A DNA stretch of 64,000 nt from positions 57,282 through 121,281 of the forward strand of contig NBIV01000231.1 of the NCBI GenBank assembly GCA_003194525.1. The letters are read 5' to 3'. Every line of letters starts with the position of its first letter. Position 1 is the stretch's first letter. This DNA is from Gracilariopsis chorda (lineage: Eukaryota; Rhodophyta; Florideophyceae; Gracilariales; Gracilariaceae). The notes beneath the pieces were generated by a model. The model did no database searches, was not told the origin of the DNA, and worked only from the letters and a program-made list of their open reading frames with translations. The position numbers and the translations under genes were made by a program. Positions 1-64,000 of this stretch are shown in pieces.

Positions 1-348
1 TATGTTAGTTTTGGACCTAGATCCAGCCCAAGAATCGATAGCGTCCTCACATCAAGCACCACTGTTTACTGAATTTTCTACGGTACACCACGCAAAAGAT
101 TTCCAAACCAGATTGATCTTGTCAAAACTGCCCCTCAGAAGAGAGTTCATAATACGCACAAACTGCACTTGGAACTCTTGGTCGCCAACCTTAAGATCGA
201 GGATTATTAGTGCGCAGCACTGCATCGTCGACAAAACAAAAGCTCGGGTTAGTATTGACTTCAGATGGGATGACCAACTGAAAGCCTTCTTGGAAAACGT
301 CGACCCCAAGGCAATAGATTCTCTATTTTTTATGATGAATAGATTTAT
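1..348. other. Flank of GypsyA, no recognised gene
   Basis: Open frames exist on both strands here (for example 2-427 plus and 52-309 minus), but neither shows a motif I recognise. The plus frame runs into the GypsyA LTR, so at least its end is not host coding sequence. It could be a fragment of a host gene or of an older repeat; nothing decides between these. Confidence 0.4.
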
Positions 349-672
349 TGTGGTGGCAGAGTATCAGAGCAGCGAAGGCAAGAGAGGAGTTCAATCAGAC
401 ACCTGCTGGTCTTTTTCGAGTTTATAGGCTGCACCATCCCTCAGACTTTAAATACTGCTGGCGATGGTGCAAGGTGTCAAACGCAGCGTGGCCTCTACTT
501 CCCTAACGAGCGCAGCATCCGTACAGAAGCTAAGAACCACGTACTACCAGCCATTGTCAGTAAATAGTATCATCTAGAACACGTACTTCGATCCATTGTC
601 AGTCAAGCATATAATCTGAGACTCCAGCCACGTCCGCTATGACTGACAATGAGGTGTCCACGGCGTTCAACA
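349..672 (-). repeat. GypsyA 3' LTR
   Basis: About 324 bp, starting TGTGGTGG and ending CGTTCAACA on the plus strand, so it has TG..CA ends on either strand. It is closely similar to 10661-10974, with small indels. A purine-rich tract in the element sense (complement of 673-689, GGAAAGGGGTGATGTCA) abuts its inner side and is a likely polypurine tract. The left edge is a best guess from where the two copies stop matching. Confidence 0.75.
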
Positions 673-689
673 TGACATCACCCCTTTCC

Positions 690-1710
690 AGGTCAGTCGT
701 GCTGTTTGCGTTTCGACGCCCGAGTGGGACGGACCGACTTCCAATGCTTACGGATGATGTCAATATCGTTAAAATGCTCAACGGGCTCCCATCCTGGTTC
801 AATATGCCTATCCTTCCAGACGACAATGTAACTCATTTTCCCGTCCTTTTCTGCGCGGTGGTTGATAACCTTCTTCACGACGTGAGTGCTTTCTTCGACT
901 GCGGTTTTATCTCCATTGTGCATAACAAACTTCAACTGATCGGGAGGCACAGTCCTTTTCAGCTTTCCAAGTTCGTCTAGTAGAACGTAAACGCCTCCTC
1001 TATTCTTGCGCACTACAGTAAACGAACCCTCATGCCGCGCATCCCACTTTGAGTCCTGAGTGAGATCGCGCATCATCACGCGAGAACCTGGAGAAATTGT
1101 GTCCGGACTTATCATATGATGTTCAACGGCAAAGTATCGCGCATCTTTTTCCTTGACCTGCTTCACTCTTTCTGTTACTGCTGGCAATACATTTTCAGTC
1201 ACTTTTTGCTGATACTTCTTCTATAACGCCAAGGTCAGTGGGGACGCTGTGGCCGTTTTGCCGAACCTTCTGAATCCATTCATAGCTTTTATGAACATTA
1301 ACGAGAATCGCGTAGAACTTGTCAGTGCGGCAATTTTGCAGTTGTACGCCAGCTGAATGTACGGGACAAACTCCTCCCATCGGTGGGTAGCTCCGTCTAG
1401 CTCCTTAAAAAGCATAGTCTCGATCGTTTCATTGACTCTTTCAAGCGCCCCATTAGCTCTGGGATTATAAGGTGAGATGGTGCGAAGATCTATCCCATTT
1501 AGCTTCACCAGTTCCTGCACCAGCTCGTTTACGAACTCCGAGCCATTATCCGACTGAATTATCTTGGGTACACCAAAGATTGACATTACCTCCCCAAAGG
1601 CTCGCGCCACCTCTTCCATCTCCTTGCTCTACAGAGGACCCAGGATTAAAAATTTCGTCATAAGACATACAATTGTCAGTAGGGTGTTGTGACCATTATC
1701 CGAGACAGAT
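690..1710 (-). pseudogene. GypsyA integrase core and chromodomain (broken)
   Basis: Read leftward, the frame near 1619-1221 carries the integrase segment with SDNGSEFVNEL (second catalytic Asp) and PYNPRANGALERVNETI (catalytic Glu). This is followed in another frame by the C-terminal domain at 1202-693. That domain includes a GSRVMMRDL / GSFTVVRKN module and a chromodomain with VVKKVINHRAE, YIVVWKDR and WEPVEHF. The chromodomain is expected to bind histone tails and steer integration into heterochromatin. At least one frameshift near 1220 separates the parts, and the N-terminal part of the enzyme lies beyond Copia1 at 7186-7270. Confidence 0.85.
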
Positions 1711-2110
1711 ATTGGTGTTATTGTGAGATTTAGGTGAGATTTAGGAGTCTCACCTCTTACAAGAGATGTATCTCTTTTGCGTAAGAACTAGTCTGACGTT
1801 AGTACCTGTGTGGACTAGTGCGTGTCTGTTGTGAATTTGCACATATGCGTGTCGTTCTCTGCTGATTGTTATTGATTCCAATTAGATGATGTGCTGATTA
1901 CATGGACTGCAGAATATCTGAGTTGGAGCCGCTCAAAAGTAGTCGGTTGCAAAGCATAAAATTACCGGTGGCAGTTCTTCGATAACAAGAGAACCAAGGG
2001 AAGAAGAGAGACGAACATAAAACGTCAAGTTCTACCGCCGTGTAGTAAACCAATTGTTATCCGATCCATAAACCCAACCTCGTGCCCAGTCCCATCTTTT
2101 ACTTTGTTAT
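1711..2110 (+). repeat. Copia1 5' LTR
   Basis: Exactly 400 bp if it runs from ATTGGTGTTATTG to CTTTGTTAT, matching 6786-7185 over its whole length with point differences only. Directly after it comes TGGGCCCAGAAAG, a candidate primer-binding site (it would pair with a tRNA ending CCA). That site coincides with the ATG that starts gag. Confidence 0.9.
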
Positions 2111-3068
2111 GGGCCCAGAAAGTTCTTCATCTGATCTGCCAACGTGTCCCCGGTTTTCATGGGACATCCGAAATGTTCCGTGGACCGACGGAAAGAGGAG
2201 TCAAGAGCAGTACACGAATGCCGTTTCGCTATGGCAAGCCTTCCACCAGACTTTGGCAGACTCGAACGATAACAAGATCCGACCAGTTGTTCACGGTATC
2301 ATGCTTCTTTCCCAGCTCTTTGGCCGAGCCCGTGATATCTGCAAGGCGATACCAGCAGACACCATCCGATCCGAAGCCGGTGCGCAAGCTATAGTCGATG
2401 CACTGTACAAGAGAGATCCACTGGCTGTAGTTTCTGATGTTTATCAGGATTTCTTGGCGCTTCTGAATACGAAGAGGAATGCCAATGAGAGCTTCAAGAA
2501 CTTTGAGTCGCGCTTCCAAGCGCATGTTTCCAGAGTTAACGCTCACGGATCAGAAGCTAAGCTATCAGAGGCACTGGTGGCCTTTGCTCTGCTGGCCAAT
2601 TCCGATGTTGACAGTAACCAGCGCGTTTCTGTACTAGCAAACTGTGCACCGAAGGAGTCTTCTTTCACATCAACGTGTAGCACAAATGAGTTTCTGAAGG
2701 CAGTATCTTACGAATCAATTGCGTCCGTACTGCGTCAGTGCGACAAAGTTCGAGCTTCTCCCAGATCTTCGCAATCAAACACTCTGTCTTCAAATGCATC
2801 CTTTGCTACACCTCCGCGATCAGGAAGCCGCAGACCTACGCACAAGCAACGCAGAACCTCTGAGCAGATTATGGAACTCAAGCAGAAGACCAAGTGTAAT
2901 CGCTGCAGTAAGTACGGACATTGGGCTAATGACCATCGCCATGACGGGTCACTTAAACAGGGTTTTAAGGCTCTCGATGCACCTATGCATGTGGAGGGAG
3001 GCCACAATAATGTTCTCACATTTAATATGGCAACCCTGAGGGAATGCGCTGTGCGGCTGATCACATAA
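2109..3068 (+). CDS. gag: Copia1 gag (capsid and zinc knuckle)
   Basis: The frame is open from 2082 inside the LTR; the ATG at 2109 at the LTR edge is the more likely start. The product is about 319 residues. Its central part is helical, Gag-like sequence (LWQAFHQTLADSN, NESFKNFESRFQAHV), followed near the end by a basic stretch and the zinc knuckle CNRCSKYGHWANDH. In the knuckle the last Cys of a CX2CX4HX4C motif is replaced by His. Gag would form the particle that packages the RNA. The frame ends before the protease region, which begins in a different frame, so either frameshifting or mutation separates gag from pol. Confidence 0.8.
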   Translation: MGPESSSSDLPTCPRFSWDIRNVPWTDGKRSQEQYTNAVSLWQAFHQTLADSNDNKIRPVVHGIMLLSQLFGRARDICKAIPADTIRSEAGAQAIVDALYKRDPLAVVSDVYQDFLALLNTKRNANESFKNFESRFQAHVSRVNAHGSEAKLSEALVAFALLANSDVDSNQRVSVLANCAPKESSFTSTCSTNEFLKAVSYESIASVLRQCDKVRASPRSSQSNTLSSNASFATPPRSGSRRPTHKQRRTSEQIMELKQKTKCNRCSKYGHWANDHRHDGSLKQGFKALDAPMHVEGGHNNVLTFNMATLRECAVRLIT

Positions 3069-3074
3069 GGGGAT

Positions 3075-5089
3075 CTGATGGGCCATTGTTAGACAATGCT
3101 GCTCCAGCGGCATTGGAATGTCAGAGCTCAAGCTAATCAAGAATCTTGTCTGCCCAGATTGGGACGGATCACTCGATCCACTCCCACCTTCCGTAGGTGA
3201 CAAGACATACTGGCAGTATGGCTCAGGTTCGCATCGTAGTGAGCCTAGAGCGATTCTTGGCTCGATTGTTCTCTCCGGACAATCAGACAAAGGTGACATC
3301 GTGAAGATCAGACATTTGGTAATTGAAGGATCATCACAGTGGGTCATTGGTCGTAACGTCACGAGTCGATGTGACATTTTGCACATGAATGGCAACATAC
3401 TCAGGCTACCACCAGCCAGCGAAGATCAAGCTCCCAGTACTATTTCTCTTGTCGATGTAGACATGCATACCTACATTCCACACTCAGCTTTCACGTTCCA
3501 AAACCCTCCCCTGTCGTCACAGAAGAAGTCTGTTCTGTTCTGTGCGACTGCTCGCATCGATGCAGGATTGTCCGAAAGGCCGTGGAGAAAATTGAAGAAA
3601 GTAGTCGACAAGGTGCACCAACATGTATGTGGCCACTCCACGTATACGGACATCAAAAAACTTCTCAAAAGAAACGGGCTATGGAATGATCAAATTGATG
3701 GCTACCTTACAAGGACATTGGAGGACTGTACGGTTTGCCTAACAACCGCCAAGCCGAAGGCTTCTCGCAAAGTTTCACTCAGCAGCATGAGCCGGGGTTT
3801 CAACCAAGTTGTTTGTGTTGATCATATGTACCTTGACCATTATTGCGTCATGCACATAATGGACTCAAGCTCTCGGTATTCAACCGGTGCAGTAGTTGAG
3901 AACGCCTCGATGGAACATGCCATTTATGTCCTCGATATGCACTGGATTACACCCTTCTGGACGCCAGAAACTGTCGCGTTCGACCCAGTATTCAACAATG
4001 CTGTATTTCTGGAGTTTCTGCAACACAACAGGATAGATTCAAGGCCGCTCACACCTCGAAGGCACAACAAGAACGTGCTTGAGTCTAAGCATAGGGTTAT
4101 CCGTGACGTCTTTCTCCGCATGAAAGAAGATTTGAAAATTCCTTATCAGCGCAATCCTCCTCTGATGATCAGTCAGGCAATTCGCATTTCTAACGATCTC
4201 TATGGTAACGATGTGATTTCAGCCCAAGAACTTGCAAAGGGTTATGCTAGGCCACTTGAATCTGGTCAGCACCCGACTCTACTGCCGCAAGAAATCGTAG
4301 ACGCTCATCAAACTCTGATGGCAAAAAGCAAGCTCACCCTCATTTTACGCTCCGAGAGTTTGAAAGAATTCCCTATTTCAGTTGGCGATTTGGTGCAAGT
4401 GTTCATCAAACTCCAACATGAGAAAAGAGGAAAGTGGTCGCAACCGAAACCTGTTCTTTCGTTCGACATAGAAAGCAGGACAGTTACTGTGCCTGGTAAA
4501 TCCGGCAGAACATTGTCCGCAGCCATAGAAGATATCAAACCCGCTCTTCACACCGAAGACCTAGGTACTGCTGTGTAACACGCTATTGACGACATGAATC
4601 GGACGTTGGAATACTCCTTGTCGGACAACAATGGTTTCGCAGATGACGTAACCACCGAGCCGCTCGACAGTCCTCTGGTAGAGAGTGGAAAAGCACTTCT
4701 GAACTCGGATTCAGAATCAGTATCTATCGGGCCGCAATACCCGAGCGTAGGGGACCGAATTGAAGTGTACTGGCCTCAAGACGAGAGGTTCTATGAAGGA
4801 AATGTAACGAAACACAACCCCCGTACACAGAAGTACTCTGTCAATTATCCTGATGGGGACAAAGAAGTATTGAAGCTGCAGGAAGAGAAGTGGAAATATG
4901 CCGAAGGAAGAAGTGAAGCGACCGAGAGAGGACCAACTGAAGGTGCGGAATTAGATGAGGTTGTGGAAAACCCTTTGGAAGCAGCGCAAATTCAGCTTTC
5001 TACAGGGCAGGAGCTGGAAAGCAAAGAACGCGAAATAATTGATTCGTACTTCCAGGCGTTTGGTAGTCGAGAGTTTATGCGTCACCAAG
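3075..5089 (+). pseudogene. pol: Copia1 pol part 1: protease, integrase, Tudor-like domain
   Basis: Around 3085-3115 the reading LLDNAAP, at the place of an aspartic-protease active site, is in a different frame from what follows; the main frame opens at 3118. Integrase features follow: a zinc-binding-type segment (HVCGHSTY and CTVCL), core motifs around VCVDHMYLD and VAFDPVFNN, and NVLESKHRVIRD with the catalytic Glu. After a single in-frame TAA (4576-4578) the same frame continues. It carries a domain at 4738-4905 (VGDRIEVYWP, FYEGNV, YSVNYPDGDKEVLKL, EKWKY) that resembles the Tudor domain of the cohesin cofactor PDS5. The frame is cut at 5089 by a solo LTR, where RT should begin. Confidence 0.8.
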
Positions 5090-5914
5090 TGAAGTGCAAC
5101 GCCCTCAGGGAGGGATTCTTGGTACTTGAATGCTTTCCCGATATTATCGGTTGTGTAGTGTGTATATGAACTACGCCCCACAATGGTGGATATGGACACG
5201 TGGGACACGGTTTTGGGTCCATTGGGGGTTGGCCACAGTAGTGGATGTTGCCACGAAATGTGGAGTATTTTAGTTGATTTTATTTATTCTTTTCACACCC
5301 ATTTCTGGGAAGCTAGTACTTAGTGCGACGGCGCACTGCCGTCGGACCAGTAAACCTTCCCCAACAAGGGACCCCAACCTGGGAAATTGGCTCTAGTTGT
5401 TACCGCTTGCGTGCGTGCTCTACTCCTCCTTGGAGGGAAACGCCGTGAACCACGGGACATCTAACCCCCTTGCACATCTAAAGGGACCCATCACTAGGAG
5501 TAATACTATTCCAATTGCATTGGTGTTTCGCCCTGGATAGGGATATTGTTACCGGCACCACCGTTCGCCCCCGTCACTCTCGCGACTCACTTCGTCCTCT
5601 CTTTTTCCTCTTCGCCCTTCCTTTTTCCCCTTTTTAGGGTAGCACCTACCGCTACCCGCGGCTCTCGTGTGCGCATCCGCACACACACCCCCACTTACGT
5701 GGAAACCTACCTCTGGCGAGGACGCATTCCCGCTCTCGCAGATACCGATTCTTGTCCTAAACCCTCTTGCGCTAGTCGCGAAGGGTGGCCTCGGTCTTAC
5801 AAACCGGCTCCGCCGTGCCACCTCTAGAGGGGCTCTACCCAACTGGGTTCACCTCGTGAGAGGAAGATCCCGAACGTTTTTCGCTGTTTTTCCCCTTTGG
5901 GGCATTGCACCACA
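5090..5914 (+). repeat. Solo LTR of gypsy family B, copy 1
   Basis: Starts TGAAGTGCAACGCC and ends GGGGCATTGCACCACA, with short inverted ends. It matches 10976-11782 and, inverted, 41609-42441. No internal retrotransposon sequence follows; Copia1 pol resumes directly after it. Flanks CCAAG and ATACA do not match, and about 0.8-1 kb of copia RT expected here is absent, so the insertion was probably followed by a deletion. It is rich in short hairpins, e.g. 5511-5523 (stem CCAAT, loop TGC). Confidence 0.9.
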
Positions 5915-6768
5915 ATACAGAAGATGCAACTATCTCGATTGATGGCGAAGAGAAGCTGCAAGCCTTTGATGGATACGTACCCTCTCGGCCTTGACGTAAG
6001 GAACTTGACCAAGCTCTAAGTGCAATTGAAGCCTCTGCGTTTCGGTGCCTGAATAGCTCCATTGGATGGTTAGGAATTGCTGTTTCCCCGTTTTGTGCAC
6101 ATGCCGCAAGCTATCTTCAGCAAAGGGGACCTAGCCCACTTGTCAAAGACCTTGTCACCCAGGTCAATATACTCAAGTTATTGAAAAGGCGTGGTTCTGT
6201 GCTCAAGTTTGCTAGACGGACTGGAGAAATGCAGTGTCGAATAGTTGTATTTTGCGACGCAAGTCGCAGCACCGATCATGGACAGCTCGGATTTGTTGCA
6301 GGAATGCTCTTCGGTGACTTGTCCTTGGATTCAGTGTTTCATACTATCAGCTGGAGCTCTCATAAGTCTCGCAGGCTGGTGAAGTGAATTGGATCTACTG
6401 AGATCCTTGCGGCAGGGGAGGCAATCGACGAAGGAAAGTTTTTAGCAAAGGTATATAGTAAGCTATTGGGATTTGAAATTGGACTTTGGATTGTCGTCGA
6501 TTCAAAAGATCTGTATGGAACATTGTCTACATGCAGGAACGAGTCTGATAGATCGATTCGAGGAGACGTGAGTGTTATCCGATTCGACTTTGAAACTAAG
6601 AAGATTGAGCTCATGGTTTAGGTTCCTGGGAAGTGCAACTACGGCGATCCTCTAACCAAAACAGACAGTCCTATGGCCGACGCTCTACAGAACCTCCTCT
6701 ATTCTGGACGAATCTCGATTGATTTCGATGTTGCACTTTTCAATCGATTGGACAAGTCCACTGGTTAG
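5915..6768 (+). pseudogene. pol: Copia1 pol part 2: end of RT and RNase H
   Basis: The reading resumes with the last part of the copia RT region (SIDGEEKLQAFDGY, then AASYLQQRGPSPLVKDLV) and the RNase H domain. RNase H shows FCDASRSTDHGQLGF (first catalytic Asp), SSHKSRR, EILAAGEA (catalytic Glu), WIVVDSKDLYG and DPLTKTDSPM. Stops at about 5986, 6385 and 6619 lie in an otherwise single frame. The RT catalytic core is missing. Confidence 0.85.
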
Positions 6769-6776
6769 TAGTATTT

Positions 6777-6785
6777 CGAAAAGGG
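6777..6785 (+). other. Copia1 polypurine tract
   Basis: The tract CGAAAAGGG lies immediately upstream of the 3' LTR, where the plus-strand DNA primer of an LTR element is cut from the RNA. Confidence 0.7.
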
Positions 6786-7185
6786 ATTGGTGTTATTGTG
6801 AGATTTAGGTGAGATTTAGGAGTCTCACCTCTTACAAGAGATGTATCTCTTTTGCGTAAGAACTATTCTGCCGTTAGTACCTGTGTGGACTAGTGCGTGT
6901 CTGTTGTGAATTTGCGCATATGCGTGTCGTTCTCTGTTGATTGTTATTGATTCCACTTAGATGGTGAGCTGATTACATGGAATGCAGAATATCTGAGTTG
7001 GAGCCGCTCACAAGTAGTCGGTTGCAAAGCATATAAATACCGGTGGCAGTTCTTCGATAACAGGAGAACCAAGGGAAGAAGAGAGACGAACATAAAACGT
7101 CAAGTTCTACCGCCGTGTAGTAAACCAATTGTTATCCGATCCATAAAACCAACGTCATGCCCAGTCCCATCTTTTACTTTGTTAT
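6786..7185 (+). repeat. Copia1 3' LTR
   Basis: 400 bp, the same length as the 5' copy with scattered substitutions. The next bases (CAGAACAACTTCC) are GypsyA integrase sequence on the other strand, which fixes the right junction. Confidence 0.9.
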
Positions 7186-9470
7186 CAGAACAACTTCCAA
7201 GTGATCTCGGGGCAGCTCGGTGACGACAGACCTCAGTGGGTGGAACCTGCGCTTCTGAATATTATAGCGTAGACAAGGTATGCAAGAACCAGGTTCCTTC
7301 GGAATGTCATTTCTGATTCCGTCCCACCAGTATCCGTCGTGCCAAAGCTTCGTAAAGACTTCTTTTCACCCACTGGTCCGAATCTATGGGCATGCTCAAC
7401 CAATGAGCGTCTATCCCCCTCAGCCTCCGGCGCAGTCTTATTACGTACAAGCTGCGATATAGTGAGGCTTGCAAGGGTAGCGATCGACATCTTCCGGCTC
7501 AAAGCGTCTGCCAGATGATTGTGAGAACCTGGTAGGTGCACGATGCGGAAGTCAAATACAATTCTACGGCCAAACCATCGTGCAATCATCGAGTTCACTG
7601 CGCGCTGTGTGTGAAGAAATGTAAGCGCGCGGTGGTCGGTGTACAGGTGAATCCCTTTCCGAGGAGGTAGCATCGGAACTTATCAAACGCCCATACAATG
7701 GCAAGGAGTTCTTTCTTCGTAGTGGCATAGTTGGTCTCCGAGTGTGAAAACGATCGCGACGCGAAAGCTATAAAGCGGAGGTCTTTGCCGTTTGGCTTCT
7801 ATCCGATCTACGCTCCAAGTCCAAAATCTGAAGCATCCGTGCCAACCAAGTACTCCTTTTCATCTAATGGGTATGCAAGAGTGACTTCCTCTGCCATTCT
7901 GTTCTTGATTTGCTCGAAAGCTTCGCTCATTTCCGGGGTCCACTGTAGTGTACCCTTGTTCTTTCTTCGGACGTCGAGGGGCTTGAAGATATGCGAGAAT
8001 TTTGGAATGAACTGGCGGTAGTAGCTGGCTACGCCGAGGAAGCTGAGGAACTGTCTCACTGTCGATGGGCGTTCCCAGTTTGAGATGGCTTCAACCTTGG
8101 TTGGGTCTTTCTGAATACAGTCACTAGTGACGATAAAGCCTAGCAGTTGGACTTCCCATTGACCAAACCGACACTTGTCCACTCTGATCGGTATACTCCA
8201 TTTTGTCAGTATATCTATGACATGCTCGACGTGCTCCACGTGCTCTGCTTTGTTGGAGGAGAAGACGATAATGTCGTCAATGTAAACTGCAACCTACGGG
8301 ACGTCGTAGAAAATCTTGTCCATGAGCTGTTGGAACTTAGCAGACATGGTTTTCATTCCGAAAGGTGCGGCGCACATGCGATAATGTGTGTCCTTCCAGC
8401 GAAATGCCACCCAGTTCCTATCCTGTTCAGGGACGGGAATCCAGAAATACCCGTCTCTTATGTCAAGGGTCGTAAACACGGCTTCAGGTCCTGACAAAGG
8501 TCCTACAGCGTCCAATATCTCCTGCACGTGGGGCAGGGGATAGTCCAAGTCCGGGAGCAAGGAGTTGAGTCGCCGCAGATCGATACATGGACGAACGTCA
8601 ATCTTGTTTCCATTTCCATCCTTCTTCGGGACGCTAAGGATAGGGAAAGCATTGGCGCAGTCGTCGGGTGCGACTTCTATAACCTTCGCTGAGAACCATC
8701 TGTTGATCTCAGCGCTGACACTAGCTTCATCCTTCCGAGACACGAAGTGCACTTGAATCCATATCGGCGTGGTTGATGAAGACTGCACGCGCGGGATTGC
8801 CAACGGATATGTGCAACGCGCTGAAAGAGGGATTTCCTGGTTGCGTTTGAGGGCACTCGCGACACCATTCGAGATTCCTTCTGGCTTCCCTGGTGCTTCT
8901 AACGTGGTATTGGACTTCCTCGGCACGGGATCTGGGGTGACGTGGACTTCATCACCTGGAGTCTCAACTGCTTGAGGTACTCCTTCAACAGAGTATCCAA
9001 ACACCGTAAAATGCGGCAGCCCGATGATCATATGCCTCCTTGGTGGCATCTGCATGAGTTCGGCCGTCAGCTGCGTCAAGCAAGTCCCATTGCCGACCGT
9101 GACCTTAGCCACACCCTTTTGGTGTGCCATCACCTTGCCACGGCCGTCTCGTATGCTGCTCGAGACTTCTTGAACTGGAATGCTGAGCTCTCGAGCAAAA
9201 TCCGTTGATATGAAAGTCGAAGTGGCTCCTGCGTCTACCATATCCCACCCATCAACACCGTTGATCTGGACAGGGGTATACAAAAGCTCCGCGGCGTCTT
9301 CAGGGACTGCGCAAAGGGCGTTTAGGGTAGGTTCTTTCGTTTCATTGCTTTCCTCAACGTCCGAAAGGAGTTTGGCGCCCATATCATGTTCATCATATCC
9401 AAACCGCGCCATTAAGTCCTCATCGACGTCCACCAGCTGCCCAGAGTCACTGATATTATCACTGGACTGA
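7186..9470 (-). pseudogene. pol: GypsyA protease, RT, RNase H and start of integrase
   Basis: Read leftward from about 9433: an aspartic protease with MVDAGATSTF (DAG in place of DTG), then RT with CIDLRRLNS, LDIRDGYFWIPV and APFGMKTMSAKFQQLM. The reading crosses a stop into VAVYIDDIIVF (YIDD catalytic pair, about 8270). Next comes the connection and RNase H: LGVASYYRQFIPKF, VGTDASDFGLGA, then in another frame LYTDHRALTFL and HLADALSRK. Integrase N-terminal sequence follows to the Copia1 junction. Frameshifts near 8290 and 7800-7670 inactivate it. Confidence 0.88.
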
Positions 9471-9489
9471 CAAGTATCCTCTGTCTGGA

Positions 9490-10660
9490 GGTTTGCGGCT
9501 TGGGGCTTCTACTTGACGCCGTCTTCGTATTTATTTTGCGGCTTCCACGGCTTGCTGCATTCAAAACATTTCTTCTCCATTCGGAACTGCTCTCTCGTCG
9601 CAGCGTCCAGCGATTCTCCTTTCCCCTGGTTCAACTCATCATTCTTCGAAGTACTCTTCTCGGACCGGGAGTTCTTCAAGGTGCCCTGCCGGTCACGCGA
9701 CTTCTTGTTGCTTAGGCTACCTACCGACGTCTTCTTGTTGGCCTGTTCCGTCTTGCGCCTCGAAGAACGAGTCTAACGTGATCGTGCTGGCAATCTCACT
9801 TGAGATCGACACGGGGGGAGACCCTTGGCTGCTCCAGTTGCACATGTTCAAAGTAGCCGCACGGGTCACGTTGACGAAGTCCTGCAATTCAGCACCCAGA
9901 CCATGGATATAAACTGCAACCAGCGACTTGTCGTCATCGTGACGACCAGTCCGGGCCATGACACTCGTGAACCTGTCGCTGTATTCTTGCATCTTGCACG
10001 GACTCCGAAGACTTCTGCGAGATCGTCATGAGGTCACGAACCAGCTTGTCTGGGATCGCGGGGGACTCAAAGTGGTGAAGAAATTTCGCATGCAGCTCCT
10101 GCCAGCTGAGGCCAGCAAGGTTACTCTCTGCCCATTGGCGATCAAATCCATTTAGAGTCGCTAGCAGCCCCGAATACCACCGGCACTGAGGCATCTCGTG
10201 CGCCTCCAACAGCGCTTTGATTTTGCCCAGGAACTCAAAAGGATCTTTGATGGCCGTCGACTCACTTCTTCTGAAAGAAGGCAGTGCTGGTATGCGGTAG
10301 CTCGCTCCTCGGCTCCGCCCGAGTTCAATAGCACCGGTAAGCGCTCTCTGAAGCCGCAATGAGCTTCTGAGTTGTCTCAATACGCTTCTCGGCCGTGTCT
10401 ACAAGCGCCATAATGCCACTTCGCTCTTCTTCTACTTCTTTAAGGCGTTTGTCAAATTCCGCCTTCCGATCGCGGTCCAAGGTAGTCGGGTCGACAAAAG
10501 AGATATCGTAAAACTCCACTTCTACCTTCATGAAAGACGCAGATAAGTTCTTCATTGCCAGCTGCTGCCGCTGCAGCAATTGCGTTAAGGACAGCGCAGC
10601 GTTTTCTTCCACCCTTCTGACGTAGTGCGGAAACAAAGTAGTTCGGTCGATTGAAAAGAA
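9490..10660 (-). pseudogene. gag: GypsyA gag
   Basis: Three pieces in different frames make one Gag. The first (from 10693) has a coiled-coil-like segment (FDKRLKEVEEERSGIM). The middle piece (10380-9934) has typical retrotransposon Gag sequence (DPFEFLGKIKALLEAHEM, WQELHAKFLHHFESP). A tail has YSDRFTSVMARTG, ending in a knuckle-like KKCFECSKPWKP near 9550. Two frameshifts separate them. Confidence 0.75.
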
Positions 10661-10974
10661 TGTAGTGGTCGAGTACCTGAGCAGCAAAAGCAAGAGAGGA
10701 GTTCAATCAGACACCTGCTGGTTTTTCTCGAGTTTATAGGCTGCACGCTCCCTCATCCTTTAAGTAGTGCTGAAGATGGTGCGGGGTGTCAAACGCAGCG
10801 TGGCCTCTACTTCCCTAGCGAGCAAAGCATCCGTAGAACCACGTACTACCAGCCATTGTCAGTAAATAGTATCATCTAGAACACGTACTTCGATCCATTG
10901 TCAGTCAAGCATATAATCTCGGACTCCAGCCACGTCCGCTATGAATGACAATGAGGTGTCCACGGCGTTCAACA
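10661..10974 (-). repeat. GypsyA 5' LTR
   Basis: Runs from TGTAGTGGTCGAG to GCGTTCAACA, 314 bp, matching 349-672 with a short gap near 500-515 of the left copy. No primer-binding site starting TGG was found next to its inner edge (complement TTCTTTTCAATCG). A family-B solo LTR is inserted one base beyond its outer end. Confidence 0.75.
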
Positions 10975-10975
10975 G

Positions 10976-11782
10976 TGAAGTGCAACGCCCTCAGGGAGGG
11001 ATTCTGGGTACTTGAACGCTTTCCCGATATTATCGGTTGTGTAGTGTGTATATGAACTACGCCCCACAATGGTGGGTATGGACACGTGGGACACGGTTTT
11101 GGGTCAATTGGCGGTTGGCCACAGTAGTGGATGTTGCCACGGAATGTGGAGTATTTTAGTTACTTTTATTTATTATTTTCACACCCATTTTTGGGAAGCT
11201 AGTACTTAGTGCGACGGCGCACTGCCGTCGCACCAGTTAACCTTCCCCAACAAGGGACCCAACCTGGGGAATTGGCTCTGAGCTTTACCGCCTCCGCGTG
11301 TTCTCAACTCCTCCTTGGAGGGAAGCACCGTAGTGTACGGAAGTTCACCCCCCTTGCACATCTAAAGGAGACCCATCATTGGGAGTACTAATTGTTCCAA
11401 TCATATTGGTGTTTCGCCCTGTATAGGGAGTCCTGTCCACCGGCATTGCCGTATCTACTCGTCGCTCTCGCGACCCACTTCGTCCTTCCTCTTTCCCCTT
11501 TTTAGAGTAGCACCTCCCGCTATCCGCGGCCCTCGTGTGCGCATCCTCTCACACACCCCCACTTACGTGGAAACATACCTCTACTGAGGATCACACCCCG
11601 CTCACGCGGATACCGATTCTTCGCCTTCACCTCCTTGCGCGAGTCGCGACAGGTGTCCCTGGTCTTACAAACCGGCTTCGCCGTGACACCTCTGTGAGGG
11701 CTCTACCCAACTGGGTTCACCTCGTGAGAGGAAGATCCCGGACGTCTTTCGGTATTTTTCCCCTTTGGGGCATTGCACCACA
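10976..11782 (+). repeat. Solo LTR of gypsy family B, copy 2, with duplication AACAG
   Basis: 807 bp, TGAAGTGCAACGCC to GCATTGCACCACA. It is flanked on both sides by AACAG (10971-10975 and 11783-11787), proof of a retroviral-type integration followed by LTR-LTR recombination. It shares the hairpin-rich layout of copy 1, e.g. 11397-11409 (stem CCAAT, loop CAT where copy 1 has TGC). Confidence 0.95.
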
Positions 11783-12151
11783 AACAGGACATTTATAACC
11801 TCTTTTTAAGAGGTAAATCGTGGTTCTTGCACGAAGCAAGAAACTTTTTCAACTTTTCTAACCCGTTTTCGTGTAATTGCCGCAATACACTTTGCCATGC
11901 GGGATATTCACCGTGCTTGCGGACATGATAGGAACTATTATGTTTAATAAGGCCAATTTGCCTGTCTGCACGCACAACAAGGCGGAGTTTCAGCTTTTCG
12001 CTCACTGTTTTGCACAAATGAGCAAATGATCATCCAAAATCACTTCCTTCGTTCTGCGTTCTGTACCGAGTATTTAGAGAAACGTGCACGACGGGATAAC
12101 CTCCCAAGGTGTTTGCAGCCTTGTCCTTTTAGGAGGTAGGCTCAGTGATAG
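11783..12151. other. Unassigned flank between GypsyA and GypsyC
   Basis: No gene supported. A minus-strand frame at 11793-12017 (75 residues, lysine-rich) has no motif I know. It contains the outer target half of GypsyC (GATAG at 12147-12151). Confidence 0.4.
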
Positions 12152-12392
12152 TGGAACAAAATGATTTCTAGAACGGACGCATCTTGATCACGGCCATATA
12201 AAATGGTTGGAATTCAAAGACAAACAACGACCGTTCCTTTGGGATTTAAATACAAATAACGAGCGTTCTATTTTTATATAATTACACCACTACTTTCAAA
12301 ACAGAAGAATTCTAGTTAGTCTCCTTGTCTAAGTTGTGCAAAATTTTTGTTGTTTTGTCCAAGAGACAGAGTCGTGAAGCCAATCTGTCACA
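12152..12392 (+). repeat. GypsyC 5' LTR and primer-binding site
   Basis: TGGAACAAAATG to CTGTCACA, with TG..CA ends. After one or two bases comes TGGTAGCATCAAGG (from 12395), which would pair with a tRNA ending CTACCA, as initiator tRNA-Met does. It resembles 23781-24016 across its length. Confidence 0.8.
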
Positions 12393-12504
12393 ATTGGTAG
12401 CATCAAGGGAATTTCTTTTCTACAATATTTGCTCAGTAAGTTAGCATTATGCCTTGACAACCAAAAGCACAGAATCATGACACCAGAGTTCTTGAGAAGG
12501 TGAT

Positions 12505-13135
12505 ATGAATAATTCTCTGCAACAAGAAGTGCAAATTTTAAAAAGGACTATGAAAGCTCAAACCGAGCTGATTGAGATGTTAACATATCGTGTTTATGGT
12601 GCAAACAATGTCATGGGGCAGACTAAAAGAACTTCAGCTGGTAAACACAGGATAAAAGCTCCTTCCATAACAATATTTATAGACAGAGAAGAAGACAGGC
12701 ACTCTCAAGAAATAAAATGCTTCTTCTGTTGCATTGGAAAGTATGGAAAACTTCGCAACTACTCCCTAGATAACCTGCTAGACCTTGCGGATTGTTACTT
12801 GGAGGGCAGAGATGCGCTTTGGGTGATGCGTGTCAAGAACAAAAATCAGAATCTTGTGCCTTTAGAAGAGCTACAGAAGACAATGGTGGATGAGTTCGTA
12901 CCAGCTATTGAGAAAGCTGCGGCCCGGATCAAGCTAATGGACTTGAGAATGAAGGATTTTAACTGCCTCGAAGATCATATCACAAGGTTTGAAGACTTGT
13001 TTTCCATTTCTGGCACTGCAGAGAATAAGGCATACATCTAATTTTTCAACAGTTTGCCGAAAGCCTTCAAAGCAAAATTTGCAGAGCAATTTCCTACGTC
13101 TCACCCAAAGGAGCCACGAAACTCATATTCCAAAA
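12505..13135 (+). pseudogene. gag: GypsyC gag, N-terminal part
   Basis: Starts MNNSLQQEVQILKR with a short coiled-coil-like segment. A Gag-like capsid region follows (YLEGRDALWVMRV, PLEELQKTMVDEFVP, DHITRFEDLFSISG) and continues past a TAA at about 13039 into FNSLPKAFKAKFAEQFPTSHPKE. Homology to Gag then stops and the rest appears from 19855, which marks the nested insertion. Confidence 0.75.
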
Positions 13136-13287
13136 ATTTATTCCGCTCGGGAGACGTCACGGACGTGTGTAAAAATTTTTTCCGTGACAGTGTCCACGCA
13201 CTTCTTGTCAAAGTTTTGGCGAAAAAGTGCAAAGTAGACACACTTTTTGCAACCCCAATGACTTTATTCATTAAGAAGGGTACTGAG

Positions 13288-13321
13288 ACGAAAGCTGCAT
13301 TGCTTGCAATGCAGCTTTCGT
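13288..13321. repeat. Perfect 16-bp inverted repeat, 2-nt loop
   Basis: ACGAAAGCTGCATTGC, loop TT, then its exact complement. It lies close to where GypsyC gag homology ends and so may mark an edge of the inserted DNA. It could also be an old terminator or part of a foldback element. No further evidence. Confidence 0.6.
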
Positions 13322-13487
13322 GTCCCACATGAAGCCGCCGACGTGAAGTAAAAACCTACTCAGAAACTGCAAATATTTGCCAGTTTTTTGCTTTAGTGTA
13401 CAAACTCAAATAATTTGTAGTCATGCACTTCCCAAATTTATGTCTCTGCTTTGCAAGACGGAGTTTGGGCATGATGGTTTTCGCTGA

Positions 13488-16278
13488 GTGCTGTTGCCGG
13501 TTGATCCGAGCACCTTGCGTGTGGCGCACTCTGCCGAGCAGAGTCTGCTCTGTCAAAGGATTTTGAAGCACCTGCGACAGTGGCCTGAGGCTGCCGCGTG
13601 TCTCATACGCTCGGCGACATATCCATACGCTGTGTGTGAGCTGCTGTTATCTACGCCTTCGCTTGTATCCTCATACTTCACCAAGCTCACGGCATCCGGT
13701 CCATGACGCCGGACGTGCCCTTGCCACTACTGTACTGCAGGCCGCAGCATCACAGGAGTCATCGCCGTCGTCCATATGGCCCCTCTTCCCGTCAGCACCA
13801 ATGTGTCACTTGCGGCCTTTGAACGCGCGCTTTTCACAGGAGATATTGACACGCTTCATACCATTCGACCCCACGCTGCCCTTGTGGTCGCCGGTTACTA
13901 TGATCTGTTTCTGTCTCGAATCACGATTGAATAATGTGACGACGTGTATGAAGATTTGTCTTTTGTTATTACCGCCGAGTGTATTCAGAGCGCAGCTCAT
14001 CTAAACATGATCAGTGATAGTTTGAAACGCGCGTTGATTGATGGCGCGAATGGAGATGTTCCCTCCGTGATTGCTGCGTATTTGGTGGGCGTGGCTTTGC
14101 TTCAGGCATTTGTGCGAGAGACTTGGGCGACACCTATTTCTAGGACTTCGTGCGCTGCACAGATTGAGAGCGCTTCTTTCTTTTTTGTTGTAGATGGAGA
14201 AGAGTTTGCTATTCCGGCAAAGTGTCTTCATTGGCTACGTGCTATCTGCTTCATATTAGTTGAGCACGTTCAGCAATTTGTGCATGTGGTGCTTCTCTTG
14301 CACCATGGTGGGCTGCTAGGGTTCTTCTTGCTCCCCAATCTATTCTTGCAAACCCAACGCCCACTACGCAATACACCCTGTTTCGAATGTATTGTAGATT
14401 TATCGGAAAGCACGTTGCAGATATGTGTTACCGTTCCAAACAACCGATTGAAGACACCAATCGCCACCATCAGATCGCTCAAGAAGAGGACGATGAAGCA
14501 GACGATTCTGATCTGTTACCAGCACCAGTCGCCGAAGGAAATGATACCATTGCTGATTAGGATGATGACTTTCGACAAGTGCTAAGTAAAGATAAAGTGC
14601 ACCATAGACAGCTAGCGGCTCTTACATACATTGACCTGGCAAATGTGCAGTGGTTGTTTTATGACAGAGATGGTGCGCTTGGAAGCCTCAAAAATGCTGG
14701 CAGACTTTACCGTGTAATATTTCGGCTCACTGGAGAGATGGGCGTTCGTACCAAGCATCAAAGCAAACCTTCAGCTCAGATCATCTCGAGATTTTTTGTC
14801 TTGAATGACCCTTCGGATTCGTTTGTGGGTGGTATGAAGAAAAGTGCGTTTTCCATAAAGTTCCCTGGGAATGTAGAAAGATCGGAGAATAGTGCCAATG
14901 ACTAACCTATCTGGTCGATTACTACTGCGCTTCCACTCCCCAAAGACATTCAAGTTTGCGATGAAGACGTTCTTGGTTTTGTGAAACTGACGAGCAGCGA
15001 CGAGATTCTGATTCAGGCCATCAGTGAGAAAATTGAGATTGATGATAATGATGAAGAGTTAGCGAATCCAGAAACTATTGGAGCTGAAATGAGAAGCCTC
15101 ACTCCCTTGCAACAGGCTTTAGCGCTTTGTCATTAAATTGTTATCCGAGCTAGAAACGCCTCGCACGTTTTGACAAAGGAGGAGATGTCGCCATTTGTCA
15201 GCTTGGTTATAGAAGGAGCAATAAGTCCGTACGTAACAAGCAGCGTACTGCAACTATGAGCACTGATGCTTCGCGTCGGGCTTGAAGGGGAACTTGAACG
15301 CTTTCTAGAGAGGTGCATGCATCAGATGGAGGAGAATGGACGGTTTGTTGACGATCCTCTTGAATCACTAGACAAGGACCTCAGGTATTCTGCCGCAGCA
15401 GAACGAAACATGTTCGCCTATCGCTCGTCTTTGCCACCACGGAGGGAAGTGAAGAAGAAACTGGCAATTTCATTCGGCAGGAATGGTTTAGTCAGATCAG
15501 CCATGGAGATCTTTGAAGAGCTAGAGTTTTGGGATGAAGTAGTAGATTGCCATCGCTTGATTGGGAATCTCGGAGCCACCGAGGACCTCTTGCGAAAAGA
15601 ACTAGATCGACTTGACAAAGCAGTGCTTGACGAGGGAATTTCTGACGATGCCACTTTTGACCAGTCATTCAGAAAAGGGGCTTCTACCAGAGCAGTTCAA
15701 AGTAGGGCTGCTAGAAGACCACGTCTGCTCTGCGTACTGGGAGATGTAACAAGATCTCAAGAGCACTTTGAAATTGCTTGGGAGGAGATTGGCCATCGAT
15801 ATGCTCGAGCCAAGCGTGCTTTGGGAATGATGTGTACTGATTCTGAGCAATGGGAAGCGGCGATGGGGCATTATAAACAGGCGCTTGGAATTAATTCCCT
15901 CTTTCTAGAGGCGTGGTTCGTTTACGGATGCGCTGCAATACAAACAGGAGACATACAGACAGGCGCCCATGCGTTCACGCGAGTTATTAAAAACCACAGG
16001 AAAACGGAAAAGCTTGGAACAACTTGGCTAAAGTTCTCCATGATCTGGGAAAGAAGAGGGGAGCTCTAAAAGCTCTCATCGAATCAGGTAAACTCATGAG
16101 AGATTCTTGGTGGGTGTGGAATAACGTTTTGCTCCTCTCTACAGAACTACAAGCATGTCCCGAAATTCTCAGAGCTTTGGACAGACTTATGGATATCCAA
16201 GGAAAAGAAGGTGTGTCGACGTCGTCCATAAGGGTAGTTGTAACTGTTAACGACGCAGCACAGAACAAGAGGCTTTGA
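13488..16278 (+). pseudogene. TTC27/EMW1-like tetratricopeptide repeat protein, pseudogene
   Basis: TTC27-family proteins (EMW1 in yeast) are conserved eukaryotic proteins with C-terminal TPRs. Here the family layout is visible almost from the start (AAFERALFTGDIDTLHTI near 13800) through the VDGEEFAIPAKCLHWLRA segment, PWWAARVLLAP, TGEMGVRTKHQ, and LAISFGRNGLVRSAMEIFEE with LEFWDEVVDCHRLIG. It then reaches TPRs such as WEAAMGHYKQALGINSLFLE, AWFVYGCAAIQTGDIQTGAH and WWVWNNVLLLSTEL. Stops at about 13930, 14560, 14902, 15134 and 15257 and frameshifts near 14300 and 16020 inactivate it. The C-terminal part after 16278 is missing. It lies inside GypsyC, so it arrived there by transposition or another insertion. 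Confidence 0.88.
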
Positions 16279-16289
16279 TGCATGAGTAG

Positions 16290-16924
16290 ATGCGGGATCA
16301 TGGGCAACAAGTCTATGGGATGGAGAACCAGCTTCCAAGAGTAGTCTTGACTCGAGCGGGCGCCCCTCGTATAGAGTATCTGTTTCAGGTTGGCGATCGC
16401 CCTCGTCAGTTTGAGTTCAGTCCGCGAATCTCCGGCGAACTTGTGTATGAAACGGAGAAGGGATACTTTGTTGTAATGGATATGGGAAGTGGTGTCGTGA
16501 AGGCTTCTTGTCATTTGATGGTGGCTCTGGAGCTCGTGAACCAGGGGCTGTAATCTTCAAGACGACTTCATTGACTCGATTACAAGTGGGTGGCAATCCC
16601 AAGGTACCCGCAGCCGATGGGCAAGAGGCGAACCAAGTTTATGGACTGTCTTGGTTGAACAAGCAGAGCGACATGTTCAAGTATACGGCGTGTCTTTTGT
16701 GCGTTTCTTTCAGCAGAGGCTACTGGACCTGGTCGGTGTAACAGAATATCTGCTCGATGGTTGCCACCGAAACCAATCGATACAATATCATCTCCCGTTA
16801 GCACTATTGCACGGAGACCACAATCCTCAATATGTTTAACGGACGCATCTATGGCACGCTTTGCAATTTCACGATTGGAGCAGGCAACTGTAGACAGAGA
16901 TGAGGAAACAAAACTCTCAAGCAT
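16290..16924. other. Unidentified remnant between TTC27 pseudogene and hAT1
   Basis: Open frames occur on both strands (16290-16553 and 16508-16741 plus; 16580-16924 minus). The plus reading has an ordered-looking stretch (YFVVMDMGSGVVKAS), the minus one GLRAIVLTGDDIVSIGFGG. I recognise neither. It may be a second captured gene fragment or part of hAT1. Confidence 0.35.
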
Positions 16925-17000
16925 TTACAAATTGAATATAGGCAGTTCCCTTTGTCCGAAACTAGAACAATGTCTCAAGCTAATGGATGCACGTCCGGTC

Positions 17001-19348
17001 TTACTCAACAAGAAGGGTATCCATCACCGTAGAATCTATCAGCGGCAGAGTAGCATCGTTCACATCCTCCCATTCCAGCTCGCCCTCCAACTCTTCTCCT
17101 TCCGCTAGTTCACCCCCATCAAAGTCTAAGACAGTTCTGGCTCCTTGTGACACATTTTCGCCTGGGGTAACCGATGACTGCACAATCTTCTGATATTTCC
17201 TAGCAGCACGAACCGAAGTTACCTTTCTCCTGTTGTGCAAACCCGTGTTGAACGCACAGAAGATCATCTTCTTGACCTTTTCGGGATGATGGCGGTTGCG
17301 GACGGAAGTGCGTATTCTAGATTGCAAGCTGAAGCTCCTCTCTACAGAAGATGACGACGGACTTACGCCCAAAATTCTTAACGTGAACGTTCGAAGCAAA
17401 GGCCGTTCCTTATAATGAAGCCAGTAAACCACAGGCATATTCTGATAGGCAAGAAAGAAATGTCGCGCATTTTCGTCTTTTGCTTGGTTTGCCCAATCCA
17501 GACGAGCATATGTAAAGTCCTCGTATAAGTGCTGCACGGCTCCCGTCTCCCCTCCCGCACTTCCCAGCTTCCAAGATGCTGGGAGTACGTCCGAGCGGAC
17601 GAACTTCTGCATATAAGCCATTACATCACCATAATGACATGAAATGTCTTCATCAAAGCTGCGAATATCCAATGCGTAGGCAACGTAGTTCAAGGACTTC
17701 AAAAGCGGTATTCGATGCCCTCTTCCTTCAACTCTAGCTTGGTAGACATTCAGAACTTCCTGTTTCCTTGCCTCTATGAAAAAAGGAGTAACAGGAAGCT
17801 GCGTTAGTTTTCGCTGCAAATCTCGTGTAACGGGGAATACTTCAGAGATATCAGAAGACTCGTCATCGAAGTACCTTAAGTACTGGCGGACGACTTTGAG
17901 AATATGATAAATATCGAGACACTTCTCGTAAAAGCTGTCATCAGTTACAGCAGAGTAGAACACCGCTCTTTGAGCGTCATTACGAGTTCCAAATAGATTT
18001 CCCGAGAAGTCCGGATACTCCACGAGCTTTTTTACACCTCTTTGCTGCGCAAAAACGACTGCAGCATGGCCTCTGAACTAGCGAACCGAGTAGATGCCTG
18101 TTTGACAGGCAAGACGGCGAAACAAGGAGGCAAAAGACGCATGCATTGGTCATATTCTTCCGTACCAGCCCGATACTCACAGTTTCGAAGCGATGCATTG
18201 TGAGCCTCTTGCAATTCTTTGAACAGAAAATAGAGCTTCGGCCTATTACGAAGATCGCAAACAAGCTCCGACACAATTTTCAATATCTCCCTAATCCACT
18301 GCAAGCCACCAATGTCTTGCATTAAAAGGTTTGCGAGGTGGGTCTGGTCCTGGTTAGGTGTCAAAAAGTTGAACATCTGCGCCATTTTCTCCTTAGCGCT
18401 CACACAAACACTTGCATTGTCGCTGGTAATCCCGCATATCCTTCGTATATCGCCGAAATCAGCCATTGTGCTTGTCACAAGCGCGGCGTTAAAGTTTGCA
18501 TCGCACTTACTAGACCCGGTATACATCGAACGTAAGAAGAAATTTTGCCTTGCGCGATCAATACCTGTGATTGAAAGCATAACATTAACAACATTCTCAG
18601 AATTTCCGTCAGTCCATCCGTCGAAAATCAGTGTACCATAGGACGTAGACAGCTTGGCCGAAATTGAGCTCTTCACACGATTAAACATCGCTTTGTAGTA
18701 CGAATTTAGAGATTCACCTCCGATCTTATGCACGCTCGGTACTTCTGCCACGATGGCGGGGTTGAAGAGCTTCAGAATCTGAAAGAACTCATCTTCTTTT
18801 GGGTTCCTGCTCAAAATCGAAAAGGGAAGCGTATGGTTAACAATGAAGGATGCAATTAGCTCTTTTAGCTTTGAAACTTTATCAAAGCAATCATCACTTT
18901 GAGAACCCATTTCCTCCCTTTCCCTCTTCTCGTTCTTGACTTTGCTTTCCGTACCAATTGTTCCAATCGTTCTTTGAGCTTCTCCTGTCAAACGGCGTCT
19001 GACTTTCCGCACAAGCGTTTGCCGAACACCAAAACACAAAGAAGTCCCACTCATTCTTCTATAGTGTTCAGCAAAGTGCTTCACTTCTATGAGACGCTCT
19101 TTAACAGCTTTCGGGGTCTCACTACATTCTAGTAGGTGCCTGCTCAGCTGTGTGGCGTTGGGTTTTTTTGCTAATGACTCGTACGTGCAGTTCTTGCAGG
19201 TAGTGCGCGTTTGTAAAGTACCGTCTGAGCCCAGTGACGTGCGGTCGATTTCGAAGCACTCTTCAGTCCACCAACTTTTCCGTCGGCCCTTAGACGACGG
19301 CTGCGAAACCGACGATTCTTGCGTCGGAAGCTGTTGGTTGCTCGACAT
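17001..19348 (-). pseudogene. hAT1: hAT-family transposase
   Basis: Starting at the Met encoded at 19348: a BED-type zinc finger (CKNC near residue 50 and HLLEC 22 residues on), then the DUF659-type catalytic domain (LIFDGWTDGNSENVVNVML, GITSDNASVCV). After a frameshift in an A-run near 18030 comes the C-terminal dimerisation domain (LRILGVSPSSSSVERSFS). About 780 residues in total, normal for hAT. The frame is open further upstream to 19567, with a hydrophobic stretch, but that part does not look like transposase. One frameshift only, so it is fairly young. Terminal inverted repeats and an 8-bp duplication were not found by eye. Confidence 0.88.
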
Positions 19349-19854
19349 GAAACACAATCCGTACAGTCCCAGCAAGAGAAACACAGCCCAATGTTTGGGC
19401 GTAGATAAGAAGGTCAGTACCTTGAGTAAGATAATAATATAGCCGGAGAGACACGCAGGTGTTACAGGGCGAGTGGTGAAAGTTAAATTATCATACCTAA
19501 GAAAAAAGGAGTGGCCGGTAGAAGATGGCGTGGTACTGAGCTTGCACGGAGCAAATTTGCAAAGCAATTGCGCGCCATTTAGGATTAGATGCTATTGTAG
19601 AGTTTAGGATCGGCTGTACAAGGGTGTCCCACTACCGCCAACGGCAATTTGTCCTAAGTTACAAGTTTGAGCTTTTAAAGAGAAGCCCTAACGTCAGACT
19701 GTCTGACAAGAAGGCCTATGCATGCATGCATGCAAGATCTGTCTCGTTGAACATTGAGAACATTTAGTCCGTGTGTTCTATTATTGGTCTGGGTTTCAAA
19801 ATGTCACGAAATTGAAGCCTGTAACGTGAGGGTTACAACGTAGAGGAAAAATTT
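19349..19854. other. Non-coding tail of the insertion in GypsyC
   Basis: No gene seen. Contains a (TGCA)n-like stretch at 19720-19735. Somewhere here the inserted DNA ends and GypsyC gag resumes at about 19840-19855; the exact junction could not be set. Confidence 0.4.
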
Positions 19855-20688
19855 ATGAATGAAGCTTATAATTTTCTGAAGACAACTTTCGCAGTTGCCA
19901 AGTGTAAAAATTTTTCGAAAGCATCGTTCTCTGCAAGGGAGCATTCGGATTTCCTTTCGATACATCTGGCGTATGATTACGTCAAGACATTTGAATTGTC
20001 GCTTTATTTGGCAGGAGATAAAGAACTATACAGCTTTGGTACATTCAACAGAAAGGAGAAGATTAATTCCAAAAATGGAAATCAGCGTAGTGATTATGGA
20101 AAGAAGAACGTAGGGAAGAAGATAACCAACGACTCAGAGACATTGTCTTGGGGCAAGGTGAGACGAAGCAAACATAGCCATTTTAGGGAGAATGATAGGT
20201 GCGCCAAGTGTGAAGTAAAAGAATGGAGCGATCTTGAGCACGTTTGTAGAACGAACAGTGCTCAAGGCTCTCATTCCTCAAAAATCAATTGTGCCGCACG
20301 ATGGGCGGCATCCGAAGGCGTAATCGAGATTGATACGTCATACTTATCTGAAATTGGCTTTGCGGATGATGAGAGTTGGCTCTACGACGGAAAACGCAAT
20401 GGTCAGCCGGTGCATACAGCTACTGACTCGTTTGCATCTCACAATTTCATGTCTATTGAGGACGCCGAGAAACGTGGGTCAAAGATCACAAAGGTGCACG
20501 GGCTGGAAGTACAACTTGGAGATTCATCCAAAACAGAGGTTCAAGCCGCAGCAACGGGTATGCTGAACATCAATGGTCATATAAGTGAAGAAGAGATCTA
20601 CCTCATTCATGTGCATCATAACGAATCATCTCAACTGTTGATTTTGGGTCGAGAGTGGTTAGAGAACCATAACCCAAATATCGATTAA
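19855..20688 (+). pseudogene. GypsyC gag C-terminus and protease
   Basis: MNEAYNFLKTTFAVAK continues the interrupted Gag. A Cys/His stretch (CAKCEVKEWSDLEHVC) takes the place of a zinc knuckle. The protease region follows: ATDSFASHNFMS in the position of the DSGAS-type active site (Gly replaced), then LGREWLENHNPNID, the usual C-terminal protease signature of Ty3 elements. Ends at a TAA; RT begins after a gap with further stops. Confidence 0.75.
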
Positions 20689-20796
20689 GAGACAAGACAA
20701 TTGACTTTAAGGATATCAGATGAAACTATTGTTTGATTTGAGCCAATAAAAGTATGAAGTAACGGGTCAAGAAAGGTACAGTTTCGACAAATTTCT

Positions 20797-22250
20797 TTGA
20801 AGCAATTTGTCAAAATGGTGAAAAAAGGTGACTGTGAACTGTACACCGTTCGTCTCTATGAATCAAAGACAAAGACGAATGGCATTACGAACGCAAAATG
20901 CGCACCTCAATACAGAGGCTTATTGCCAGAGTTCGAAGATATCTTCAAAGTGGATCTTCCAGATGAGTTACCTCCGCCACGAGGTATGTAATTCGAAATC
21001 AATCTCATCCCTGGTTCAAAACCTCCAGCTAGACCTGTCATTAGATACTGATTTGAAGGGCTTAAGGAATTGAAACGAAAACTACACAAGAATTTGGAGA
21101 AGGGTCTTCTACGTCAATCATCGGCTCCATTTGGAGCCCCACTATTTTTTATCAAGAAGAAGATTGGTGATTTGCGAATGGTATGTGACTATCGGGCCTT
21201 GAACAACATCACTATACCTGAGGGATTCCCAATCTCCCTGGTGAACGAGACAATAGATCAAGTTGCCGGAGCAACAGTGCTTTCGCAGATTGATCTGATT
21301 CATGGATGCCATCAGATGAGACTTTGGGAAGAACATTGCCATAAAACAGCCATGCGTACTTGATATGTGTGGTTTGAATGGCGAGTACTTTGTTTGGGAC
21401 TCACCAATCCTCCAGCCGATACCTTGCGTTTATTTTCATATGTGTTACCGGCATTATACGGAGAGTGCATGTTGTATTTGGATAACATTTTGATCTACAT
21501 CAAGTCTGTGAAAGAACATAAAAAGCATTTGCGAAAGCTTTTTACGCTTTTGAAATAGAAAATACTGTACATGAGGCCAAGTAGGTCTAATTATGGAGTC
21601 AAAGAGGTGACTACCTTGGATACAAGATTAATGCACACTGTATCAAAACGCAACAAAGACTGGTCGACGCAGTAGTAGAATGGCCAACAACGTCATCAGT
21701 GAGGGAAATCCAGAAGTTCTTAGGACTCTCAAATTTATACCGAAGGTTTGTTAAAAACTACGCAAAAGTGTTCCGTCCAATATTAGACATACTGCTGTCC
21801 AAAGTTTTTTAATGTAAGAAAGAGCAACGAATGGCTCTCGAATCTCTGAACCGTCTTACGAAAATGCCGTTACTGCAACTTCCATCCTAAAAGCACAGGT
21901 TTGTATTAACAACAGACGCCTCTAAATACGCTGTCGGTGCGACACTGCAACAAGATGCAAACCCAGTCGCGTACCTATCTCATCGGTTGTCAGAGGTTGA
22001 GTCAGGATGGGAAACAGAAGATCAAGAACTTCTGGCCATCATGATTGCTGTGCATGAATGGGCTGTTTATTTACGAGACAGATCATTTCTACTCAAGACA
22101 GACCATGAGCCTTTGAGGCATCTCTTGTCCAAAAGCAAACTATCTGGTGGATAGTTCAGATGTTTGGACGAGCTACAGTGCTACAACTTTTAAATTGAAC
22201 ATATTTCTGGAGGTAAGAATACCGCCGCAGATGCGTTGAGTAGAGTGGCT
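20797..22250 (+). pseudogene. pol: GypsyC reverse transcriptase and RNase H
   Basis: RT motifs: LLRQSSAPFGAPLFFIKKK, LRMVCDYRALN, LSQIDLIHGCHQMRL, and MLYLDNILIYIKSV (YLDN, so the second catalytic Asp is lost). Connection and RNase H: FLGLSNLYRRFVKNYAKVF, VLTTDASKYAVGATLQQD, ETEDQELLAIMIAVHEW, LLKTDHEPLRHLL, NTAADALSR. Several stops and a frameshift near 21560. Confidence 0.85.
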
Positions 22251-23780
22251 GAGACACCACTACACATGACTAGCCTTTGTCTCCGAAATCCAGAGCTGAT
22301 TGCTACAATCAAAAAACGGTATGAGGAAAATGCATGGGCACATAAAGTTCTACATGTGCTCCGAGACAAACAGCTGCCAGAAAACAAAAAGGCAGCCATA
22401 TGCAGTAGAAATTATATTTTTGAAGACGGTTTGGTGTATTGGAAAGGAAATAATGCAGAACGGATCTATTTTCTAAAAGACAAAGAACTTTGTCAATCTT
22501 TAATCGAAGCGTCACACATGCCGGGACACGTGGGCTTAGAGAAGACGTAATACATTTGTTCAAAACATTTTAATTCGAAAAGAATGTACGACGATGTACA
22601 AAAGTTTGTCCCATCCTGTCATGAATTTCAAGCTAACGAGAAGGAAGGAAGACTGAAAGAAGGAAACTTTCATCCTCGTCATTTTCCGGAACAATGCTGG
22701 GATATAATATGTACAGGTTTCCTGACCGAATTACCACCACTGACACGAAGAAAGATGCTCTTGTTGTTATAGTATAGAAACTGTGAAACCGAGCACTGTT
22801 CATAGGGGATACAAAGTCGGCCACCTCAAAGGAAACCATACAGTTGCTGTTCGAGAACTTTTTCCCAAAGCATGGAATGCCGCATACTATTATCCTTGAC
22901 AGAAACTCGCTTTTTAAGGCAAATTATTTTAAAAAAGTGGCGAACATACTCAGCGTCAGTTTGAACATGGCTATGAAAGACCATCCTGAGACAGATGGAC
23001 AAACTGCGAACACAATCAGAACGTATCATCAATGATCAGAAGCACTGTCCGGAAAGAGCCATCACGTTGGGACTGGGTATGGTGCGAATTGGAATATCAA
23101 CATAACTCTACCCCCCACATGGCTACTACTCTTACTCCATTTGAAGTCGACATCAGAAGGATCCCGCACTCAGAACTCACACGTATTATTAGACAAAAAA
23201 CTGTCAAATGTCAAGCTGATTGCGATATGGTTGATCCCCGGAGAGATTTTTGACGGCTCGCAGAAGTTAATCTTCTGAACGAAATCTCAAAAAAAGAATT
23301 GTGTGCAAACAAAAAAGGAAGGATCAGTCTTCTATTGTGGTTGACTTGGTTTTGTTAGAGACCCAAAGAACGAGAGCTTAAGAGAGTTCCGGAACCGCAA
23401 AGAAGTGGCAGCCAAAGTTCATGGGTCCTTTCGCAGTTTTGGAATTCATTGGTCTGGTGACATAAAGGATCGCACTACCACAGGTAATGAAAGAAATAAA
23501 CATTGTATTTCACGTTTCGACATTAAAGCGTCTCTACAGGCGTGAAAAAGACAAGGGTTCTCTGTCGGTGATCATTGGAACAGAAGGAAACGCTGAAAAA
23601 GACTTCATCGCTATCCTAAACAAGAATATATATAACCGACGTGTGGTTCATCTTGTGTGATTTGAGGGTGGTAGCGTAGAAGATGCAGATTGGATGAAAA
23701 AGATGGAATTGATAAAATTAAGTAGTTTAGGAAGACCTTTGAGAACTCTTTGCAGACAACGAGTTAAAAAGTAGGGTAAA
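22236..23780 (+). pseudogene. pol: GypsyC integrase and C-terminal region
   Basis: Follows RNase H in frame. The zinc domain is partly kept (EASHMPGHVGLEKT; the CXXC pair now reads CHEF). The core has HTIILDRNSLFKANYF (DRN for DRD) and DHPETDGQTANTI, and the usual downstream EYQHNSTPHMATTLTPFEV. A chromodomain-like end (VEDADWMKKMEL, near 23670-23715) is suggested but very decayed. Purine-rich AAAAAGTAGGGTAAA directly before 23781 is the likely polypurine tract. Confidence 0.8.
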
Positions 23781-24016
23781 TGTAACATAACGATTTCTAG
23801 AACAGATGTATCTTGATCACGGCCATATATAATGGTTGGAATTCAATGAAAAACAACGACCGTTCTTTTAAAATTCAAAAAAAAGGACCCTTCCTCTTTT
23901 TATATAAGAATCCCGGCAAATTCAAAACCGAAGAAGTTCAGTTAGTCGTCCTGTCTAAGATGTGTAAAATTTTGTCGTCTTTTTGAAGGGACACAGTCAT
24001 GAAGCCGATTTGTAAA
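23781..24016 (+). repeat. GypsyC 3' LTR
   Basis: Begins TGTAACATAACG and ends about TTGTAAA, followed directly by GATAG. Similar to the 5' LTR over its length, but with many differences, supporting an old insertion. Confidence 0.85.
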
Positions 24017-24021
24017 GATAG

Positions 24022-24467
24022 AGCCCTAGTACCACACTTTGTTTGGGTGTAAACCGGAGGTAGATGCTGGATATATTTACGGGAGTGATACCAATACTCG
24101 GTGAGCCAGATGGCTGGCTCGAGGTGCAAATCCGTGTAAGAGGTGTTCCTGTACAATGATAATCCACAGGGAAAAAAGGAAATGGGAAAAAGTACCAAAG
24201 AGAAATCTACATACCCGACGCGTCGTGTAGTGATCAGAAAATGACTCAGTGGTGAGGGTAGTGCTCATTCAGTCAGCGTGGCAAAACTCAATACTGATTC
24301 AAACAATTTGAAGTCCCTAAAACAATTATAGTAATTGAAATGCTAATTCCAGGCCAGGCTGCGCGAATGCACAGCGTAGAGCAGATCAGAGGGTCTAAAA
24401 GTCACTGGGCAGCTGAATATAACAATACCGGATGCATTGAGACTCCGGGAAGATTTTCACACAGGCG
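24022..24467. other. Unassigned stretch between GypsyC and GypsyD
   Basis: No supported gene, repeat match or motif. Confidence 0.4.
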
Positions 24468-25263
24468 TGAAGTGCAATGCTCTCAGGGAGGGATTCGTGG
24501 TACATGGTTGATTTTCCGATTGTTTTGGTGATGGAGTCATTGCATGAACTACGACCACTAAAAGTGGATTGGAAAGGTGGGACACGGCAGAGTCAGCTGG
24601 TGGTTGGCCACAGCAGTGGCCATGAACCACCAAAGTGGAGTAATTTAGTTAGTTGTATTTATTATTTTTACAACCATTTCTGGGATGGGTAGTATTTAGT
24701 GCGCCGACGAGTTGCCGTCCCACCAGTAAAACTTTTTCAAAAAGGGCCCTCAACCTGCGGAATTGGTTCTAAACCTCACTGCCTTTGTGTGTTCTCTACT
24801 CCTCCTTCAAGGGAAGCACCGTAACATACGGAAAGTCTAAGCCCCTTGCCTATGTTAAAGATCCGAATATTTGGATTTTTATACCAACTGTCTTGGTTTT
24901 TGCCTTGTATATGGTTTATTTACGGGCACTGCCGTTAGTCTTCGTCACGACACTCGTGACTCAGGTCCCCCTTATTTTTCCCTTTACAGGGTGGCTTTCC
25001 CGCTACCCACGGCTCGTGTTCGCTCGTACCACTAACTTGGAAACCCAACCTCTCTAGAGGACGACCAACCCCATATACCGCTCCTGCGGATAGCCGATTC
25101 TTGCGTCAACCTCCATGCGCAAGTCGCGACGGGTGGCCTCGGCCTTACAACCCGACATAGTCGTGCCACTCCTGGGAGGGCTCTATCCAACTGGGCTCAG
25201 CTCTAGCGAGGAAAGATCCCGAACGTCTTTCGGTGCAGTCCGGCCTCCGGGCATTGCACTGCA
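24468..25263 (+). repeat. GypsyD 5' LTR
   Basis: 796 bp, TGAAGTGCAATGCTCTC to GGCATTGCACTGCA. Clearly related to family-B LTRs in order of motifs, though diverged. Confidence 0.85.
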
Positions 25264-25266
25264 AAG

Positions 25267-25284
25267 TGGTCTCCTGACTTAGAA
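25267..25284 (+). other. GypsyD primer-binding site
   Basis: TGGTCTCCTGACTTAGAA, three bases after the LTR. The same site occurs in GypsyE. It would pair with a tRNA whose 3' end reads TCAGGAGACCA; I cannot name that tRNA. Confidence 0.75.
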
Positions 25285-25369
25285 TCGGTTTTGTGTTTGG
25301 TTCCCTCTTTCGAGGTTTTGTTTCTTTTGTTTGCTTTCCAGAAGTTCCGGTGGTTTCCCGTCGTAAGGG

Positions 25370-27250
25370 TTGGCCTTCGTGTCGAGTACGCCCTCCCCTG
25401 CGGAGCCTGAAATTACGCGAAGCCACTCCCACAATGGTGGAGAGTATTTCGAAGCTCGGTTCGTTTCTTGGATCTCGACTCGCGCGAAATCCAGCCATGC
25501 TGTGGTTGCCTCGTCTAGGACTTCAAACCCACCTCGGGAACCCCGAAACTACACGTCGACCCCGTTATCAAAATACGTGGATGGTGCTCATCTGGCTCCG
25601 GCCATGACCGTCGCCACACCTGAACCCCGTCTGAAGGGCGATAACACCCCCAAGGGACTTCCATAGAATCTCAGGTTCATGCTTTGTGGACCGCAGACGA
25701 CACCCTTGTGGGGGAATTACAAACCCTCCGTGAGGTGGTGATGGACACCCTTACAAAGGTGGTCGCAGAGGATCTCCGTATCATACGGTCTGATGTCAAA
25801 TCTATGTTAGGGAGTTTGGAGCAACCCGCCACCTTCGAAGAAGGAGTTGACTCTCGATAAGATTGAGTTCGTGGCAGTCTAGAGACGTTAGAGCAGTTTA
25901 TCCTCATGGATATAACGTCTCCGGATGATCCGGCACCAGCTGCATCACGCCACGACCAGCGTGCTGGTGGAAAGAAGCGCCGATATAAGCGGAAACAGAA
26001 ACGAGATCACTCGGATTCTGATTTTACGACGTCATCGAACTAATCCCAAAACGGGTCAGAGGGTTTTAGTTCCTCGGACTTCAACTCGGAGCACGAGAAA
26101 CGAGACTGTTCTTCTCGCTCTAAGCGGTAATTTGCCACCCAAGGTGTGAATCGTACCCGCAGCAAGGGGAGAAGACACCATGCCCTCAGGAAATTAAAAC
26201 CGACGAACCCGTTTTATCGAATATTATTGTCATACCGGTACTACTGGCTTCAATATTCCTCTTTAGTACGTACACCCAGTGGCACGGGGAAGGTGAAAGA
26301 GTGTATAAAACGTATGCCACTCTCACTGCCTTACCAATATTTTACTGGAGAAGCCCAATTATGGTGTTGGGCTTTATTTCCTGCTTTGTAGTGGAAGCCG
26401 GTATCCTCTGAATGAATGAGGGACAAGCCTATTTGGAATTACCCTATTTCTTACGGAGAGTGGCAGGGGACCACTACACCTCTGTCAGAGGATCATGGCG
26501 TGCCTCAGAGGGAGGAGTAACCTGCTGGCCGGAGGCTGGGCAATACTTATTGCGCTCCTATGCCACCAATACTGCCATTAAGGTGGCAATCCTCACTTTG
26601 CAAGATACTCGTCAGCGCTCAGGCGAGACAAAACCGATTACGCCGTGCGCATCAACAAGACCTTCCACCGTTGTGGGAATGTATACCCCACAGGGGAACG
26701 TTACACCATGTTCATCGATGGCTTTGAGCCGGCAATCCGGAGTCTTGTCACTCTTTACCGCGGGGAAAAGCTAAGGATCACCAACCTTGAGCTTCTTCAA
26801 CACGCTCGAGCAGAAGGGGAAGCATTATGTGCAAGAACCCCGAATCATCGTTCTAAACCCGCCAGAGCGTTGTTTCGAGAGATTGATCCCTCATCGTTCT
26901 CGCTGTTAGCGGATAGAACCCCCCAACAGGCATGCGACACCGTGAATTTAGCAAAAGAAGATGGTGTATCTATACCAACCACGGATATAATGTCAACGAC
27001 GGAGAACACATTCGAAACGGCGTAAGAAAACCTCGCATTTTCCTTGGGAACAATCGCATTCAGCCGCCAGGAGTCCCGTTTATGAACAGTCAATCCCGTC
27101 ATCAATGGTTTGGATGGAATGACACCCACCCTGCGGTACGTTTCTCCGATGCTCGGGATATTAACCGGCGAGTCGCCGTGTTGGCTCTGATTTGCCACCT
27201 TTGCTACACCCATGGCCATACATCCCCTCAGTGTCTTTGCTAACTGAAGG
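25370..27250 (+). pseudogene. gag: GypsyD gag
   Basis: N-terminal part SSTPSPAEPEITRSHSHNGG matches the GypsyE Gag start. The capsid region follows over several frames (SYRYYWLQYSSLVRTPSGTG, ECIKRMPLSLPYQYFTGE, MNEGQAYLELPYFLRR, YLLRSYATNTAIKVAILTL, FHRCGNVYPTGERYTMFIDG), then a perfect CX2CX4HX4C zinc knuckle (CHLCYTHGHTSPQC, about 27190-27235). At least four frameshifts. Confidence 0.8.
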
Positions 27251-27559
27251 ATGTGGCCAAGGTGGTAGCAAATTACAACGCCCTCACTCCAGAGGAGAAA
27301 CGTTCCGTTCCGACGGCTTCGTACATCCGTGCTAAAACGGACTTCTCGAATGCCTTGCCACATATCCCATGTGCACGGCTAGCTTCAATTAACCCGAATT
27401 GGGAAGTCACGCAAACGTCCGACGCAATCACTGCTTATGAGGATAAGAACCCCGACCTCCGGAATGAAGCTCTCGTGGTCTAAGATCCTGGATTATCGCC
27501 TACCGTGGGAACCTCCCAGGAAAACTAACTGAGGGAGTCTCTCCTTTGGGAGAGGCGTC

Positions 27560-28500
27560 CTCAGAGATGAGGCTGTTGACGCCCGAGACGTCGCCGCCCC
27601 GCTCTCCGTTGAAAATAATTTCAAGGAAAGACACCCCAGAAGCGGACTCTGCACACCTCTCTGTGCTGCTTCGCCCGTGGATACAGAGTAAAAACCCCCG
27701 GATCCCAAATAGAGTCTTGGTCATGGTCCAAGCGCAACTACAAGGTTTATGCCGACCTTGTCCTGGACACCCATTTTATGGTGAGATTTCTAACAGTCCT
27801 GGACACAGGTCCAGGCCCCACCTTTAACGTGGCATCATTGCTACCCCCGCAGTTGTGGTCTCGTATCCATTCCGAAACGGTTTCCGACGTCGCAGATGCG
27901 CACAATAATCCGTTAAAAACAGTGGGTACCGTGGACTTAGTGGTGCGGTTGGGCACCTCCGTGGTGAAGCTTGACTTTATTGTTTGTCGGTCATTGGCCG
28001 CTCCAGTCATACTGAGATGTGCTTACTGCGACAGATTTCTCGATGTTATCAGGCCCCGCCTTAGGCGTGTGGAACTGGACGACGAGTCGTCAGACCCGAT
28101 CGTCCGTCGCCCGCTGAAGCGTGCTTCCCAGAAGCAAGTCCCACTCTCTGTTGCGCAGGAACCACCGCCCGCGTCTCAAGAGTCCATCAAACTTCGAGTC
28201 GCAGCCTCAGTATCTATACCGCCTGAGTCTCAAGTCTGGCTGCAAGTCAATTGCCGTCAAGAGGGTCTTCGGGTTATTCAACCTCTGCCCTCGTTATACG
28301 ATAAATACCAGCTCGCGCTGACAAACGGAATTGTTTACGTTACCCCGGATGCTTTTTTCGGGATACTAGTTGCCAATCTTGGCCAGCGCTTCCAGTACCT
28401 GGTAAAAGACCAAGAACTTGGAAGCGTCAATCCACACCCCCTTGATGCTTCCGACGAAGATGACGACCGCCGACGTTCTCGGAATCGCTACCTCTTCTGA
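27560..28500 (+). pseudogene. pol: GypsyD protease region
   Basis: MVRFLTVLDTGPGPTFN carries the aspartic-protease DTG. NNPLKTVGTVDLVVRLG and SLAAPVILRCAYCDRF follow as in GypsyE, then a linker to RT. A frameshift lies before 27778. Confidence 0.82.
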
Positions 28501-28543
28501 GGAAGCCACACCTACCACCGATGACCTATCGTCAAAGTAGGGG

Positions 28544-30060
28544 GTGGAAACCGTTGTTTTAACGTCAAGCACCCTGAATACCTCGGAACCGGCGGCCACA
28601 CCTGTACCACAGGACAGTGCTACAGCAATTTATATCCGAATGGATCCCATAAAAAAACTAGAATATAAAGACTTCGGCTATGTGCCGGAGTCAGACCGCA
28701 AAAAACTCCGTGCAATGCTACGGGAATTTACCACGATATGGGATGGCTCGCTCGACGAGATTAATGCTACGGAACACCGGATAGATTTGTTACCGGGGGC
28801 ACGTCCGATGGCACTACCCCCTTACAGGGCCGGACCGAAAGCTCGGGAGGAAGAGCAGTCCCAGGTCGACGAAAGGCTCCAAGCAGGTGTGATAGAGCCC
28901 GCAAAATAATACTGGTAGCCCAAGTTGTACTGGCTTTATAGGCCAACGGAACCTGGAGGTTCTGTGTTGACAATCTCCGGCTCAACGCAGTGACCATTAG
29001 GGACACATATCCCATCCCTCGTATGCACGAGTGCATAGGCTTCCTTGGAGACGCTACCGTGTTCACAGATTTGGACGCCAACTGAGGCTACTGGCAGATC
29101 CCTGTTAGACAGGAGGATCGCGACAAGATCTAGTTCACCTGCCACGCAGGATTGTACCGCTTCAAACGGATGCCATTTGGTTTGAACAATGCTCCCGCTA
29201 CCTTTCAGCGTGCAATAGATATTCTGTTGGACGGCTTCAAGTCGCGGAGCTGCCCGGTCGACCTGGATAATATTATGACCTTCTCCAATAATCTGGACGG
29301 CCATCTCACCCCTATCAGCGACGTTGTGACCGTACTCCGCGATGCGAAAATTACCCTCAAGTTGAGGAAGTGAGAGTTCTTTGCCGATACAGTCAAGTAG
29401 CTGGGACAAATCATCCGTCCGGGACAGATAATGATCGAGAAGGCTCAAGTCAAGTCCTTCGTTGAAGCCAAGGCAGCCCGCACTCAAACGGAACTTCGCT
29501 CGTTCTTGGAGCTTATCAACGTCTACCGGCGGTTTATCCCGAACGATTCGGATATAGCAGCACCTTTGAACGCGTTGTTACCCAAAGGAAATCCCCCACA
29601 ATTGGGACAATTCACGCCCGAGCAATCGGAAGCGTTTAACTGCTTATAAGAGGCTGTCACGTCAGCATCTATCTTATCGTTACCCAAACTGGGACTTCCG
29701 TACTCCGTGGACACGGACTCGAGCGACTACCAAGTTGGTTGTGCTCTTTTCCTAACGACCCCAGAGGGGTACCGAAGGCGAATTGGTTATTGGTCACGTG
29801 CGCTCAATGTCCACCAGCGGAACTAATCTGTGTCGGAGAAAGAATGTCTCGCCGTCGTGTGGGCACTTTCTACCCCTACGCCCCTATCTTATGGGAATTC
29901 ATTTTACCGTATACACGGATCATTCCTCGTTGGGGTGGTTAATGAACAAATCCGATCCCTTGGGCATCCTCATGCGCTGGAGACTCTGCCTTGCAGAATA
30001 TGACTTCCACGTCATATATAAAAAGCGTGCACTCAACACCCAGGCTGACGCTTTGTCGCG
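28544..30060 (+). pseudogene. pol: GypsyD reverse transcriptase and RNase H
   Basis: Readable RT with ATEHRIDLLPGARPMALPPY, LRLNAVTIRDTYPIPRMHEC, ATVFTDLDAN, YRFKRMPFGLNNAPATFQRA and VDLDNIMTFSNN (YLDD changed to DLDN). RNase H follows (SVDTDSSDYQVGCALF, SVSEKECLAVVWALS). Mostly one frame to about 29880 with eight or more stops. Confidence 0.85.
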
Positions 30061-33000
30061 TTTACCTACAAATCGGGAAGCAATCCCAATGGAGGATGAG
30101 GAAATTACCTGCTTCAGAGCTGAAGAACCAGATGAACCGGAGTGGAAGTTCGAGGAATGGCCTGAAGACTGGAATGAACATGCTGACTCTGACAACTTAC
30201 TCGCATCCTGCGAGACCTCTAAGAACCACATACTGAGATGTTTTGTACCGGTTTTACCGGAGGATTTTATCCGAGAACAGTTTGGTGACCTCTTCTGTAT
30301 GAGGATTCGTGCCCGTTTAAACGGTGGCGAAGACCTCCCGTTCGAGAAGAACGATAAAGGCTACCTCGTTCGGTTGGTCAAAGCTCGCCCACATATTGTG
30401 GTACCTCATTCCCTGCAGTCGCGGGTGTTACATCTCTCGCACTATGCGAAGCTCGGTGGCCACTTAGTTCGTAGGAAGCTCTACCTCACCCTGCGAAGGG
30501 CATTTTACTGGAATGCCATGGCGGTTGATTGCTACGCAACTGTGCAGTTTTGTAGCGAATGCTCGAAGAACCAGGTGAAGCTCCGCAGGAACGCGAGGAA
30601 AGTGAAGCTATTCCCTGCTAGGGGGCCACTGGAGTTTATCGCAGTCGGTATTCTCGGACCTCTTCTCACTACAAATACAGGCAAAAAGATCCTACTTGTG
30701 ATCGCCGATCACTTTTTGAAGCTTTTTCGGACGGTTCCTCTTCGGAGGATAACCACTTCGCGGTGGCCCAGGCTATGGTAACGCACTGCATTTTTGTCTA
30801 CGGTCCTCCTGTGGAGGTGCTCTCCGATAACGAACGGCAGTTCGCGTCCAAGTTCTTCCAGGATGTTTGTCTCATCCTGGACGTGAAAACCTTGTTCACG
30901 ACTATCTAACATCCCCAGTGTAATGGGCAGGACGAACGGTTCAACCGGACTTTGTTGGCCTCTCTCCGTGCCTACAATGCTGATCACCCCAAAACTTGGG
31001 ACTTGAATGCAGATGCTTTAAAAATTTGCATAAAATACACAAGTTCACCGGACTACTGGAGTGTCACCGTTCGAATTGGTTCTATCTCGTTCACCCCCGC
31101 CTGTGGCGTTAGAATCTCAAGCCACCTTGGACAATTTCCAATCTGTGGGTCGCTACCACCAAGGATGGAAGCAATGGCTTACTAAACTGGTCTCCGCAGG
31201 GCGGAAGTCTATGGAACGTGCGCAAGCCGCGTACAAGCGGGATTTCGACGCTCGTTTACGAGATAATGCTCCCCGCATACAGGCTAATACCTACGTCTTA
31301 ATACGTAAAGAATATTATAACCCGGAACGGGAGAAGCGTCACAAGCTTTCGCCTGTGGCGGATGGACCGTTTAAAGTGGTATCCGTTGACTCGGACACTG
31401 TCGTAGTGGAAATGGGCAAGGCACACGAGCGGATTTCCGGCGATCGTGTTGTACCTGCCTCTCCTCCCTCGTCTGAGGTCGTCCTGGAAACAGGGAAACC
31501 CGTCTCCACGGACTCAGCAACACCGGAAACCCCGGGAATAAATAGACCGACTACTCTACCACACCCTACTCGGGGCGTCTCCGATTTACCGACTTTGTCA
31601 GAACCCCCCGCTGGGCCGGATCGTTCAGGTCCAAACGGACCTTTCTCTACTCCTAACACTACCGCCCCTTCGGCGCGCATTTACGCCCGCCATGCGGGAT
31701 ATCTTACTATTACTCCCCTTGCTCCCTCTAAGGAGGGGGAGGGGACCTACCACCACGCTGGAAATTTATTACCGTCGCAACGGAATTTGAGCCGTGAAAC
31801 ACGGAAGGTCGATGAAGCCTCGCAATCCTCCCCACAGGGTTCCGGAACGATGCAGTTACACCATATGATACGGGAGAGTGGACCGACATCGCAGTCCGTA
31901 CCCCTGAGCCAGGGCAATTCCCGAGTCAGAATAGCGATATCGTTTCGCAGACCCCTCACCAGGGTGTAGTCGCAGAAGCGTCGTCAACGGAATTCCCTCC
32001 AAAATGGATTCCTCAGCATCATCCACACCGCTGGTAGCGGGCAACGCACGCGTTGGAAAACCAGCATTGCTGGAAAGTGGAGAGACCCTCTTGAGAGAGG
32101 AAGGCAGGAATGCACCTCTTGCAACTCAAGTCCCTGGCTCTACAGCCCCGGATTTGAGAACCTTTCATAACGAGAATGTTGTCCGAACTTTGGAGATCGA
32201 AGTGCTGAAGTTTCCGCGCAATTGCGGTAGTATACCGAGCGTCTTGTACAAATCCGGCGTCCTCGCCAGGGTTAAATCGGCCGTCCCGGATGATGCACCT
32301 CTTCAGGAAGACATCACACCTCAATTACAGGCAAATTCCCCGGACAGAGTGTCTACGGCGCCAGCTGTACACGCCCCATCAGGGAGTTTGATGCAACACA
32401 GTGGAGCATCGAAAGTAACCGCCGGATACCGGGTACCAACACAACAGCGCACGGCGCAGCTAGACAGTGAAAGGCCCATAGCAAGGGAGGCGGAAAGCAA
32501 AGAGGCGGTTCAGAGACACATGTCGTGGGAGTCATGTGAACGCACGAAGATTGCACGCCTCGCACCAATCACCGCGCGACGTGGAAAGCCCCACAAGGGA
32601 ATGAACTCTATAACTCCGCAAAAGCGGCAAGATGCCTGCAAGCTCGTGGTTTGACCGGACTACCGTCAACATGGGACGGAGGACCCCAGCAAACCAGCAG
32701 TACGACCCAATTACCGCAATACGCGGCAACCGTTCCACGACGACACCTTCTTGAGGGATATTATTCCGCACTCTGCGCCGCGCCCTCCCAGCGAAGCCAG
32801 CACGTTGCATCCTGACGCACATCTGAGGGAAAATATTGCGTCCCACCTTCAGCCCCTGACAAGCGAGGTCACCATAACACGGCAAGGCCGGCAAGTATAC
32901 AAACAATAGTTTGTGATTGAACGAATCGTCGGGCATCCGTGGAATCAGGAAGGGATTCTAAGGTACCACGACTTTTGGTACGGATATAACACAAGCTAGG

Positions 33001-33104
33001 GCCCCATGGAACCCATCGAACACCTCCCTCGTTCGAAGGTGGTCCAATATCACCTCAGCGCGGGTACCATAAATCCAGCTACGCTGTGCGACGCCCAAGT
33101 GTGA
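30061..33104 (+). pseudogene. pol: GypsyD integrase, long linker and chromodomain
   Basis: Integrase zinc domain (HYAKLGGHLVRRKL, CSECSKNQVK), core (VLSDNERQFASKFFQDVC), GPF/Y-type module (HKLSPVADGPFKVVSVDSD), then a 400-residue low-complexity linker. A degenerate chromodomain (FVIERIVGHPWNQEGI, WYGYN, MEPIEHLPRSKVVQYH) ends at about 33104. The linker holds a purine tract at 31727-31745 (TAAGGAGGGGGAGGGG) that matches the position of the internal tract in GypsyE. Confidence 0.82.
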
Positions 33105-33450
33105 TAAAAACGCCGCGAAGACGGGGAATGTAAGAAAGAAGGAGTACATCCTCTTTTCTGTAGACTCCGTCCAAGACGGGAATGAAGGAGAGAACGCCGT
33201 TCTAAACTGGAAAATTTGCTAAGGAGCCTCGCGCTTCTGTGCGATGCTAAGCAACATTACCGGCTAAGCCAGGGAAAGAGACCAGGATACTGGATTAGAT
33301 ATTCGACCCCTCCCCATCGTCCGGAGCGTGACCACCCGCAAGGCGGTAAGCCAAGGCATCCGCCATCGCGATGGCGTCACCCGAAATCTCAGCAGTGCTT
33401 AAACCCAAAAAACGATGATACCACTTTCATGGACTGTACCCCCGCTGCGG
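33105..33450. other. GypsyD spacer between pol and the antisense frame
   Basis: Short convergent gap between the chromodomain end (plus) and the end of the antisense reading (minus). No gene seen. Confidence 0.5.
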
Positions 33451-34690
33451 AGTGACGACCCGGTGTTTGCCATCGGAGGACTGGGAACCGGAGCCACGCC
33501 TTCGGGGGATTCGTCTACGACCATCTTGGCAACATCTAGTTCCCTGTCCACCTGCGCTTCGGGTTCGTTATCGATCATTGGGACATCCCTTCTTTACGCG
33601 CGGTAGTAATCGTCGGAGTCGACTTACCCAATCGGGTGGTAGTCCGGCACTTGCCGCTGTGCGTCGCGGAGTTCCTTAGCCTCCTCGGAAGAATCTCCCC
33701 GAACTCCCAGGGGTCGAAGTAAATGAAATCCCCAGCAAAGGCAGTGTTTCTACCAAGACCCGGACCACCAGTACCGCCACTGCCGCCGTCAAGCCGACCG
33801 CTCTGTTCCAGCGGGACCTCACCCCAATCAATACTTTCGATCAAACCAAGTAATTGGAGTACTTCATTGGTGGCAATAGCCCCAAAGGAGACACTGACGT
33901 CCAGGTTGCGACTAGCGGCCTGCACACGCGGTTGGATGAACCACATTTGATACTGGTCATAAACCTCAGCAAGGATATACGCCACAGTGCGGGGAGCACA
34001 CTCGGTTACAATTACCGACCAAAGCACCGAGCGGAGATCCTGAATCAAAAAGGAACCGAGGTACGTGAGTGCCGGCGGAAGCTCAATGTAGCAACCCCGG
34101 CAGCCCTCAGGAAACCTCCACCACTCGGGGAGTGCGACGTACCGACACTGTCGGTGAGGCGGAGCAATCCGCTCAATCTCCATATTTTGAGATGGGGCAA
34201 GGTACCCTAATCGGGATCGCCAGCGCCGTTCATAACGGATGAAGTTTTGGAGGACGTTGGACCAGGACTGCAGGGAAAGGTACCAGAATTCGGCCCAAAA
34301 TATCGATCCTTCCCAACACAGGGCTTCCTGCCGCGCAGTGGGAAAGTTCCTCCACGCGAGGTTTTCAAGGCTGGCCAGGCGTTCGCAGTAACCCATTTCA
34401 CCGTTCGTGCGAACTAGGCTGACTTCGAAGCCAAAGCCAGTACGCACCGGGAATTCGAAAGGCCGACGGCTCTGCCGTTGATATGCGATCTGCACCAGCA
34501 CCGCATGAGCCGCAGGCGCGGATTCTCCGTCGTTTCTTCAGATATAGTGCACCTTGATGGCGATTCGATGCCGCCAGTCTCAATTTGAGGTGACGAGGCT
34601 GGTTAGATCCCCGGGCAGGGTACCGGAACCATCCGCGTAGGCCGTAACCAAATCCTCGTCCAGGACAGGGATGCTGACTGGCCATTTATA
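33451..34690 (-). pseudogene. GypsyD antisense ORF (homologue of 48663-50447)
   Basis: Read leftward: LDEDLVTAYADGSGTLPGDL, DWRHRIAIKVHY, two stops, then an open stretch 34501-33575. The open stretch contains RRPFEFPVRT, NGEMGYCERLASLENLAWRN, ARQEALCW, IRYERRWRSRLGYLAPSQN, MEIERIAPPHRQCRYVALPE, AYILAEVYDQYQMWFIQPRV and LGRNTAFAGDFIYFDPWEF. Past a frameshift, homology continues (VDSDDYYR, MIDNEPEAQVD). Roughly half of residues match the GypsyE copy by eye. No known domain. Confidence 0.8.
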
Positions 34691-36898
34691 TCCGGAGAAA
34701 GCTGGAGAACGCTGGACTGGTCGGAGGTACGAACACTGGAGCCGCAGATCCATGGAGCGAAAAGGACGAAAGCAGATGTGGTAGTGTTTCCCAAATACTA
34801 AAGGATTCCGACGGAGCGGTGGATCTTAAGGAGGAAGGTCTGTAAACGAATAAACTTTGGGCGTGTTGAAAAATTTTTGATATTGAATCTGAGATCACAG
34901 AGGTATTGAAAGCACTGTGCGCCAATATATTCAACGTGGTTAAGCTCTGTGCCGCAGCAAGAGATCCAAATAGATACTGCAAGTGTGAAAACACTGTTTA
35001 AATGTTTTTGTTATGCATGTAAATTTATTCAAGTCTTGAGGGTCGTTGCTGGAGACCAGAGCACATCCCTGGCCCCAAACACTGTGTACATCACTGCTGA
35101 TCCCCGAAGTGTAAAAAAAGTGGCATAGTAGTCTTTTTGCTGCCACATGTATCCAGCAGAACAAACACGGCTTCTTTGAACCTGTGAATACCTCATAAAA
35201 CGCCAGCGCATTGCATTGTGAAACCAGTTAGAGCCATTCTCATTAACAAAACCATTGAATTTTCAAGTGGTTCAATCTCTGCCGCAACGCTTCTTTGGTT
35301 TTCACCTATTCCAGTTGACCAGAAAACGTAATATCTACTACAAATAAAGCTGAGGGGCGTATTGAATTGCGTCATATCAAAAGCCATCGTTTAGTGCGTT
35401 TTAAGTACAAAATGAGTAGTCTATTTAATCTATACGCGCATAGTGCTATGTGCTACCAGTTCTACAGAACGGATCTGGTACGTAACTATCTACTTTGACG
35501 CGAAAAATGTGGTAAAACCTGTTACGTAACCCATGAATGATTAGACTATACGACAAGAGTATAGCTGCTGCCAAAATAACAAACTTCTATGGCCACTATG
35601 CCTTCTTTGCTTGCCACTGTGTAACCCTGCGGTTTGACTAGTGCGTTACTCGCTCCGCACGCCTCTATCCCCTTTATGTTTTTGGCTAACACCTTCATTC
35701 TGCAATTCCACAAAATCGTCAAGATTCGATGAACTTTTGGATCATGGTCTTTATTGTTTATTGTTTATTTTTTAATGTTTTGTGTAATGAAATGTAAATG
35801 GAAAGTGCTAGAGCAATATGACACCAAAACATTGCAATGCGAGCGCTGGTAAACATGCCATAAACGTTTTGGGGGCGATACTTCAGGGTTTTTGGGGATA
35901 AAGCCCTCTGTTAGACTCGCTGTCAGGCTTTTTCTTGTGCGTGTAGGCTTTGCTGCTCTCTACCATTGCCCTCAAGTATCCTTGCCGTAAAATGTTGAGC
36001 AACAAAGAGATAGAGATAAATCGACAAGATAAAACGGTTCAAAATTGGTGTGAGACATAGGTCTATAAATTCTTTAAACTTTGCGATATGTTTCATCGAA
36101 GAAACCGTAAGCTGCAGTTCAATCAGAATGAAACAAACCAGTGCACGTTCTTTGGCATTCACGAATCCAGCTACCATGGTATACTGCAGAGTGAACAGGG
36201 TCGTTATTGAGTACCGAATTTTGAGTTTCGCAAGTCTACCACAGATCTGTATGATTGCGCAATAAACAGACAACAATGTCAACCATAAGAGCGTTCAAAT
36301 CGTTTAAGCACAAATATTTCACCTTGCTGATACTTGAAATGAAAGAGCAAACTTTGAAAGAATTGCATTCAGATTGTCTCTCTCGAAAAAAAACATTTGA
36401 GGTTTTCAAGATATATGAAAGAGATGAGTGTTTACCAAATCTTTGTTGTGGTACTCGTTGGCGCTAATGAAGCCTGATTGCTGGCAAAGGCGACAGGTTG
36501 ATTAAGTGGGTTCATTTGAGCGGCTAGAGCATCCATTACAGCCTGCTGCTGTTATGCCATCTACAAAAGAGAGTTTAAAAAAATTGATGCAGTTTAAGGT
36601 ATTGAGAGTGAAAGGTAGTGTTGAGCTCTACGCGCAGTTTGACTCCACGAGGGGAAAGAGCTAAACTACACGACGTAGATAGTGTAGGCGAGTCAGCGCG
36701 CATTTGCACCAACAAAATGAGAGAGTCAGTGGGCACGTGCCACGGCGAGCTGCACAAGTGCCCGTGCCACTTCAGATCTTACTGTAGCCAATAATACGCC
36801 CCTATTTTGGATTTCAACCAGTAGATCCGCAGAGTCAGAGCATTCCCTCTATCCCTGCTCTCTTCGGCCTCCAAGTCAGCACAACGTAAATATCATAA
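34691..36898. other. AT-rich region, no recognised gene
   Basis: GypsyD homology ends at its left edge. Minus-strand frames at 34940-35387 (pieces such as YYATFFTLRGSAVMYTVFGA) and 35923-36282 (119 residues, hydrophobic segments near residues 30-60 and 80-100) could be exons or remnants of a host gene. I recognise none. TTTATTG repeats lie at about 35750. Confidence 0.35.
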
Positions 36899-38281
36899 TT
36901 GCCATTTGGCGCCATCTTTGTGCAAAAGGGTGAGCGTAGCCGACGGAGAAGACGCATAGGGAATCGTGATCGTGCGGTGGGTATTATTGGCGTTACAGAG
37001 GACACTACGGCCAAGGACCCAGTGGATAATGCTGGGGATGACGCCTACCCAATTACCGAAAATGAGCCTCAAGAGCACAATTTGGATCTAGGGGCCATCG
37101 AACCTGTTGCGGAGGAAGCCGTGGTGATCGCAACGCAGGTTGATGATGGCGGCAGTACAGAGAATCCAGTGGAAACTGAGCTCCACAAAGTCGGGGAACA
37201 GATAGCCATTCCCGAGACCGGCGACGTCAGGGTTCAAGAAATCGCCGACGAGGACGTCACTGAGACAACCCGTGGATTCTTTTCAGCTTCCATCTCTAAG
37301 GATGGGTCTGAGAATGTGGCTACAACGTCTGGGGACAAGCCAGACGTGCTCGATTTAGCAGCAAAGCATGGGGAATCTAATTTGGAAACCCTAGAAGGCA
37401 CAACCGAGGGTTTGCAAGAGAACGCGGATGAAGACACTGATAACCCACTAGATCGTGCTGCACACACGCCGGCTTTGGCTGCAGAACTCGAAAAGGCCGA
37501 AGGAGAAGACGACGAGAGCTCTGGGACTGGCCAATAGCGCGTAGTTGAACCTGAAGCGACTGCTTTCGATGTCAAGGGCGAAGCTAAAGGGCAAGATGCT
37601 GGAATGCCTACCAAAGATGTGGACACATCGCAAGAGCAGGAACAAGAATCAATTCCCAGTCTCGTAGTTGATGTAGATGCGGCTGTTGTTGAGGGAGGAG
37701 GTGCTGAGGAGGGTGCAGACGAGGAGTACATTGAAGAAGTTGATGCCATAAGGGAAGAGTATGGTGGCGACGAGGACTTTGAAGCAGAGCCACCTGTACT
37801 GGCTTTTGCTACTCTCAATGTCGTAGGAGAGGATGATGATGAGTACGACGAAGCTGATGAGGAAGATGAGGGCCTGAGCGGACAAGCGCCTGTTGAGTTC
37901 GATGTTCGGGACGAAGTGGAGGAGCTTCACTTAACTGCGGAAGGGAGACCCGCAGACCTTGATGCCCATTCTGATATTGAAGAAGACTATGAAGATGTTG
38001 TCGATCCGGATAAGGTACACGGTCAAGCAGTCGTTGAGGAATTAGGTGACATTCAACAGGTCGACTCAGAGCAGTCTCCCATTGTGGTCGCAGAAGGTAT
38101 GCTCACAGAAAACGTGCGTGTGGACAGTGCAACGACTGAAGCTATAACAAGAGATTCGAGTTGTGTAACTGGTATTGACGAGTCCGACGTGAACCAGCAT
38201 GAACCTGAAGTACTGTTGGGGACATTTGAAGTTAAGTCGGAAGAAACTGCATCTCCGATTGCTGTTCATGAGTTCAGGTGA
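36899..38281 (+). CDS. Acidic low-complexity protein, one internal stop, possibly part of MULE1
   Basis: A single frame of about 460 codons, broken only by a TAG at 37535-37537. The protein is strongly acidic (runs such as GEDDDEYDEADEEDEG) after a short basic start (RSRRRRRIG). No ATG is found before 37604, so the true 5' end may lie in an upstream exon or be lost. No domain recognised. It runs toward the MULE transposase frame, their ends being about 280 bp apart. The MULE frame also begins with an acidic segment. It could equally be an unrelated host gene. Confidence 0.5.
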
Positions 38282-38563
38282 TACTATTGTTTAGTCTTTC
38301 CAAAGATACGTTGGCTCTTCAGTGATCGAGGTGCATGAAACAATTCCAACTGGGCTTCCATTACGGGGTTCTCAGATGCAAGAAAGACTGCTCACGCGTT
38401 CTTGGACGAGGTTTTAGAATTCGAGACGATATCTAGAAGTTGAATAAAGAATTAAAATGAAGCAGAAGGCGAAAGAAGCAAGACCTCAAGGCTTTTATGA
38501 AGAACAGAAAGAGCTCAAAGAAATTATGAAAGAAGGAAAGTGATCAAACGCCTGTGGTCAATG
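38282..38563 (+). other. Gap between the convergent frames, with a lysine-rich reading
   Basis: In another plus frame there is a charged helical stretch (KMKQKAKEARPQGFYEEQKE) that ends at a stop near 38540. It could be a further exon or the frameshifted end of the acidic gene. Confidence 0.4.
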
Positions 38564-41500
38564 CTACAGCCAGTGGATGTGTCCTAGAGACTTTGACATA
38601 ATTCGAAGTGCTTTGTCTTGCACGTCTTGGGCTATGGAAGTTGAGGGTGCCACAGCTGGTTCTGAGGATGTTGAAGGTGGGTGACATTCTTTCTGAGACA
38701 CTTCCTGGGATGAATGTGGGCTTGTCCTCGCTCGCTTTCTCGTGCGCTCCAAGCAGCTTTTCTTTCTCCTTTATGCCCTGTGGCGTCCATTTTTTGGTGG
38801 ACGGATCCCTGATGAACTGAAATCTTTTGTAGAAGACGATGGATGCAGTAAAGTGACAGTGTTCTCTGTTTCTTCCGCGTGTTCTGTTAATGAAGCCAGC
38901 CTTGTTTTAAAGGTACCTTTAGCTTCGAAGTGTGTCGCTTTTCCTAGCTGAATTTCCGCGATGGCATCCCTTAAAAGACGTAGAACTCCACTCACCGCAA
39001 CACGTCCAATTCCAGTAGCTTGTCGATTTTAAGCATCGTAGAGGTTTTTTCCTTCCATGTACGTATTGTACCCATCTACTTCCGAGTCTTCTCTACTGGT
39101 TCTAAGTATATCTGAGTCAATGGGGATAAACTCTTTCTCCGTCGACTCATCAAAAAGGCGTAGTCGGTAATCCATCTCCTCGTTGTTGAAGTATCTGGTC
39201 TCTGACCTGAGTTTCGCCAAGTATGGGACTGTCATAGCAGAAGTATCTTTTCTCCAGTATGTAGAGAAAAGCGCTTCAAGAGGTATGAGGTATCCTAGTA
39301 TGTTTCGTAGTTCAGGGAACCGCGGACGTTCTTCCTGATAAACCACAGCACATCGAACCATGTGACGACAAGCAAAACCAACGGAACAGGGCTGCCCACA
39401 GGAACAGAAACCAATAAACTCTGCCTTAACGTCATCCCCCGACCCCGTATACCTTTTTGAGAATTGCACAACAGTCTCCTGTGATGAGCGCTCTTCATCC
39501 ACCGACGCATTCCGGCTCTGACTCAGATGGCTTCCCCATTTCAACTTAAAGCGAGCTACAGGTCCCATTGCTGGGGTTGAACTACTTTCCAGGTTTCTGA
39601 TTGCTTCTAGCCACGCTTCCTGTGAATAATCCACAACCTCTGTGCTGGAAAGAATGTAGTTCTTCGAGGGCTTAAAGCTCAAATCTACGAAGTGCGCCAA
39701 GGCGTAGTTCGTGTACTCAGCCACCAGGCTGTCTACAACTTCTACAGGTAGAAAGTGCTCAAGCACTCTTGTCTTCCGATATCTCCCAATTTGAGAAGAT
39801 AAGGTTCTTACAAGCTCCAAGTTCCGGGTATCAGCCCGTTCTTGGGATATACGCCGAACCTCCAAAGGAACCTTGCACAAGGGAATCTTCTTCGATATAA
39901 TGATCTTCTTGTATGCAGAGTTAGAAGATTCGGTGTAGCCAGTTCCTTGGAACATGTAACGGGTAGGTATAGCCGCATTTCGGAAGCAAGACACCAGCAT
40001 ATGCGGCTTATAGTGTTACACGTACTTATACCACACAGGGAGACGATCGTCAAAAGCATCAAAGTACTTGGATTCTAGCATTCTTCTCCTTTCGAAAAAC
40101 GTTTCCGACGTATATGACTTTCTGAGGTTGAACAGGTCTTTCTTCATATCGTGCATCCACTCCATCTTACCAATCTTTCTACACCAATTGGCCACATTCT
40201 TCTTCTGATTCTCGTTCAGATGTCATTCGTCGAGGCTTATACAGGACGAATTGAACAACTTCTCAGCTGCATTTATACACGCAGTGTTCTGGTCCATCAC
40301 TACCATCGCCGGTGAGACGGCGACTATAGACTTGAAGTATGACAGAATTCGTACGAAGTCCTCTTCCGTTTCGGAGCACATGTACCCCATGAAAAATGTC
40401 AACACATGACCATCATTGACTCTTCCATTAATGGTGACCAGAGGGAAACCGTATCTATTGGCTATGGCTTTACAATCAATAGATACCCCCGGAACAATGC
40501 CGAACTTCTGGTAGTCTTCCATCCACTCTCGAAACGACCAACAAGCGTACTTCATCCTACCCGAATCATCTGCAGCGAAGAATCCCTTATTCCCTGCATC
40601 CTCCTGGCTCAACGAAAAGAGCAGATCACACAACCCTACACATTCCAAATCGCAGGGATTGCTTGTGGAGAAAGCATAACTCAACTTCTTCCTCGCCGAT
40701 ACCGGATTTATCTTTTGATTGTACTTGTCTTCCAGGTATCGTATGGTATCTCTAAAGCTCATATGCAAATCGCTCGTCATATGTATCGCTTCAGAACGCA
40801 TTTGCGGCTTGAGATGTCTAATAACAAAGCTCCCAGAGGGACCATGTCCATGTTTACAACCATTTAAATTAGCCACCTAGATCATTCCACCATCTTCCTC
40901 CTGCCCAGAATCCTCCGTCTTAATCGTTATCGAGAAGAGGCATCGCCTCATCTTGTTATTGTATTGATCGAACTTCAAGATTCCCTTCTTCAGCACCCTT
41001 CTATTCCCACGTTCAGCACCACGACTCTTCGGAGACTTTGCCTTATCCGGAGATCGCTTTCGTTCTCCAAAGTATATAGAAGTCCTTACGAATATGCTGT
41101 ACCCGAAGCAGTCCGCAATAAATTGAACTTCCTTCAGAACCGTGACACCAGGAGCATTGAGAGGAAGGGTTTCCAGATAGGCTAAGACAGTTGCTTTAAA
41201 ACACTCCTCAATTCTCTCATTCGGTATCGTGTTCTATACGGATTCCTAGCCCAGTTCTTCATCACCATCTTCTGTCCAGTACTTTTCGTCCTTCTCTCCA
41301 AGGCCATCCTTCTCCTTTGATTCTGATTCTTCTTCATTCAGGATGCCACCATCAGAGTCTTCGAAGAAGCATGAAGGAACCTCCTCCTCGTCATCTAAGA
41401 ATCGATCAATGAGCAGCGCCTCCTCTTCTTCAACGGATTGCTCATCTGAAACCTGCTGCGCATATGCAACGTTTGCGTTGAGAGTTTCACTCTCTTCAAT

Positions 41501-43832
41501 CATTTTTGAGCCTAATTTGGCGCCCACAGCGCTGTGGAGTGCACGCTCACATTTCCCTTCCACTGTTTGTGTTGAGCAGTTCGGAGAAGCAGCAGGGGGG
41601 TCCGCTTCTGTGGTGCAATGCCCCAAATGGGAAAAACACAAAAAGACGTTCGGGATCTTCCTCTCACGAGGTGAACCCAGTGGGGTAGAGCCCTCCCAGA
41701 GGTTTCACGGCGAAGCCGGTTTGTAAGACCAGGGACACCTGTCGCGACTTGCGCAGGGAGGTGAAGGCGAAGAATCGGTATCAGCGTGAGCGGGGTGTGA
41801 TCCTCAGTAGAGGTATGTTTCCACGTAAGTGGGGGTGTGTGAGCAGACGCGCACACGAGGGCCGCGGGTAGCGGGATGTACTACCCTGAAATGGGGAAAG
41901 GAGAAGAGTGAAAGGAAAAGGAGGAAGAGTGGGCAAGGGTGAGTCGTGAGAGTGACGAACGAATACGGCAATGCCGGTGGACAGGACTCCCTATACAGGG
42001 CGAAACACCAATGTGATTGGAACAATTATATTCCCAAGGATGGGCCTCTTTAGATGTGCAAGGGTGTTAGATGTCCCACGGTTCACGGCGTTTCTCTCCA
42101 AGGAGGAGTAGAGCACGCGCGCAAGCGGTAACAACTAGAGCCAATTCCCCAGGTTGGTGTCCCTTGTTGGGGAAGGTTTACTGGTGCGACGGCAGTGCGC
42201 GGTCGCACTAAGTATTAGCTTCCCAGAAATGGGTGTGAAAATAATAAATAAAATCAACTAAAATACTCCACATTTCGTGGCGTCATCCACTACTGTGGCC
42301 AACCGCCAATTGACCCAAAACCGTGTGCCACGTGTCCATATCCACCATTGTGGGGCGTAGTTCATATACACACTACACAACCGATAATATCGGGAAAGCA
42401 TTCAAGTACCAAGAATCCCTCCCTGAGGGCGTTGCACTACAGCTTCAAAAGAGCTAATGCCAAAATCGCCTCTTATGCCACTCTCGACGTTAAACGCGTT
42501 ATCCAGAAGTCCATCCGAGCATTTTACATCGTTTACGCTACCTTTCCCGATGCCTTCCCCTGAGATAGGTCCTTGCTGCGGCCTCTTCGGTAGATTGGAA
42601 ACCGGCCTACTTCCTTCCTGTGAAACCGAAGAGTGTTGCTTCCAAAGCTCGGGTTTGGGTTCGTGAACTGCTCTTTGCGAAGCACAGCCATCAAAAGCAC
42701 CTCCCCTCTCGGGGCATTTCGTCCTATGCAACACGCAATAGAAGGGATAAAAGTCCTCAGCCCCAATGGAGTCGCCATACTCCATATCGTCTTCGCTTCC
42801 TGTTTCTGCATCGCTTTGAGATAATGGACCATGTGAATGCTCTAGGAGGTAGCATGATGAGCTGTTGTAGAACTCAGCTCCCTGGAAGGGAGGTATGGTT
42901 TGAAATGTGCATGACAGACGTACATATTCTCCAGTTTTCCGTACGTGCTCTTCCCATTCTTGTAGATGGGAGGCTAAAGAGGAGCAAATGCCCTCAAACC
43001 TCCTTCTTACAACATCATCGGGGCATGGAAGTTGTTGGGGGGTGTGCGTGTGTATTAGGTCCTGTTCAATTACCCAACATCTCGTCATGGGATAGAAGTT
43101 TGCCCGAATGTTGGAGCGGCACTGCGACTTGTGCCGCAGACACCGCAATTTTCCGGTGAGCAGCGCCGACGACCTCGACTTCCTTGTCTGCAACAATGAG
43201 AAGTATTGTACACCATAAAGGTAGCCAAAGTTCTTAGCGATGTAGGCAACCAGTGCAGGGAGGTTAAAGACCTCCTTTAAACCTTTCAGAGCTGAGAAAA
43301 GCCTCTCGTTTGACACCGCAAGTTCTGTCTTACATTCACCACCGTCCCGAAGTTTCACATCAACCCATAAACGCCTTCCATTTTTTTCAAATGTCTCTTG
43401 GACGTCTGCCTGATCTTCAGTGCATGACCCGGTCTTCGTAGTGCGTCCTTCACACATAGTCATTAATGGTAGCTCCATGTGCGGCTTCTCCTGTATATGA
43501 GCGTCAGAACAGGCTGCCAGCTCTTCATTGAGCTCTGGAGCTTGACCACCATTCTCAAAAGCCTACTTCTTCTCTTCAATATGTTTTTCAGTTTCTGCCT
43601 TCAGCTCGGAAGGCGCCGCGGTATCCTTCGCTCCTTCTTCAGCTTCAACTTCTACCGGTGCCTGTGTCCGACTGATCGTCTTTGCTGGTGAATGTCCGTC
43701 AATTTCCATGTCTACTTCACTACCTTCTCCAGTCTGAATCATTTCCTGCTCCTCTTCTACACCGTTTTGAGTCGGCGGGTCGTGGTTTGTAGCGCCATTT
43801 TCGAGCGACGACTGTTCCAGTACGGGTGCCAA
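38564..43832 (-). pseudogene. MULE1: Mutator-like transposase, one frame with eight stops
   Basis: Ignoring the solo LTR at 41609-42441 and its 5-bp duplication, one frame runs the whole way. Order: acidic N-terminus; a FAR1/GCM-type zinc segment (LRCLRHKSQC ... IHTHTP); a second possible one (CLFSITIK ... NGCKHGHG). The DDE core follows: SIDCKAIANRYGFPLVTING, AMVVMDQNTA, HLNENQKKN, and GTGYTESSNSAYK with the catalytic Glu. Then the SWIM finger (FCSCGQPCSVGFACRHM) and a basic tail (RRKK, RTRKRAR). Stops: 43563, 41246, 41234, 40877, 40223, 40016, 39029 and 38771. No indel was found. Terminal inverted repeats were not found by eye. Confidence 0.88.
41609..42441 (-). repeat. Solo LTR of gypsy family B, copy 3, with duplication GCTTC
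   Basis: 833 bp, inverted relative to copies 1 and 2. Flanked by GCTTC at 41604-41608 and 42442-42446. Taking out LTR and one repeat restores the MULE frame. Hairpin at 42008-42020 keeps the CCAAT/ATTGG stem with yet another loop (GTG on the plus strand). Confidence 0.95.
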
Positions 43833-44470
43833 GCAGGCTGCTTGCGCTCTGAAATGTGCTGTGAAGCGCGTTTTGTTAGCTGGAGGCGTTATAGGTATGA
43901 TAAGAGTGAAAAGTGCAGACCGGAGAGAATCAAAAAGGGTATGCTACCAAACGTATCACTGATCATGAATATGTGAGTCTGATCAATGAAGGCGTAGAGT
44001 TTCTCTCTATCGGGGAACTCCGGCATCTTCAGGTCTTTTTAGCAAACTAAAACCTAGATTGAACTCACAACAGATGCAAGATTTGTGACTTTCAACGGCT
44101 AGAAAACTGACTACTTATAAGTACACTAGCGTACTGTGTATGCGGATTCGCGGGACTTCACGCGATTCGTTCGCAGACGAGCAGCACCCAAAGGCCAATG
44201 GATCGATGAGGAGCTCTTCTCTCTTCTCTCGTCCCCCTGGCTTTAATAAAGTAGTGTAAAATTCCAACGTTCTAATTAGAAGTTGGGGGCACTGGCTCCA
44301 CGGCGCTGAAGATAACCGACAGAAACTAACAGCAAGTTCGTGAGCGCCACAGTGGCTTCAGAAACAATGTTAGTTTGTTTCATCAGGAAAGCAAAGTCGC
44401 ATAGCTCGCTTCTCGAGCTCTCTCCTCTTCGTCGTATAAAGAAATTCCTGTAAAAAGCCAGGTAGATCTT
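43833..44470. other. Upstream of MULE1 and end of GypsyF, no gene seen
   Basis: Should hold the MULE promoter and terminal repeat and the 3' LTR of GypsyF, but neither could be delimited. Nothing coding recognised. Confidence 0.4.
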
Positions 44471-44473
44471 CTG

Positions 44474-47400
44474 CTATGTTGCTGAGTCGCTCCCACCTGC
44501 AGTATACCTCATTGGGCATCCCCATTGGACTAATAGCTCAAAACCATTGGGTCCATCGTGGATATGACACAGCGAGTTAGCAGTCTGTACCTCTGTCTCG
44601 TTCATGCGCGCATACTGAAGCAATGCTGGATCAGGTTTCTTGCGATCTACGTCTGCACGGTACATTATCATTCTGGATACATGCACCAAATGTTTTCTTT
44701 GATCAATGATGTATTCGACTTAAAAAACCTAACCTAGCTTGCTGGAAACAACACGGTGCGGGTCTTTCCACATGAACTGCAAATTGTGGGTCCTTTGTGA
44801 TCGTGCTTCTCTAACCAAAACAAAACTGCCAACCTCTATTTCGCTACGGCGTATATTGGTCTTTTTATCATGACGCTCTACACTTCTTATCCGGTTCTTG
44901 TTCACTGTCGACTCGACATCTCTATGCATGTCGTACAGTGTCTTTTGAAGTTCATCGACCATAATAAGCTGCCTCATGCGGATTTCATCCTGACATGTAG
45001 CGTGAGCAAACTGCTCGACTGGCCACGCTATCATAAGTGGCCTCAAGGAAACATGTCCAGTAAAAACTTCGAGCTGTGTGCGGTATACGAGAGGTTAGTC
45101 ACTGCTGCAAATGCCAAGACGCTTCAGAGGCGCATTATTCAGTACGCTCTGAACACTCTCTGCAACTCGTGGCCATTCGTTCTTCTTGATCTTCCACTCC
45201 AACAGAAGAGCTTTGCAGGCTCTTAGCACTTCTCGACAAACCCTCTCCACTGACCCATTGCTACAAGGACAGTATGGCGTCGTAAAGTAATGCAAGTAGT
45301 GGAACGCTTCAGAAAGCCGATGTAGTAACTGATTCTTAAAGTATGCAACTTGATCAGATACAAACCAGTCCCAGCCCCCAAATAAAGCGATCCACATGCT
45401 CAGTGCTTTGGTGACTGCTGTGCTGTCTCTCTTTATGCAGGGCCACAGCCACACATAAGATGAAAGGTCATCACGAATAGTTAGAATATACTTCTGCTGC
45501 GTCGTGCTCTCTCTCATGAAAAGGAAATCGCAGTGAAGAACTTCATTGCGTCTTGTGGCATGGATGGCACTTCCAAATGGATGGGGGATCCGCATGCCCG
45601 TTCGAAAGACAATGCAGTGTATGCATCTTCTGATGAAGTACATCACATCACGTCTTTGTGTTTTCCAGAACACTTGTTCACGCAACACGCTGATGGTCGC
45701 GTCCACTCCACGATGCCCACCGAATCTGCAGTGCGCTACGACCATGAACTTCAGCATCAGTTCTTGTCCGCTTCTGAAATAAGAACACCATTCCCAACCA
45801 TCCAGGTTTTTATAGTGTTAATCCAGGTCTAATTCGTACAGTGGTTGGCCGCTATCACTGCTTTTGCTTGAGATTCTCTAACCGTGTATACAGTCCGCCA
45901 CACGAAATCCTTCGGGTTAGGTACAATTTGTTTGGCTCTCATGACCAAACTGTGAACTGGTCCGATAGATGTTTGACGTGTTCGGTAGGATTTGGTCCAT
46001 CTTGTTTGCATGTCTGCAAAGATATTGTGCTTCCCAAGAATATGCTTGATCGTGTAATCAAACTGGGACAGATATAGTGCCAATCGTTGCACCTTAGTGA
46101 TGGCATGGCGTCCCAATGTTGACACAAAAGCATGGGGATGGAACGCAAAAATCAGATTGCGGTGATCAGTGTAGACATGAACTGCATTCTCGCCCAGAAA
46201 GAAGTAGTCCAGCTTTCGAAACACTTGATATATTGCGTACGCTTCCTTTTCAGGTGTACTCCATCTTTGCTGAGAGGAAAAGAATGCTTTACCAACGAAA
46301 GCGAGAGGTAAGTGAGCCTGATGGTTAATCTCCTTATGCAGTTCCGAAGGGTGTACTTGCGTCACCACTCCAGACCAGTACTTCTCAGAAGCGTCCGCCA
46401 TGATAAATTGAGGTGATCAGGTTTGGGATAAGACAACTGTACGGCATTGCGAAATCGCTGTTGAAGAGTCTTGAAAGCTGCTTCGTGCTCTGCTGTCCAG
46501 CCCAAATGTGTCAAGGGTATGTGTTGACTTGACTTTTTCGTCCGCTTGGACGATATCTTGTATGCTTCTTCCAGAACTTCACTTAGCTTATCTAGCAACT
46601 GTGTGGCGTCCGGAATGCATTGATACATCCACCAAACGCAGTGTAGAAACTCACAGTGCTCTGCAGCGGCTTGGGGCGTGTCAATATGTTTCAGAGCCTC
46701 AACACGGGTAGGTTCAAGGCGATAACCGTTCTCGTTGATTATTCTGCCACACCATTTCACCTCTTTCTTGAAGAATGAACTCTTCTTAATTGCGATATAC
46801 AGCCCCTTCTCCACGCATATCTGAAAGAACCGTTCCAGTATGTCAAGTAGCATTGCCTCATCTTTGGCATGGATGATAAAATCATCAATTCAAAGTTCAA
46901 AGTTGTCCTGCAGCTCCGCGAAGGCTGTTTGGACGCATCGTTGAAAGTGTGGTACTGCATTCGTTAGGCCCATAAGTACTCTTCGTGACGAGTATATTCC
47001 TGTCGAGCTGATTACACCGCAATTATCGTAGGAGTCCGGGTCAGAAGGAACTTGCCAATATCCGGACACAATAATGGCAAAGACCTTGCTTCCGGCGAAG
47101 TCATAGATTTCTGAATCGACATAAGGCATTGGCCAGACGATCTTCTCAGTGGCAGAGTTGATGGGGCGTAGGTCTACATTCATCCTGAATTCTGCTTTTG
47201 AGCTCAGTTTCGCGACGACTAATGGCGCGGCGAGCCACTTTGCCTCCGGATATGGCATCACAAAGTTCATGTGCACGAGCTTCTGTATAAAAGCATCCTG
47301 GAATATCCGCTGTGCTGGCGGGGACTTGCGCGCTTTCACCCTAATTGGTTTCCTTTGTTTACATGTCTCAATACGCAGCGGAGGAAAGCTGGTCGGGGGT

Positions 47401-47593
47401 GACTTTCCCAGCCTGAACCGAAAACCCGCTTATACTTAGTGAAACACTCGTCAAGAAGCTCTTGTTCTGTTTTCGATAGATTTTTCTCTCTGCAGTCGTC
47501 TAGTGATTTGTACATCACAGCTCTTATATCCGAGTCTTCGCCGACATCCAGATACACATGTTCATCATCGATATCATCCTCGTCATAATTCAC
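44474..47593 (-). pseudogene. pol: GypsyF pol: RT, RNase H, integrase, chromo-like end
   Basis: Read leftward from the GypsyE junction. RT: ECFTKYKRVFG, APLVVAKLSSKAEFRMNVDL, IIVSGYWQVPSD, LMGLTNAVPHFQRCVQ, then a stop and IDDFIIHAKDE in place of the YxDD motif. RNase H: MADASEKYWSGVVTQ, STPEKEAYAIYQVFRKLDYF, HVYTDHRNLIFAF. Integrase at 45757-45095: GHRGVDATISVLRE, FIRRCIHCIVF, EVLHCDFLFMRES, DWFVSDQVAYFKNQ, PCSNGSVERVCREVL. At 44689-44474 HIHDGPNGFELLVQWGCP looks like a chromodomain relic. This is a Ty3 lineage distinct from A-E. Gag and 5' LTR are not present to the right; GypsyE cuts it at 47593. Confidence 0.85.
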
Positions 47594-48485
47594 TGTGGTG
47601 CAATGCCCGGCGACGGGAGAACACCACGAAGACGTTCGGGATCTTCCTCTCACGAGGTGAACGCAGTAGCAGAGCCCTCCCAGGGATGACACGACTAGGT
47701 CGGTTGTAAGCCGAGGTCAGCCTTCACGACTTGCGTAGGAAGGGGTAGCTGGCAAACCAGAGAAGCTCCGTCCACACGGTGTATTGCTCCAAGTAGGAGG
47801 CACGAGTCCAAACGGTGGCGCACACGACAATGAGTCGGTGTGAGCCGCGGATAGCGGGGGCTACCCAAAAAGGGGGAAAAGGAAAAGGAAAAGGAATAGG
47901 GAAGTGAGGGAAAAGGGGGCGAGTCACAAGAGGGACTCGATGGATGTCGGCAGGGCCAGATGAAACCGTATACACGGCGAAGCCACAACTGTGAGTAGAC
48001 TGGTATCCCAGAAATGGGTTCTGTTAAGCGAGAAAGGGGTTTGAGCAAACCGTATGCAACGGGATACCTCTCCGTGGTGGAGTCGAGTACCGCCGAAGGC
48101 ATGAATGTTCAGAGCCAAGTCCTTGGTTAGACACCCTCCTTCCGGAAGATTCTAAGCAGGAACACCATTGTTGGGGAAGTTTACTGAGGTGCAGCGGCAG
48201 TTGCCGCTACACTAAGTACATTAGACTACCCAGTGTAATAACTAAACAAATAAATAAATAAATAGAATATTTCTAACCATGTATCCACTACTGTACCACC
48301 ACCCGTGTGACACGTTAGCGAGCCGTTGCCACGGCGCATTCCGGCTATGCCGTGCACCACGTGTATGCCCACTGTCGCCGCATTGCTCCTGTTCATAACA
48401 GTGTAGTAAGTGCCATCCGCGATGTATCGGAAATTATGAACCAGTGCCTGGAATCCCCCCCCTTGAGAAGGGCGTGCACTACACA
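47594..48485 (-). repeat. GypsyE 3' LTR
   Basis: TGTGGTGCAATGCCC to GTGCACTACACA on the plus strand, near-identical to 59516-60406. Its inner edge is met directly by the polypurine tract and, on the opposite strand, by the open frame of the antisense ORF. Confidence 0.92.
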
Positions 48486-48505
48486 TCCCCCTCCTTAGAC
48501 GGAGC
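48486..48505 (-). other. GypsyE 3' polypurine tract
   Basis: In the element sense GCTCCGTCTAAGGAGGGGGA lies directly before the 3' LTR. Seventeen of its bases recur at 53085-53101. Confidence 0.8.
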
Positions 48506-48662
48506 GACAACCTCAACGAGGGGCGGCGCGACGGCGAACGAACAACGTAAAAACACGCCCCCCTCCGGTGTTCCGGTCAACCAACCGTCAGCCTCAGCGC
48601 ACTCGACGCGATCTGCCTCCACAGTCTCCCTCCGTGTTCACGGCTCGCCTCGCATCCCGAGA

Positions 48663-50447
48663 ATGTCTAAACTTCCTCCCAACCGTCCTCCCCGCTATCG
48701 CGGTGGCTTCACCGGCTTCCGGTCCGTTCCGCTTCCGAACAATTCGGCTCCACCTGCATCGCGGAACCATTCGCCCGCTCAGCCGGTTCAGAACCCTCTG
48801 CCGTCGGCGGCTGCTTCGTCGCAAGGAGCTGCATCCGGCTATGACGATCGTCCCATCGCGGGTATCTTCCCAGGGCAGACGCCACCACCGGTGTGGCCGT
48901 TGTACGACGCCCTCATCGGGGCAGATCCGAGTACTCGGCGTGGGTGCCTCATGCTGAGGCATGCGCCCTGGTTCCATCCGCTTGCCGTCCGAGACGAGGA
49001 TCTCATCGCGTCGTACGCGGATACTGTTAACACCTTTCCGGGGGACCTGCCTGGCATTTTCACCATGTCCTGGGACTGGCGCCAGCGTATTGCGATCTCG
49101 GTTCACCATGTTCGCCGAAATTCGGGGGAATCCGCGGTTACCGCGCATGCCGCTTTCGTCCGCGTGTCACACCTCCGGCAACGCCGGGCACCGTTCGAGT
49201 TCCCCATCCGGGAGGAGCAGACCCTTGACGTTCTGATGTACCGCACTCGCGGGGAGATGGGCTACTGCGACCGCCTTGCGGACTTGGAAACCTTCGCCTG
49301 GAGGAACGTTCCGGTTGCCCGGCAGGAAGCCCTGTGCTGGGTGCGACCCATTCTCCGAGCGGAGTTCCGATTCCTTCCCCGGACTACCCGGTCTGCCTTC
49401 GTACAGGACTTCATCCGCGATGAGCGGCGTTGGCGAGCCCGTTTCGGGTACTTCGTGCCGTATCAGAACACGGAGATCGAGCGCATTGCGGCACGCCACC
49501 GACGCGGTCGGTACGTCACCCTCCCTGAGTGGTGGTCCTCCTTGGAGGTGTGCTGGGGCTGCTTCGTTGAGCTGCCTCCGGTACTCACCTACCTAGGCTC
49601 CTCCATGTTGTGGGATCCCCGCTCGGGGCTGTGGTCCGTCGTCATTTCTGAGTGGGCCGTCCGCGTTGCGGCGTATATCCTCGCAGAGGCGTATGACCAG
49701 TATCGACTCTGGTACATTCAGCCACGTGTGCGGGCTGCCATCAGGAGTTTGGACCTGCGTGTCCCCCTTGGGGGTGAAGCGAACGTCGAAGACATGCTCT
49801 CGCTACTCGATTACATCGAGGGTGTGGACTGGACTGCAGTGCCCCTGGCCAATGCCCAGCGCAATCACTTGCGAAGCGGCTATGGCCCCGGTTTCGGGCG
49901 CAATACCCCGCTTGCGGGCGATTACATCTTCTTCGATCCCTGGGACTTCCGGGAGCTCACCCGCGCCGAAGCAGAATCATACCGGGATGCCCCGAGAGAG
50001 GTACCGGAAGACCATACGAGAGGCTACGTCGATGCCGACGATTATCACCGATCCTACATCGGGGGTCATCCCATGGTGGATAATGATCCGGACGATCCGG
50101 TAGATGCTGTCGTGGACGGGAGCGAGGCCGACGGAGTCGTGGGTGGCGCGGTCGATGGCAGCAACGGGTTCAATTCCGGCCCGCCGGTCCCGACGAGTGC
50201 GAAGGATCCTCCGGCAATGCCGGTTCCTGCTACAGCTCCCCCGGTTGCCCCGAGTCCTACTTATCCGGCTATACCGGCTGTTCCGGCAGTTCCGGTGGCG
50301 AATGACCCTGGTGGCGTCATCGCGCAGTTCCTCCGCGAGGTGGGGTTGAGCGCCAACGAAGTCACCGGTGACATTGCCGCGATGCGGGACACGCTTGCTA
50401 ACCGCCTTGGCGGGGGTCCCCCGCCGAGCGGTAACAATGGACAGTAG
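48663..50447 (+). CDS. GypsyE antisense ORF, unknown protein
   Basis: 594 residues from the first ATG (48663); the frame stays open upstream through the polypurine tract into the LTR (to about 48444) but without an ATG. Layout: residues 1-100 Pro/Ser/Arg-rich and disordered. Residues about 110-410 form a globular W/Y/R-rich core (DEDLIASYADTVNTFPGDL, DWRQRIAISVHHVRRNSGES, RGEMGYCDRLADLETFAWRN, RDERRWRARFGYFVP, LPEWW, AYILAEAYDQYRLWYIQPRV, AGDYIFFDPWDFREL). An acidic Asp-rich linker follows, then a Pro/Ala/Val-rich tail and a short end segment (GGVIAQFLREVGLSANEV). No signal peptide, membrane helix, zinc site or known domain seen. Transcription would be antisense to gag-pol, from in or near the 3' LTR, and convergent with pol. 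The intact frame contrasts with the broken pol. Confidence 0.85.
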   Translation: MSKLPPNRPPRYRGGFTGFRSVPLPNNSAPPASRNHSPAQPVQNPLPSAAASSQGAASGYDDRPIAGIFPGQTPPPVWPLYDALIGADPSTRRGCLMLRHAPWFHPLAVRDEDLIASYADTVNTFPGDLPGIFTMSWDWRQRIAISVHHVRRNSGESAVTAHAAFVRVSHLRQRRAPFEFPIREEQTLDVLMYRTRGEMGYCDRLADLETFAWRNVPVARQEALCWVRPILRAEFRFLPRTTRSAFVQDFIRDERRWRARFGYFVPYQNTEIERIAARHRRGRYVTLPEWWSSLEVCWGCFVELPPVLTYLGSSMLWDPRSGLWSVVISEWAVRVAAYILAEAYDQYRLWYIQPRVRAAIRSLDLRVPLGGEANVEDMLSLLDYIEGVDWTAVPLANAQRNHLRSGYGPGFGRNTPLAGDYIFFDPWDFRELTRAEAESYRDAPREVPEDHTRGYVDADDYHRSYIGGHPMVDNDPDDPVDAVVDGSEADGVVGGAVDGSNGFNSGPPVPTSAKDPPAMPVPATAPPVAPSPTYPAIPAVPAVPVANDPGGVIAQFLREVGLSANEVTGDIAAMRDTLANRLGGGPPPSGNNGQ

Positions 50448-51911
50448 CTTCCCAGCATGCTGGCATTACCTTGAGGTAGATAGATAATCAAGCTTACCCC
50501 TGCGAGGGGGTTTCCACAATCCCTTGTGTCATATCTCCGTCATGGAGCTCCACGCGTCGCGTTGCGCATGATGAATCCGCGTAGCGGCGGCAAGGACATG
50601 TGCAACATAAGTCTCTCCATGGGAGCGTAAGTGTCCCCAGTGGGGTTGGCTTCACGCCTTCTCCGTGACCACGGTGGATGTCTATCCAGTCATGCCTCAT
50701 ACGAGGGCCGTCCGCATTTGCGGGTGTCTTGCTCAGCGCGAGGAAGGCCCCCTGGGTAAGTTTCGATCACGTCTTCCCACGCGTCCGCGAGTTGTAGCCA
50801 CTGTAGTCCACCATCCCGGCCATCCGGTTCGTTTGCGACTCCGCTCGTGCAGCTCTTGCCCTCTCAGGGCGTTTCCTGGGCATCAGGCTTCCTCTGCACG
50901 AGTGCAAGCGAGCCCAGGCGTCCTGGTGCACTCCCCATTGGGGCGTATTGACGTTTCGATCACCATCCGCCCGTTACCTGGGAGCGCCCATTCTCAGCGT
51001 AGTTCAACTGAGAGGGGCCCTCAGTGCTTGCTAACACCTCCCTAAGGGCATTATCTCAGAACGAGGGAGCTTTCCGCGGGAAATGAGCGGCGTCCAGCGG
51101 TCCACACCAGGAATTACCGGGGTCAGACCGGTCCAAGGCGCGAAACGCGAATAACTTCCGATTCAAGACAGCTGCAGCTTATCAGAGTCGTCGGCGTACT
51201 CTCGGGAAGAAGAACTGTTGAATGAGACCCTGCAAGCAGGAATTGAGCTCCCAGAAGTGGGTTAGACAAGACCCGTTCAGTAGGGCATCTTCGAAACCAG
51301 TCGAACTGGAAAAGTGCCATAACTTTGGAACCAGCCAATAAAATCGGAATCTGTCTTCACCGAGGTACTAGGATAGGTCTAAAAGAACCCAGTACCAAAC
51401 CATTTTGGAAACGGAGGTCAACCGATCAAGTTAGCCGATTTTTCAGTGGAAGCCGTTCATACGGTACTGTTGAGCCAGAAGTCCTGGTGATGGGGAAGTC
51501 TGACCGTAGCCATACGGAGTTGCGCAGCGTGGCTGCGAGTACACCATATGTTCTGGGAGCACAGCAGCCGTAGTGAGACAGCAACATCGCCCAGAGATGG
51601 GGTACAGGACCGGAGGTCCGGAAACTGACATCCATCGTAGATGGTTAGTAGTGTAGATAAAAACTTCAATCCTTGAAAAAGGTGGTGCGTACGAAAACAA
51701 CACACCGTCATCGATGGGAAAAAACGTGCAAGCGGGAGCCCTGGGGGGGGGGGGGGGCGTACCAGCTTGCTGGATGAAAAAACATCGGTAGTTTGATCCG
51801 AAAAATGATTGCTTCGGCGGCGGCCGACTACGTCGGTATAGCCGCAGTGTGCGGGACGTCCCCGAGTGGGAGCGGTCCCAATTCCTTACTTCTCTCATCC
51901 GTCGTGACAGG
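50448..51911. other. GypsyE spacer between antisense ORF and pol
   Basis: No long frame on either strand. It is very rich in short palindromes (around 50500-51060) and has a run of 15 G at 51743-51757. It holds the 3' ends of both convergent frames, so terminators or overlap of transcripts would be expected here. Confidence 0.6.
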
Positions 51912-54900
51912 TTATCCCACTTGGGCGTTACACAGCGTAGCTGGGGTAGCGGTTCCCGCACGGCGGTGATATTGGACCACTTTGGATCGTGGGAGATGCT
52001 CGATAGGCTCCCACGTGTCCCAGTTGGGGTCGTAGCCGTACCAACGGGAGCGGTATTCCAACACGCCATATCCGTTATAACGGTGTCCCACGACTCGGTC
52101 GAGAATATATTCTTGGATGAAGACTTCCCGGCCTTGCCATGTTGTGGTTACACCGCTTGCAGTGCGGGTGCCCTCATGAGGGAAAATGTCCCGTAACAGG
52201 GTATCCGGGGCCAAGTCCGGTCGACGGCGTCTTCCCCGCGAGGGGCCGCAGGTCCATCATCGTGGTAATCGGCTCGCACCTTGAGGCGACGAGGTTCATT
52301 CCGTGCTGACGGTAGCGCTTGCGCGTGTCCCAGAGGGGTGCTTCCGTGCTGCACGGTGAATGGCACAGGCGGCGCCTCCCTAATCTGGGGTTCACGTGAC
52401 GTCAGTGACGGTTGGCGGCCACGGGGCGTGGTATGATCCGCCTCCCTGTCTAGGGTATCTACCCACGGCGACGCCGTGCGTTGCGTGTGCGACGCTCCGT
52501 GGTCCACGGTGAAGTCCTTCTGTAAACTCCCCACTGGGGCTTGTGCAGATGTTAGAGAGCCTGGCGACTTGGGTGAAATTTCCCGAATCGGGTTTTCCAT
52601 GCCGTCCTCGACGGTAGCGCCATCCGGAACGACCGGTTCGTTACTGGTGATCGTACCAGGGTCTACCGAGACGCTCGGATTGCGCGCGTGTGATCGCGAT
52701 GGTGCGGAGACTTCCTTCCCCTTCCCAGGGCGTGCGGTCCCGTTATCAACGGTTTGTGCTTTTGCCGAAGCGTCCTCTTCGGTAGAGGGCACTCTTGACG
52801 AGTCATGGCGTGTGTTCCCCTGCTGGGGCTTGCCACTGGCATCCAGCGCAGCTGGTTTAACACCTTCGCGTCCATGTGCGTCCTTCGACGGTGTCGATCG
52901 CGACGTGGCCGCTACCGCGGAGGGTTCCGTCACTGACGGGGACTGCGCGCCGATGTTGCGAACGGAAAGGGCACTGTTGGCGGTGTCCTGCGACTGCGCT
53001 GGAGCACTAGCGTTGCCAATCCGTGTCTCACGGCCTAAGTCCCGTTGCGACGGCGAATTACCCGCGATAGCGTGGCTTTCCTCTCCCTCCTTAGACGGAG
53101 CTACGGGGAGACGAAGACTTCGTGAAGTTACCGTGTGACGGTGGAAGATCCCGTTTGACGGTAGTTGAGAGCGGCCAGGAAGGCCGTTGGGGTCTGGCGT
53201 ATCCGGGTCTTCCGAGGTGAACGGAAGGTCTGAGAGGCCCCGGGAGGGGTGTGGTAGCACGGTAGGCCGTGTCACCACCGGTGTATCGGATGCAGAGCCA
53301 TATTCTAGCGTAGGATCCAGCGTAGCTGGTGCAGCCTCAGTCGAGGGTGGCGGGGCTAGCACGATGCGATCGCGAGATAACCGCTCATTCGCGTCACCCA
53401 TTTCCACAACCACTGTACCCGTCGTGACGGAGATAACCTTGAAAGGACCATCTGCCACAGGCGAGAGCTTATGGCGCTTCTCCCTTTCAGGGTTGTAATA
53501 CTCCTTGCGGACGAATACGAAGTCCCCGGAGTTGATCTGTTCCGGTTTGCCACCTCGCAAGCGAGCATCGAAATTCCGTTTGTAGACGGCTTGAGCGCGG
53601 TCCATCGCCTTCCGCGCTGCGGGTACCAGCTTGGTCAGCCATGTTTTCCACTTCTGGCGGTAATCCTTCACAGAAGGGAACGCGTCTAACGTAGGTTGGG
53701 ATTCCAACGCCATTGGCGGGGGTGTCCGTGAAAGGACCAACTCGAAAGGGGATATTCCGGTAGTCCGGTGTACCTGCGTATTGTACGCAAAGGTCACGGC
53801 ATCCGTGTAGAGATCCCAGGTCTTGGGGTGGTCAGCCGTGTAAGCACGGAGAGCTGCGAGCATTGTCCGGTTAAACTGCTCGACCTGCCCATTAGGCTGG
53901 GGATGATACGTGGTCGTGAAGAGATTCTTCACGTCCAGTATCCGACAGACGTCCTGGAAAAATCACGATGCGAACTGTTTCCCGTTGTCGGAGAGTAGCT
54001 CCAAAGGAGGTCCGTAGGCAAACACCCAATGCCGCACAAAAGCGTGAGCGACCGTGTAGGCGGTAATCCTCTTTAGAGGCACTGTCCGAACTAGTTTCGA
54101 GAACCTGTCCGTAATAACGAGTAGGAACTTGTTGCCTCTCCTGGTAGAGAGCAATGGTCCGAGAATGTCAATTGCGACAAACTCGAGCGGCGCCCTGGCG
54201 GGGAATAGCTTCATCCGTTTGGAGTTCTTCCGGAGTTTGACCCGGTTCTTCGCGCATTGAATGCAAAACCGCACCGTAGCGTAGCAATCAACCGCCATGG
54301 CGGGCCAGTAGAAATCCCTGCGAAGGGTTAGATAAAGCTTCCTCCCACCGGAGTGTCCACCGAGTTTCGGGTAATGCGAAAGATGCAATATCGGCTTCTG
54401 TAGCGTGTGCGGTACCACAACTTGTGGGATAGCCTCGACGGTCCTCACGAGGTAACCAATGTCGTTCACCCCGAAGGGGAGATTCTCTCCGCTGTTGAGG
54501 CGTGCACGTATCCTTGTACAGAAGGGGTCCCAGAATTGTTCTCGGATCATTTCCTCGGTCTCAACCGGTACATAATTTCCCGGTATGGGCTTCTCAGAAT
54601 CCTCGCTCGAGGCGAGTAAGTCGTCGTATTCAGAGTCCAATTCCCAGTCTTCTGGCCATTCCGGATCTTCTGGCGTATCTCCGTTAACCATGTAGCACGG
54701 TATCTTATCGTCATCCTCATTGGCGAGGGCTTCCCCCTCCGTGGGCAAACGCGACGGAGCGTCGGCTTGGGTGTTCTTCGCCCCCTTCTTGTAGATGACT
54801 TCGAAGTCAAATTCCGCTAAGCGGAGTCTCCACCGCATGAGGCGGCCAGATGGATCCGAGATGTTCATCAACCACCTCAATGAGGAGTGATCCGTGTAAA

Positions 54901-55381
54901 CGGTAAAGTGAACTCCCATGAGATAGGGGCGGAGTGTCGACAAAGCCCATACAACGGCCAGACACTCCTTCTCTGAAACAGAATAATTCCGTTTGTGAAC
55001 GTTTAGCGAACGTGACCAGTACCCAATCGGGTGTCGCTCCCCGTCCGGGGTGGTCTGGAACAGAGCACATCCGACCTGATGGTCGCTCGCATCCGTGTCC
55101 ACGGAGTATGGTAGTCCCGGTTTGGGCAACGCCAGGATTGGGGCTGACATGACAGCCTCCTTCAAGGAGTTGAAAGCAACACTTTGAGGGGAGGTAAGAG
55201 GGTCCAGTTTAGGTGGTTGTCCCTTCCGCAAGAGCGCGTTGAGAGGAGCTGCAACGTCCGAAAAGTTCGGGATAAACCGTCTGTAGACGTTGACCAGCCC
55301 TAAAAAGGAGCGCAGTTCCGTTTGAGTACGGGGTTCCTTCGCCTCCGCGAGGGACTTGACTCGAACGTCTTCGATTGACAA
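51912..55381 (-). pseudogene. pol: GypsyE RNase H, integrase, linker and chromodomain
   Basis: One frame 55381-53963: RNase H (SVDTDASDHQVGCALFQT, SEKECLAVVWALS, YTDHSSLRWL, NTQADAPSR), integrase zinc domain (HYPKLGGHSGGRKL, CIQCAKNR) and core (FVAIDILGPL, LLSDNGKQFAS). One TGA at about 53960 (GypsyD has Lys there), then YHPQPNGQVEQFNRTML, the GPFKVIS module and a 350-residue low-complexity linker to 52148. A frameshift leads to the chromodomain (QEYILDRVVGHRYNGYGVLE, SRWYGYDPNWDTWEPIEHLP) ending at 51912. Catalytic residues are all present. Confidence 0.9.
53085..53101 (-). other. Internal copy of the polypurine tract (candidate central PPT)
   Basis: In the element sense GCTCCGTCTAAGGAGGG, identical over 17 bases to the tract at the 3' LTR and continuing purine-rich (AGAGGAAAG). 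It lies about 7.3 kb from the 5' end, in the coding sequence for APSKEGEE. GypsyD has a similar tract at the same place (31727-31745). Confidence 0.6.
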
Positions 55382-55421
55382 CCGTCCTGGACGGATTATG
55401 TGCCCAAGATACTTGATGGTG

Positions 55422-56563
55422 TCAGTGAAAAAACTCGCACTTCCTCAGCTTGAGGGTAATTCCTGCGTCACGCAGCACGGTCAACACGTCTCGGACGTCG
55501 TCTAGATGGTCATCCATGTTGTTCGAGAAGATGATAATGTCATCCAAGTAGACCAAACAAGTCCGCCACTTAAAGCGGCTCATCAAAATGTCGATGGCCC
55601 GCTGAAAGGTGGCGGGTGCGTTGGTTAAACCGAACGGCATCCGCTTAAAGCGGTACGATCCTGCATGGCAGACGAAAGCCGTTTTGTCGCGGTCCTCCTC
55701 CCGAACGGGACTTGCCAATATCCCCAATTGGCGTCCAATGCTGTGAACACAGTGGCGCTATCCAGGGAGTCAATACACTCGTCCATACGAGGGATAGGAT
55801 ACGTGTCCCGTACCGTCACGGCATTGAGCCGGCGATATTCGATACAGAACCGCCAGGTTCCATCGCTCTTTAAGGCCAGTACAACTGGAGATGCCCACGG
55901 CGACTGAGCCGGTTCGATAACTCCAGCTAGGAGCATCTTCTCCACTGGGAACTGTTCTTCTTCCCGAGCCTTCGGTCCTGCCCTGTATGGGGGTTGCGCG
56001 ACGGGTCGCGTATTCGGCAACACGTCAATCCGATGTTCGGTTGCATTAATCTCCCCAAGGGAGCCATCCCACATAGTGGTGAACTCCCGTAACATGTCTC
56101 GCAGACGTTGACGGTGTGACTCCGGTACATGACCGAAGTCAAGGTCCTCCAGAGCCTTGATAGGATCGATTCTATCGTAGCTCGTAGGCACGTGCGTTCC
56201 TGTTTCAGGCGTTGATTCCGAGGTGCTCGGCGAATTGTCCGCTGGCGCGGTAGCCTCCTCCCCATCCTTAGACACGACGACGTCGGACTTCGAATCCTCT
56301 GCGGAGGCAACAATTCCGAGGACATCGGCAGCGGTAGTCTTCGTAGGAAGCATGGCCAGCGGGTGCGGCGTAACTGATCCAATCACTTGGTTCTTCACCA
56401 GATACTGGGGTTTTGTGCCAAGATTGGCGACAAGCAACCGGAACGGGACATCCGGAGTCACATTGACAATTCCGTTTGCAACGGCAAGTTGATACTTCTC
56501 GTACAACGAGGCAAGGGGTTGCACAATCCCAACACCGTGTTGACGGGAATTGACCTGCACCAT
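55422..56563 (-). pseudogene. pol: GypsyE reverse transcriptase
   Basis: Linker and RT start (PLASLYEKYQLAVANGIVNV, ATEHRIDVLPNTRPVAQPPY, PWASPVVLALKSDGTWRFC, ATVFTALDANWGYWQVP), then a 1-nt frameshift. The other frame carries YRFKRMPFGLTNAPATFQRA and CLVYLDDIIIFSNN with an intact YLDD. A second frameshift in a T-run (about 55425) precedes the RNase H frame. All RT motifs are otherwise present. Confidence 0.9.
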
Positions 56564-56662
56564 TACCTGAGTCTCAGGGGGAATAGAAACCGATGCCGCA
56601 ACGCGGAGCTTCGTAGACTCCCGTGCAGCGGCGGGTGGTTCCTGCGCGGCAGGTAGCAGAAC

Positions 56663-57253
56663 TTACTTCTGCGATGCCCGCTTCAGCGGTCGGCGAACAA
56701 TAGGAACAGTGGTTCCATCCTCGAGTTCTACTGTTCTCCGCCGTGGCCGGATTGCCTCGATGAATCGGTCACAATAATCACATCCCAGTATAACTGGCGC
56801 AGCCAACGACCGACAAACAATAAAGTCGAGTTTCACCACGAAAGTGCCCAAGCGTATGACCAATTCGATGACACCCACCGTTTTCAACGGATTGTTATTC
56901 GCGTCCGCGACGTCCGGAACCGTTGTAGAACGGATGCGAGACCGCAAGAGCGGGGGTAAAATCGACTCGTCGACGAAGTTCGGGCCAGCACCTGTGTCCA
57001 GGACTGAAAGATATCTCACCATAAACTGGTGGCTCAGGCCAAGGTCAGCGTAAACCTTGTAGTTGCGCTTGGCCATAACCATGATTATATCCGGGATCCG
57101 GTTGTTTCTTACCCGTATCCACGGTCGACGCAAAACACCAAGGTGCTTTGAATCCGCGTCAGCGGTGTCTTCCTTTGTCAGGATTTTCACCGGGGAGCGA
57201 AGCGGCGGCGCCTCGGGCGTCGTCAACTTCAACTCTGAGGACGCCTCTCCCAA
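56663..57253 (-). CDS. pol: GypsyE protease region
   Basis: MVRYLSVLDTGAGPNFVDES carries the aspartic-protease DTGAG. NNPLKTVGVIELVIRLG and SLAAPVILGCDYCDRFIEA follow, the usual hydrophobic-hydrophobic-Gly C-terminal motif of the fold. It would cleave the Gag-Pol polyprotein. It ends at a stop (56663-56665) before the RT linker; GypsyD reads on here, so the stop may be a mutation. Confidence 0.85.
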   Translation of the reverse strand: MGEASSELKLTTPEAPPLRSPVKILTKEDTADADSKHLGVLRRPWIRVRNNRIPDIIMVMAKRNYKVYADLGLSHQFMVRYLSVLDTGAGPNFVDESILPPLLRSRIRSTTVPDVADANNNPLKTVGVIELVIRLGTFVVKLDFIVCRSLAAPVILGCDYCDRFIEAIRPRRRTVELEDGTTVPIVRRPLKRASQK

Positions 57254-57270
57254 AGGGGAGACTCCCTCGA

Positions 57271-59440
57271 TTAGTTTCCCTGTGAAGGGGTAGATACGGG
57301 GTGCTGCCCCGGTTCCTCGACAACGAGAGCTGACGCCCGTTGAACGGGAGCTTCCGTTCTCACGGTGTTGGCCGCATCGCCGAGTGATCGAGCGTTACCC
57401 GATAAGCCGGAACAGTCCGCGCAAGCGGTGTTTGAGCCAAAGCATTCGGAAAATCCGTCTTCGCACGGAGATACGACGTCATCGGGACGGAATTCTTCTC
57501 CAATGGAGTGAGCGCCTCGTAGTTGGAGACTACTTTTGCCATCTCCCTCAATGAGAGGAGGCACTGTGGTGAGGTGTGCCCGTGCATATAGCACAAATGG
57601 CAAATGGCGGCACTGCTCCGCTTCGCAGCTCTGCGTTCCGAGTATCAGCAAACCTTCCCGCATTGCGGTTGTCAATCCAACCAGGCCGTTGATTACGGGT
57701 GAAGCCGTTTGCAAACGGAACTCGAGGTGCCTGCATGCGGTTGTTACCTACGTATAAAACCGTGTCACCCTGAGACGTTTCACGAGTGGACCCCGTCGTC
57801 GACGGCAATTCCGTGGTCGGAACCGACAGACCGTCGGCTTGCATAACCTGAACGTTATCGTATCCCTGTTTAGGGGCGTCGTCCGCTATAAGCGAGAGAG
57901 AAGGGGAGTTATTCTCCAACATCAACGCTTTCGCGGCTTTAGACCTGGCAGCAGGAGCACGGGCGCGGAGTGCATCACCCTCAGCTCGAGCAAACTGTAC
58001 GAGCTCGAGATAGGTGAGCTTCCGTTTCTCCTCCCGGTGACGGGCGACGAGGCTCTTATAGCCGGATCAAGTCCATCGATGAACATCGTGCAACGCTCCC
58101 CAGCGGGGTAGATATTACCACAACGGTGGAAAGCCTTATTCAGGCGTACCGAGTATTCGGTTTCGAGCTCACCTGAGCGTTGACGAGTATCTCGCAATGC
58201 GAGGATTGCCGACTGAATGGCGGTATTTGTTGCGTATGAGCGCAACAAATATTGAACTGCTTCAGGCCAGCAGGTGATCCTCCTTCGGAGGCTCGCGAGG
58301 ACCCTCGCACAGAGTTGTACTGGTCCTCGCGATTCCCCGTAAGAAATACGGCAGCGCAATGTAGGCCTGGCCTTCGTTCATTCCGAGAATATCGGCTTCC
58401 GCCACATAGCGTGCGAGGAAATCCAGAACCAAAATGGGGTCTTCTCCAGTAAAGTACTGGTTGCGGAGTGAAAGTTGCATCCGTTTGATACAGTCTTTCA
58501 CTCTACCCGTTCCACGGGGGGTACGCTCCAGTGAGGAGTCTTCCAGCCCATAGTATCGGTACGATAGAAGCTTCCTGTACAAGTTGTTGGTTGGCTTCAA
58601 CTCCTTGAGACCGGAATGTCTTCTACCCTTCGAACGGGAGCGAATCCCACCAGCGGTGGTATCAGACCGCTTGGAGCGGGAAGAACGCCTCGGCGATCAC
58701 CTTCAGGTTCAGAATCCGAGGATCGGAGGATCGGAGTGGCTCGGTGTAGAATCCGAAGATGTCGACGTGTCCGAATCAGTTCCATACTTCGGTTTCGACT
58801 TCCGCTTTTTTGCGGCGCTTTCGATCTCCCTTGCGCTCATCGCGCTGAGAAGCAATGACCGGCTCCGCCGGACGGGGCTGTACCACGTGAATGGTTCGCT
58901 CCAACGTCTCCAGACGGTTCCGTACCCGATTGAATCGGTCTTCAACTCCTTCCACGAAGGCTGCAGGGCTACCAAAGCACTCCAACAATTTGTTGGCGTC
59001 TAACCGGAGAATGCGGAGGTCCCGGCTATATCCTTCACAGGATGAGCCTCAACCACGCCTCGGAGAGCGGTAAACTCCCCAACAATGTGTCGTGAGCAGC
59101 GCGCAAGGCGCGAAGCTGCTCTTCCAGGTGGGATACCTGGGAGTTGTCAGCCTGCCCGGGTGTCGGGGATTGAACCGCTACAGCTGGGAACAGCCGTAGA
59201 CGATCCAGCACCTAGAGACAGGTTGTCCAACAGGGTTGGCGGAATATTCTGGTCTTCCGGTTGACGACTCGGAGGACGAGGTGGGGCCTTGGTTGCAAGA
59301 GTAGAGCCAGCCCGAATTGGGATTCTCGAAGCAACCCGGTCACCGGTAACAGCGCTGTCGCGGGAGCGACTGCGAGTGGTTACAGGTTCGGCATCCGAGG
59401 GCTTCCTCGACATAATGACCCGTCCAGACGGAGAGAACCG
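57271..59440 (-). pseudogene. gag: GypsyE gag
   Basis: Starts MSRKPSDAEPVTTRSRSRD at about 59413. Proline-rich N-terminus (APPRPPSRQPEDQNIPPT), a coiled-coil-like stretch (VEDRFNRVRNRLETLERTI), then the capsid region (LYRKLLSYRYYGLEDSSLER, DCIKRMQLSLRNQYFTGED, MNEGQAYIALPYFLR, YLLRSYATNTAIQSAILALR). A perfect CX2CX4HX4C knuckle (CHLCYMHGHTSPQC, about 57560-57600) follows. Five or more frameshifts, more than in pol. Confidence 0.82.
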
Positions 59441-59494
59441 AAACTTCCGATAAAGGCCTCGAAAGAGGAAACAACACACGATAGTGGTTAAAAC

Positions 59495-59512
59495 TTCTAA
59501 GTCAGGAGACCA
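59495..59512 (-). other. GypsyE primer-binding site
   Basis: In the element sense TGGTCTCCTGACTTAGAA, three bases after the 5' LTR, identical to the GypsyD site. Confidence 0.8.
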
Positions 59513-59515
59513 CTT

Positions 59516-60406
59516 TGTGGTGCAATGCCCGGCGACGGGAGAACACCACGAAGACGTTCGGGATCTTCCTCTCACGAGGTGAACGCAGTAGCAGAGCCCT
59601 TCAGGGATGACACGACTAGGTCGGTTGTAAGCCGAGGTCAGCCTTCACGACTTGCGTAGGAAGAGGTAGCTGGCAAACCAGAGAAGCTCCGTCCACACGG
59701 TGTATTGCTCCAAGTAGGAGGCACGAGTCCAAACGGTGGCGCACACGACAATGAGTCGGTGTGCGCCGCGGATAGCGGGGCTACCCAAAAAGGGGGAAAA
59801 GGAAAAAGGAAAAGGAATAGGGAAGTGAGGGAAAAGGGGGCGAGTCACAAGAGGGACTCGATGGATGTCGGCAGGGCCGGATGAAACCGTATACACGGCG
59901 AAGCCACAACTGTGAGTAGACTGGTATCCCAGAAATGGGTTCTGTTAAGCGAGCAAGGGGGTTGAAACAAACCGTATGCAACGGGATACTCTCCGTGGTG
60001 GAGTCGAGTACCGCCGAAGGCGTGAATGTTCAGAGCCAAGTCCTTGGTTAGACACCCTCCTCGGAAGATTCTAAGCAGGAACACCCTTGTTGGGGAAGTT
60101 TACTGAGGTGCAACGGCGGTTGCCGCTACACTAAGTACAGTAGACTACCCAGTGTAATAACTAAACAAATAAATAAATAAATAGAATATTTCTAACCATG
60201 TATCCGCTACAGTACCACCACCCGTGTGACACGTGAGCGAGCCGTTGCCACGCGCATTTCCGGCTATGCCGTGCACCACGTGTATGCCCACTGTCGCCGC
60301 ATTGCTCCTGTTCATAACAGTGTAGTAAGTGCCATCCCTGATGTATCGGAAATTATGAACCAGTGCCTGGAATCCCCCCCCCCTTGAGAAGGGCGTGCAC
60401 TACACA
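59516..60406 (-). repeat. GypsyE 5' LTR
   Basis: 891 bp, almost identical to 47594-48485. In the element sense it starts TGTGTAGTGCACGCCC and ends GGGCATTGCACCACA. Confidence 0.92.
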
Positions 60407-61263
60407 GACAGTTAGCTCAGGTGCGTGTGACTGTCTTGACGGTGGTTACAAGACCACTCCTTGTAGAGCCATTCCACGTTGCGCGGGAAAAATGTCCTAT
60501 GCGTCTCCTCATCCCTGCCATCATGGGTATCATTCCAGAATGAGCCGAGACGCTCTGAGTGTTATCGCGACTGCGCAGAGAGATCGAAAAGCGACTCCAT
60601 GGAGTAGGGTGCACATTTACGTTGTAAATGGTGAGCGCTCCGAACTTGGATTTTTCAGGAAATTTGGTTTCGAGGGACGGCTCCCCACGGGCCTTCCCTA
60701 ATTGGGTGCTGGCGTTTCCCAGGGTTTCTGGTGTATTTCTGCGATTTCCATCCGCGATTAGCGGCACTATCAGTGGCAAGGACTGTCTTTTGGCGGGAGG
60801 TTCCGTGGGCGACGGTACCTCATCCACACTCTCATCAGGGGTTACCAATGTAGGCGGCAGTGGCAGGACTCGGATGCCGCGGCCATGGTGGTTCCCAGTG
60901 GCGCCGGGAACGAACCGCTAATGACTGACGAAGGGCGAGCAATGTGAAACGCATTAAACAAAGGGTGTTATGGAGGTTTTGCGACTCACAGGGTTGTTGC
61001 GAGGTTCTAGATGAGATTTCTCAGCTTGGCTGGACCAAGCTCGCACAGGGATGGAAGTCACAAACCGAACCTTGGGATCACCCCCACCATCGTAGGAGTG
61101 TCTGTGCGTGACTGCAGGCTCTGCATCTGAGATCTTCCTCGATAGAAGTACACGGATATGACTGGAAAATGATGGAGCGTCTGGTAAGAACAGGCAAAAG
61201 GAAACGAATGCTCGAAAGAGGAAGCACAGGGATCAGATTCTATATTGGGAGACCAATTTTTAC
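60407..61263 (-). pseudogene. gag: GypsyG gag, 5' part
   Basis: Next to the LTR on its right, the reading SDAEP-like start (complement of about 61125-61150) matches the beginning of GypsyE Gag. Further left LPPTLVTPDESVDEVPSPTE parallels PPTLLDNLSL of GypsyE. A candidate primer site TTGGTCTCCCAATATAG lies beside the LTR. Everything left of 60407 has been replaced by GypsyE. Confidence 0.55.
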
Positions 61264-61800
61264 TGCAAACCCCGAAAACGGGGAAGAACGCGAAGAAGTT
61301 CGGCACCTTTCTCTTGTGAGGGGAACCAAACGGTAGAGGCCGTCCGGGGAGGAAACGACTGAGTTGGGTGTAAGACCGACGCCCCCCTTTCGTGACCGGC
61401 ACGAGAAGGGGGAGTTCAGAAACTGTTATCCGCCTGAGCGGTGTGTGAATCTCTCTTAGAGGTGTCGGTTCTGCAGGAGGGAGCACGTATGACCACGGAC
61501 GAGCACGATCGGTGAATATTGGAAAGCAACCTGAGCATTGGGAGAGTAAGAGAAATATGGATAGGGAATTCACGAAAGTAACTACACAAAACGGCGATGA
61601 CGGGGCATACCTTATACAAGGGCGAAACCAAACTAGTAGGTGAAACAATTCCAATGATAGGTTACTTCAGATGTGCAAGGGGGGTTAGACAACATTTTCT
61701 ATAGGAGCAACCTTCCTTGAAGGAATAGACATCCCGCGAGGGCAACAGTATTATATGAGAATCACCATAAGGGAAATGTGGTAATGTGAAGGAAACAGGG
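61264..61800 (-). repeat. GypsyG 5' LTR, degraded
   Basis: Shows the family-B/E order of landmarks in inverse orientation: TGCAAACCCC near the inner end, the TTCGGCACCTTTCTC and GTGAGGGGAACC block, GGGCGAAACCAAACTAG, CAGATGTGCAAGGGGGG and TCCTTGAAGGA. The outer end is uncertain. Confidence 0.6.
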
Positions 61801-62407
61801 GCCTGAGCTGACAGAGGTCGGATCATTGCTGGCTTGTCTGCTCCACGTGGCTAAGTCGGGTGCCGAGGGAGGAGATACTACGGGACCTGCCGAGTGCCAA
61901 GGTACTGTGATCTCAGGTTTCTTTAGGTAGTAGTTTTAAGTGATTCGTTAGGGTAGTTCCCTGAGGTCAGAGCGCCTTGTTGACCATGCATTGGTTGGCT
62001 CGAGTATTGGAAACCTCCCAGGATTAAAGAGAAGCACCATCGCAGTGTTTTGCTCCCATATGATGCTACTAGACGCCAAAGGCCATCAGGCCATTGCTAT
62101 TATTCTCCCCAAGCTGCAGGGACTTGAATAGCGCCCGCCCATTGCGCATTGCGGCCGTTAGTGCCGCCATCCCCACTAGACCTAGTGGAATACCACCCCA
62201 GTGCCTGGTTCTCTGCCGCTACTACCGTTCAGTAGACTACTGCTCCAGTCGACCAAAAGTACGTGGTATTCTACTACAACTGGTCTCTCGACCTAGACGC
62301 CTACAGAATCAGCCGTCTTGGATCATAAGGAAACATTCGTATTGCTTAGAACTTCTAACATTGGACTAAGTCGAAGCAACTGGCTCCGAATCAATACTGA
62401 ACGTATG
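61801..62407. other. Leader or LTR remnant before GypsyH gag
   Basis: No gene seen. Contains a perfect 7-bp-stem palindrome (62173-62188, CCACTAG/CTAGTGG) of the kind typical for this retrotransposon clade, so it may be the 5' end of GypsyH. No LTR boundary could be set. Confidence 0.4.
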
Positions 62408-63720
62408 AAAAACCATCAACCAAACCCCAGGAACGAAGACAAACAAAGAACTCCAGGTGCGGCTGCCCTTCCCGCAGACATTCTCACCCCTTTGGGCGTC
62501 CAAGCAGACAATAATAGTGACCACAGGAGTACGCGCAGCCGCGCAGGTGGACGCGTCATTGCCCCAGTAGACAAGCCGGAAAGGATAACCAGACACTCGG
62601 CATTGGTCTCTCGCCTACGCGAGAGGATGAGCCAGCTAAATCTTTCACAAGACCCAAGGCATGATGCAGAACAGCCTCAAGACTCAGCTGCCCCCTCATC
62701 AACCCCCTGTATGGTGGTCAATGTCGCCCCTCTTCTATGGCTGCAACTCCGAGTGGAGCAATTCCTCAGGGACCAACTGAATAGATCATCACGGGAGCGC
62801 CTCTCCCCTCTGGCTGACCAATTGATCCCTCCGGTTCTACAGTCAGATGTCCTTGTGCATTATATTGCCATGATCATTTCAGGGAAAATCACCCGCTAGG
62901 AAAGCACACTTCACAGCCCTCGGGCTGTTTCTCAAAATTTACCATTGGACGTCCATCGGTCAGCGCACACCGAACTTCAGGGAGCAGTTACAGGCGTAGG
63001 GAGCAGCTACAGGCGTAGTGTCTCGCATGGATACATCAAAAAAAGGCCCACTGGGTTATATACGGCCAGGAGAACAGAGACTTCTGAGGCAGAGAGGCCA
63101 CGCGGGAGGTAAAGAAAATGGACGGCACGGCGTTCGGTACGCCGACGAGTACCTCGAGGACGATGAAGAGCTCGCCCAAGAAGGCTTGGTACGTACCGAG
63201 ACCCATAGGAAGAAAAGACGTAATCAAAGGCAAAATTCAAGGACGAATCATCGAAAGAGGCACAGCTTGGACTCGAGCGATGACCATTCGGACTCGTCGG
63301 ATTCTTCCGAGACCGTTACAAATGAGGCGGATGATAGGCGACTCAAAATATTGATCACGACTAATGGGCTTTTCCGGAAGGTCTTAGACGTGAAAAAGTA
63401 CCGCTTAATGGGTCGCTCTTCGTGGCACACCTCTTCGGTCGCCAAAAACGATAGCCAGGTAAGCGAAGAGAATGCAACTGACCGTGTCGGATAAATTCTC
63501 CAGAAAGGATCCCATTACGGTACTTAAGTTTCTGAACTGGGTACAGATGTCCTCTGATCAAAATGGAGTCCATGAGGGAGCTGCGCTATATTTTTTCTAG
63601 TTTTTCCTGACTGGACAAGCGAAACACCAAGTGGTCGCCAAGATCTCTGGCTCTGCTAACCCCATCGATGCCCGGGATCGGGAGCTCCTACGGACGTACC
63701 CAGAGGTTGACCATTACTTT
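62408..63720 (+). pseudogene. gag: GypsyH gag
   Basis: First frame to 62899: MKNHQPNPRNEDKQRTPGAA, basic and proline-rich, then helical (RLRERMSQLNLSQ, WLQLRVEQFLRDQLN). A second frame 63018-63494 has a charged segment (RHSLDSSDDHSDSSDSSETV) and KVLDVKKYRLMGRSSW. In another frame RMQLTVSDKFSRKDPITVLK, MSSDQNGVHEGAALYFF and FFLTGQAKHQVV align with the GypsyE capsid (KRMQLSLRNQYFTGED, GMNEGQAYIALPYFLRG). At least two frameshifts. Confidence 0.7.
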
Positions 63721-64000
63721 TTGGGTACGTATGTGTGGCGCGTCAGGAGTATTCGGCGTTCCCAGGCGACTTTTTGCCTAAGTCGCGGACGATGATTCAT
63801 ACCAGGAAGGGAATTCCGGGAAACTGGGGGTACTCATATGGGCTATTGGTGGGTGCACTGGGTGATGTCACTCATATGTGTATTGTACCACTAATTTGGT
63901 TGTCGCACAGTAGGTGCTTGCCACGGCGCACACGCTTATAATATCTAGATATTTTATGGTTAGCAGTAGCTAGTAGTGGCTGTCTGTACAGTACTTAGTC
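63721..64000. other. End of window, probable GypsyH continuation
   Basis: No clear reading; capsid homology fades after about 63720. The element would continue beyond the window. Confidence 0.35.

What the first reader, a model, noticed from the sequence alone, without database searches (positions are those of the whole stretch)
48663..50447. Long antisense ORF between pol and the 3' LTR of a Ty3 chromovirus
Seen: an intact 594-codon frame on the strand opposite gag-pol, convergent with pol. gag, RT and pol in the same copy are already frameshifted. No recognised domain; a W/Y/R-rich core flanked by disordered and acidic arms. Known: extra ORFs between pol and the 3' LTR, some antisense, occur in a few plant elements (Grande-type) and antisense genes in deltaretroviruses (HBZ), but this protein fits none I know. 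Inference: an accessory, possibly regulatory or nucleic-acid-binding, retrotransposon protein.
Basis: partly seen in the sequence, partly recalled or inferred. Interest (0 to 1): 0.88.

Follow-up and report, generated by a model that had tools for sequence, protein, structure and literature searches.

The report
Antisense gene in seaweed retrotransposons
Retrotransposons of a red seaweed carry an extra protein-coding gene that runs backwards next to their far end, is kept by selection in many copies and matches no known protein family, so it looks like an accessory gene of the element whose function is still open.

Summary
Window 48663-50447 (+ strand) is an intact 594-codon frame, convergent with the broken gag-pol (- strand) of a 12.8-kb LTR element, starting 178 bp from the 3' LTR. 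The host is, by inference, the red alga Gracilariopsis chorda. It is not a one-off: four genome searches gave 203 distinct homologous loci, fragments included, in several deep lineages. Of 58 loci with a listed pol match within 8 kb, 57 are convergent with it. Chromodomain elements with this layout occur in lineages whose ORF protein is only 33-37% identical to the window's. dN/dS is 0.23-0.34 in 9 of 10 pairs of one large family and 0.27-0.29 between the window copy and six copies of other subfamilies; it is 0.4-1.8 within the old window family and 0.3-2.4 within very young families. No Pfam, PHROG, PDB-sequence or plant TRP28 match; structure prediction failed. Named relatives come from Gracilariopsis, Gracilaria and Agarophyton. 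[quoted passage not shown] this is a new, apparently unrelated family of that kind in red-algal chromoviruses. Best reading: an accessory protein from an antisense transcript that starts in or beside the 3' LTR and acts on the element's own expression or replication. That function is inferred.

The parts
47594..48485 (-). 3' LTR of the element (element lies on the - strand)
   Evidence: 869 of 897 columns identical to 59516-60406, TG...CA ends
48486..48498 (-). polypurine tract next to the 3' LTR
   Evidence: purine run on the - strand directly inside the LTR edge
48663..50447 (+). antisense accessory ORF, 594 codons from ATG; frame open from about 48399
   Evidence: conserved homologues
48963..49943 (+). 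conserved core of the protein (residues 101-427), rich in Arg, Trp and Tyr, almost no Lys
   Evidence: alignment of 9 sequences, composition of 5
49944..50315 (+). acidic, Pro-rich arm (residues 428-551)
50316..50420 (+). short conserved C-terminal segment (residues 552-586) after the acidic arm
   Evidence: alignments
51912..52214 (-). chromodomain at the end of pol
   Evidence: Pfam Chromo E 1.2e-8
52148..53932 (-). integrase C part and long tail (broken pol)
   Evidence: weak Pfam rows, below the curated cut-off
53963..55381 (-). RNase H, H2C2 and start of integrase core
   Evidence: Pfam, RNase H and H2C2 over the cut-off, rve just below
55422..56563 (-). reverse transcriptase pieces in two frames
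   Evidence: RVT_1 on 55625-56563 below the cut-off, E 2.5e-4
57271..59575 (-). gag remains, split over several frames
   Evidence: by eye against gag frames of other copies
59497..59512 (-). primer-binding-site-like stretch beginning TGG, 3 nt inside the 5' LTR
   Evidence: label from general knowledge
59516..60406 (-). 5' LTR

Best explanation
This is a genuine accessory gene of a clade of red-algal Ty3 chromoviruses. SHOWN: the elements have two opposed coding units, gag-pol from the 5' LTR side and the accessory gene from the 3' LTR side, with their 3' ends facing each other; the frame is conserved across deep lineages and under purifying selection. INFERRED from layout: the start codon lies only about 0.18-0.35 kb from the LTR, so the mRNA must begin inside the 3' LTR or in the short leader. 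INFERRED from the Arg- and aromatic-rich conserved residues, the lack of a convincing membrane segment and the analogy with Grande, Retand and HBZ: the protein acts in the nucleus or on the element's nucleoprotein and regulates the element's expression or replication in trans. The window copy itself is old and its gag-pol is broken.
For: Homologous frames at 203 distinct loci, fragments included (union). 57 of 58 loci with a pol row within 8 kb are convergent (145 loci had no listed pol row nearby). Of 19 fetched pol loci without an ORF row, 14 hold the ORF on the predicted strand. Same layout read in C161, C42 (two copies), C163, C172, C198, L029 and L030. dN/dS in the large family: 9 of 10 pairs 0.23-0.34; between subfamilies 0.25-0.40. 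Two disjoint large-family pairs: 59 synonymous to 48 non-synonymous changes, expected synonymous share 25.7%, P 1e-10; codon positions 28/15/64. ORF identity follows RNase H identity over 15 pairs of 6 elements (Spearman 0.90, pairs not independent). 65 of 75 rows and 56 of 73 have no internal stop (best-scoring rows only). A copy with 622 bp of its LTRs 100% identical (C161) has the ORF open.
Against: No transcript evidence. No fold: AlphaFold2 mean pLDDT 40.2 and 38.7; Foldseek best E 4.1. Within the window family dN/dS is 0.39-1.79 over 28 pairs; within three very young families 0.34-2.39 in 16 of 19 pairs, undefined in 3. The pair C161-C42b has 0 synonymous and 7 non-synonymous changes. 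Between-lineage dS is saturated or undefined. In 5 of 19 sampled pol loci no ORF was found in the stretch read, so some copies may lack it. Nucleic-acid binding is a guess: net charge of the core is only +2 to +5 and the C arm is -14 to -23.
Confidence: 0.55

Rival explanations
1. The protein is a structural or trafficking partner of the element's particle (for example a Gag partner or a nuclear-import factor of the pre-integration complex), not a regulator of expression.
For: Conserved core of about 330 residues with low-complexity arms; conserved along with RNase H; such roles are discussed for antisense ORFs in PMC7264820 (passages).
Against: No profile similarity to the elements' own gag (hhalign probability 0.1% or less); a gene on the other strand points to separate expression.
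Confidence: 0.22
2. It is an anti-silencing factor that counters host chromatin or small-RNA silencing of the element.
For: Only the need for separate expression and the many copies fit; nothing specific.
Against: No similarity to any family in Pfam; host silencing in red algae was not examined here.
Confidence: 0.12
3. The antisense RNA is what matters (interference or double-stranded RNA) and the protein is secondary.
For: LTR-driven antisense transcripts can act as RNA in retroviruses (PMC10186651, abstract and one section), and the idea is raised for plants (PMC7264820, passages).
Against: Amino-acid-level constraint and codon-position bias point to a selected protein.
Confidence: 0.05
4. 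Passenger, nested insertion or chance frame with no role.
For: The window copy sits in a decayed element and its own family shows dN/dS 0.39-1.79; 5 of 19 sampled pol loci showed no ORF in the stretch read.
Against: Shuffles, several lineages with the same layout, dN/dS well below 1 in the large family and between subfamilies.
Confidence: 0.03

Closest known systems
Antisense accessory ORFs between pol and 3' LTR of plant Ty3 elements: maize Grande gene23, rice RIRE2, Silene Retand ORF4 (TRP28)
   Same: Same place and strand relation, present in most copies; for Grande an antisense transcript from a promoter upstream of the gene and a nuclear protein are reported (PMC7264820 passages; PMC11963269 abstract, background, results in part and discussion).
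   Different: Retand is a non-chromovirus lineage (abstract), whereas these elements carry a chromodomain. No TRP28 match: 0 of 9 members at E<=1. Host is a red alga.
Boty (BcGypsy1) of Botrytis cinerea with antisense gene brtn
   Same: Antisense extra gene in a fungal LTR element (title of the 2011 paper in a reference list, and passages).
   Different: The sequence of brtn was not compared here; no protein named as fungal was among the hits of the three homology searches.
HBZ of HTLV-1
   Same: Antisense gene under a promoter in the 3' LTR (abstract).
   Different: No Pfam match at all for the window protein, so no bZIP (that HBZ is a bZIP protein is recalled); an algal retrotransposon, not a retrovirus.
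Sense ORF3 proteins of bdelloid rotifer LTR elements and env-like ORFs of plants
   Same: Extra ORF beyond pol (PMC5408684 passages; PMC7264820 passages).
   Different: The plant env-like ORFs are sense; here the ORF is antisense and has no convincing membrane segment.

Membership tests
Antisense accessory ORF class (aORF-3R) | Lies between pol and 3' LTR | tested here: met
   for window and C161/C42; pol side only in L029, L030
Antisense accessory ORF class (aORF-3R) | Antisense to gag-pol | tested here: met
   57 of 58 paired loci convergent; 31 of 31 paired among 74
Antisense accessory ORF class (aORF-3R) | Present in all or most copies of the family | tested here: inconclusive
   58 of 138 pol rows had an ORF row within 8 kb (capped lists); of 19 further ones read 14 had it, 5 not in the stretch read
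Antisense accessory ORF class (aORF-3R) | Shared by several species | tested here: met
   proteins named as from Gracilariopsis chorda, Gracilaria domingensis, Agarophyton chilense; their place in elements outside G. chorda was not seen
Antisense accessory ORF class (aORF-3R) | Antisense transcript and nuclear protein (reported for Grande) | not testable with these tools
   no expression data at hand
Retand / TRP28 (PF04195) | TRP28 domain in the antisense ORF | tested here: not met
   0 of 9 members match at E<=1; no match in the genome either, but the controls were silent too
Retand / TRP28 (PF04195) | Non-chromovirus element | tested here: not met
   chromodomain in window, L029 and L030
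Ty3 chromovirus | Order RT-RNase H-integrase with a chromodomain at the C end of pol | tested here: met
   Pfam hits
HBZ-type antisense protein | bZIP domain (recalled) | tested here: not met
   no such Pfam row
HBZ-type antisense protein | Promoter in the 3' LTR | not testable with these tools
   only inferred from the 178-bp distance of ATG to LTR
env-like ORF | Sense strand and transmembrane segment | tested here: not met
   antisense; highest 19-residue hydropathy 0.88-1.85 in 5 members, the 1.85 stretch (L029) holding Asp and Lys

The most novel reading that the evidence does not exclude
Red algae hold a large clade of two-way LTR retrotransposons: opposed transcription units from the two LTR sides, the second coding for a new protein family that arose independently of the plant and fungal antisense genes and is needed for the element's propagation, as trans-activator or anti-silencing factor. 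Antisense accessory genes beside the 3' LTR would then be a repeatedly evolved solution in at least three kinds of hosts.
Probability: 0.35. Interest if true: 0.8.

Novelty: new variant of a known kind. Interest (0 to 1): 0.58.

Why it matters
Antisense accessory genes of LTR retrotransposons have been described since the 1990s in some plants and in Botrytis, with no known function. Here is a separate family in red algae, in high copy number, several lineages deep in one 91-Mb genome, with young copies and measurable selection. That makes the question of what such genes do testable by comparison and suggests that the layout has evolved more than once. It also tells annotators that 'hypothetical proteins' such as BWQ96_03215 are retrotransposon genes.

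Tried and rejected
Homology: three searches of 5.8 billion proteins, two with profiles, gave 5, 7 and 5 proteins (only about 8000 candidates scored each time); one scan of IMG/VR gave none. Pfam, PHROGs and PDB-sequence searches gave nothing credible. Structure: two AlphaFold2 jobs with 8 and 7 sequences failed (pLDDT 40.2, 38.7). Gag duplication as the origin: no profile similarity. My first guess of an oomycete host (note) was wrong and was replaced. Chance-frame and passenger readings rejected. Literature: ten searches were answered; none listed a report of an antisense accessory ORF in red-algal or Gracilariales retrotransposons. The library holds open-licence papers only, and the G. chorda genome paper was not seen.

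Full report
What is there. The frame at 48663-50447 is on the + strand. The surrounding element is on the - strand: LTRs 47594-48485 (3') and 59516-60406 (5'), 869 of 897 aligned columns identical. A polypurine tract lies just inside the 3' LTR and a primer-binding-site-like stretch just inside the 5' LTR. Pol pieces give Pfam rows for RT, RNase H, H2C2 and integrase; RNase H and H2C2 pass the curated cut-off, RT and integrase core fall below it in this broken copy and pass it in L041, L029 having both as well. Pol ends with a chromodomain, so it is a chromovirus. Gag and pol of this copy are broken over several frames. No target-site duplication was seen (TTCAC against GACAG).

More than chance. 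In 500 dinucleotide shuffles of the LTR-to-chromodomain region the longest stop-free stretch was 377 codons; the real region has 653.

Host. The closest database protein, P0002, is named BWQ96_03215 of Gracilariopsis chorda, on a contig of 445,473 bases; contig C30 of the window's own assembly has that length and holds the corresponding copy, L006. I infer that the window is from G. chorda, a red alga (Gracilariaceae).

How widespread in the genome. The ORF protein gives 75 rows in the 91-Mb assembly: 8 of a window family (76-100% identity), 4 intermediate (63-66%), 62 at 57-60% and one 47% fragment. A distant homologue, P0006, gives 69 rows at other places; representatives of two further lineages give 73 rows each. 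The union is 203 distinct loci, fragments included; only the best candidates are scored, so this is a lower bound. Of these, 58 have a pol row within 8 kb among 138 rows: 57 are convergent and one is not (6.7 kb away, C629, probably a neighbouring element). An earlier count alone gave 31 of 31 paired loci among 74. 80 of the 138 pol rows had no ORF row nearby. From 59 such rows, 54 allowed a test; I drew 20, got 19 stretches of 701 bp at the predicted place, and found the ORF on the predicted strand in 14; 5 had none there. So the ORF is usual, but whether every copy has it is not settled.

Layout in other lineages. L029 (C117) holds gag (Retrotrans_gag), RT-RNase H, integrase with chromodomain, and a convergent 642-codon ORF whose stop is 163 bp from that of pol. 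L030 (C194) has the ORF convergent with a chromodomain frame. Their ORF proteins are 33% and 37% identical to that of the window. C161 has 622 bp of its two LTRs in the stretch held, 100% identical, with a 728-codon gag frame, a 1567-codon pol frame (other copies reach 1885, so it may not be complete) and the 609-codon ORF frame open: a recent insertion carries the ORF.

Selection. NG86 pairwise values: among five copies of the large family 9 of 10 pairs give dN/dS 0.23-0.34 at dS 0.05-0.09; the tenth pair (C161-C42b) has 0 synonymous and 7 non-synonymous changes. The window copy against six copies of other subfamilies gives 0.27-0.29; all such pairs lie at 0.25-0.40. Within the window family (8 sequences, 28 pairs) values run from 0.39 to 1.79, as expected of old dead copies. 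Two disjoint large-family pairs pooled: 59 synonymous, 48 non-synonymous, expected synonymous share 0.257, binomial P 1e-10; differences by codon position 28, 15, 64. The same test on two disjoint window-family pairs gives dN/dS 0.64 and P 0.04. Three very young families (4, 5 and 3 copies, 19 pairs) give 0.34-2.39 in 16 pairs and no value in 3, with very few changes; between their lineages values of 0.17-0.31 come with saturated dS and several undefined pairs. I read this as selection while the elements replicate and neutral change after insertion. ORF and RNase H identities rise and fall together over 15 pairs of six elements (Spearman 0.90; pairs not independent; the ORF evolves faster).

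The protein. Nine sequences share 65 invariant columns, 12 of them Arg and 6 Trp. In five members the core (residues 101-427 of the window protein) is 11-12% Arg with at most 1.2% Lys and 3.6-4.9% Trp; before it lies a Pro/Ser-rich N arm, after it an acidic C arm (-14 to -23), and a short conserved segment closes the protein. I saw no zinc-knuckle pattern by eye; Cys is about 1% of the core. No credible Pfam, PHROG or PDB-sequence relative, no similarity to gag. AlphaFold2 failed with the few sequences allowed.

How it most likely works. The start codon lies 178 bp from the LTR edge in the window, and in C161 the first two in-frame Met codons lie about 0.24 and 0.35 kb from it. An mRNA for the ORF must therefore begin in the 3' LTR or in this short leader, on the strand opposite to the genomic RNA. 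I infer separate control of this protein. For its action I think a regulator or nucleoprotein partner of the element most likely; this rests on analogy with Grande gene23, reported nuclear and with its own promoter (PMC7264820, passages), and with HBZ (PMC10186651, abstract and one section), and on composition. That step is not shown.

Compared with what is known. Antisense ORFs between pol and the 3' LTR are a recognised class in plants and in Botrytis Boty. Membership in the class by layout is met; presence in most copies is not settled. Membership in the Retand/TRP28 family is not met: 0 of 9 members match TRP28, and Retand is a non-chromovirus lineage. Homology to brtn of Boty was not tested. 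None of my ten literature searches listed such a gene in red algae; a paper on Gracilaria genomes searched for the words transposable, LTR, Gypsy and retrotransposon held none of them (PMC10388701). That covers open-licence papers only.

Verdict. Real, selected and conserved; a new protein family in a known kind of arrangement and in a new host group. Function open.

Noticed in passing
L019 (C172) against L024 (C161), and window 53.2-54.0 kb against L024: Mosaic elements: C161 and C172 are 94-98% alike in the accessory ORF and 95-99% beyond the integrase, but only 73-80% in the integrase stretch, while the window's integrase stretch is 96.5% like that of C161 although their ORFs are about 70% alike. 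Integrase modules appear to be exchanged between families.
   Followed up: partly
window 44729-47692: Remains of another Ty3-type pol on the - strand (RT 46890-47339, weak; integrase 45095-45757) directly beside the 3' LTR; no target-site duplication is visible around the element.
   Followed up: no
window about 48248-48264 and the matching place in the 5' LTR: AATAAATAAATAAATA-like run on the + strand of both LTRs, which could serve as a polyadenylation signal for transcripts on that strand; unproven.
   Followed up: no
window 39029-40876: Two - strand frames that look from memory like a MULE transposase with a SWIM-type Cys/His motif; the first had no Pfam match at E<=1, the second was not tested.
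   Followed up: no
P0004 (Gracilaria domingensis FGB62_50g12), P0002 (G. chorda BWQ96_03215): Accessory ORF homologues are annotated as host hypothetical proteins; P0004 lacks a conserved stretch found in the others, possibly a wrong gene model.
   Followed up: partly
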